NCBI GenBank assembly: GCA_031265995.1
Contig: JAISBW010000028.1
Coordinates: 1-53,839, forward strand
Source of the DNA: Oscillospiraceae bacterium
Lineage (GTDB): Bacteria > Bacillota > Clostridia > Oscillospirales > Acutalibacteraceae
Direction of reading: 5' to 3'
DNA length: 53,839 nt
Below are positions 1 to 53,839 of this stretch, piece by piece. The notes under the pieces are model-generated. The model was given only the letters and a program-made list of their open reading frames with translations, was not told where the DNA came from and searched no databases. The position numbers and the translations under genes are program-made. Numbering within the stretch: position 1 is the first letter of the stretch; every line of letters starts with the position of its first letter.

Positions 1-39
1 TGCATTTACACGAAATTCTTGTGTATAACTTCTTTGCAT
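1..39 (-). CDS. Transposase N-terminus (IS3-like OrfA), cut by window edge
   Basis: An ATG on the minus strand at 39-37 follows a good ribosome binding site (AGGAAAGGTG) and opens the frame MQRSYTQEFRVNA, which runs off the left edge. The pattern basic-Y-T-x-E-F-x-x-x-A is typical of the helix-turn-helix start of IS3/IS911-type OrfA proteins. Only 13 residues are visible, so the family call rests on this pattern and on the matching terminal repeat and transposase tail at the other end of the window. Confidence 0.5.
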   Translation of the reverse strand, partial: MQRSYTQEFRVNA

Positions 40-81
40 TTTGAATTTCACCTTTCCTTAATTTTATTTGATTTATTTGGC

Positions 82-97
82 GAAATTCATTGTAACT
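82..97. repeat. Terminal inverted-repeat block of the left-edge IS
   Basis: The 16 bases GAAATTCATTGTAACT are, in reverse complement, 15/16 identical to 53741-53756 at the right edge. Here the block lies upstream of a transposase start. At the right edge it overlaps a transposase stop. This is the arrangement expected of the two inverted ends of one IS type. Confidence 0.55.
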
Positions 98-208
98 TTT
101 TTTGTACCAGATCACTTTATAAAATAAAAATTTGCTATAAAATTCAAATTTTCAAGTTAAAAAAAATATGTATGATAATTTTCAGAAACATTATATAATG
201 TCAAGAAC

Positions 209-2179
209 ATGAAAAAAATTTATGATGAAAGAAGATTTGTTGGAATTCTGTTTGTTATAGGAACAATTTTTGTTTTGTTCATCGTAAGACTTGTAGATTG
301 GCAAATTTTAAATTCTGATTACTATAAAATTCGTGCAGTTGTAAACAATGCCTGCATAGTCAAAACCGACGCGATCAGGGGCGAAATTTTAGATTCGGAA
401 GGAATTGGTCTGGCAGTTAATAAAACCGGATATTCACTGGTTTTTAACAAAGTTTTTTCCCACCGCGGGAAAGAAAATGAAACAATAGCAAAAACTACTA
501 ATTTTTTAGAACGCTTGGGCATAAATTGGAAAAATAGTTTGCCAATTTATATTAGTGAAGAGGGCGAGCTTGTTTTTCACCCCGAAAAAGAAAATCAAAT
601 CAAGACTTTAAAGAAAATTATTAAAGCAAGCGAAGAAGAAACTGTTTACGAATGTCTAGAAAAATTAAGTAAAGAGATTAAGTGTGAAAAGTTTTCTATG
701 AATGATAAATTTCGAATTTGCGGGATATTTTACGATAGTTGGCGCAGAGGAGAAATGAATTCAAAATCGGGATCGGTTATTATCGCTGAAAATTTTAATC
801 CCAAACAAATGTCAATACTTTCAGAATGTAGTTTACGACTTCCTGGAATTAAAATACAAACAATTCCCAAAAGAGATTATTCAGACAGCATATCTGCTTC
901 TCATGTTATTGGATATATAGGCATGATGTCTTCCGAGGAACTTGAAAAATATAAGGGCGATTACAGCATTGATGGCATAATCGGTAAAACGGGCGCAGAA
1001 TACGCATTCGATGACAAACTTAGGGGTTATGGTGGAAAAGCTGCTATTCAATTGGAAAAAGATGGATCTATTTTAGGTTCAAATGAAATCATAACAGCAA
1101 GACCAGGTAATAATGTTTTTTTAACTATTTCTTCAAAACTTCAAAAATGCGCTTTTGAATCCCTTGAAAAAAATATTAGAAACGCAAAGAAAAAAGGGGC
1201 GGCAAAGTGTGAATCCGGTGCCGTTGTTGTACTTGATGTAAGAGACTTTTCGATCTTAGCTGCAGTTACGTATCCAAGTTACAATTTGTCAAGATACAAT
1301 TCCGATAAAAATTATTATTCAGAACTTGTTTCGGATAGTTCTATTCCGCTTTTTAATCGTGCGTTCATGGGTCAATATGCTCCAGGGTCTGTTTTTAAAC
1401 CAGCAACAGCTTGCGCCGCGCTTCAAAAAGGAGTAATTAATCCAGACGAAAAGATAAACTGCGGCGGCGTTTTTAATTATTACAGAAAATATAAGCTACA
1501 TTGTATGGGAAAACATGGTGATTCCGATTTAGTTAGGGCAATGTCTAAATCGTGTAACGTATTTTTTGCCGAACTCGGGCGCAGAATAGGCGGAACAGAT
1601 CTAGCAAAATTTGCAAGAAAACTAGGATTAGGAGTTAAAACCGGAGTTGAGTTGCCGGAAAGTTCCGGAGTTTTGGCTTGCCCCGAATATAGCGAATCAT
1701 CAGGCGGAGTTTGGTATGATTCAATGGCTTCACAGGCCGCAATAGGTCAAGCTGATACTTCCGTAACACCAATTCAACTTGCGGTTTATACCGCGGCGAT
1801 CGCAACAGGGCAGCGCCTCAAAACTCACGTCTTAAAAAAGATAACCGATTATGAACAAACAGAAACAATCTACGAAAATAAAAATCCAACAATTATTGAA
1901 AAAGATATAATTTCTGAAGAAAACTTAGAATTGGTGCGCAGATCAATACGCGAAGTTGCCATCTCGGGTACGGCATCCGATTTTAAAAATTTTCCAATCG
2001 CAATTGGCGCAAAAACAGGAACGGCACAAAATAAGTACGATGATCATACAACTTTTGCATGCTATGCCCCTTTTGATAAACCAGAAATCGCAATTGCAGT
2101 AGTGATAGCAAACGGTAAATATGGTACGAATTCCAAAAATGTGGCAAGAGATATTATGAATTCATATTTTGGATTTTAA
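209..2179 (+). CDS. Class B penicillin-binding protein 2 (MrdA/SpoVD type)
   Basis: A peptidoglycan transpeptidase anchored by one N-terminal membrane helix (about residues 10-30). The N-terminal dimerisation region starts near IRGEILDSEG. The transpeptidase motifs are all present: the active-site serine in GSVFKP (Ser394), SCN in MSKSCNVFF (about 446-450) and KTGTAQ near residue 607. No PASTA domain follows, so it resembles MrdA/PBP2 more than a canonical SpoVD; a role in elongation or spore cortex cannot be separated from sequence. No clear ribosome binding site precedes the ATG, and a TATAAT lies only 10 bp upstream, so the start is the least certain part. The stop codon runs directly into the repeat tip AGAACCAGTTCT. 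Confidence 0.9.
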   Translation: MKKIYDERRFVGILFVIGTIFVLFIVRLVDWQILNSDYYKIRAVVNNACIVKTDAIRGEILDSEGIGLAVNKTGYSLVFNKVFSHRGKENETIAKTTNFLERLGINWKNSLPIYISEEGELVFHPEKENQIKTLKKIIKASEEETVYECLEKLSKEIKCEKFSMNDKFRICGIFYDSWRRGEMNSKSGSVIIAENFNPKQMSILSECSLRLPGIKIQTIPKRDYSDSISASHVIGYIGMMSSEELEKYKGDYSIDGIIGKTGAEYAFDDKLRGYGGKAAIQLEKDGSILGSNEIITARPGNNVFLTISSKLQKCAFESLEKNIRNAKKKGAAKCESGAVVVLDVRDFSILAAVTYPSYNLSRYNSDKNYYSELVSDSSIPLFNRAFMGQYAPGSVFKPATACAALQKGVINPDEKINCGGVFNYYRKYKLHCMGKHGDSDLVRAMSKSCNVFFAELGRRIGGTDLAKFARKLGLGVKTGVELPESSGVLACPEYSESSGGVWYDSMASQAAIGQADTSVTPIQLAVYTAAIATGQRLKTHVLKKITDYEQTETIYENKNPTIIEKDIISEENLELVRRSIREVAISGTASDFKNFPIAIGAKTGTAQNKYDDHTTFACYAPFDKPEIAIAVVIANGKYGTNSKNVARDIMNSYFGF

Positions 2180-2190
2180 GAACCAGTTCT
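2178..2190. repeat. Minimal repeat-tip footprint at the PBP stop codon
   Basis: AAGAACCAGTTCT overlaps the TAA stop. It looks like the two ends of the intergenic palindromic repeats (AGAACC...GGTTCT) joined with the interior lost, an excision-like or deletion footprint. Confidence 0.4.
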
Positions 2191-2224
2191 AATTCATCCA
2201 TATTTTAAAACTATAAAAACAATC

Positions 2225-2689
2225 CTAGACATATCTGACTTCCCTTTTTGTTTTTCCTTTTTTGAGAAATTCTAATATATTGAATTCTTGTTCTTCTTCA
2301 TTATATTTTATTAAAATTCCTTTTTCTTTTTCAAATGAGTCATTAATTACAATTTGCTCTATCTTTAAATAAATTTTCGATATGTTTTTTGGGTCCTCTT
2401 CAATTTTTTCGGGAAAGTCCTTGAAATAAACATGTATTCCATGTTTTATATTTTCTAAATATGCCAATGTTTCAAGTTCTTTTTTAAAATTTTGCTGCTG
2501 AAATCCTTGAGTTTCTGAAGAATTTTCTTTTTCCAATGATGGTTCAGAGTTATTGTAATATTTTGTAACGAATTGACATATATTTTTACTGATATATCCA
2601 CTGTTCGTCGTTGAACTTTTAGCTAAACAGCTAGTTGTTATCATAAAAAATGTTAAGAGCAATACGAGAAAAAACATTTTTGTGTACAT
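2225..2689 (-). CDS. Small secreted protein of unknown function
   Basis: 154 residues with an N-terminal export signal (hydrophobic residues 5-20, then TTSCLAKS). The cysteine is not in a good lipobox (T-T-S-C), so signal peptidase I cleavage after CLA is as likely as lipidation. The mature part is polar and rich in Lys and Glu, ending in a basic patch (KKGKTKREVRYV). The ATG has a strong ribosome binding site (GGGGGTG, about 8 nt upstream). I recognise no domain. It is convergent with the PBP gene and stands alone. Confidence 0.65.
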   Translation of the reverse strand: MYTKMFFLVLLLTFFMITTSCLAKSSTTNSGYISKNICQFVTKYYNNSEPSLEKENSSETQGFQQQNFKKELETLAYLENIKHGIHVYFKDFPEKIEEDPKNISKIYLKIEQIVINDSFEKEKGILIKYNEEEQEFNILEFLKKGKTKREVRYV

Positions 2690-2942
2690 AGTAGCACCCC
2701 CTTTTTATTTAAAATTAAAAATTGTTAGTTATTCTTATTTTAATATATTTAAATAAAAAAGTCAATGGGATTTATTTTTTTTTAAGTAAATTTTAATTTC
2801 TTTTATAAATTTTATACATTATTTTCTAAATAAAATTTTTAATTTTTATATATTTTTACAAAATTATTTTTTATAGTTGCAAAGCTGTAATTTTCGACAA
2901 CAATAAGTTGTGAAAATTTTTATCAAATGCAAGGGAGTATTT

Positions 2943-3671
2943 TTGGAACAAACAAATTTTAATTCTTTTAAATCCAACAATAAAAAAGAATTTAAGTTTT
3001 TGAAGTTAACAGGATTAAATTTTCCTTCAAATTTAAAATTTGTTTTGATTTGCAAAAAAAACAGATATAAGTTCTTGATAGGAATATTTTTCGTTTTATT
3101 GACAATTTGTTTTTTTTGTTTTACAATTACAAAAAGTTTGAAGAATTTAGCGAATCACAGAAGGGAAACATATCACAGTTCTTGCGAAATACAAGAACCA
3201 AGAAAGCTAGAGGGAGCGTCGACCTGTGTAAACGGCGGATTGGTACGCACCTTCGAAAATAAAACTGGGGAAAAAAAATCAGGAAATAATAAAAAAATAA
3301 TAAAAAAATGGCCTGTACCCTATACAAAGAATATTACAAGCGGTTTTGGAAAACGCGGAAATAAGAATCATAAAGGAATAGACATATCATGTAAGGGGAT
3401 TTCAGGTAAGAGAATTGTTTCAATAGATGATGGTATTGTGATATTTTCAGGCGTTAGCAAAGGATTTGGAAACAACATTTTGATTTTACATGATTCGGGT
3501 GTATATTCACGTTACGGTCATTGCAATATGCTTAAAGTTAAAAAAAATGAAAGGGTAAATGCTGGAGATACTATAGCAACCGTGGGAAATTCAGGTGATT
3601 CAACAGGCTTCCATCTTCATTTTGAATTAAAAATCAAAGGAAAAAATGTGAATCCATTAAATTTTATATAG
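2943..3671 (+). CDS. Membrane-anchored M23 (LytM) peptidase
   Basis: A predicted zinc metallopeptidase that cleaves peptidoglycan cross-bridges outside the membrane. A basic N-terminus is followed by one membrane helix (FLIGIFFVLLTICFFCF), a low-complexity linker and a C-terminal LytM domain. The zinc and catalytic residues are intact: HKGID (HxxxD) and HLHFE (HxH). I chose the TTG at 2943 because AGGGAG lies 5 nt upstream; the longer GTG start at 2910 has no ribosome binding site. One helix plus a LytM domain is also the architecture of SpoIIQ and SpoIVFA, so a sporulation role is possible, but no partner gene lies nearby. Confidence 0.8.
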   Translation: MEQTNFNSFKSNNKKEFKFLKLTGLNFPSNLKFVLICKKNRYKFLIGIFFVLLTICFFCFTITKSLKNLANHRRETYHSSCEIQEPRKLEGASTCVNGGLVRTFENKTGEKKSGNNKKIIKKWPVPYTKNITSGFGKRGNKNHKGIDISCKGISGKRIVSIDDGIVIFSGVSKGFGNNILILHDSGVYSRYGHCNMLKVKKNERVNAGDTIATVGNSGDSTGFHLHFELKIKGKNVNPLNFI

Positions 3672-3737
3672 AATAAATAAAAATAAGTTAAATCATCAGT
3701 TTATATGGTACATTAAATAAAAGTTTGCCAAAATTGC

Positions 3738-3766
3738 TTGACTTATCATTTTAGTTGAGATATAGT
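3738..3766 (+). promoter_or_regulatory. SigmaA-type promoter for the secreted pair
   Basis: TTGACT, a 17-nt spacer and TATAGT, about 50 nt upstream of the GTG start at 3816. Confidence 0.7.
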
Positions 3767-3815
3767 TAAATTAGCGTTTACATTAGTTATTTTATTAAAA
3801 AAGGAGGTTGCAGGC

Positions 3816-4361
3816 GTGGAGAATAAGATTTTAAAGAAATTTTCGGTGGTTTTTTTGGCGTCTTTGCTTTTTCTTATTAACAATTCTGCTGTTATCTCGG
3901 CTCGTAGACCTAGTAAAAGCCGGCGTTCTTTTTCAAAAGCAGTAAGCGAGAAAAGGAAAGACGAGACTCAGGGAGGAATTAACGTGGAAACGGTGAAAGC
4001 CGTGGAAGAATCTAAAAAAGCATCGATGTTTTTAGAAAATTTTTCCTCAAGTTTGCCTAAATTGCTCGAGAGGAACGACAGTTTGGCAAAATTGGAAGAT
4101 GCTTCGGAGAATTATTATAGAGCCAAAATGGACTATTATTCCTTGTTTGCAGAGCTAGTTCTTGCGATGATGAGTTTGTCAGAAAAAGGAGGATCTGATA
4201 GAGAATTGGTGAGCCATATCAGAGAATTAGAAGGGTGTGCCAGAGAATCGAAAGAGATAATGGATTATGCATTCAACTCTATGCAGACAGCACAAAGTTC
4301 TATTATTGGGAAAAATGTCAGCGGTAATGTCATCAAAAATTTGAGAGAATTAAATTTTTAG
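3816..4361 (+). CDS. Secreted helical protein of unknown function, paralogue 1
   Basis: 181 residues with a signal peptide (SVVFLASLLFLINNSAVISA) followed by a very basic stretch (RRPSKSRRSF) and a largely helical, coiled-coil-like body. The GTG start follows a perfect AAGGAGG. The segment DSLAKLEDASENYYRAK matches DSLVQLEDATKRSNEAR in the next gene, so the two are likely paralogues or members of one family. Base use is less AT-rich than in the neighbouring housekeeping genes. Together with its own strong promoter and ribosome binding site this suggests high expression. No known domain is recognised. Confidence 0.7.
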   Translation: MENKILKKFSVVFLASLLFLINNSAVISARRPSKSRRSFSKAVSEKRKDETQGGINVETVKAVEESKKASMFLENFSSSLPKLLERNDSLAKLEDASENYYRAKMDYYSLFAELVLAMMSLSEKGGSDRELVSHIRELEGCARESKEIMDYAFNSMQTAQSSIIGKNVSGNVIKNLRELNF

Positions 4362-4452
4362 AGATTGGTTTTTTCCATTTTTGTTCATTTTCAGCGATAT
4401 CATGTCGGTATTTGTGTAATTTTTAAATTATTATTTTTTGGAGGTTTTACTT

Positions 4453-5085
4453 ATGAATTTAAGTTTGTTAAAAAAATCTAGTGCTGGAATTTTTGGTGTT
4501 CTGTGTGCTCTGTCTGTTTTTTCGCAAGGGACAGATGCCTTCGTAAAGAAGACTACGAAAGTTCAAGATAAGAGATTAAGTACTGAATCTAACGCAGATG
4601 AGGTTAAACCTGCTTCTTTTTCTACGAGCACGGCTATAGATAGTTTAGAAGTAAAAGCTGCTATGGACGAACATAAAAGGAACGTGGAGATTAAGCATGG
4701 ATTAGAAATGCGACATGGCAAAATAAATATTGAGCTTGCAAGGGCTTGGATTAGAGCGGAGCAGGATCACTCTAACTATTTGGCCTTATTTATGGATTAC
4801 ACTGATGCTAAAAGTGATCTTTCTAAACTCTTACTAGATCAGCAAAATTCAGTAGTGCCTGATTCAGACGATTCTTTAGTGCAATTAGAAGATGCCACAA
4901 AGAGATCTAACGAGGCGAGATTAAAAGTAGAAAGAGCTTATTGTTTGTGGAGCGCAGATTTAATGGAAGTAAAAAGGCTTACCGAAGAAAAGCTTTTGGT
5001 CCGTAAGCAAGTAGATGAGAGTATTGCTATTTGCGAGGTAAGTTTTAGAGCATGGACAGATGTAAGCAAGACAGTTAAGAACTAA
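4453..5085 (+). CDS. Secreted helical protein of unknown function, paralogue 2
   Basis: 210 residues with an export signal (SSAGIFGVLCALSVFSQGTDA) and a charged, helical mature part rich in Glu, Lys and Ala. The start is the ATG at 4453, with GGAGG 8 nt upstream; a TTG 15 nt earlier overlaps that ribosome binding site and is unlikely. It shares the DSL-x-x-LEDA motif with the preceding gene, lies 91 nt downstream of it in the same direction, and ends before a strong terminator. The pair therefore looks like one transcription unit making two related extracytoplasmic proteins. Function unknown. Confidence 0.7.
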   Translation: MNLSLLKKSSAGIFGVLCALSVFSQGTDAFVKKTTKVQDKRLSTESNADEVKPASFSTSTAIDSLEVKAAMDEHKRNVEIKHGLEMRHGKINIELARAWIRAEQDHSNYLALFMDYTDAKSDLSKLLLDQQNSVVPDSDDSLVQLEDATKRSNEARLKVERAYCLWSADLMEVKRLTEEKLLVRKQVDESIAICEVSFRAWTDVSKTVKN

Positions 5086-5100
5086 AGTTAGTTCTATCTT

Positions 5101-5130
5101 AGACGCCGTGTTTGGCGTCTGTTCTTTTTT
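5101..5130 (+). terminator. Rho-independent terminator
   Basis: Stem AGACGCC / GGCGTCT with a 6-nt loop, followed by GTTCTTTTTT. It closes the two-gene secreted unit. Confidence 0.85.
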
Positions 5131-5262
5131 GAGTTGGCTTGAGCTTCTTGCATGCTTGATGGAAAAATTAAAACAGGTAAAACGGTGTGTTTTCGGAAGA
5201 GATCTGTTGGCTATGACTGTGTTCGCTTTCTTTGAATAGTATAGTTTGGGGGGCGAGGCATT

Positions 5263-5832
5263 TTGGCTGTTAAAATTTTTATCGATCAGGGGCATAACCC
5301 AACTGGAAAACATAACACAGGCGCGCAAGGAAATGGGCTTTTCGAACAGGATATCACATATTTAGTGGGACTTTATTTGTCTCAAATGTTGGAAAAGGAT
5401 CCACATTTTGAAACAATGTTATCTCGAGAAACACCCGAAACAAGTCTTGGCATTGACAATTCGACAAGTTTAAGCGAACGTACTTTTATGGCTAATTCAT
5501 GGCAAGCAGATTATTTTTTGAGCATTCATGCCAATGCATCTGAAAATACTTCTGCCAACGGAACAGAATGCTATGTTTATGCAGAAAATACAACTGCATA
5601 TTATTTGGCCGAAAATATTTTAGATTCAATTGTCTTTGCTTTGGGAACTAAAAGAAATGGAGTTTTGTCTAATCCTTCTCTTTATGTTCTCAGAAATACA
5701 GTGATGCCTTCAGTATTGATTGAGCTTGCTTACATAACCAATATACAAGACTCAATAAAATTACGCGATGATCAGCATCAATTCGCGGATGCGATTTATA
5801 GAGGGCTTGTTAATTTTTTTGGTTTTAAATAA
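5263..5832 (+). CDS. N-acetylmuramoyl-L-alanine amidase (Amidase_3)
   Basis: 189 residues that form just the catalytic domain of a zinc amidase cleaving the MurNAc-L-Ala bond. Expected metal and catalytic residues are visible: His in IDQGHN, Glu in LFEQD, His in LSIHAN and the catalytic Glu in VLIELAYI. There is no signal peptide or cell-wall-binding domain, so export would need another route, or the enzyme acts on lysis or in the mother cell. The start is a TTG after a GGGGGCGAGG ribosome binding site. It stands between a terminator and tilS. CwlD at 29.3 kb is a separate enzyme of the same family. Confidence 0.85.
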   Translation: MAVKIFIDQGHNPTGKHNTGAQGNGLFEQDITYLVGLYLSQMLEKDPHFETMLSRETPETSLGIDNSTSLSERTFMANSWQADYFLSIHANASENTSANGTECYVYAENTTAYYLAENILDSIVFALGTKRNGVLSNPSLYVLRNTVMPSVLIELAYITNIQDSIKLRDDQHQFADAIYRGLVNFFGFK

Positions 5833-5887
5833 TTTTTTAAAATACGCATCAGATTTTGAGTTCATCTGCGTATGAGGTCGTTAAAAT

Positions 5888-6802
5888 TTGAAATCAAAAG
5901 TAATGCTTACAATAAAAAAATTTGAAATGATAGAAAATTCTGAATCAATTGCTGTAGCCATTTCAGGCGGAGTTGATTCAGTTTCTCTTTTGCATTTTTT
6001 AAAAGAAAATTTTATTAAAAAAAATATAATGGCTATACATTTAAATCATAATTTAAGAGGTTCCGAAAGTATTCGTGATGAAAATTTTGTCAAAAATTTA
6101 TGTAAAAACTGGGGGATAAAACTTTTTTTAAAATCATGCGATATATTTGAAATATCAAAAAAAGTGCACAAAGGCATAGAAGAATGTGCACGAGATTTTC
6201 GTTATGATTTTTTTAACGAAATTTCGGAAAAAACTGGGTCGAAAGTCGCTGTTGCACATACGCTTTCTGATAGTATAGAGACCATAATTTTTAACCTAAC
6301 GAGAGGTTCTGGAATAGATGGAATACGTGGCATCCCATCAATCAGAGATAATATAATTCGCCCTTTTGTTTTTGTGCCACGTTTTGAGATTGAAAATTAT
6401 GCTAAAAATAATAATTTATCTTATATAACTGACAGTTCGAATTTTTCTCCTGAATTTGCACGTAATCGAATTAGAATGTTTGTGATTCCACAAATAAAAA
6501 AAATTAATCCATCTTTCGAATGCACTTTTGAAAGATTTTTATATCAAATCAACCGTGACTGTGATTTTCTGAATGAACTTTCATCTAAATATTTAGAAAA
6601 AAAAATAAACGACATAAAAATTTTGCCAGAAGCAATTCGTTATAGAGTTTTAAAAACAATTTTGAGCCAATTTTCGGATTCTTTTGAATTTAGGCATATA
6701 AAACTTGCCGATGATTTAATAAAAAGTAAAATAAATGCTTTTACAATGCCTAAAAATATAAAAATATTCATCAAAGATGAACATCTGACATGTCAAAAAT
6801 AG
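5888..6802 (+). CDS. tilS: tRNA(Ile)-lysidine synthase
   Basis: Converts C34 of the CAU-anticodon tRNA-Ile to lysidine, so that it reads AUA. The PP-loop motif SGGVDSVSLL is near residue 27, followed by family segments HLNHNLRG and ARDFRYDFF. At 304 residues it is short and may lack the C-terminal TilS domain, as do some small homologues. The TTG start has GAGGT upstream. The usual partners hpt and ftsH are absent; the gene is followed by a short doubtful frame and a palindromic repeat. Confidence 0.9.
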   Translation: MKSKVMLTIKKFEMIENSESIAVAISGGVDSVSLLHFLKENFIKKNIMAIHLNHNLRGSESIRDENFVKNLCKNWGIKLFLKSCDIFEISKKVHKGIEECARDFRYDFFNEISEKTGSKVAVAHTLSDSIETIIFNLTRGSGIDGIRGIPSIRDNIIRPFVFVPRFEIENYAKNNNLSYITDSSNFSPEFARNRIRMFVIPQIKKINPSFECTFERFLYQINRDCDFLNELSSKYLEKKINDIKILPEAIRYRVLKTILSQFSDSFEFRHIKLADDLIKSKINAFTMPKNIKIFIKDEHLTCQK

Positions 6803-6954
6803 ATCGTGTACCGGAATTATTGAAAAGCAATAATAAATACGAATACAGCTATGCGTCTTTAAAAAGTTCAAATAACCTCTTGAATAGTTTTAAATTAATC
6901 CCCCAAGATCTCTTTCGTATAAAAGAGGTCTATTTTCATAACCTGTTCTCATAG
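6790..6954 (+). CDS. Doubtful 54-residue ORF overlapping the end of tilS
   Basis: An ATG inside the tilS stop region opens a 54-codon frame beginning MSKIDRVPELLKSNNKYEYS and ending HNLFS. Its last codons and stop are supplied by the palindromic repeat that begins at 6940. No ribosome binding site or recognisable family is seen. It may be a remnant of whatever gene followed tilS, or chance. Confidence 0.25.
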   Translation: MSKIDRVPELLKSNNKYEYSYASLKSSNNLLNSFKLIPQDLFRIKEVYFHNLFS

Positions 6955-7013
6955 ATTCGTAATGTCAGTTTTAAAGAAAATTTTGAATAATTTTTATTAA
7001 GAACCCGTTCTCA
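6940..7013. repeat. Palindromic repeat, family B
   Basis: Starts AACCTGTTCTCATAGATTCG, contains the core TTTTAAAGAAAATTTTGAAT and ends at a second tip, GAACCCGTTCTCA. The core recurs in reverse orientation at 11.6 and 26.9 kb. Compared with the complete copy at 39978 the right end is rearranged. Confidence 0.75.
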
Positions 7014-7075
7014 GTAATAATATAAGAAATATCTGAATAAAAATTATTTGACATCGATTTTATGAGAGGTAAAAA

Positions 7076-8611
7076 ATGAATTATGACGTAAGCAAGCAAT
7101 TAATTTCGGCATCAGATTTAATCTATAAAGGAACACATGAGATTCCGCTTGATGCAGATTTTACACTTCCTGATTATTGCCCTGATATTGGACGTATTTT
7201 AAAATGCCGTGTAAATCCGAATGTTATTTCACGTAATATCTCTGGCGATAGGTTAAACGCAGAGGGTTCTGCCAATATTGTTCTTCTTTATACAGATTTG
7301 GAAAAAAATACAGTCAGATGCTATAAGACGGAAATGCCTTTTTCGCATTCATTTGATTTAAAAAATTCACCAGAACAAGCCGCGGCAATTTTTGACATTA
7401 AAATCGAATACATAAATTGCCGAGCGGTTTCACCAAGAAGAATCGACATTCACGGTGCGTTTTCACTCAAAGCTTTGGTGCACGGCAAGAAAAATACCGA
7501 TGTTACAACGGAAATTTCCGGTAGTGATATTGAAAAACAAAAAGTAAACACATTAGTAAGCGAGCTTACCGCGCTGGCGCAACAACAATTTACAATATCA
7601 GAAGTTTTAAGCCTGGGTTCTGAAAAACCGGCAATTGAGTTTATAGTCAGATCTGAAGCAAAATTTTACGGTCTTGAAAGTAGTTGTGCAGACAGTAAAG
7701 TCAATATAAAAGGATTTATAACCATAAAGATATTGTATATGAGCGACATAGAAACAGGTAAGCTAGAAAATACCGAATATGATATTCCGGTAAATCAAGT
7801 AATTGACGCTCCTGGTGTAAATGACGAAAGCAATTGTTTAATCACACCTGAAATTATCTTCCATGAAGAAAAAATTTCATCAGATTCTGAAGATAATAAT
7901 AGTCTAATAAATGCCGAAATTAAATTAATGTTTACGGTTCTTGCTTTTGAAGATAAAGAAACAGAAGTAATCTCTGATGTTTATTCAACCGAATATGAAG
8001 CCGATATAGTTAAAAATGAAGTGAATTTAACAAGACTTTCAAATATTGTTAACGAATTGGTTTCACAAAAATCTCTAATTGAAAGTGAAAATAAAATTCT
8101 TAAAGTTATAGATATCTGGAGCGATTATTTAAATGTAAGTTATTCTTCAAAAAATTCAGAATCTGCCTTTGTTGGAAAAGCCGGCATATGCATTCTTGCG
8201 CTTGATACAGATTCTTCTCCTTTTTACTTGGAACGGGAAGTTGAATTCAAAAAAGAACTGCAAGAACAAATTTCAGTAATTCCTTCAAAAATTCAATTTT
8301 CCACTGAAATTTCCTCAATAGGCTATAAACTTACAGGCGACAATACTTTGAATTTAAAAATAGAAATTAAAATTACCGCGAATTTTTTTGAAAACTTTAA
8401 AATTTTTGTGGTTACGGAAGTTACCGCTGACGAAACTAAATTAAAACCTAAAGATACGGCGGCTCTCACTGTATATTATGCTTCATCGGGCGAAAATCTT
8501 TGGGATATTGCAAAACGCTACGGAACGACAGTTGATAAAATTAAAGACGAAAATGACATTGATTTTGAAACCATTTCTGGAGACAGAGCCATTTTGATAC
8601 CGATGAATTAA
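7076..8611 (+). CDS. sipL: SipL-like spore coat morphogenesis protein (SPOCS/DUF3794 + LysM)
   Basis: 511 residues. DUF3794/SPOCS segments fill the first ~450 (family signature PDYCPDIGRILKCRVNP near residue 30), and a C-terminal LysM domain covers about 465-510 (YYASSGENLWDIAKRYGTTV). This is the architecture and length of clostridial SipL, which binds SpoIVA through its LysM domain to attach the coat to the forespore. The immediate downstream neighbour is spoIVA (44 nt gap to the first TTG, ATG at 8667), which supports the same role. Made in the mother cell by family knowledge; no sporulation sigma promoter could be called with confidence. Confidence 0.88.
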   Translation: MNYDVSKQLISASDLIYKGTHEIPLDADFTLPDYCPDIGRILKCRVNPNVISRNISGDRLNAEGSANIVLLYTDLEKNTVRCYKTEMPFSHSFDLKNSPEQAAAIFDIKIEYINCRAVSPRRIDIHGAFSLKALVHGKKNTDVTTEISGSDIEKQKVNTLVSELTALAQQQFTISEVLSLGSEKPAIEFIVRSEAKFYGLESSCADSKVNIKGFITIKILYMSDIETGKLENTEYDIPVNQVIDAPGVNDESNCLITPEIIFHEEKISSDSEDNNSLINAEIKLMFTVLAFEDKETEVISDVYSTEYEADIVKNEVNLTRLSNIVNELVSQKSLIESENKILKVIDIWSDYLNVSYSSKNSESAFVGKAGICILALDTDSSPFYLEREVEFKKELQEQISVIPSKIQFSTEISSIGYKLTGDNTLNLKIEIKITANFFENFKIFVVTEVTADETKLKPKDTAALTVYYASSGENLWDIAKRYGTTVDKIKDENDIDFETISGDRAILIPMN

Positions 8612-8666
8612 TTTTAAAAGTTATAAGAACAATATAAAATTAGCATGTTTATTTTTGGAGGAAAAA

Positions 8667-10145
8667 ATGAAAGAAAACAGCATATACAGTGACATAGCGC
8701 GGAGAACCGGCGGAGATATTTATATAGGCGTTGTTGGACCAGTTAGAACTGGAAAATCTACTTTTATTAAAAAATTTATGGATGCTTTAGTTATTCCAAA
8801 CATAACAAATGAAAGACAAAAAGGCAGAACCATAGACGAACTGCCGCAATCAGCCGGCGGAAGAACCATAATGACAACGGAACCTAAATTTATTCCGGAA
8901 GACGCAGTTGAAGTCAATATCGATGGAAGTGCATCATTTAGGGCAAGAGTGATTGATTGTGTAGGCTATATAGTTCCAAGCGCGCTTGGGTACATTGAAA
9001 ACGAAACCCCTCGCATGGTAATGACGCCTTGGTTTAAAGAAGAAATACCATTTGATAAAGCCGCTGAGATAGGAACGAAAAAAGTTATTACAGATCATTC
9101 AACAATAGGACTTGTAATTACAACCGACGGATCTATAAGCGATATCGATCGTGCTGAATATGAAAGTGCTGAACGCCGTGTAATTGAAGAACTAAAAGAA
9201 CTTAATAAGCCTTTCATTACACTTCTTAATAGCATAGACCCATTTTCTGAAGAAAGCAAAGAACTTACGGAAAAACTACAAAAAGACTATAGTGTTCCAG
9301 TTATACCTGTAAATTGTATGGATTTGACTGAAAAAGAAATTAAGGAAATTCTTGCGAAAATTTTATATGAGTTCCCAATAAGTGAAGTTAAAATCGATAT
9401 GCCAAAATGGCTGTTAGGTTTGGAAAAGGAACATTGGTTAAAATCAGAGATTTATAACAGTATTAAAAATTCTTCTCAAAAAGCAAGTAAAATTCGCGAG
9501 GCAAAATCAATTGCTCAGGACTTATATACATCAGATTTTGTAACAAGCTCGAAAATCGACTCTGTGGATTTGGGCACCGGTACCGCCAAAGTTAAAACTG
9601 TTCTTGATCCTTCGCTTTTTTACCGAGTTTTAGGAGAAAAAACTGGCATTAATATAAGCGGCGAATGCGAGCTCATGGAACACATGCTAAGGTTATCGCA
9701 GCTTAAAAATAAATACGAAAAAATAGGAACGGCTTACGATGATGTCTCGGAAAGTGGTTACGGAATTGTTATGCCATCGATGTCAGAACTTAGCCTTGAT
9801 GAGCCTGAAATTATAAAACAAAGCGGAAAATACGGCATAAGGCTGCGTGCTTCTGCTCCGGCAGTACATTTGCTTCGTACGCAGATAACAACTGAGATCA
9901 CGCCTATAGTCGGCTCTGAACAACAATCAGAAGAGCTTGTAATGTATCTGCTCAAAGAATTTGAGGAAAACCCAGCTAAAATTTGGGAATCGAACATTTT
10001 TGGAAAATCACTTCATGAACTTGTAAGCGAAGGTCTTCACAATAAACTCTACAGAATGCCGACTGATGCAAGGGAAAAATTAAAACAAACCATTGAGAGA
10101 ATAATAAACGAAGGGTGCAATGGGCTGATTTGTATTATTCTTTAG
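8667..10145 (+). CDS. spoIVA: Stage IV sporulation protein A, coat basement-layer ATPase
   Basis: Polymerises around the forespore, using ATP hydrolysis, to form the base on which the coat is built. The N-terminal Walker A is GPVRTGKST (near residues 24-32). The C-terminus, CNGLICIIL, matches the short hydrophobic end through which SpoIVA associates with the membrane. From the ATG at 8667 (GGAGG 6 nt upstream) it is 492 residues, a usual length for the family. A TTG 12 nt earlier overlaps the ribosome binding site and was rejected. It is paired with the sipL-like gene and followed by a long hairpin-rich gap. Confidence 0.97.
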   Translation: MKENSIYSDIARRTGGDIYIGVVGPVRTGKSTFIKKFMDALVIPNITNERQKGRTIDELPQSAGGRTIMTTEPKFIPEDAVEVNIDGSASFRARVIDCVGYIVPSALGYIENETPRMVMTPWFKEEIPFDKAAEIGTKKVITDHSTIGLVITTDGSISDIDRAEYESAERRVIEELKELNKPFITLLNSIDPFSEESKELTEKLQKDYSVPVIPVNCMDLTEKEIKEILAKILYEFPISEVKIDMPKWLLGLEKEHWLKSEIYNSIKNSSQKASKIREAKSIAQDLYTSDFVTSSKIDSVDLGTGTAKVKTVLDPSLFYRVLGEKTGINISGECELMEHMLRLSQLKNKYEKIGTAYDDVSESGYGIVMPSMSELSLDEPEIIKQSGKYGIRLRASAPAVHLLRTQITTEITPIVGSEQQSEELVMYLLKEFEENPAKIWESNIFGKSLHELVSEGLHNKLYRMPTDAREKLKQTIERIINEGCNGLICIIL

Positions 10146-10258
10146 AAGCCGGTATTTGAGTAATTAAACATAAAAAATAAAAATCACTTGAAATTTTTAT
10201 GTATCAGTTATAACAAATAACGTGATTGTTAATGTCTATTTGAATCTTCCTCAATTTC

Positions 10259-10317
10259 GTGTAAACCTCCGAAAAGGTGTAGAGTAAAGACTACACTAAA
10301 ATTTCGGAGGTTTACAC
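10259..10317. repeat. Two-tier hairpin with 16-bp perfect outer arms
   Basis: Outer arms GTGTAAACCTCCGAAA / TTTCGGAGGTTTACAC are perfect. Inside them a second stem GTGTAG / CTACAC closes an 8-nt loop. The GGAGG in the right arm would be paired. There is no T-run after it, so it is not a simple terminator. It could be a structured leader, a processed RNA or an old inverted-repeat element. Confidence 0.6.
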
Positions 10318-10322
10318 TGAAT

Positions 10323-10372
10323 TGGGGGGGAAGACTTAAGTTTAGGACATGACCTAAACGTGATCTTCCACC
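10323..10372. repeat. Second hairpin in the spoIVA-fmt gap
   Basis: Outer arms GGAAGA / TCTTCC and inner arms TTTAGG / CCTAAA around the loop ACATGA. It lies 6 nt after the two-tier hairpin, so the two may form one structured RNA. Confidence 0.45.
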
Positions 10373-10438
10373 AAATTTACGTATCTTCTTATTGCGTTTT
10401 AGAGTATTTTAAGCATTTTTTCAAAAGCGACTTTTTTA

Positions 10439-10466
10439 ACACCAAATACTATCTGGTGTTTTTCTT
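10439..10466 (+). terminator. Rho-independent terminator-like hairpin
   Basis: AACACCA / TGGTGTT stem with an 8-nt loop, followed by TTTCTT. Probably ends transcription from the spoIVA side. Confidence 0.6.
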
Positions 10467-10585
10467 CCAGGAGTTTTGATATTCTTTTTTTACATTATCC
10501 ATCATTTTATTGTATCGTTATTGTATCGTGTTTTAGGGTTTTAGAACAGACCTAATAATTAAGATATTGTGAGGAAAAAGACTTG

Positions 10586-11563
10586 ATGAAAAAAAATAAT
10601 GTTAATAATACAAAAATAATCTTTATGGGAACATCCGATTTTGCAGTAAAATCCCTAGAAAATCTCGTCAAGAATAATTTTGATGTAAAAATGGTCGTAA
10701 CTCAGCCGGATAAACCACAAGGAAGAAAGAAGGAAATATGTTCACCGCCGGTAAAAATTTGTGCAAAAAATTTTGATATTAAAGTTTTTCAGCCCAATAG
10801 TTTAAAAAAAAGTGAATCTATAGAAATTTTGTCAGAGATTAATCCTGATTTTATTGTCGTCGCTGCTTATGGGAAAATTTTACCCGAAGGTGTGTTAAAT
10901 ATCCCGAAAATTTCATGTATTAACGTGCATGGTTCTATTTTACCAAAATTGCGTGGCGCGGCACCAATTCAATGGGCAATTCTAAACGGCGAAACTCAAA
11001 CAGGCATTACGATTATGAAAATGGATTCCGGAATGGATACAGGAGACATTTTATTTCAGCGAAAAACTCCAGTTAACGAAACAGAAACAGCAGGCGAGCT
11101 TATGGCAAGACTTGCCGATATTGGTGCAGAGCTTCTTGTGGAATCTTTAGAAAAAATTATCGAATTGGGGGAGATTAATAAATTTAGGATTAAGCAAAAT
11201 GATAGTTTGGCTACGTATTCTAAAATAATAAAAAAAGAAAACGGAATAATTGATTGGCGTGAAAGCGCGGTTAAAATTTCAAGATTAGTGCGCGCAATGA
11301 ATCCTTGGCCTGTTGCTTTTACATTTTTGGATGATAAAATTTTTAAAATTCATAAAGCAAATATTTTAAAAGAAAATAATTTATGTGGAGACTGCGGAGA
11401 ATTATCATCAAGAGATCCTGCAATAGTGTGTTGTGGAAAAGATGTGCTTGAACTCATTGAAGTTCAAATTGAAGGTAAAAAACAAATGCCGGCAGTTAAT
11501 TTCTTTAGAGGATATAAGATTGGCGAGAAAATTAAATTTAAGAACCTATTCTCACAAATTTGA
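10586..11563 (+). CDS. fmt: Methionyl-tRNA formyltransferase
   Basis: Transfers a formyl group from 10-formyl-THF to initiator Met-tRNA. The N-terminal domain shows the family core: IIFMGTSDFAVKSLE, the catalytic Asn-His-Asp region with SCINVHGSILPKLRGAAPIQ, and MDSGMDTGDIL. The C-terminal domain begins about residue 210. The usual neighbours def and priA are absent. The ATG at 10586 directly follows a TTG; GAGG lies about 11 nt upstream. The last residues (KNLFSQI) are encoded by a family B repeat tip that runs through the stop. Confidence 0.95.
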   Translation: MKKNNVNNTKIIFMGTSDFAVKSLENLVKNNFDVKMVVTQPDKPQGRKKEICSPPVKICAKNFDIKVFQPNSLKKSESIEILSEINPDFIVVAAYGKILPEGVLNIPKISCINVHGSILPKLRGAAPIQWAILNGETQTGITIMKMDSGMDTGDILFQRKTPVNETETAGELMARLADIGAELLVESLEKIIELGEINKFRIKQNDSLATYSKIIKKENGIIDWRESAVKISRLVRAMNPWPVAFTFLDDKIFKIHKANILKENNLCGDCGELSSRDPAIVCCGKDVLELIEVQIEGKKQMPAVNFFRGYKIGEKIKFKNLFSQI

Positions 11564-11650
11564 AACAACATTTTTAAGAACCTGTCTTCAATAAAAATTA
11601 TTCAAAATTTTCTTTAAAATTGGCATTCTGAGTCTATGGGAACAGGTTTT
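11541..11650. repeat. Palindromic repeat, family B, overlapping the end of fmt
   Basis: Begins AGAACCTATTCTCACA inside fmt. A second tip AGAACCTGTCTTC follows at about 11579, then the core AATAAAAATTATTCAAAATT and the right end CTATGGGAACAGG. The copy looks like two overlapping left ends, as at 6.9 kb. Confidence 0.75.
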
Positions 11651-11797
11651 AAAAAATCGCCTCTTGCAATGTCTAAAACTTGTTTGTATACTGATACATA
11701 TTTCAATCTGAAATAAGTGAATTTTAATTCATAAATTACTAATTTATCGAAATTCAAAATCACTAGTAAAAGTCTTTGCATAAGGGGTGATTTGTAG

Positions 11798-14116
11798 ATG
11801 AAAATTTCAAAAATTTTCAAAGGTTTGCTTTCTTTGTTGGTTTGTTTGTTTTTTATGGTTTCAAATTTAAGCATAGCTCACGCCGGCGGCGGAAAAAATT
11901 ACACTAAATTTTATGAAAGTTCCGATATGAAGTTTGCTGCGGCGAAAAAGCATATTAAAAACATGCTAAGCGCAATTGAAATTAATCATGACGCACAATC
12001 TGATGGTCAAAAAACTACAAGTGAGGAACTTGTTAGGCCTATACCCGTTGAAACAGGTCGGATATTTTTCGGGGGCAACCAATTTTGGGTAGTTGGCGTT
12101 GACAATTACGGAAGCGATGATTTAAACGATAACGATACTCAGCCCGCTGTTTACCTTTATGCAAGCAAGCCTTACCTTTATTATCCATTTAATCTTACAA
12201 ATTTTGAATTGGATTCCACGGAAAATCTTAATGCTTATGAAAACAGTTTAATTAGGCAGTATTTAAAAGGAACTGGAAATGAATCCAGAATTTTACAAAA
12301 TGGTGAAATTACAACCGTATTGCCAAATACTGGATATGGAACAATAAGTGAACTCAGTGTTGAATTAACACAAGGACAAGCTTTAAGAAAATATAACGGA
12401 ACTGATGCAACAACACTTTACAATGACTTTTTTGCGCCCGAACGAGAAGTTGATTATAACGCAATTTTAGACACGACCGTAAAAACAGCTGATATTTCTG
12501 TATCAAAATTGGCTGTTCCGGCGGGAGCTTTTTCAGAAACGGCTAACATAGAAAATTTTATAGATAACATGAATGATACAAAAGAAAATAAACCAATAGC
12601 AGAAATTTTTGATTCTCCGAACAACGTAGAAGTTTTAACAAAAAATTTTGGCTTAGCCAATACCGACACATTATCGACGGGAAAATTTTGGCTGCCAAGT
12701 GCTAATCGCGATTTCAATGATCCAGGTTATTTTATATCGCTTGGCTCACTCGACACTGTAAGAAATGAAAACTACAACGAGATGGATCCTCTTAGAGTGC
12801 CTAATTCCTATTGGTCTTGCAAAAAAACGGATTCTAATGAATATAGTTCTTTATATGGAGAAGGCTGTTGGCTAAGATCTTATGATTTATTTGGCAATAA
12901 CACCCCAAGCGCCGCCCTTCAGGAAGAAAGTTCTAAAAGCAGTGTTCTTACTTCGAACTGCGATAATGGTTATGCTTGGCCTGAATACGTTACGACGGCT
13001 TTGGGTGTGGCACCCGCTCTGCGTTTGGGTTTGAATTCTGTTGTTTTTGTTGAGCCCGAAGAAAAAAATATGATTTTGTTCGAGAAAAATAAAGGAAAAG
13101 TCTTTAAAGCCGGCAGCGATTATGATTACAAAAATGCAACCAATAAAAATCTAGTTTTAACTCTTAATGACAAAGAAAGAAAATCGATTCAATCTAGCGT
13201 TTTGATTTCAAAACCTATAAAATTTAACGGAAATGGAATATTAAGTTTTGAAATTGCGGGGAATTTAGCCGAAAATGAATATGTTGCGATAATTTTAGAC
13301 GACGGTAAAAAAACCGCATTTGTTGTCCCTGCTAAAAATGAAGAAAACAGTGATGCTTCGGCTTATTCTTATGAAAATTCCCAGTCTGGCATTAATTATT
13401 CGGTTTTAACAGATTTTAAAGAAGGATCTGATGTAAAAATTTTAATATGCAAAGATAATTTAATAGGAAATTATTGCAAAGAAGACGACACTGCGGACAC
13501 CGAACACTGCGCCGACGCTTGCCTAAGCACAGAAAATTATAAGATTAGATATGCAAGCGAAATTGACGAATCGGGGTTTGATGAGTGGGATAACGGTGTT
13601 CGTGTTCGTGCCGAAAAAAATGTTTTTCCGCAAGAATCTAGTTTAAAAGTGGAGGTTTTAAATGATAATTCAGAAAGCTTTGAAATAGTTAAACAAAATA
13701 TTGACAATCCGCAAGAAGTCGAGCATTTTACTTCTTATAAAATAGCTGTGATAGATCCCGAAGGAGAAAAAATTGAAAATTTTAATTCTGCAGAAGTCTG
13801 GTTACCGATTGAAGGTTATATGGATGAAGAAGATTTAGAAGCAAGGTTTGTAACCGAATCAAAAGATGAAGTCAAAAACGGTTCTATAAAAAGTTTTGGG
13901 GACAAAAAGTATTACGTTTTTGAAACAAATCATTTCAGTCATTATGTTTTAATCGATAAGTTAAGTGAAAAGGAAAAACCGTTTCAGAATCCAAAAACAA
14001 GTTCTTGCAATAATACCGGAAAGTTTTTAATGATTGGAACATCCTCATTCATAGCATGTGCGGTTTGGATAATTATTAAAAAACGAGAATATTTGTCAGA
14101 AAGTTTTTATTATTAA
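11798..14116 (+). CDS. Large surface protein with C-terminal membrane anchor (DUF6273-like)
   Basis: 772 residues. A signal peptide (about 1-29, ending SIAHA) precedes an N-terminal region of about 350 residues containing VETGRIFFGGNQFWVVGV, ENSLIRQYL, FWLPSANRDF, GCWLRSYDL and ALGVAPALRL. That order of W-L-R-S and x-x-P-A-L-R-L motifs resembles DUF6273 surface proteins. Beta-rich segments follow, then a C-terminal membrane helix (MIGTSSFIACAVWIIIKKRE) with a basic tail, so the body should sit outside the cell. There is no LPXTG. AGGGGTGA precedes the ATG. A role in adhesion or substrate contact is inference. Confidence 0.75.
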   Translation: MKISKIFKGLLSLLVCLFFMVSNLSIAHAGGGKNYTKFYESSDMKFAAAKKHIKNMLSAIEINHDAQSDGQKTTSEELVRPIPVETGRIFFGGNQFWVVGVDNYGSDDLNDNDTQPAVYLYASKPYLYYPFNLTNFELDSTENLNAYENSLIRQYLKGTGNESRILQNGEITTVLPNTGYGTISELSVELTQGQALRKYNGTDATTLYNDFFAPEREVDYNAILDTTVKTADISVSKLAVPAGAFSETANIENFIDNMNDTKENKPIAEIFDSPNNVEVLTKNFGLANTDTLSTGKFWLPSANRDFNDPGYFISLGSLDTVRNENYNEMDPLRVPNSYWSCKKTDSNEYSSLYGEGCWLRSYDLFGNNTPSAALQEESSKSSVLTSNCDNGYAWPEYVTTALGVAPALRLGLNSVVFVEPEEKNMILFEKNKGKVFKAGSDYDYKNATNKNLVLTLNDKERKSIQSSVLISKPIKFNGNGILSFEIAGNLAENEYVAIILDDGKKTAFVVPAKNEENSDASAYSYENSQSGINYSVLTDFKEGSDVKILICKDNLIGNYCKEDDTADTEHCADACLSTENYKIRYASEIDESGFDEWDNGVRVRAEKNVFPQESSLKVEVLNDNSESFEIVKQNIDNPQEVEHFTSYKIAVIDPEGEKIENFNSAEVWLPIEGYMDEEDLEARFVTESKDEVKNGSIKSFGDKKYYVFETNHFSHYVLIDKLSEKEKPFQNPKTSSCNNTGKFLMIGTSSFIACAVWIIIKKREYLSESFYY

Positions 14117-14137
14117 AAATGAGTGACAAAATCTAAT

Positions 14138-14165
14138 AGCCTGTCTAATATCTTAAATATTACAG
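14138..14165. repeat. Third repeat tip type (AGCCTGTCTAATATCT)
   Basis: AGCCTGTCTAATATCT followed by AAATATTACA. Nearly the same sequence starts the family A copy at 29166 (GAGCCTGTCTAATATCT, then AAATATCACA). It is a variant tip of the same repeat system, here without a body. Confidence 0.45.
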
Positions 14166-14192
14166 AAAAATAAAATATTTTTTGGCACTTTT

Positions 14193-14224
14193 AAACTACT
14201 TCTGTCTTTATGCGGAAGTAGTTT
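14193..14224. terminator. Hairpin downstream of the surface protein gene
   Basis: Perfect arms AAACTACTTC / GAAGTAGTTT with a 12-nt loop. There is no clean T-run on the plus side, so terminator activity is plausible but not certain. Confidence 0.5.
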
Positions 14225-14281
14225 AGACTTTGTTCTACTAATAATAATCTATGAAATTACCGTGGCTCTCATACATTTTTA

Positions 14282-14310
14282 TTGACTAGACATTTTTGTT
14301 GTTGTAAAAT
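14282..14310 (+). promoter_or_regulatory. SigmaA-type promoter of the tRNA pair
   Basis: TTGACT, 17-nt spacer, TAAAAT, ending 60 nt before tRNA-Gln. Confidence 0.75.
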
Positions 14311-14370
14311 CTGATATGTTCGCAGTCGCTGTTCTGTTTTTGGTTATGACGGTTTGAGCGATATTTAAGA

Positions 14371-14446
14371 TGGGCTGTAGCCAAGCGGTAAGGCAACGGG
14401 CTTTGACTCCGTCATCTCACTGGTTCGAATCCAGTCAGCCCAGCCA
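14371..14446 (+). tRNA. tRNA-Gln (anticodon TTG)
   Basis: Acceptor arms TGGGCTG / CAGCCCA pair fully, the anticodon loop is CTTTGAC (anticodon TTG), the T loop is TTCGAAT, and CCA is encoded. Confidence 0.97.
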
Positions 14447-14534
14447 GAAAAAGATCGTTTTTGTTTTTGGAAATCAGCAGCTTCGCATCGTCTAATCGAA
14501 TGTTTTGGTCGTGTTTTGAAAGTTGAATATATCA

Positions 14535-14610
14535 GGTCCATTAGCTCAGTTGGCAGAGCACTTGACTTTTAATCAAGGTGTCCGGGGTTCGAGCCCCCGA
14601 TGGATCACCA
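14535..14610 (+). tRNA. tRNA-Lys (anticodon TTT)
   Basis: Acceptor arms GGTCCAT / ATGGATC, anticodon loop CTTTTAA (anticodon TTT), T loop TTCGAGC, CCA encoded. It lies 88 nt after tRNA-Gln, probably in one transcript. Confidence 0.97.
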
Positions 14611-14628
14611 GTTTTAATTTAAGCGATC

Positions 14629-15744
14629 TTATCTGCCCAGCATTCCGTAAAACTCGTCGCTAAAAGCACTGTAGTCCCCGATTGTTGAAGAATATATAGA
14701 TTTTTCCATTATATGAATATCATCAGGAACCAAACTAAGCCCAACAATGTCTCCAATTGAACGATACTCTGTCGATTGAATCATCCACTTGAAGCCGTTG
14801 ATGTCAGTTATAATTTCATTATGAACGCCTTTGAAAGTCACCGACGTAACTACGCCCGAAATCTTACCTTTTTCTGGTGAAACTAATTTGATATCTTCTG
14901 GACGGATAACCACATCGACATGTTCGCCCGAAGCAAAGCCCTTGTCAAGGCATTCGAAAGTGTTTTCTGCAAATTTAACAATATAATCGCTTATCATTAT
15001 TCCATCAATAATATTACTTTCACCTATAAAATCAGCCACGAACGCATTTTTCGGTTCATTATAAATCTCAAGGGGAGTTCCTATTTGCTGAATTTTACCT
15101 TTTTCCATCACTGCCACTGTATCAGACATCGAAAGCGCTTCTTCTTGATCGTGTGTGACAAATACAAAAGTAATTCCTGTTTGTGTTTGAATTTTTTTGA
15201 GTTCTGATTGCATATCTTTGCGAAGTCTTAAATCTAAAGCGGCAAAAGGCTCGTCCAACAAGAGAACTTTCGGAGAATTAGCCAACGCGCGAGCTACAGC
15301 CACACGTTGCTGTTGTCCTCCTGAAAGTGAATTCACACCGTAATTTGCAAAACTTGCAAGACCAACTATCTCTAACATTTCGTTCACACGTTCTTTAACT
15401 TCTTTTTCGCTTTTTTTTGCCACTTTTAAACCAAAAGCTATATTTTCATAAACATTAAAATTCGGGAACAGCGCATATTTTTGAAACACGGTGTTGACCT
15501 TTCGATTGCAGGCAGGCAGATCGGTGATTTTTTCTTTCTCAAAAAAAATATCGCCTTTTTGGGGTTTCTGAAAACCGCCGATCAAACGCAGAACAGTCGT
15601 CTTTCCGCATCCGGAAGGCCCCAAAAGCGTAATAAACTTGCCGCACACAATATCAAGATTAAAATTCTCTAGGATAACACTTTTGCCAAACCTAACAGTT
15701 ATATCTTTTAAAGAAATTATGAAATCTTCCAATAAAACTACCAA
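14629..15744 (-). CDS. potA: Spermidine/putrescine ABC transporter ATPase, orphan
   Basis: The ATP-binding subunit of a PotABCD-type importer. Visible motifs: Walker A GPSGCGKTT, Q-loop FQKYALFP, signature LSGGQQQRVAVARAL, Walker B VLLLDEPFAALD and the H-loop THD. The C-terminal ~130 residues form the TOBE regulatory domain. No potB, potC or potD lies next to it; the neighbours are cysS and two tRNAs, so permeases must be elsewhere or lost. The start is uncertain: TTG codons at 15744 and 15732 both lack a clear ribosome binding site. Confidence 0.9.
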   Translation of the reverse strand: MVVLLEDFIISLKDITVRFGKSVILENFNLDIVCGKFITLLGPSGCGKTTVLRLIGGFQKPQKGDIFFEKEKITDLPACNRKVNTVFQKYALFPNFNVYENIAFGLKVAKKSEKEVKERVNEMLEIVGLASFANYGVNSLSGGQQQRVAVARALANSPKVLLLDEPFAALDLRLRKDMQSELKKIQTQTGITFVFVTHDQEEALSMSDTVAVMEKGKIQQIGTPLEIYNEPKNAFVADFIGESNIIDGIMISDYIVKFAENTFECLDKGFASGEHVDVVIRPEDIKLVSPEKGKISGVVTSVTFKGVHNEIITDINGFKWMIQSTEYRSIGDIVGLSLVPDDIHIMEKSIYSSTIGDYSAFSDEFYGMLGR

Positions 15745-15821
15745 AGCAAAGGATTATTTAAATGCATAATACACACTAATTAACGAAAAAAACAACAAAT
15801 CGATTAAACCAATAGATACGA

Positions 15822-17225
15822 TCAATTTTCTTTCTGCAAAATGTTCACTTTGACTCCTGATAAAGTATCTTCGATCAAAATACCTCTTCCTTTAAGTATT
15901 TTTCTGATCTCATCGGAACGTTCCCATTTTTTTTCTTTTCTGGCAGTCTCGCGTTCACTTATTAATTCTCTGATTTCATCCGTTAATTCAGAAATCTTCC
16001 TTGCGTTGCAAATTCCTAAAATTGAAGTCAATTCATCAAACGAATCAATCAAATTAACAACCGATTCTTCAGAAAATTCAGAATAAGTAGCAACTTTTTC
16101 ATTTACTCCCCTAACTATATTAAACAGCTCAGACATCGCGCCCGATGTGTTTAAATCATCATCCATGAACTCAAAAAATTTTTGTTTTTTTAATGGGAGA
16201 TCCGGATAAACCTCAACTCCACTTGGCGAAGTTCTATTTTCTTTCAAAAAAATAATATTTCTGCGAAAATTCCCAAGCCTTGTAATTGCACTTTTATATT
16301 GAAAAATCATTTTTTCGTTAAATTCCAAAGGACTTCTGTAATGAGCTGTAACCATCAAATAGCGTATGGTTTCATAGCCATAAGCATTTGCAATCTCCCG
16401 TACTGTGGAAAAATTTTCAAGAGATTTTGACATTTTCTGGCTATTTATGTTAACAAACCCATTATGAAGCCAGAATCTCGCAAATTCAGCACCGTTTGCA
16501 CATTCGCTTTGCGCAATCTCATTTTCGTGGTGAGGAAAAATCAAATCCTGACCTCCGCAATGAATATCGATCGTCTTGCCAAGATGTTTTTTTGCCATGG
16601 CGGAACATTCAATATGCCACCCAGGACGCCCTAATCCCCACGGGCTTTCCCAGGAAGGCTCGTTTTCTTTTGACATTTTCCATAACACAAAATCGAGTCC
16701 ATTGCGTTTTTCTTGAGAAACTTCAACTCTTTCGCCAGCAATAAGCTCCTCTAAAGATTGGTTTGACAATTTCCCATAATCAGAAAAAGACTTAATATCA
16801 AAATAAATGTCACCGGATGGAACTGTGTAAGCATGATTTTTGCTAATCAAAGTTTTTATCATTTCAATGATTTCACCAATAGTTTCGGTTGCTTTCGGGT
16901 GAACATCAGCCGGCCAAATATTTAGCCCTGCTGCGTCTTCTTTGTATTCCTTTATGAAACGCTCGGCCACCTCTAAACACGTAACATTTTCTTTTTGTGC
17001 TTTTTTAATTATTTTGTCGTCTATGTCAGTAAAGTTTTGAACAAATTTGACTTTATACCCGAGATATTTTAAGTAGCGCCGCAAAACGTCAAACAGGCAG
17101 AGAGGGCGAGCGTTTCCGATGTGAATAAAATCATAAACGGTCGGACCACAAGCGTAAATTTTGACCTCATCTCCAACCGGAACAAATTCCTCCTTCGAAC
17201 GTGTAAGAACGTTATAAAGTTTCAT
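15822..17225 (-). CDS. cysS: Cysteinyl-tRNA synthetase
   Basis: Class I aminoacyl-tRNA synthetase that charges tRNA-Cys. Shows CGPTVYDFIHIGNARP (HIGH-type motif), a zinc site around WHIECSAMA and HHENEIAQSE, and KMSKSLEN. 467 residues from the ATG at 17225, which has AGGTGG 6 nt upstream; the longer TTG start overlaps that site. It lies about 240 nt downstream of pgsA in the same direction. No T-box leader was recognised upstream. Confidence 0.96.
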   Translation of the reverse strand: MKLYNVLTRSKEEFVPVGDEVKIYACGPTVYDFIHIGNARPLCLFDVLRRYLKYLGYKVKFVQNFTDIDDKIIKKAQKENVTCLEVAERFIKEYKEDAAGLNIWPADVHPKATETIGEIIEMIKTLISKNHAYTVPSGDIYFDIKSFSDYGKLSNQSLEELIAGERVEVSQEKRNGLDFVLWKMSKENEPSWESPWGLGRPGWHIECSAMAKKHLGKTIDIHCGGQDLIFPHHENEIAQSECANGAEFARFWLHNGFVNINSQKMSKSLENFSTVREIANAYGYETIRYLMVTAHYRSPLEFNEKMIFQYKSAITRLGNFRRNIIFLKENRTSPSGVEVYPDLPLKKQKFFEFMDDDLNTSGAMSELFNIVRGVNEKVATYSEFSEESVVNLIDSFDELTSILGICNARKISELTDEIRELISERETARKEKKWERSDEIRKILKGRGILIEDTLSGVKVNILQKEN

Positions 17226-17464
17226 ATTTACCACCTGCAAACATACTATAAAACACGTGAATCTGGATCATGTCACGAAATAGTTAAAGCTTATTCTTTA
17301 TCTCACGTTGTGGGCGATTCAGGGAGTTGTCATCAACTAATTTAGACCACGGCCAAAATCTGCTTATCAATCTCTACAAACTCAGAACCTGCTTTTCACC
17401 AAACTAAAACGCAAACCCACAAGTAATCTTTGAAATTTTTTTTGACGTATTTGACGCCGATTGA

Positions 17465-18109
17465 CTAACGCCAAACGAGGAAAATAAACAAAAAAACGCC
17501 AAAAATTATCAAAAAGCCACGTTTCGGATTTGATGAGAACAAATTCTTAGTCTCTGAATTGTAACGGGAGTATACTTTTTTAAAAAAAATATTCTTTCTA
17601 AACGAAACAACAAAAAACGACACCCAAGAAAAAAACACCGAAAGCCATAAAAGAACACCAGAAACCTTTAAATAAGATGATACAAAAAAAATCTGGTGAA
17701 GCATAATAATATGTATTGAAAATATCTGGAGTATAGTTTTTATCTTTCCGAAAACGTTTGCCTCAATTTTTAAATTCTGTTTCGACAGCTCCAATCTTGT
17801 TGCAGACATGACAAATTCACGAACCAACAACAAAATGATCGGAACCACACCCACCAAGCTTAATTTAAGAAAACATAAAAGAACCGGAAAAATTAGCACC
17901 TTATCAGCAACCGGATCAAAAATTCTTCCAAAATCCGTCGCCCCGTTTTTTCTCGCAATTACGCCATCTAAAAAATCAGTGAGAGAAGCAATTGAGAAGA
18001 CTAGCATACAAAAAAAATAAACGAAAGGCGAGTGATAAAACAATAGCATCGTACATATAACTGCTGAAAAAAATATTCTAGATAAAGTTAAGAAATTAGC
18101 AACATTCAT
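17465..18109 (-). CDS. pgsA: CDP-diacylglycerol-glycerol-3-phosphate 3-phosphatidyltransferase with extra C-terminal tail
   Basis: Makes phosphatidylglycerol phosphate at the membrane. The CDP-alcohol phosphotransferase signature (DG-x2-AR-x-G-x3-D-x3-D) is seen in DGVIARKNGATDFGRIFDPV. Several membrane helices follow. After the usual end, a tail of about 40 residues (SETKNLFSSNPKRGFLIIFG, then a hydrophobic stretch) adds another helix. The DNA for this tail has a second copy at 49934-50035. GGAG lies 4 nt before the ATG. The gene starts 15 nt after the recA stop, so the two are probably cotranscribed. Confidence 0.92.
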   Translation of the reverse strand: MNVANFLTLSRIFFSAVICTMLLFYHSPFVYFFCMLVFSIASLTDFLDGVIARKNGATDFGRIFDPVADKVLIFPVLLCFLKLSLVGVVPIILLLVREFVMSATRLELSKQNLKIEANVFGKIKTILQIFSIHIIMLHQIFFVSSYLKVSGVLLWLSVFFSWVSFFVVSFRKNIFFKKVYSRYNSETKNLFSSNPKRGFLIIFGVFLFIFLVWR

Positions 18110-18124
18110 AAAGCTCCAATAAAA

Positions 18125-19159
18125 TCAACCAATAATCGCATTCGAATTAAATTTAACAGGAGAACCAACTGTCTGAATCTCAATCTTTTCAAGTGTTTTC
18201 TTTTCTATTTCAGAAGCAATTTCAGAATTTTTCTTAAAAAACTCACGTACATTATCACGACCCTGACCTAATCTCGTTTCGCCGTAAGAAAACCATGCTC
18301 CGCTTTTCTGAACAACACCAGTCTTCACTGCTATATCCAAGAGCTCGCCATCACGCGAAATACCCTTGCCATAAAAAACATCAAACTCGGCTTCTTTAAA
18401 CGGCGGTGCAACCTTATTTTTAACGACCTTAGCGCGCGTACGCGAACCTATAACTTCGCTACTTGACTTAAGAGTTTCTATCCGCCTTATATCAATTCTA
18501 ACGGAAGCATAAAATTTGAGTGCCCGCCCACCCGGGGTAATCTCAGGACTGCCATAAATCACTCCCACCTTTTCTCTAAGCTGATTTATAAAAATAGCAA
18601 CGCAATTAGATTTTGATATCGCCCCTGCGAGTTTGCGCAAAGCCTGTGACATCAAACGTGCTTGTAAACCGACATGAGCGTCACCCATTTCGCCCTCGAT
18701 CTCCGCACGCGGAACCAAAGCGGCAACCGAGTCTATTACTATTACATCAACCGCACCAGACCGAGCTAGCGACTCGGTAATTTCGAGGGCTTGTTCGCCC
18801 GTATCAGGCTGGGAAACTAGCAAAGAATTAACGTCAACACCCAAAGCTGCGGCATAAACCGGATCAAGAGCGTGTTCGACATCTATAAAAGCCGCATTCC
18901 CGCCTCTACCTTGACCCTGCGCTATACAATGAAGCGCAAGCGTTGTTTTTCCGGAAGACTCAGGACCATAAACCTCGGTGATTCTCCCGCGAGGCAAACC
19001 GCCTATCCCGAGCGCTATATCCAAGGTCAACGAACCTGTGGAAATCGACTCTACGTTCATGTTTCTGTTTTCGCCCAAGCGCATAATTGCGCCCTTGCCG
19101 AACTGTTTCTCTATTTGAGAAAGAGCTGTCTCCAGTGCCTTATCTCTATCAAAATCCAA
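18125..19159 (-). CDS. recA: Recombinase A
   Basis: Strand-exchange ATPase for homologous recombination and SOS induction. Walker A is GPESSGKTT, with [20 protein letters not shown] and [17 protein letters not shown] (loop region) intact. 344 residues, normal length. TTG start with GGAGGG immediately upstream. Order is dapL, recA, pgsA; the usual cinA between pgsA and recA is missing. Confidence 0.98.
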
Positions 19160-19237
19160 ATCTCCCTCCGAGCAACCTCACGCAGCCTAGCACATTGCCT
19201 CAGCCGCAACGAACATGAACCCAAAATTACATGAAAA

Positions 19238-20419
19238 TTAACTAAATACGCCCCCTATTATTCTAGCAGCTTCATTTATATCCTCTCTTTTTCCAAAAGT
19301 CGTAAACCTAAAATAACCCTCGCCATTTTTCCCGAACCCCGAACCCGGAACACCCACGACACCAAAGTTTTCCAGCAAATAATCGAAAAAATCCCAACTC
19401 TTTATATTTTCAGGGCACTTCATCCATATGTAAGGAGAATTCTCACCGCCAAAAAACCTAACTTTTGAATTCCTAAGAGTGCTGGAGGTTATTCTAGCAT
19501 TTTCTCTATAGTATGTCAACAGATTTTTGCATTGTAAATTCCCTTCGTTTGTAAGAACTGATTCAGCAGCTCGTTGAATTACATACGAAACGCCGTTAAA
19601 TTTCACCGAAATTCTCTTACCCCAAAGTTTATTGATAGAAACGCCTTCACGTACAAGCTCATGAGGGATTATCATATAAGCACATCTCATGCCTGTAAAC
19701 CCCGCCGACTTAGAAAACGAATTTATTTCAATCGCACAAGTTTTGCTGCCTTCAATTTCAAAAATACTATGCGGGAGCTTTTTTTCAGAAATAAACGCCT
19801 CATATGCGGCGTCAAAAAGGATAATCGAATCATTTGAATTGGCAAAATTGACCCATTTCTTGAGCATTTCCGCCGTATAAACTGACCCAGTGGGATTATT
19901 CGGCGAACATATATATATTATATCGGCGGCATATCTATCCTCAGGAAGAGGTAAAAATTCATTTTCTTCATTTGCGTTCAAATAAACGATCTGTCTCCCA
20001 TCCATAATATTTGAATCGGAGTAAACAGGATAAACAGGATCAGGCACTAAACAAACATTTTCTAGGGAAAAAATGTCAAGGATTCCAGAAATATCCGATT
20101 TCGCTCCATCGCTTACAAATATCTCATCAGTTTTAATTTTTACACTGCGAGAATAATATTTTTCAGCTATTTTTTCTCTAAGAAATTCATAGCCTCCGTC
20201 TGGACCATATCCTTTGAAAGTTTCAGCTCTTCCCATTCCAATTGTCGCATTATTTGCAGCATCAACGGCACATTTACAAATTGGAAGAGTAACATCGCCA
20301 ATTCCTAAATTAATAATTTTTTTTCCAGGATTTTTAAGAATAAAATCATTAACTTTTTTTTTAACGGTTTTGAACAAATAGTTATCTTTTAAGTTAAGGT
20401 AATTCGAATTGATTTTCAC
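19238..20419 (-). CDS. dapL: LL-diaminopimelate aminotransferase
   Basis: PLP enzyme that converts tetrahydrodipicolinate directly to LL-DAP for lysine and peptidoglycan synthesis. Family segments: INSNYLNLKDNYLFKTV, NLGIGDVTLPI, GYGPDGGYEFLREKIA, and the PLP lysine in EINSFSKSAGFTGMR. I chose the GTG at 20419 because GGGGGGT lies about 6 nt upstream; the TTG 15 nt earlier overlaps that site. 393 residues. The DapL pathway is common in anaerobic clostridia. Confidence 0.95.
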   Translation of the reverse strand: MKINSNYLNLKDNYLFKTVKKKVNDFILKNPGKKIINLGIGDVTLPICKCAVDAANNATIGMGRAETFKGYGPDGGYEFLREKIAEKYYSRSVKIKTDEIFVSDGAKSDISGILDIFSLENVCLVPDPVYPVYSDSNIMDGRQIVYLNANEENEFLPLPEDRYAADIIYICSPNNPTGSVYTAEMLKKWVNFANSNDSIILFDAAYEAFISEKKLPHSIFEIEGSKTCAIEINSFSKSAGFTGMRCAYMIIPHELVREGVSINKLWGKRISVKFNGVSYVIQRAAESVLTNEGNLQCKNLLTYYRENARITSSTLRNSKVRFFGGENSPYIWMKCPENIKSWDFFDYLLENFGVVGVPGSGFGKNGEGYFRFTTFGKREDINEAARIIGGVFS

Positions 20420-20531
20420 TGTTCTACCCCCCAAGCAGGTTTCAAAACAAGCTTATTTTATATTTTTTCTTATTTTTATGCAAATTAAAAGAAGACTTAT
20501 TTTATAATTTATTCATGTAGCATTTTTATAT

Positions 20532-21131
20532 TTATCTTGTAACTAATCTAACATTTTCTTTTTCTATTCCTGATAATTCAGTAACCACACTACAAATCAC
20601 ATCAATGTCTCTTCTTTCCAAATTGTTTTTATCTACTATTACTGAGCATTTATTTTCTTGAATCATAGCTATACAATTTTCAATAAAATTTTCGGTTTCG
20701 TTTTTTTGGCCCATTTTTGCTAATATCATAACTTCTATATCCACCTCTTGGCGCTTGTTTTCCGCTAAATTTAATATTTTTTTAGAAACATTTTCTTTAA
20801 CTTTATCGCTTATATTTGGATCCATTATGATTTTTTTCAAATCATCCATTGTGTTTTTATGTACTTCTTCTCGTTTTGAACGACTGTCTTCATAAAAATT
20901 TTTTATTACTGCTTTTTCCGAAACAGGGCCTTTTTCTATGTCTTGCCCATTTACATGTCCGTTTACATATCTTGCCTCACCGAAAGTTTTAGAAGCAGGC
21001 TTGGTTTGATCTCCAAAATTTATAAAATCTTTTTTGGGCGAAAATTGCCAGTTGAGGAAAACAGCTGTCCCTAAAGCGATCGCTAGTGATGCAAGCACGA
21101 CTTGTCTTCTTTGAATTTTAATGGGTTTCAT
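20532..21131 (-). CDS. spoIIIAH: Stage III sporulation protein AH
   Basis: 199-residue mother-cell membrane protein that forms the feeding-tube channel with SpoIIQ across the engulfed septum. One N-terminal helix (VLASLAIALGTAVFLNW) precedes a C-terminal YscJ/FliF-like domain (SVIVDKNNLERRDIDVICSV). The ATG at 21131 (MKPIKIQRRQ) has AGGAG upstream. It follows spoIIIAG in the same direction. Confidence 0.93.
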   Translation of the reverse strand: MKPIKIQRRQVVLASLAIALGTAVFLNWQFSPKKDFINFGDQTKPASKTFGEARYVNGHVNGQDIEKGPVSEKAVIKNFYEDSRSKREEVHKNTMDDLKKIIMDPNISDKVKENVSKKILNLAENKRQEVDIEVMILAKMGQKNETENFIENCIAMIQENKCSVIVDKNNLERRDIDVICSVVTELSGIEKENVRLVTR

Positions 21132-21156
21132 AAAAACTCTCCTTATTTTAAAATAA

Positions 21157-21729
21157 TTATCTTGTAACACAAATTCTATTTTCTCTTATGTCCAGTGCAA
21201 CCGATACAGCCTCGATAATCTTTCTGCGCACGCTTGGAATACCAGCCCCTTCACAAACAATTACCGCTCCTTTTGTCTTTGGATGAATTCTTGTTATTTC
21301 CAGCGGTCGTTCGGATCCATCGGGATTTTTAGCAGTTATATATTTATTTTCAGAATCCCCGCTTTTTGTTTTATGTAAGATTGTATCATCATTCAATTTT
21401 TCTTTTACACATTGCCTATTTTCTCTTTTTTCTGTTGCGTATATTATTTCTGTCTCATTTTCAAACGTTATCATAGCCTTCGTTTTTCCTGCACCCTCAA
21501 TTTTTGAAACTATATTTTCAATATCAACTTGAATTCTTTTATCATAATTTTCCGAATTTTTAACATTTTTTATCGAAAATTCGTTTTGGCGTTTCGAAAA
21601 AAAACCGGGGATAAGCATTAAAATTATACCTGATATGGCAAGAATTGCTATTTTTTTCTTTTCGTTCAGAAAATACTTTAAATATTTAGATATTTTTTTA
21701 AGTTCTAGTATTTTCAACTCTATTTTCAA
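21157..21729 (-). CDS. spoIIIAG: Stage III sporulation protein AG
   Basis: 190-residue SpoIIIAG, which builds a large ring in the channel between mother cell and forespore. One N-terminal helix (IAILAISGIILMLIPGFF) precedes the ring-building domain, with KTKGAVIVCEGAGIPSVRRK and the end SVALDIRENRICVTR typical of the family. The TTG start at 21729 overlaps the last 32 nt of spoIIIAF, so the two are translationally coupled. Confidence 0.93.
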   Translation of the reverse strand: MKIELKILELKKISKYLKYFLNEKKKIAILAISGIILMLIPGFFSKRQNEFSIKNVKNSENYDKRIQVDIENIVSKIEGAGKTKAMITFENETEIIYATEKRENRQCVKEKLNDDTILHKTKSGDSENKYITAKNPDGSERPLEITRIHPKTKGAVIVCEGAGIPSVRRKIIEAVSVALDIRENRICVTR

Positions 21730-22147
21730 ACCTCACTTTAACTTTAAACTCGTCCTCTATCTTTTTACGGATTTTTTCGGCGTTTTCCTGCTCGGATAAG
21801 AGAAGCATTTTGCAAATGACCGTTTGATCATCGTTTTCATCAATACATATGTCTAAAATTTTAGCTTTATCACCTATTTTTTTTTCTATAAGCCTTTTAA
21901 CATTAGCTTTAACAATTTTTTCAATTTTTAAATTAGTTTGAGTTTTAAATTTTTCACTAGTGTTTAAATTCGGAACAATTTCATTGAATTTTATTTTTTT
22001 AAGTGGGCTTAATATACATAAAACTAAAAATATATTCAAAATTATACGAAAAATTTTTTGTTTGTTAACGGGCAAAAAAAAATCAGTGACCGAACATATA
22101 AGAGCCGCAACAATAAGGGAAAATATCCATATTTTTAGATTTTGCAT
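21698..22147 (-). CDS. spoIIIAF: Stage III sporulation protein AF
   Basis: 149 residues with two N-terminal helices (about 6-25 and 31-47, LPVNKQKIFRIILNIFLVL between them) and a soluble C-terminal part with VICKMLLLSEQENAEKIRKK. It is first in the visible gene group. The spoIIIAA-AE genes that normally precede it are not here: the upstream side holds a family A repeat and a divergent glycosyltransferase, so the operon has been split. Confidence 0.88.
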   Translation of the reverse strand: MQNLKIWIFSLIVAALICSVTDFFLPVNKQKIFRIILNIFLVLCILSPLKKIKFNEIVPNLNTSEKFKTQTNLKIEKIVKANVKRLIEKKIGDKAKILDICIDENDDQTVICKMLLLSEQENAEKIRKKIEDEFKVKVRFENRVENTRT

Positions 22148-22241
22148 TTTTTACTTCTATTTTTTATTTTTTTAGATTTTCACACAGTCAAAGTCTTAAT
22201 TAGTTTTACTAAAATTTATGAAAGAATATTCCTCATTTTTT

Positions 22242-22405
22242 AGAACCTGTATTCAAAAGGGCAAATTCCAAATTTTTGAAGAATTTTTCTTCTAAAATGA
22301 GGAAAAAAGCGCAATGAATACTTTATGTATTCTGAGCATTTTTGACAAAATTTTGAAAAAAATTATTGAAAATTGAGTATTTTGATCCTTTTGAATACAG
22401 GTTCT
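22242..22405. repeat. Palindromic repeat, family A (complete copy)
   Basis: 164 bp bounded by perfect terminal inverted repeats AGAACCTGTATTCAAAAGG and CCTTTTGAATACAGGTTCT. A small hairpin, GAATAC / GTATTC, lies in the middle, so the whole element can fold as one long imperfect hairpin. Further copies lie at 27.0, 29.2, 30.5, 37.2, 39.7 and 53.5 kb. Confidence 0.9.
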
Positions 22406-22406
22406 T

Positions 22407-22440
22407 AGAGCCTGTATTCAAAGACTATGAAACAGGCTCT
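22407..22440. repeat. Mini-palindrome joining a family A and a family B tip
   Basis: Left end AGAGCCTGTATTCAAAG has the family A tip. The right end CTATGAAACAGGCTCT has the family B tip. The body is absent. Confidence 0.6.
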
Positions 22441-22442
22441 AA

Positions 22443-22471
22443 TTGCCGCAAGGATAAATTTTTGGTATAAT
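22443..22471 (+). promoter_or_regulatory. Promoter of the glycosyltransferase gene
   Basis: TTGCCG, 17-nt spacer, TATAAT, with TGG immediately before the -10 (extended -10). About 90 nt upstream of the preferred ATG at 22564. Confidence 0.7.
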
Positions 22472-22563
22472 CTATGGATGCTTGCGGTTTTTATAAACCG
22501 ACGAGGGTTGGTTGGTATGTTTTTTTAAGGTTTTGCAGTTTTGTTAGTGAGGTTCGCATAGTT

Positions 22564-23532
22564 ATGGAAGAAACAAAAGAAAATAGGGCTATAAGTCTGA
22601 TTATCCCTGTTTATAATGTCGAAAAATATTTAAGAAGAACGCTTGTTTCTGTAGAAAATCAAACTTTTAAAGATATAGAAGTTATAATTGTAAACGACGG
22701 CTCAACGGATGGAAGCTCAAAGATTATTGGTGAATTTGCCGAAAAGAATTCAAATTTTATTGTTTTAAATCAAAAAAATAAGGGTCTTTCTCAAGCAAGA
22801 AACGCAGGATTAAAGGTAAGTTCAGGCGATTACGTGGCTTTTTTGGATAGCGATGATTTTTTGGAACCTGATTATCTTAAAAAACTTTATTCAACGGCGC
22901 TCAAAAACAGTGCGGATATTGTTTGTTGCAACTTTTATTTTTATTATCCGCGTGTAAAAATGCGTATTTTTTGTCCTCTCACGACAATTCCCGGGGTTTA
23001 TTCCGGCGAACACGCTCTTAAAAAGATAATATCTTGTATCGGTACGTTTACGTTTGCTTGGAACAAACTTTTTAAAAGAGAGCTTTTTACAAAATATAAA
23101 ATCGAATTTTACGACATGTATTTCGAAGATATCGCAACGTCTCCGCAGTTGTTTTTCTATGCAAAAAGAGTGGTGTTTGTTACTGATGTTCTTTATAATT
23201 ATGTTATGAGAAATAACAGTATTTTGCATACGATGAATGCAAAAAAGATAAACGATTTTGTAAAAACAATTGGTGTAGTACGCAATTTTTGTGAAAAAAA
23301 AGGTATATACAAAAAATGCCGCCGAAGAATGAGGGCGCATTCCAAGAGAATTAGTTTTTTGATTTTATACGATCTTTTTATGATGCATTTTAAATCCGCA
23401 AATTTTGACAAATTTTTATATAACGCTCGTGCTATAAGCAAATCTATCAAGCATTTTGTTTCGGATGATTATAAACCTGGAGATGAAAATTGTCCGGATC
23501 CAATTTTTCCAGTGAAAAGTCCAGAAGAATAA
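22564..23532 (+). CDS. Family 2 glycosyltransferase
   Basis: 322-residue GT-A enzyme that transfers a sugar from a nucleotide donor. Signature: SLIIPVYNVEKYLRRTLVSV, EVIIVNDGSTDGSS and the DXD-type VAFLDSDDF. No membrane helix is obvious, so it is probably a peripheral enzyme making cell-surface glycans. The start at 22564 has GAGG upstream; a longer frame from 22474 would begin almost at the transcription start and is unlikely. A flippase-like membrane protein follows 7 nt later, and a second enzyme of this family is at 44.5 kb. Confidence 0.88.
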   Translation: MEETKENRAISLIIPVYNVEKYLRRTLVSVENQTFKDIEVIIVNDGSTDGSSKIIGEFAEKNSNFIVLNQKNKGLSQARNAGLKVSSGDYVAFLDSDDFLEPDYLKKLYSTALKNSADIVCCNFYFYYPRVKMRIFCPLTTIPGVYSGEHALKKIISCIGTFTFAWNKLFKRELFTKYKIEFYDMYFEDIATSPQLFFYAKRVVFVTDVLYNYVMRNNSILHTMNAKKINDFVKTIGVVRNFCEKKGIYKKCRRRMRAHSKRISFLILYDLFMMHFKSANFDKFLYNARAISKSIKHFVSDDYKPGDENCPDPIFPVKSPEE

Positions 23533-23539
23533 ATTTAGG

Positions 23540-24550
23540 ATGTTGGTGTTTATGTACAAAGAAAAATTAAAATTTTTTTTTATGAAAGTGTTTCCGTTAT
23601 TGATTTCGTTTGGGATTCTTTTATTTTTTTGCATTTCAGAAAATAATTTTGTCACTTTAGTGAAAATTTTCCCCAAACTTAATTTTTTTTATTTTATTTG
23701 TTCGGTATTTTCTATGGTATTTTACTGGCTGTGCGACTCTGCAGTGCTTTCAAGAATATTTCAGGGGACGTATAATTCATTTTATGATTATATTAAACTT
23801 ACCATGAGAAGCCAGTTTTATAACTCAATAACTCCTTTTAATTCCGGTGGACAACCTTCTCAAGTAATGCGCCTTTCTAAGACCGGAATGTCAGCAGGGA
23901 AGGCGATCTCTAAGCTTGCGCAGAAATTTTTTGTGTATCAATTATGCTGCGTGGCTATTTCACTTTTTTTTATCATGTTAAAAAGCGATAGTTTTAAAGG
24001 AAAAATGATAGGTTTTTCTTTTTTGATTACAGTCGGTGTGATAATGCAGTGCGCCGGACTTTTATCTATAATTTTATTTTATCTTAACAAAGAAAGGGTA
24101 ATGAAAATTGTTTTTTGGGCAAGCAGATTTCTTCAGAAAATAAGGTTAATAAAAAATGCTGAAAAAATTAATTCCAAAATAGAAAACCAGCTTACTTTTT
24201 TAATTGAAAATGACTTTTCAATCAACTGCGGTATTTCGATTTTTGTTTATTCGTTTTTGCAGAATATTTTTCTCTATTCCGTACCCTTTTTTATCGCCAA
24301 GGCTTTCGGACTTTCAGGATTTCCAGTTTTAGATATGCTGGCGGCGCAAGTTTTCATAACTTTAATTTCATCGGTTAGTCCTCTTCCTGGAGCCGCCGGA
24401 ACTGCGGAGGGCGGTTTTTTACTCATTTTAGGAGATTTTTTTGTCCATTCAGATATTGCTCCCGCAATGATCCTTTGCCGTTTAGTTAACTATTATTTGA
24501 GCATGATTTTGGGATTTATTTTAACTTTTAAAGATTTTAAATCAATATAA
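23540..24550 (+). CDS. Integral membrane flippase-like protein (YbhN/UPF0104, MprF N-domain family)
   Basis: 336 residues with about eight membrane helices. The segments NSGGQPSQVMRLSKTGMS and LISSVSPLPGAAGTAEGGFL are typical of the lysylphosphatidylglycerol synthase transmembrane-region superfamily, whose MprF members flip modified lipids. The catalytic synthase domain of MprF is absent. It is tightly linked to the preceding glycosyltransferase, so lipid-linked glycan transport is a reasonable inference. The ATG at 23552 is an alternative start. Confidence 0.8.
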   Translation: MLVFMYKEKLKFFFMKVFPLLISFGILLFFCISENNFVTLVKIFPKLNFFYFICSVFSMVFYWLCDSAVLSRIFQGTYNSFYDYIKLTMRSQFYNSITPFNSGGQPSQVMRLSKTGMSAGKAISKLAQKFFVYQLCCVAISLFFIMLKSDSFKGKMIGFSFLITVGVIMQCAGLLSIILFYLNKERVMKIVFWASRFLQKIRLIKNAEKINSKIENQLTFLIENDFSINCGISIFVYSFLQNIFLYSVPFFIAKAFGLSGFPVLDMLAAQVFITLISSVSPLPGAAGTAEGGFLLILGDFFVHSDIAPAMILCRLVNYYLSMILGFILTFKDFKSI

Positions 24551-24586
24551 ATTTGTGTTTATAAACAATTTTAAAGGAAGTTAGTT

Positions 24587-25057
24587 TTGAAAAAAGTAAA
24601 AATTTTTACCGATGGCGCTTGCAGCGGGAATCCCGGACCTGGAGGGTGGGCGGCAATTTTGAAGTTTGATGATTTTGAAAAAAAAATTTGCGGGTCGGAA
24701 GTAAAAACTACTAATAATCGTATGGAGCTTACTGCGATTATTAAGGCACTTGAAATCCTTGAAGAACCACATTATATAGACGCTTACAGCGATTCACGGT
24801 ACATTGTTGACGCTGTAAATAAAGGCTGGGCTAAAAAATGGCGTGCTAATAATTGGATGAGAGATAAAAAAAATCCCGCCTTAAATTCAGATTTATGGGA
24901 GAGACTGCTTGATTTAATTTCAAAGCACAAATTTAATTTAAATTGGGTTCACGGTCATAGCGGGCATCCTGAAAATGAAGAATGTGACAAAATGGCGGTT
25001 GATTCATGGAAAAAGTTAAGAACCTGTTCTGGTAAGGGATTTTATCATGAATCATGA
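24587..25057 (+). CDS. rnhA: Ribonuclease HI
   Basis: Cleaves RNA in RNA-DNA hybrids. The catalytic set is visible: Asp in FTDGACSGNPGPGGW, Glu in NNRMELTAI, Asp in AYSDSRYIVD and the late Asp in ECDKMAVD. TTG start with GGAAG upstream. The C-terminal residues LRTCSGKGFYHES are partly encoded by a repeat tip (AAGAACCTGTTCT at about 25018) and reach 11 nt into mnmG, so the tail was probably rewritten by repeat insertion. Confidence 0.95.
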   Translation: MKKVKIFTDGACSGNPGPGGWAAILKFDDFEKKICGSEVKTTNNRMELTAIIKALEILEEPHYIDAYSDSRYIVDAVNKGWAKKWRANNWMRDKKNPALNSDLWERLLDLISKHKFNLNWVHGHSGHPENEECDKMAVDSWKKLRTCSGKGFYHES

Positions 25058-26927
25058 TTATGAAGTCGCGGTCATAGGGGCGGGGCATGCAGGAATAGAG
25101 GCCGCGCTTGCTTCATCAAGACTGGGTAGTAAGACTGTGGTATTTTCGATAAATTTGGATTCCGTAGGTAACTGCCCGTGCAGTCCTTCGATTGGCGGTA
25201 CCGCAAAAGGCACTTTGGTTCGTGAAATCGATGCAATTGGCGGAGAAATGGCGAAAGCGGCTGATGAATGTTTTTTGCACAGCAGAATTTTAAATACAGG
25301 AAAAGGCGCGGCCGTTCAATCAATTCGCGCACAAATTGACAGAGAAAAATATAAGTGCCGCATGAAACACAAACTTGAAACCCAAGAAAACCTCCATTTA
25401 AAGCAAGCTGAAATTATAAGTTTAGAGCGTTTAAATGAACTTTGGGTTATAAAAACACGTATAGGAACAATTTATAAATCAAAATGCGTAATACTTGCTT
25501 CGGGCACATATCTTCGCGGCCGGGTTCATATAGGTGAAGTTAATTATGAAAGTGGTCCGGACGGGGTTTTTCCTTCGAATTTTCTTACAAATTCTCTTGA
25601 AAAACTTAGAATACCTATAAAAAGATTTAAAACAGGAACTCCGGCAAGAATTCTTAAATCAAGCATAGATTTTTCCGCTCTTGAAATACAAAAAGGAGAC
25701 GAAATTGTCACGCCTTTTTCTTATGACAGCGAAAATATCGGAAAAAACAAAATTATTTGTCATATTGCCAGAACAAATAATAAAATCAAGGAAATAATTC
25801 TTAAAAATATACACAGGTCCCCGATGTATAAAGGAGAAATAAATGGAATAGGACCCAGATATTGTCCAAGTATTGAAGACAAAGTAATGAGATTTATCGA
25901 TAAAGAAAGTCATCAGATTTTTGTCGAGCCTTGCGGGGTGAATACTGAGGAAATTTATCTTCACGGGATGTCTTCGAGTATGCCTCAGGACGTTCAAACG
26001 CAAATTTATAGAACGGTCGAAGGGTTTGAAAATGCCGTGATAATGCGTTTTGCATACGCGATTGAATATGACATAATCGATCCTTTTTGCATAAATCCTA
26101 CGCTCGAATTTAAATTTTTGGATGGTCTTTACAGCGCAGGTCAGGTTAACGGTACTTCTGGGTATGAAGAGGCCGCGGCTCAAGGCCTGGTCGCGGGAAT
26201 TAACGCGGCGCTCAGATGCCATAATAAAGAACAAATTGTATTAAGCCGTTCAAATTCTTACATAGGCACACTTATTGACGATTTAGTGATAAAAGGGGTT
26301 GACGATCCATATCGAATGTTGACTTCGCGTTCTGAATACAGGCTTTTTTTAAGAATAGATAATGCAGATGAACGTTTAATGCCTATCGGTCGAAAGATAG
26401 GATTGATAAATGATTTTTCTTGGTCAAAATTTGAATTAAGAATGGAACAAAAAAATAAAGAATTAACCAGATTAAAAAATACTTCTATTAAACCGACTTA
26501 TGAATCAAATAAAATTTTTTCGGATTTAAATATTTCTTGCAAATCTATAAATGCGGAATGTTTATTAAAATACCCTGATGTAACTTATGGGATGATAAAA
26601 AAAATAGATAAAAATTCTCCGAATTTATCTAAGGATATAGTTAATCGTGTTGAGATTGAAGTAAAATATGAAGGTTATATAAAACGTCAAGTTAAACAAA
26701 TAGAAAAAACAAAAAAAATGGAAAAAAATGTCTTGCCGAAAAACATAGATTATTTTAAAATCAAAAATTTAAGCCTTGAAGCAAGAGAAAAATTAACAAA
26801 AACCAATCCTTTAAATTTAGGTCAAGCATCGCGAATTTCCGGAGTCACACCTGCAGATATATCGGTTTTAATGATATGGATTGAAAAAAATCGGCAGAAG
26901 CAAAAAATCCAAGACCTGTCCTCATAA
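25047..26927 (+). CDS. mnmG: tRNA uridine-5-carboxymethylaminomethyl modification enzyme MnmG
   Basis: FAD enzyme that, with MnmE, modifies wobble U34. The dinucleotide-binding motif VIGAGHAGIEAALASSRLG is at the N-terminus, with GNCPCSPSIGGTAKGTLVREIDA... (family segment, residues about 41-60) and GLYSAGQVNGTSGYEEAAAQG for FAD contact. 626 residues, normal length. It overlaps rnhA by 11 nt and is followed by rsmG after a nested repeat. The last residues (QDLSS) are encoded by a family B tip. Confidence 0.97.
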   Translation: MNHDYEVAVIGAGHAGIEAALASSRLGSKTVVFSINLDSVGNCPCSPSIGGTAKGTLVREIDAIGGEMAKAADECFLHSRILNTGKGAAVQSIRAQIDREKYKCRMKHKLETQENLHLKQAEIISLERLNELWVIKTRIGTIYKSKCVILASGTYLRGRVHIGEVNYESGPDGVFPSNFLTNSLEKLRIPIKRFKTGTPARILKSSIDFSALEIQKGDEIVTPFSYDSENIGKNKIICHIARTNNKIKEIILKNIHRSPMYKGEINGIGPRYCPSIEDKVMRFIDKESHQIFVEPCGVNTEEIYLHGMSSSMPQDVQTQIYRTVEGFENAVIMRFAYAIEYDIIDPFCINPTLEFKFLDGLYSAGQVNGTSGYEEAAAQGLVAGINAALRCHNKEQIVLSRSNSYIGTLIDDLVIKGVDDPYRMLTSRSEYRLFLRIDNADERLMPIGRKIGLINDFSWSKFELRMEQKNKELTRLKNTSIKPTYESNKIFSDLNISCKSINAECLLKYPDVTYGMIKKIDKNSPNLSKDIVNRVEIEVKYEGYIKRQVKQIEKTKKMEKNVLPKNIDYFKIKNLSLEAREKLTKTNPLNLGQASRISGVTPADISVLMIWIEKNRQKQKIQDLSS

Positions 26928-27172
26928 TCTGTAAGAACAGATTTTTAATAAAAATTATTCAAAATTTTCTTTAAAACTGAGAATCTGTATTCAAAAGGGC
27001 AAATTCCAAATTTTTGAAGAATTTTTCTTCAGTAATAGTAAAAAAAGTCAATGAATACTTTATGTATTATGATCATTTTTAACAAAATTTTGAAAAAAAT
27101 TATTGAAAATTGGGTATTTTGATCCTTTTGAATACAGGTTCTGACACTCCAAATCCATAGAAACGGGTTCTA
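26912..27172. repeat. Family B repeat split by an inserted family A repeat
   Basis: Positions 26912-26979 carry the family B left part and the core ATTCAAAATTTTCTTTAAAA. Positions 27143-27172 carry the family B right end (ATCCATAGAAACGGGTTCT). Between them is a complete family A element. Removing it rejoins a normal family B copy like that at 11.6 kb. Confidence 0.75.
26980..27142. repeat. Palindromic repeat, family A, nested in family B
   Basis: Starts AGAATCTGTATTCAAAAGG and ends CCTTTTGAATACAGGTTCT. The central GAATAC / GTATT hairpin is kept. Confidence 0.85.
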
Positions 27173-27174
27173 AA

Positions 27175-44453: not shown

Positions 44454-45461
44454 TTGAAAAAAAGAAATTTATTAGTTTTATTTTTAACAGTTTTGCTAGT
44501 TTTGCCTCTGGTGTTACCTTTTTTAGGCATTATTTTCAATAAATTAACTAATAAAAAGCCTTCAATTTCAGTTATTGTTCCTGTATATAATACCGAAGAA
44601 TATCTCACTGAGTGCCTGGAAAGTGTTACTAATCAGACGTTTAAAAATATTGAAATAATATGTGTAAACGACGGATCTACCGATGGTTCACTTGACATAT
44701 TAGAAAAGTATCAAAAAAAAGATTCTAGGATTATCGTTATTGACAGTAAAAACGGTGGTGTGTCTTCTGCAAGAAACAAAGGAATAAAAGCTTCACGCGG
44801 TGATTACATAACTTTCGTTGATTCGGACGATTATTTAGGTTTAGATACATATGAAAAATGTTTTAAAAAAATTAAAGAAACCGAATCTGATATTTTGGTT
44901 TTCGATTGGGAATATTTTCCAACTGGAAATAACGAAAGAAAGCTACCAGAAAAAAGCTATATAAACGATTCATTTAATTGCATTTATGAATATGATATAG
45001 CCAATTTTGTTTGTAACAAATTATTTAAAAGATCTCTTATTACCGAAAACAATATTTTTTTTAACGAAAAGGTAGAGTATTGCGAGGACGACCTGTTTAC
45101 TTTAATGGTTGTCCCAAAAGCGAAGAACATTATTTTGTTTTCACAAAAATTTTATCACTACAGACAGCGATCAGGTTCAGCAAGCAGCATGAGTACCGAA
45201 AAAATGGCAAAATCTGCCGTAATTCGCGCCTCTGCGCTTGTTGATTATTGGCGAGAACAAAATTTTGAACAAAACGGTTGGCTTCTAGACAAGGCCTTGT
45301 CTCCAATTTATTATATAGAGAACTTAAAAGATAAAGAATTAAAGGCGGAATATTCTTCTGAATTACTAGAAATAGTAAAAGAATTAATTCAAAATAAAGA
45401 AATAGCCGAGATACATTTAAAGCAATTAAAAGATTTGGAGAAATATTCCAAAAATGGATAA
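44454..45461 (+). CDS. Membrane-anchored family 2 glycosyltransferase
   Basis: 335 residues. An N-terminal hydrophobic helix (LLVLFLTVLLVLPLVLPFLG) precedes a GT-A domain with SVIVPVYNTEEYLTECLESV, ICVNDGSTDGSLDIL and DXD-type TFVDSDDYLG. It resembles the enzyme at 22.6 kb but with an added helix. TTG start. PFOR begins 5 nt after its stop, an unusual pairing. Confidence 0.87.
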   Translation: MKKRNLLVLFLTVLLVLPLVLPFLGIIFNKLTNKKPSISVIVPVYNTEEYLTECLESVTNQTFKNIEIICVNDGSTDGSLDILEKYQKKDSRIIVIDSKNGGVSSARNKGIKASRGDYITFVDSDDYLGLDTYEKCFKKIKETESDILVFDWEYFPTGNNERKLPEKSYINDSFNCIYEYDIANFVCNKLFKRSLITENNIFFNEKVEYCEDDLFTLMVVPKAKNIILFSQKFYHYRQRSGSASSMSTEKMAKSAVIRASALVDYWREQNFEQNGWLLDKALSPIYYIENLKDKELKAEYSSELLEIVKELIQNKEIAEIHLKQLKDLEKYSKNG

Positions 45462-45466
45462 ATTTA

Positions 45467-48400
45467 ATGATAATGGAAAATTTAAATAAAAAAGTATTAA
45501 GTGCAAATTCTGTGGTTGCTGGTATTGCCTATGCATTTTCCGAAGTAATCTGCGTTTATCCAATTACACCGTCTACTGAAATGTCCGAAAAAGCCGATAA
45601 ATTGGCATTTAAAGGCAAAAAAAATTTATTTGGAGAAGTCGCCGAAGTTTTTGAATCTCATTCTGAAGTTGGATCCGCTGGTATTATCCATGGGGCTTTA
45701 ACATGCGGTTCACTAGCAACCACTTTCACATGCTCTCAAGGGCTGCTTCTTATGATTCCTGAAATGTATCGTATAGCTGGCGAGTTTTTGCCCGCCGTGA
45801 TTCATGTTGCTTCTCGGTCGCTAGTAAGACATGCACTTTCAATTTTTTGCGATCATTCCGATGTTTACGCCTGCCGTCAAACGGGATTTTCAATTATTTG
45901 TTCTTCAAGTGTTCAAGAATCCGCTGATTTTGCGGTTTTGGCACATCTTTGCGCGATAGCCTCAAGAAGCCCGTTTTTGCATTTTTTTGACGGATTCAGA
46001 ACTTCTAACGAAATTCAAAAAATAAGAACTTGGGATTACGAAGGTTTAAAAGAATTGTTTGATGAGAAAGCCCTTGAAAATTTTAGGGGAAATTCGTTAA
46101 GCCCGTCTAAATTACTTCTTAAAGGAACTAATCAAAACGATGATGTTTTTTTTGAATTTTGCGAAGCGAGCAATAAGAGAATCGAAGAAACAGCAAATGT
46201 AATTACTGAATATATAAAAAAAATTAATTTAAGAACAAATTCTAATTATGCACCTTTTATGTACTGCGGAGATAAAAAAGCCGAAAGAATCATCGTAGCA
46301 ATGGGTTCGATTTGCGGCGCAATTGAAGAAACGGTTGATTTTTTGTTATCTAAAGGTGAAAAAATCGGTTTTGTTAAAGTTTGTGTTTACAGACCATTTT
46401 TATCTGATTTTTTTAACGAGATTTTACCACAAACTGTGAAAAAAATTTCTGTCCTTGACAGAACTAAAGAATCCGGCTCGGTGGGCGAGCCTCTTTTTTT
46501 AGATGTAATCGCTTCGATTAGTGAATTAAAAACCAAAAAAATAGAAATTTTTAATGGAAGATTCGGCACTAAAGATATAGATCTTGGCAATATTTTAAGC
46601 GTTTTTGATAATATGAAATTAGATAGTCCTAAAAAGAAATTTACCATAGGTATAAACGATGACGTAACATATCTTTCACTTGAAAAAAACCTTAGTTTTA
46701 ATTTTGCCAACAAAGATTGTTATTCTGTTTTAATATATGGTTTTGCTTCAGACGGTTCTGTTACATCTGCTAGAAATATTGCTGAGATTATTGGGGAAAA
46801 CACAAATTTAAACGTTCAATGTTATTCTAAACATGATTCAAAAAAAAGCGGGGGAGTAACCGTTTCTCACTTAAGATTTAGTAATAACGAAATCAAATCT
46901 TCTTATTGCATAGAAAAAGCAGATTTTGTCGTCTGCAATAACTTTTATTACATATATGATTTAAATTTGACTTCTCATATGAAGAAAAAATCAATATTTT
47001 TGCTAAATTGTATTTATGAAGAAGAAGAGCTTTTGAATAAATTACCTGAATTTTTTATAAAATTTATTATAGAAAATGAGATAGAGTTTTACGTTTCTAA
47101 CGCGTATAAAATTGCTGAAGAATGCAATTTAGGAAGATTTATAAACACAGTTATGCAAACGGCGTTTCTCAAAATCCTTCCTATTTTTAATGAAAAGAAT
47201 ATAAATAATTTAGTGAAAGAATCCATTAAAAGAAATTACGCAAAGAAAGGGGAAAAAACTATTGAATCAAATTTTAACGCAGTTGATAAGACTAGTTATA
47301 AACTGGTTCAATTAAAGATTGACCCAAATATGCTTAATAATTTCAATAAATTTAAAACAAAAAATTACAAAGTTTCAGATTTTATAAACCATATTGACGG
47401 AAGCGTTCCTGTTGGAACATCTTGTCTGCGTAAAAATTTTAATGATAATAAAATTCCAAAATGGATAAGCCAAAATTGTATACAATGCAATATCTGCTCT
47501 TTAATTTGTCCTCACGCAGTAATAAGACCATTTGTTCTTGATAAAGATGAAATACGAAATGCTCCGGAAGGTTTTGATCACTTAAAAATGCGAGGAATAG
47601 ACAATTTAGATTTTGCGATTTCAATTGCTTCGGATCATTGCACCGGCTGTGAGCTTTGTGTTCGAGAATGCCCTGGAAAAATGGGAAAAAAGGCACTTGT
47701 AATGAGTGAAAATAAAACTGATATGAAATATTTTAATTACGCAAATTCCTTGACCGAAAAAAAGGAAATATTAAAGATTTTCCCAAAAACTGAAATTAAA
47801 GGAAGCCAATTCAGACGCCCGCTTTTGGAATTCAGCTGTGCTTGCCCTGGATGCGGGCAGACAGCTTATGTTAAGCTATTGACTCAACTTTTTGGAGAGG
47901 CACTATATATCTCAAACGCAACTGGTTGTTCTTCAATTTGGGGCGGGGCTTTTGGGGAAATCCCTTATTGTTCAAATCAAAATTTTGCGCCGGTTTGGCA
48001 AAATTCTCTTTTCGAAGATGCCGCGGAATTCGGTTTTGGAATGTTTTTATCACAAAAAAAGCAAAAAGGTAAAAAATCGTTTTGGATTATCGGCGGGGAC
48101 GGATGGGCATATGACATAGGATTCGGTGGTCTTGACCATGTTCTCGCATCAGGAGAAAATATAAATATTCTGGTTCTTGATACTGAGATTTATTCAAATA
48201 CAGGGGGGCAACAATCAAAATCAACACCAAAGGGTGCGGCCGTGCCATTTTCACTTGGTGGTAAAAAAATCCCAAAAAAGAACTTAGCCAAAATGCTAAT
48301 GACTTACAGGAACGTTTATGTCTCACAAGTCGCGATGGGTGCAAATCATGCACAGTGTTTGAAAGCATTTTTAGAAGCCGAAAGTTACAATGGTCCGTCA

Positions 48401-48613
48401 ATAATCGTAGCTTATTCTCCGTGTATTGGCCATGGAATAAAGGGCGGGATGTCAAACTCTTTGAACTCTTCTCGTTTGGCAGTCGCCTGCGGATGCTGGA
48501 AGCTGTTTCGGTTCAATCCGGAGTTAGAAAATTCTTTCATAGACGACTCGCCCAATGAAAACAAGAATAGCGATGATTATAGGAAAAACGAAAGACGTTT
48601 CAATGACATTTAA
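45467..48613 (+). CDS. nifJ: Pyruvate:ferredoxin (flavodoxin) oxidoreductase, C-terminally shortened
   Basis: Oxidises pyruvate to acetyl-CoA, reducing ferredoxin; central in anaerobic clostridia. The pyrimidine-binding domain starts with VYPITPSTEMSE. The two 4Fe-4S motifs are CIQCNICSLICP and CTGCELCVRECPG. The TPP and proximal-cluster domain has CACPGCGQTAY, GGDGWAYDIGFGGLDHV and YSNTGGQQSKST. At 1048 residues it is short: after YRKNERRFNDI, where homologues read about 45 residues further, it stops. Late Cys in ACGCWKL region is kept. The nearby ATG at 45473 is an alternative start. Possibly still functional. Confidence 0.93.
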   Translation: MIMENLNKKVLSANSVVAGIAYAFSEVICVYPITPSTEMSEKADKLAFKGKKNLFGEVAEVFESHSEVGSAGIIHGALTCGSLATTFTCSQGLLLMIPEMYRIAGEFLPAVIHVASRSLVRHALSIFCDHSDVYACRQTGFSIICSSSVQESADFAVLAHLCAIASRSPFLHFFDGFRTSNEIQKIRTWDYEGLKELFDEKALENFRGNSLSPSKLLLKGTNQNDDVFFEFCEASNKRIEETANVITEYIKKINLRTNSNYAPFMYCGDKKAERIIVAMGSICGAIEETVDFLLSKGEKIGFVKVCVYRPFLSDFFNEILPQTVKKISVLDRTKESGSVGEPLFLDVIASISELKTKKIEIFNGRFGTKDIDLGNILSVFDNMKLDSPKKKFTIGINDDVTYLSLEKNLSFNFANKDCYSVLIYGFASDGSVTSARNIAEIIGENTNLNVQCYSKHDSKKSGGVTVSHLRFSNNEIKSSYCIEKADFVVCNNFYYIYDLNLTSHMKKKSIFLLNCIYEEEELLNKLPEFFIKFIIENEIEFYVSNAYKIAEECNLGRFINTVMQTAFLKILPIFNEKNINNLVKESIKRNYAKKGEKTIESNFNAVDKTSYKLVQLKIDPNMLNNFNKFKTKNYKVSDFINHIDGSVPVGTSCLRKNFNDNKIPKWISQNCIQCNICSLICPHAVIRPFVLDKDEIRNAPEGFDHLKMRGIDNLDFAISIASDHCTGCELCVRECPGKMGKKALVMSENKTDMKYFNYANSLTEKKEILKIFPKTEIKGSQFRRPLLEFSCACPGCGQTAYVKLLTQLFGEALYISNATGCSSIWGGAFGEIPYCSNQNFAPVWQNSLFEDAAEFGFGMFLSQKKQKGKKSFWIIGGDGWAYDIGFGGLDHVLASGENINILVLDTEIYSNTGGQQSKSTPKGAAVPFSLGGKKIPKKNLAKMLMTYRNVYVSQVAMGANHAQCLKAFLEAESYNGPSIIVAYSPCIGHGIKGGMSNSLNSSRLAVACGCWKLFRFNPELENSFIDDSPNENKNSDDYRKNERRFNDI

Positions 48614-48645
48614 TGAGTGCGTATCCGATCTAGTTTGAAAGAAAA

Positions 48646-48719
<74 letters not shown>

Positions 48720-48792
48720 GTCCGAGAATTCTACTTTGATAAAACAATAATGTCAACAGATTTTCTGCCATTTTGCGGCAAAGTTCTAATAT

Positions 48793-49215
48793 TTGTCCGG
48801 AGGCGATTCTACGAAGACTAAGTTTTTTACAGAATCTAATATTAAAAATTGGAAAAAAGTTAATTTTTTCCTTGAAGGGCAGTTTTATAAATATAAAATA
48901 AAAACGCAAAAAAATAAAATTATAATGGCTTGCGAAGAGATTTTTGTTAATATTTGCAAATATGCTTATAAAAATACAGGGCAAGTGGAAATTACACTTG
49001 ATTTTGACGATAAAACTGCTAAAATAGAAATTGCAGATTCTGGAATAGCTTTTGATCCACTGTCTTTTTGCGCTGATAAAGAAATTGATAAAGATTACAA
49101 AGAAAGAAAAATTGGAGGCATGGGGATTTATATGGTCAAAAATACTATGGATAAACTTGAGTATAAGCGTAAGGATAGCAAAAATTATTTTTTGATGTTT
49201 AAAAATTTATGTTAG
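48793..49215 (+). CDS. RsbW/SpoIIAB-like anti-sigma factor kinase
   Basis: 140 residues with a GHKL ATPase fold: N-box CEEIFVNICKYAY, G1 IADSGIAFDPL and G2 GGMGIYMVKNTMD. Such proteins bind a sigma factor and phosphorylate an antagonist, here probably the STAS protein encoded next. No sigma factor or phosphatase is adjacent. The TTG at 48793 has no ribosome binding site. A perfect GGAGG (48799-48803) is instead 7 nt before an in-frame ACG at 48811, giving MKTKFFTES..., so the true start may be there. Confidence 0.85.
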   Translation: MSGGDSTKTKFFTESNIKNWKKVNFFLEGQFYKYKIKTQKNKIIMACEEIFVNICKYAYKNTGQVEITLDFDDKTAKIEIADSGIAFDPLSFCADKEIDKDYKERKIGGMGIYMVKNTMDKLEYKRKDSKNYFLMFKNLC

Positions 49216-49284
49216 TAAGTTTTGATTATTTTGTTGTAATTTGGTAAATATTTAGAATTAGTTAAAAATAAGGAAGTGCATGCA

Positions 49285-49605
49285 TTGGAAATTTCTTTGG
49301 ATAAAAAAAATAATGAGATTATCTTTAATATTTCAGGAAAGATCGATACGCAAACGTCGCCGAAATTGCAAGAAATTATTGATTCAGAGTTTAATTCCGA
49401 AATAAAAAAGGTTACAATTGATTTAAGATTTGTTAATTATATTAGCAGCGCGGGTCTTCGTGTGCTATTTTATTTGCAAAAACAAATGGTGAAAAAAAAT
49501 TTAGAAGACAATATGGAAATTATCAATGTTAATCCAGGTGTTAAAGAGATATTTGATATTACTGGATTTTCTGATTTTTTGAAAATTAAAATTATTGATA
49601 TTTGA
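49285..49605 (+). CDS. STAS-domain anti-sigma factor antagonist (RsbV/SpoIIAA-like)
   Basis: 106 residues. The STAS domain shows ISGKIDTQTSPKLQEII and the phosphorylatable serine in NYISSAGLRVLFYLQ. It follows the kinase gene by 69 nt, fitting a partner-switch pair. TTG at 49285 with GGAAG 8 nt upstream; a GTG at 49276 overlaps that site. Confidence 0.87.
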   Translation: MEISLDKKNNEIIFNISGKIDTQTSPKLQEIIDSEFNSEIKKVTIDLRFVNYISSAGLRVLFYLQKQMVKKNLEDNMEIINVNPGVKEIFDITGFSDFLKIKIIDI

Positions 49606-49630
49606 AATAATATCAATTTTAGTATATAAT
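49602..49630 (+). promoter_or_regulatory. SigmaA-type promoter of rpmE
   Basis: TTGAAA, 17-nt spacer, TATAAT. The -35 overlaps the stop codon of the STAS gene. Confidence 0.8.
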
Positions 49631-49698
49631 GCTAACGTTTTGTGTCTGTTGTATATTGTTCAGTTATTTTAAGTGTATATTTTTCGAGGTGTTTAATA

Positions 49699-49905
49699 TT
49701 GAAAAAAAATATTCATCCAAAATACGTTGAGGCCGAATTTTCTTGCGCGTGCGGGAATGTCATAAAAACTAGATCAGTAAAGGTCGGTGGATCTGTAGAA
49801 ATTTGTTCGAAGTGTCATCCGTTCTTTACCGGACAGCAGAAGTTTGTTGATACCGGTGGTCGTGTGGATAGATTTAATAAGCGCTTGGTAAACACTAAGG
49901 CTTAG
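49699..49905 (+). CDS. rpmE: 50S ribosomal protein L31
   Basis: 68 residues: [20 protein letters not shown] at the start, [20 protein letters not shown] and RVDRFNKR after it. The cysteines CAC...CSKC mark the zinc-binding form. TTG start with GAGGT 8 nt upstream. Confidence 0.97.
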
Positions 49906-49933
49906 ATTTTTTGTGCGTTTGGCACCACTTGAT

Positions 49934-50035
49934 CTAGTTCCGGGGAAGGAAAACAAACAAAGAAATGCCAAAGATTATCAAAAAAATATGTTTCGGATTT
50001 GATAATAACAAATTTTTGGTTTTTTGACTTTTGTT
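49934..50035 (-). pseudogene. Second copy of the pgsA C-terminal tail
   Basis: The minus strand reads SQKTKNLLLSNPKHIFLIIF, then GISLFVFLPRN and a stop. The pgsA end reads NSETKNLFSSNPKRGFLIIF, then GVFLFIFLVWR and a stop. The DNA is also clearly similar over about 75 bp. Nothing further upstream of pgsA is matched, and the fragment lies antisense between rpmE and dgt, so it has no start of its own. Confidence 0.7.
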
Positions 50036-50054
50036 TTTTAGAGAAAATTTAAAG

Positions 50055-51086
50055 ATGTTTAATAATAACTTGAACGTAAGGGAAAAAACTGAAGAAATTG
50101 AAAAAATTATATTGAGCGGCGAAGCCAGGCTTTCGTCCGATACGTTCGGGAGGGATGTTTTTGAGCCTCTTTGTGATTTGAGGACTGAATTTCAGCGAGA
50201 CCGAGATAGAATTGTTCACAGTAAGGCATTTAGGAGATTAAAGCACAAAACCCAGGTTTTTATTTTGCCTCGAGGGGATCATTATCGTACTCGTCTAATC
50301 CATACGTTGGAGGTTTCTCAAATTGCAAGAACTGTGGCTAGGTCATTAAGATTAAACGAGGATTTAACAGAAGCGATAGCTTTAGGACATGATCTTGGGC
50401 ATACTCCATTTGGCCACGCTGGGGAGTTTGTTTTGAATAAAATTTCACCCAATGGTTTTAATCATTTTGAACAGAGTGTTCGCGTGGTTGAATATATTGA
50501 AAAAAACGGAGCTGGTTTAAACCTCACAAAGGAAACTAGAAACGGTATGTTTTGCCACTGCAACTTGTGGGCCGACACAATGGAAGGCAGAATCGTTCGG
50601 ATTTGCGACAAAATAACCTATATAAATCACGATATTGATGATGCGGTTCGCGCGCGAAAACTTAATAAAAGAGATATTCCCGTATCTTTTTCCGAGAATA
50701 TTGGAATTCATTATTCCCAAAGAATAAGTACAATGGTACGTTCGTTAATAAAACAAAGCGCCAATGAGGATATTCCATGTATGGAACCTGAAATTCAAAT
50801 GGCTTTCGAAGAAACCAGGGATTTTATGGAAAAAAATATCTATAATGAAGATAATTTAAAATTTGAAGAATCTAAAGTTTGTGTTATCTTAGAGATGTTG
50901 TATAGTTTTTTTGTAAAAAATATTAATAAAATGCCACTTGATATTCAAAAGACAGCTCAAACGCAAGGCGTAGATCGCGCGGTAACAGATTATTTGGCGG
51001 GTATGACGGATAATTTCGCGATAAATGTTTATAAAGATATTTTTATACCAAAGTCATTCTCGTTTCATGAGTATGAAATTTTTTAA
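50055..51086 (+). CDS. dgt: Deoxyguanosinetriphosphate triphosphohydrolase-like protein
   Basis: HD-domain dNTPase that releases tripolyphosphate from dNTPs. Family motifs: FRRLKHKTQVFI, RTRLIHTLEVSQIARTVAR and the HD pair in ALGHDLGHTPFGHAGE, then GFNHFEQSVRV. 343 residues from the ATG at 50055; the upstream TTG at 50031 lies in the pgsA-tail copy. No good ribosome binding site. Confidence 0.92.
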   Translation: MFNNNLNVREKTEEIEKIILSGEARLSSDTFGRDVFEPLCDLRTEFQRDRDRIVHSKAFRRLKHKTQVFILPRGDHYRTRLIHTLEVSQIARTVARSLRLNEDLTEAIALGHDLGHTPFGHAGEFVLNKISPNGFNHFEQSVRVVEYIEKNGAGLNLTKETRNGMFCHCNLWADTMEGRIVRICDKITYINHDIDDAVRARKLNKRDIPVSFSENIGIHYSQRISTMVRSLIKQSANEDIPCMEPEIQMAFEETRDFMEKNIYNEDNLKFEESKVCVILEMLYSFFVKNINKMPLDIQKTAQTQGVDRAVTDYLAGMTDNFAINVYKDIFIPKSFSFHEYEIF

Positions 51087-51139
51087 TTATATGCCTTATA
51101 TGTGTTTTTGATTTATAGTAGTCTTTGAAAAGGTTTTTT

Positions 51140-52036
51140 ATGGGCTTAGAAGTTTCAGCTCACGCTAAGATAAATTTAGGTTTAGAAATTTTAAGAAAAC
51201 TAGAAAACGGAATGCATGAACTTAACATGATTACTCAATCCGTGAGTTTATGCGATTATGTTAACGTGTCGATAAACTCAGAAAATGTGGGGATTAGACT
51301 AACATGCGATAAAAACATATGTCAGCTAGAAGAAAATATCGCTTATAAGGCCGCCGAGTATTTTTTTAGAGATTTTGGCATTTTTTGTAATGGGATTGAA
51401 ATACACATAAACAAAAATATTCCTGTTAAATCCGGTCTGGGCGGCGGTAGTGCGGATGCCGCCGCCGTTATTTTTGCGCTAAGCAAAATTTACGGGGTAA
51501 TAGAAAGTAATTACAATGATTTTTTATCGTTTTTTTTGCAAAATCCAAAAAATTCTGAAAAAATTTTAAAAATTTCTTCAAAAATAGGTTCAGATGTGCC
51601 TATTTGCCTAATTGGCGGAACGCTTATTTTTAGCAATAATATATTTAAATCCATTGCGCCTATTCAAGACTGCAAAATAATACTAATAAAACCTGGATTT
51701 GGAATTTCAACAAAACAGGCTTATAATGAATTTGACAGTAATAGTTTTTTAGAAAAACCTAAAGACCGGATTGAAAATTTGGAGTTAGCTATAATTTCTA
51801 AAAACATAGATAATATTTTCAAGAAAGTTTTTAATGATTTTGAATGTATTCAAAATCACCATGATAGGTTTAAACTAACGGGGAGCGGTTCCGCAAGATT
51901 TAGAATTTTTTCAGATAAAAAAAATGCAGAGTTTGTTTTCTCAAAAATTTGTAAAAAAAAGCAAAATAATTCATATGTTTTTTTATGCGAACCTGTTAAT
52001 TTTGGAGTAAAAATTATTGATAATTTTAGGAATTGA
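51140..52036 (+). CDS. ispE: 4-diphosphocytidyl-2-C-methyl-D-erythritol kinase
   Basis: GHMP kinase of the MEP pathway. AHAKINLGLEIL and the ATP loop PVKSGLGGGSADAAA are intact, and GSGSARF forms the C-terminal motif. The ATG at 51140 has AAAAGG upstream; a TTG at 51125 would add 5 residues. 298 residues. It overlaps ruvC by 20 nt, implying coupled translation. Confidence 0.94.
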   Translation: MGLEVSAHAKINLGLEILRKLENGMHELNMITQSVSLCDYVNVSINSENVGIRLTCDKNICQLEENIAYKAAEYFFRDFGIFCNGIEIHINKNIPVKSGLGGGSADAAAVIFALSKIYGVIESNYNDFLSFFLQNPKNSEKILKISSKIGSDVPICLIGGTLIFSNNIFKSIAPIQDCKIILIKPGFGISTKQAYNEFDSNSFLEKPKDRIENLELAIISKNIDNIFKKVFNDFECIQNHHDRFKLTGSGSARFRIFSDKKNAEFVFSKICKKKQNNSYVFLCEPVNFGVKIIDNFRN

Positions 52037-52496
52037 TCCGGGGTATGCTAAGTTGGGGTATTCTGTTGTTGAAGTGTGTAGGTCTAAATATTTACTGAAA
52101 GTTTGCGGAGCTATAGAGACACATTCAAGCATGGTTTTCCCGTTGCGCCTTGAAAAGATTTATAATAGTATAAATTTGATCCTTGAAGAGTTTAAGCCTA
52201 ATGCGGCATCGGTCGAAACTATTTATTTTCAAAATAATCAAAAAACCGCAATTAAGGTCGCACATGCGCGCGGTGTGATAATTTTGGCGCTGCAAAGATA
52301 CGGAGTTAAAATTTTTGAATATACCCCTCTTCAAGTTAAAATTGCCTTAACAGGATATGGAAAAGCAACAAAACGGCAGATAATTCTCATGACTCAGCGT
52401 TTATTGCGATTAAATTCCCCGCCGGATCCGGATGATGCGGCGGACGCGGTTGCGGTTGCGGTGTGCCATGCAAACGCTCCGCGGATTTCTCTATAA
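52017..52496 (+). CDS. ruvC: Holliday junction resolvase RuvC
   Basis: 159-residue endonuclease that resolves four-way junctions. Acidic catalytic residues are visible in ILGIDPG, SVETIYF and PDDAADAVAVAV. TTG start with GGAG about 9 nt upstream, inside ispE. The helicase genes ruvA and ruvB do not follow; hprK does. Confidence 0.95.
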   Translation: MIILGIDPGYAKLGYSVVEVCRSKYLLKVCGAIETHSSMVFPLRLEKIYNSINLILEEFKPNAASVETIYFQNNQKTAIKVAHARGVIILALQRYGVKIFEYTPLQVKIALTGYGKATKRQIILMTQRLLRLNSPPDPDDAADAVAVAVCHANAPRISL

Positions 52497-52526
52497 AGCC
52501 GTTTTTAGTTTAGAGCTAAAAATTTA

Positions 52527-53516
52527 ATGATGGAAGGTATGCCGTTGTCGCGTTCGATAAAATTAGGCAGAATAATCAAACAGATGAATGTTAGTTGTTT
52601 CTGGTGTTGGAATGATTCTTACAAAGAAATAGAAATAGAATCTCAACATATAAATCGTCTTGGACTAGATATAATAAGTTCGATGTCAGAATTTGATCCT
52701 AAGTGCGTTTTAGTTATGGGCGAAAGCGAGCATGTATTCACAAGTAGTCTGGAATCTTTAGGATTATTTAGATTAGAAAAAGTCCTTGAGTCGGTTTTTT
52801 CATATAAACCTCCTGTTTTATTTGTTACAAGGGGTATTATTCCCAGTGATAAGATTGTTGGATTATCTAAAAAAAACGGTGTGCCAATTTTTAGTTCATC
52901 CGAGGCGACTTCACGGTTTGTTTCTGATCTTAGTTCGTTGTTGGATGAATCTTTGGCAAAAAGAATTACTCGTTCAGCAGGCTGTATAAGCATTCATGGT
53001 GAGGGAGTTTTAGTAACCGGAGAAAGTGGGGTAGGGAAAAGCGAAGTTGAACTTGAATTGGTAAGAAGAGGGCATAAATTTGTAAGTGACGATGTCACCG
53101 AAATTAGAAGAAATTCTTTAAATAATTTATTGGGTGCTTCTCCGGGAAATATAAGCAGATATATGGAAATCCGAGGAATAGGCATAATAGACGTCCAGCA
53201 GCTTTTTGGTGCGAATTCTATAAAAAGTTCAGAAAAAATAGAAATGATTATTAATCTGGAAGATTGGAAAACTCAAAAGAAATACGAAAGATTGGGCGAT
53301 GGTGAAGTTTATGCTGAAATAATGGGAGTAGATATTCCATATGTGAATATTCCGATAAGACCGGGAAAAAATTTAGCTGTTGTTATTGAAGTAGCCGTAA
53401 TGAATAACAGACTAAGAAAAATGGGTTTAGGACCGTTTAGAAGATTTGCCGATGGAATGGGGCAAAATCTAGAAGTTAAAAAAACTAAAAGAGTTAAATG
53501 TATTTGGGAAATATAG
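52527..53516 (+). CDS. hprK: HPr kinase/phosphorylase
   Basis: Phosphorylates Ser46 of HPr in response to metabolites, controlling carbon catabolite repression. The Walker A is GESGVGKSEVELEL, followed by FVSDDVTEI and the family signature EIRGIGIIDVQQLFG. About 329 residues; several ATGs (52527, 52530, 52539) could start it. hpr and PTS genes are not in the window. It is followed immediately by a repeat copy. Confidence 0.95.
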   Translation: MMEGMPLSRSIKLGRIIKQMNVSCFWCWNDSYKEIEIESQHINRLGLDIISSMSEFDPKCVLVMGESEHVFTSSLESLGLFRLEKVLESVFSYKPPVLFVTRGIIPSDKIVGLSKKNGVPIFSSSEATSRFVSDLSSLLDESLAKRITRSAGCISIHGEGVLVTGESGVGKSEVELELVRRGHKFVSDDVTEIRRNSLNNLLGASPGNISRYMEIRGIGIIDVQQLFGANSIKSSEKIEMIINLEDWKTQKKYERLGDGEVYAEIMGVDIPYVNIPIRPGKNLAVVIEVAVMNNRLRKMGLGPFRRFADGMGQNLEVKKTKRVKCIWEI

Positions 53517-53523
53517 TTGTTTA

Positions 53524-53597
53524 AGAACCTGTATTCAAAGGGCAAATTCCAAATTTTTAAAGAATTTTTCTTCAAAATGAGGAAAAAAGCGATGAAT
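53524..53597. repeat. Family A repeat, left half only
   Basis: AGAACCTGTATTCAAAGGGC and the following 50 bases match family A. From 53598 the sequence changes to a different palindrome. A GGTTCTA resembling the family A end follows at 53697, so the right half was replaced. Confidence 0.75.
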
Positions 53598-53696
53598 GAG
53601 TATATCCCAAATTTTGTGCAAAGCCTGAAAACCAGTGTGAGAATAATTTATTTTCACGCTGGTTTTCGGACTTTACACAAAATTTGGGATATACTC
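53598..53696. repeat. 99-bp inverted repeat inside a family A copy
   Basis: GAGTATATCCCAAATTTTGT opens one arm, and the reverse complement closes the element. The outer 21 bp are perfect; each arm is about 48 bp with only five differences, several of them compatible with G-U pairing. It is a separate palindromic element (or IS end-derived) not seen elsewhere in the window. Confidence 0.75.
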
Positions 53697-53740
53697 GGTT
53701 CTACCTTTTTCTTAGTAATAAAAATGAAATTGTCAAATTC

Positions 53741-53756
53741 AGTTACAATGAGTTTC
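53741..53756. repeat. Terminal inverted-repeat block of the right-edge IS
   Basis: AGTTACAATGAGTTTC matches the reverse complement of 82-97 at 15 of 16 positions and overlaps the transposase stop. Confidence 0.55.

Positions 53757-53839: not shown

Follow-up and report, generated by a model that had tools for sequence, protein, structure and literature searches.

A palindromic intergenic repeat family, very probably an IS5-type MITE, has expanded in a small-genome lineage of Acutalibacteraceae

Among described systems, MITECca01 of the Cardinium endosymbiont cOegib is the closest precedent for the repeat family reported here; it reaches 169 copies, occupies 3.5% of the chromosome and is absent from relatives (PMC9769881). 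Ends and targets of the type relevant below are known from ISLrh, a member of the IS1031 subgroup of the IS5 family with ends GAACCTGTCTAGTATCT, TNA targets and 3-bp repeats, its type of transposase being encoded in two overlapping frames (PMC12016507). Correia and ERIC elements as well as Chunjie MITEs have been reviewed (PMC10969869). The family addressed in this study, termed family A, consists of palindromic elements of ~162 bp with the 18-bp terminal inverted repeat (TIR) GAACCTGTATTCAAAAGG, inserted at TNA targets with a 3-bp duplication. It is very probable, in our view, that the family is a MITE, a non-autonomous DNA transposon, of the IS5 family and IS1031 type; a resident insertion sequence (IS) probably moves it.

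The window analyzed here, a stretch of 53,839 bp, is contig 11 of a draft genome of 1.04 Mb in 65 contigs. Together with four long contigs of the same genome it formed a 378-kb sample, searched with a profile built from 28 genomic copies of family A, while genome-wide counts derive from motif searches. A preliminary description of the window had placed seven copies of a 164-bp palindrome at 22.2, 27.0, 29.2, 30.4 (inverted), 37.2, 39.7 and 53.5 kb. Repeat finding and the profile search identified family A sequence at all seven positions, but only five copies are full length, the 29.2-kb locus being a chimera with another family and the 53.5-kb locus truncated. The loci and one adjoining palindrome are as follows (TSD, target-site duplication):

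22243..22404, plus strand: family A, full length, perfect 18-bp TIRs, TSD TTA at 22240-22242 and 22405-22407
22408..22439, unstranded: 32-bp mini-palindrome GAGCCTGTATTCAAAG...GAAACAGGCTC adjoining the preceding copy, flanks TTA and TAA
26981..27141, plus strand: family A, full length, inside a family B element, TSD TGA at 26978-26980 and 27142-27144
29167..29328, plus strand: family C/A chimera, left end of C (29167-29215) followed by positions 49-163 of A, flanks TAA and TTA
30441..30601, minus strand: family A, full length, inverted, TSD TTA on both sides
37195..37355, plus strand: family A, full length, TSD TAA on both sides
39717..39876, plus strand: family A, full length; ends diverged, TSD decayed to TTA and TTG
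53525..53702, plus strand: family A remnant, left ~70 bp followed by palindrome D (53598-53696) and by GGTTC of the right end of A

The stretch 22242-22405 starts with AGAACCTGTATTCAAAAGG and closes with its exact reverse complement; the perfect 19-bp TIR described for it stands as written, but its outermost A/T is part of the duplicated 3-bp target, leaving the element itself a TIR of 18 bp, which is conserved in most full-length copies. When up to three mismatches were allowed, AGAACCTGTNTTCAA matched the window 33 times versus 8.7 times expected, a number reached in 0 of 100 shuffles, so the repeats are no product of chance. Judged by its letters, the 32-bp mini-palindrome looks like a minimal element with an A-like kind of ends. 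The 163-nt consensus folds on the plus strand into a single long hairpin of 67 pairs (~-60 kcal/mol), bearing out the proposal that the whole element can form one hairpin. Likewise, the statement that no transposase is encoded agrees with our finding no ORF of at least 100 amino acids inside family A; the size of 162 bp, below the limit for MITEs (<~300-400 bp), the lack of a transposase gene and the TIRs are all as expected of such an element.

In the 378-kb sample, the profile gave 77 non-overlapping matches covering 2.6% of the sequence. They represent 47 full-length copies and ~70 loci, a few matches being halves of one deleted or interrupted copy. The previously estimated density of about one per 8 kb holds for the window (7 per 54 kb) as well as for the sample (47 full-length copies per 378 kb), and simple scaling extrapolates to ~130 full-length copies and ~200 loci in the whole genome; well over a hundred sites between genes carry family A. 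The end motif TWA-GAACCYGTATTCA (TWAGAACCYGTATTCA) has 179 exact occurrences in the genome (91 + 88), a small share of these being ends of the related IS rather than of A, as opposed to 0 occurrences of the backward control and 0-3 per genome in 58 relatives. With the whole element as query, six genomes of the same genus yielded short partial matches or none, and a search of viral contigs and plasmids found no family A. These sequence comparisons indicate that the family expanded in this lineage. Copies confined to orthologous positions in relatives without any sign of insertion, named beforehand as evidence against mobility, are thus not what the data reveal, the relatives being without the family.

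Evidence for insertion comes from the flanks and, at base level, from nested copies. Identical 3-bp flanks were seen at 27 of the 47 full-length copies (17 TTA, 9 TAA, 1 TGA; nearly all TNA); 2000 shuffles gave 17 such copies on average and never more than 25. At the other 20 copies the flanks are unequal, presumably owing to decay or recombination, and we have counted this against our preferred explanation. Empty sites were sought by joining the flanks minus one duplication and searching the result against the genome. This uncovered a single TGA in family B for the copy at window 26981-27141, TAA in family B for C26:49643 (C numbers denoting contigs of this genome), and TTA in family C for C10:33462 and C26:19220. 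The reverse nesting also occurs, with a family C element inside an A copy and TGA on both sides (C10:59242-59543). Nested copies thus show insertion with a 3-bp TNA duplication at base level, and both target-site duplications and empty sites (TGA, TTA, TAA), as expected of a MITE, are present. Between species, no orthologous empty site was found at base level because the flanking intergenic DNA does not align; the phosphomannomutase gene beside two A copies, for example, is also present in three relatives, where the adjoining intergenic DNA is without alignment. At three loci we observed an identical internally deleted form of ~86 bp with intact ends, suggesting that the ends of A alone suffice for movement, with repeated deletion at the same short repeat as the alternative.

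Family A shares the genome with further palindromic families, and A to D together make up 3.9% of the sampled sequence. Family B has GAACCTGTTCTCATAGA-type ends, variable length and ~26 matches in 378 kb, its ends and flanks being of the same kind as those of A; family C is ~165 bp long with ends GAGCCTGTCTAATATCTCC and ~19 matches in 378 kb. The ends of both families were too variable for automatic TSD calls, which relied on fixed end motifs. Palindrome D (GAGTATATCCC...GGGATATACTC; 99 bp) is present in at least four copies in 378 kb, and its ends, unlike those of A, B and C, would perhaps mark another mobile family. Representative loci of families B and C and the insertions into A copies are:

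6935-7036, 11541-11654, 17393-17547 and 39975-40074 of the window: family B
26935..27170 of the window, plus strand: family B element interrupted by an A copy, TAA on both sides
29167-29215 of the window; C9:47218-47381, C13:60367-60530 and C10:39139-39303: family C
C10:39139, C10:59449, C9:8508 and C13:40526: insertions into A copies at the foot of the central stem

The four insertions into A copies share one site, TGA (TAA in one case), at the foot of the central stem, out of 13 TNA sites in family A, which suggests an insertion hot spot; similarly, two A insertions use the identical site of family B. One might speculate, though we regard the notion as rather unlikely, that the MITE families sharing this genome prefer one another's hairpins as insertion targets; were this general, the palindromes would offer safe landing sites, and genes in a reduced, gene-dense genome would be spared. 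Apart from these families, window positions 1-114 are the beginning of another multi-copy, assembly-breaking element, found again where contigs C9, C10, C13 and C26 end, with a frame that reads like the start of an IS3-type transposase. The right end of the window (53800-53839) matches the start of contig C1 in reverse complement, a sequence common to contig ends.

A search with PF01609 led to an 812-bp IS at C2:1-818 with TAA on both sides and ends GAACCCGTATTCAGTAA, also given as GAACCCGT with the same flanking TAA. Its frames match NF033580 (transpos_IS5_3, IS5 family transposase), PF13340 and PF01609, the match to NF033580 being partial and, owing to the split frames, scoring under the curated cut-off; the candidate helper therefore encodes an IS5-family DDE transposase. 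With its TNA target, 3-bp duplication and GAACCTGT-type ends, it would belong to the IS1031 group as defined in PMC12016507, a subgroup assignment that draws on the ends and the target. The preliminary description had suggested looking for an IS whose ends match, and one exists: the ends TWA-GAACCCGTATTCA agree with those of A at 12 of 13 terminal bases and in the TNA target, as expected of a MITE and its autonomous partner, while the inner bases diverge. The C2 copy is the sole fully assembled one and is defective. Compared with its relative in genome G003, it has lost the reading frame in its final portion and is without the WVVERT stretch, which in IS5 transposases holds the catalytic glutamate. 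Another copy, at C40, is degraded. Further left ends (C31, C32, C33) and right ends (C55, C42, C59) all lie at contig ends and stop 119 bp into the IS (166 bp for C31), a pattern resembling the assembly overlap. Since the interiors of these contig-end copies are absent from the bin, an intact copy is neither shown nor excluded. The IS ends are 95-100% alike among copies, and the same ends are found in the related genomes G003, G006 and G031.

Given the stable hairpin of the consensus and the almost exclusively intergenic location of the copies, one might suppose that the palindrome persists on account of its structure in RNA or DNA, as a bidirectional terminator, REP-like mRNA stabilizer or nucleoid site, with transposition explaining its spread only. 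We consider this very improbable. The copies, with a median identity of 94% to the consensus, break pairs at the rate of column shuffles (254 versus 257 in 68 copies), and the 13 compensatory changes in the same copies are a number that shuffling also reaches (mean 7.8, maximum 17), contrary to what a conserved structured or REP-like RNA would display. A bias to convergent gene pairs was absent as well, such pairs harboring 16% of intergenic A copies versus 14% of intergenic bases, with simple ORF calls taken as genes; the intergenic copies are distributed in proportion to the intergenic bases available, and selection against gene disruption likewise predicts such placement. An Rfam scan returned only tRNAs and no match to family A. 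Decay without compensatory changes, combined with the lack of a gene-orientation bias, speaks against a conserved function as RNA or as terminator, and we rejected the former for lack of covariation in 68 copies and the latter for lack of orientation bias. Of the two options originally offered, that of a MITE mobilized in trans stands, while that of a structural element finds no support; that this particular IS acts in trans is a further step, taken up below. An origin of the pattern in misassembly or binning, by mis-joined repeats or contamination, is hardly credible. The draft is indeed in 65 contigs, several of which end in A or IS copies, but true high-copy repeats produce breaks at repeats, estimated contamination is 0.39%, and in five of five sampled contigs A copies sit within long contigs amid ordinary genes. 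The burst of family A accounts for part of the assembly fragmentation.

More weight attaches to the question of which IS mobilizes family A. The family has 18-bp ends beginning GAACCTGT, inserts at TNA with a 3-bp duplication, is spread in this lineage only and decays neutrally, and its likely transposase source is the resident IS. In the mechanism we propose, the resident IS5-family IS, with its near-identical ends, would make a DDE transposase that, in trans, recognizes the ends of A and carries the palindrome to further TNA targets; thereafter, the copies would have no conserved role and would decay by mutation, by recombination with other MITE families and by nested insertions. The defect of the only fully assembled copy counts against this mechanism, leaving a current source of transposase putative. 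Moreover, the ends of the IS and of A agree over 13 bp (with one mismatch) and then diverge, so that A did not arise from the resident IS by simple internal deletion; the actual parent may be a different IS, perhaps one since lost. It is a serious, if tentative, possibility that A was mobilized by a different IS5-type IS, now lost or unassembled, and is a dead family. Common to the IS and A are only the outer 13 bp, and no autonomous IS with exactly A-type ends was found, nor any transposase between paired ends at GAACCTGTATTCA loci in the stretches read of G001, G011, G014, G019 and G028. On the other hand, the best A copies are 99% identical to the consensus, several contigs break within A copies, as expected of near-identical copies, and one resident IS type, with the uniform ends noted above, fits both the ends and the target of A. 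Movement of family A by the resident IS is thus what the sequences would favor.

As to the host, an ATP/ADP translocase is encoded in this genome and in four of four same-genus genomes tested, and sporulation-type genes are present, with SipL in the window and SpoIIR-like and sporulation-sigma-like ORFs recognized by inspection. The Candidatus Improbicoccus clade comprises small-genome Acutalibacteraceae (1.0-1.3 Mb) that are endosymbionts of termite-gut protists (PMC10579323). We infer that the host belongs to an ATP-importing clostridial endosymbiont clade that includes Candidatus Improbicoccus, and it is probably intracellular. The window also encodes a Ras/Roc-type small GTPase (PF00071, PF08477; 28330-29067, minus strand), a eukaryote-like regulatory protein of a kind already described from these endosymbionts. 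In its main text, the clade genome paper reports mobilome pseudogenes, with the words 'transposase' and 'insertion sequence' absent (PMC10579323), and no earlier report of an element like family A in this host was found in the literature. Our analysis thus documents a lineage-specific MITE burst in a genome apparently of ATP-importing clostridial endosymbionts.

Family A is a known kind of element, an IS5/IS1031-type MITE, in a clostridial host. Like ISLrh and the IS1031 subgroup, it has ends beginning GAACCTGT, a TNA target and a 3-bp duplication, and the start of family C (GAGCCTGTCTAATATCT) nearly matches the ISLrh end; unlike ISLrh, family A is without transposase, only ~162 bp long, palindromic throughout and different after the first 8 to 9 bases. 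With Correia and ERIC elements and Chunjie MITEs it has in common that all are short palindromic intergenic repeats in tens to hundreds of copies, many of them truncated, a likeness by description across different hosts with no sequence relation claimed. MITECca01, too, represents a MITE burst specific to one lineage, that of an endosymbiont with a reduced genome, and it is linked to an IS residing there (PMC9769881). Its parent, however, is of the IS982 family with intact copies, whereas the candidate for A is of the IS5 family with only defective or partial copies assembled; ends, phylum and host differ as well, and A coexists and nests with several MITE families. The parallel with Cardinium nonetheless suggests that MITE bursts recur in shrinking genomes.
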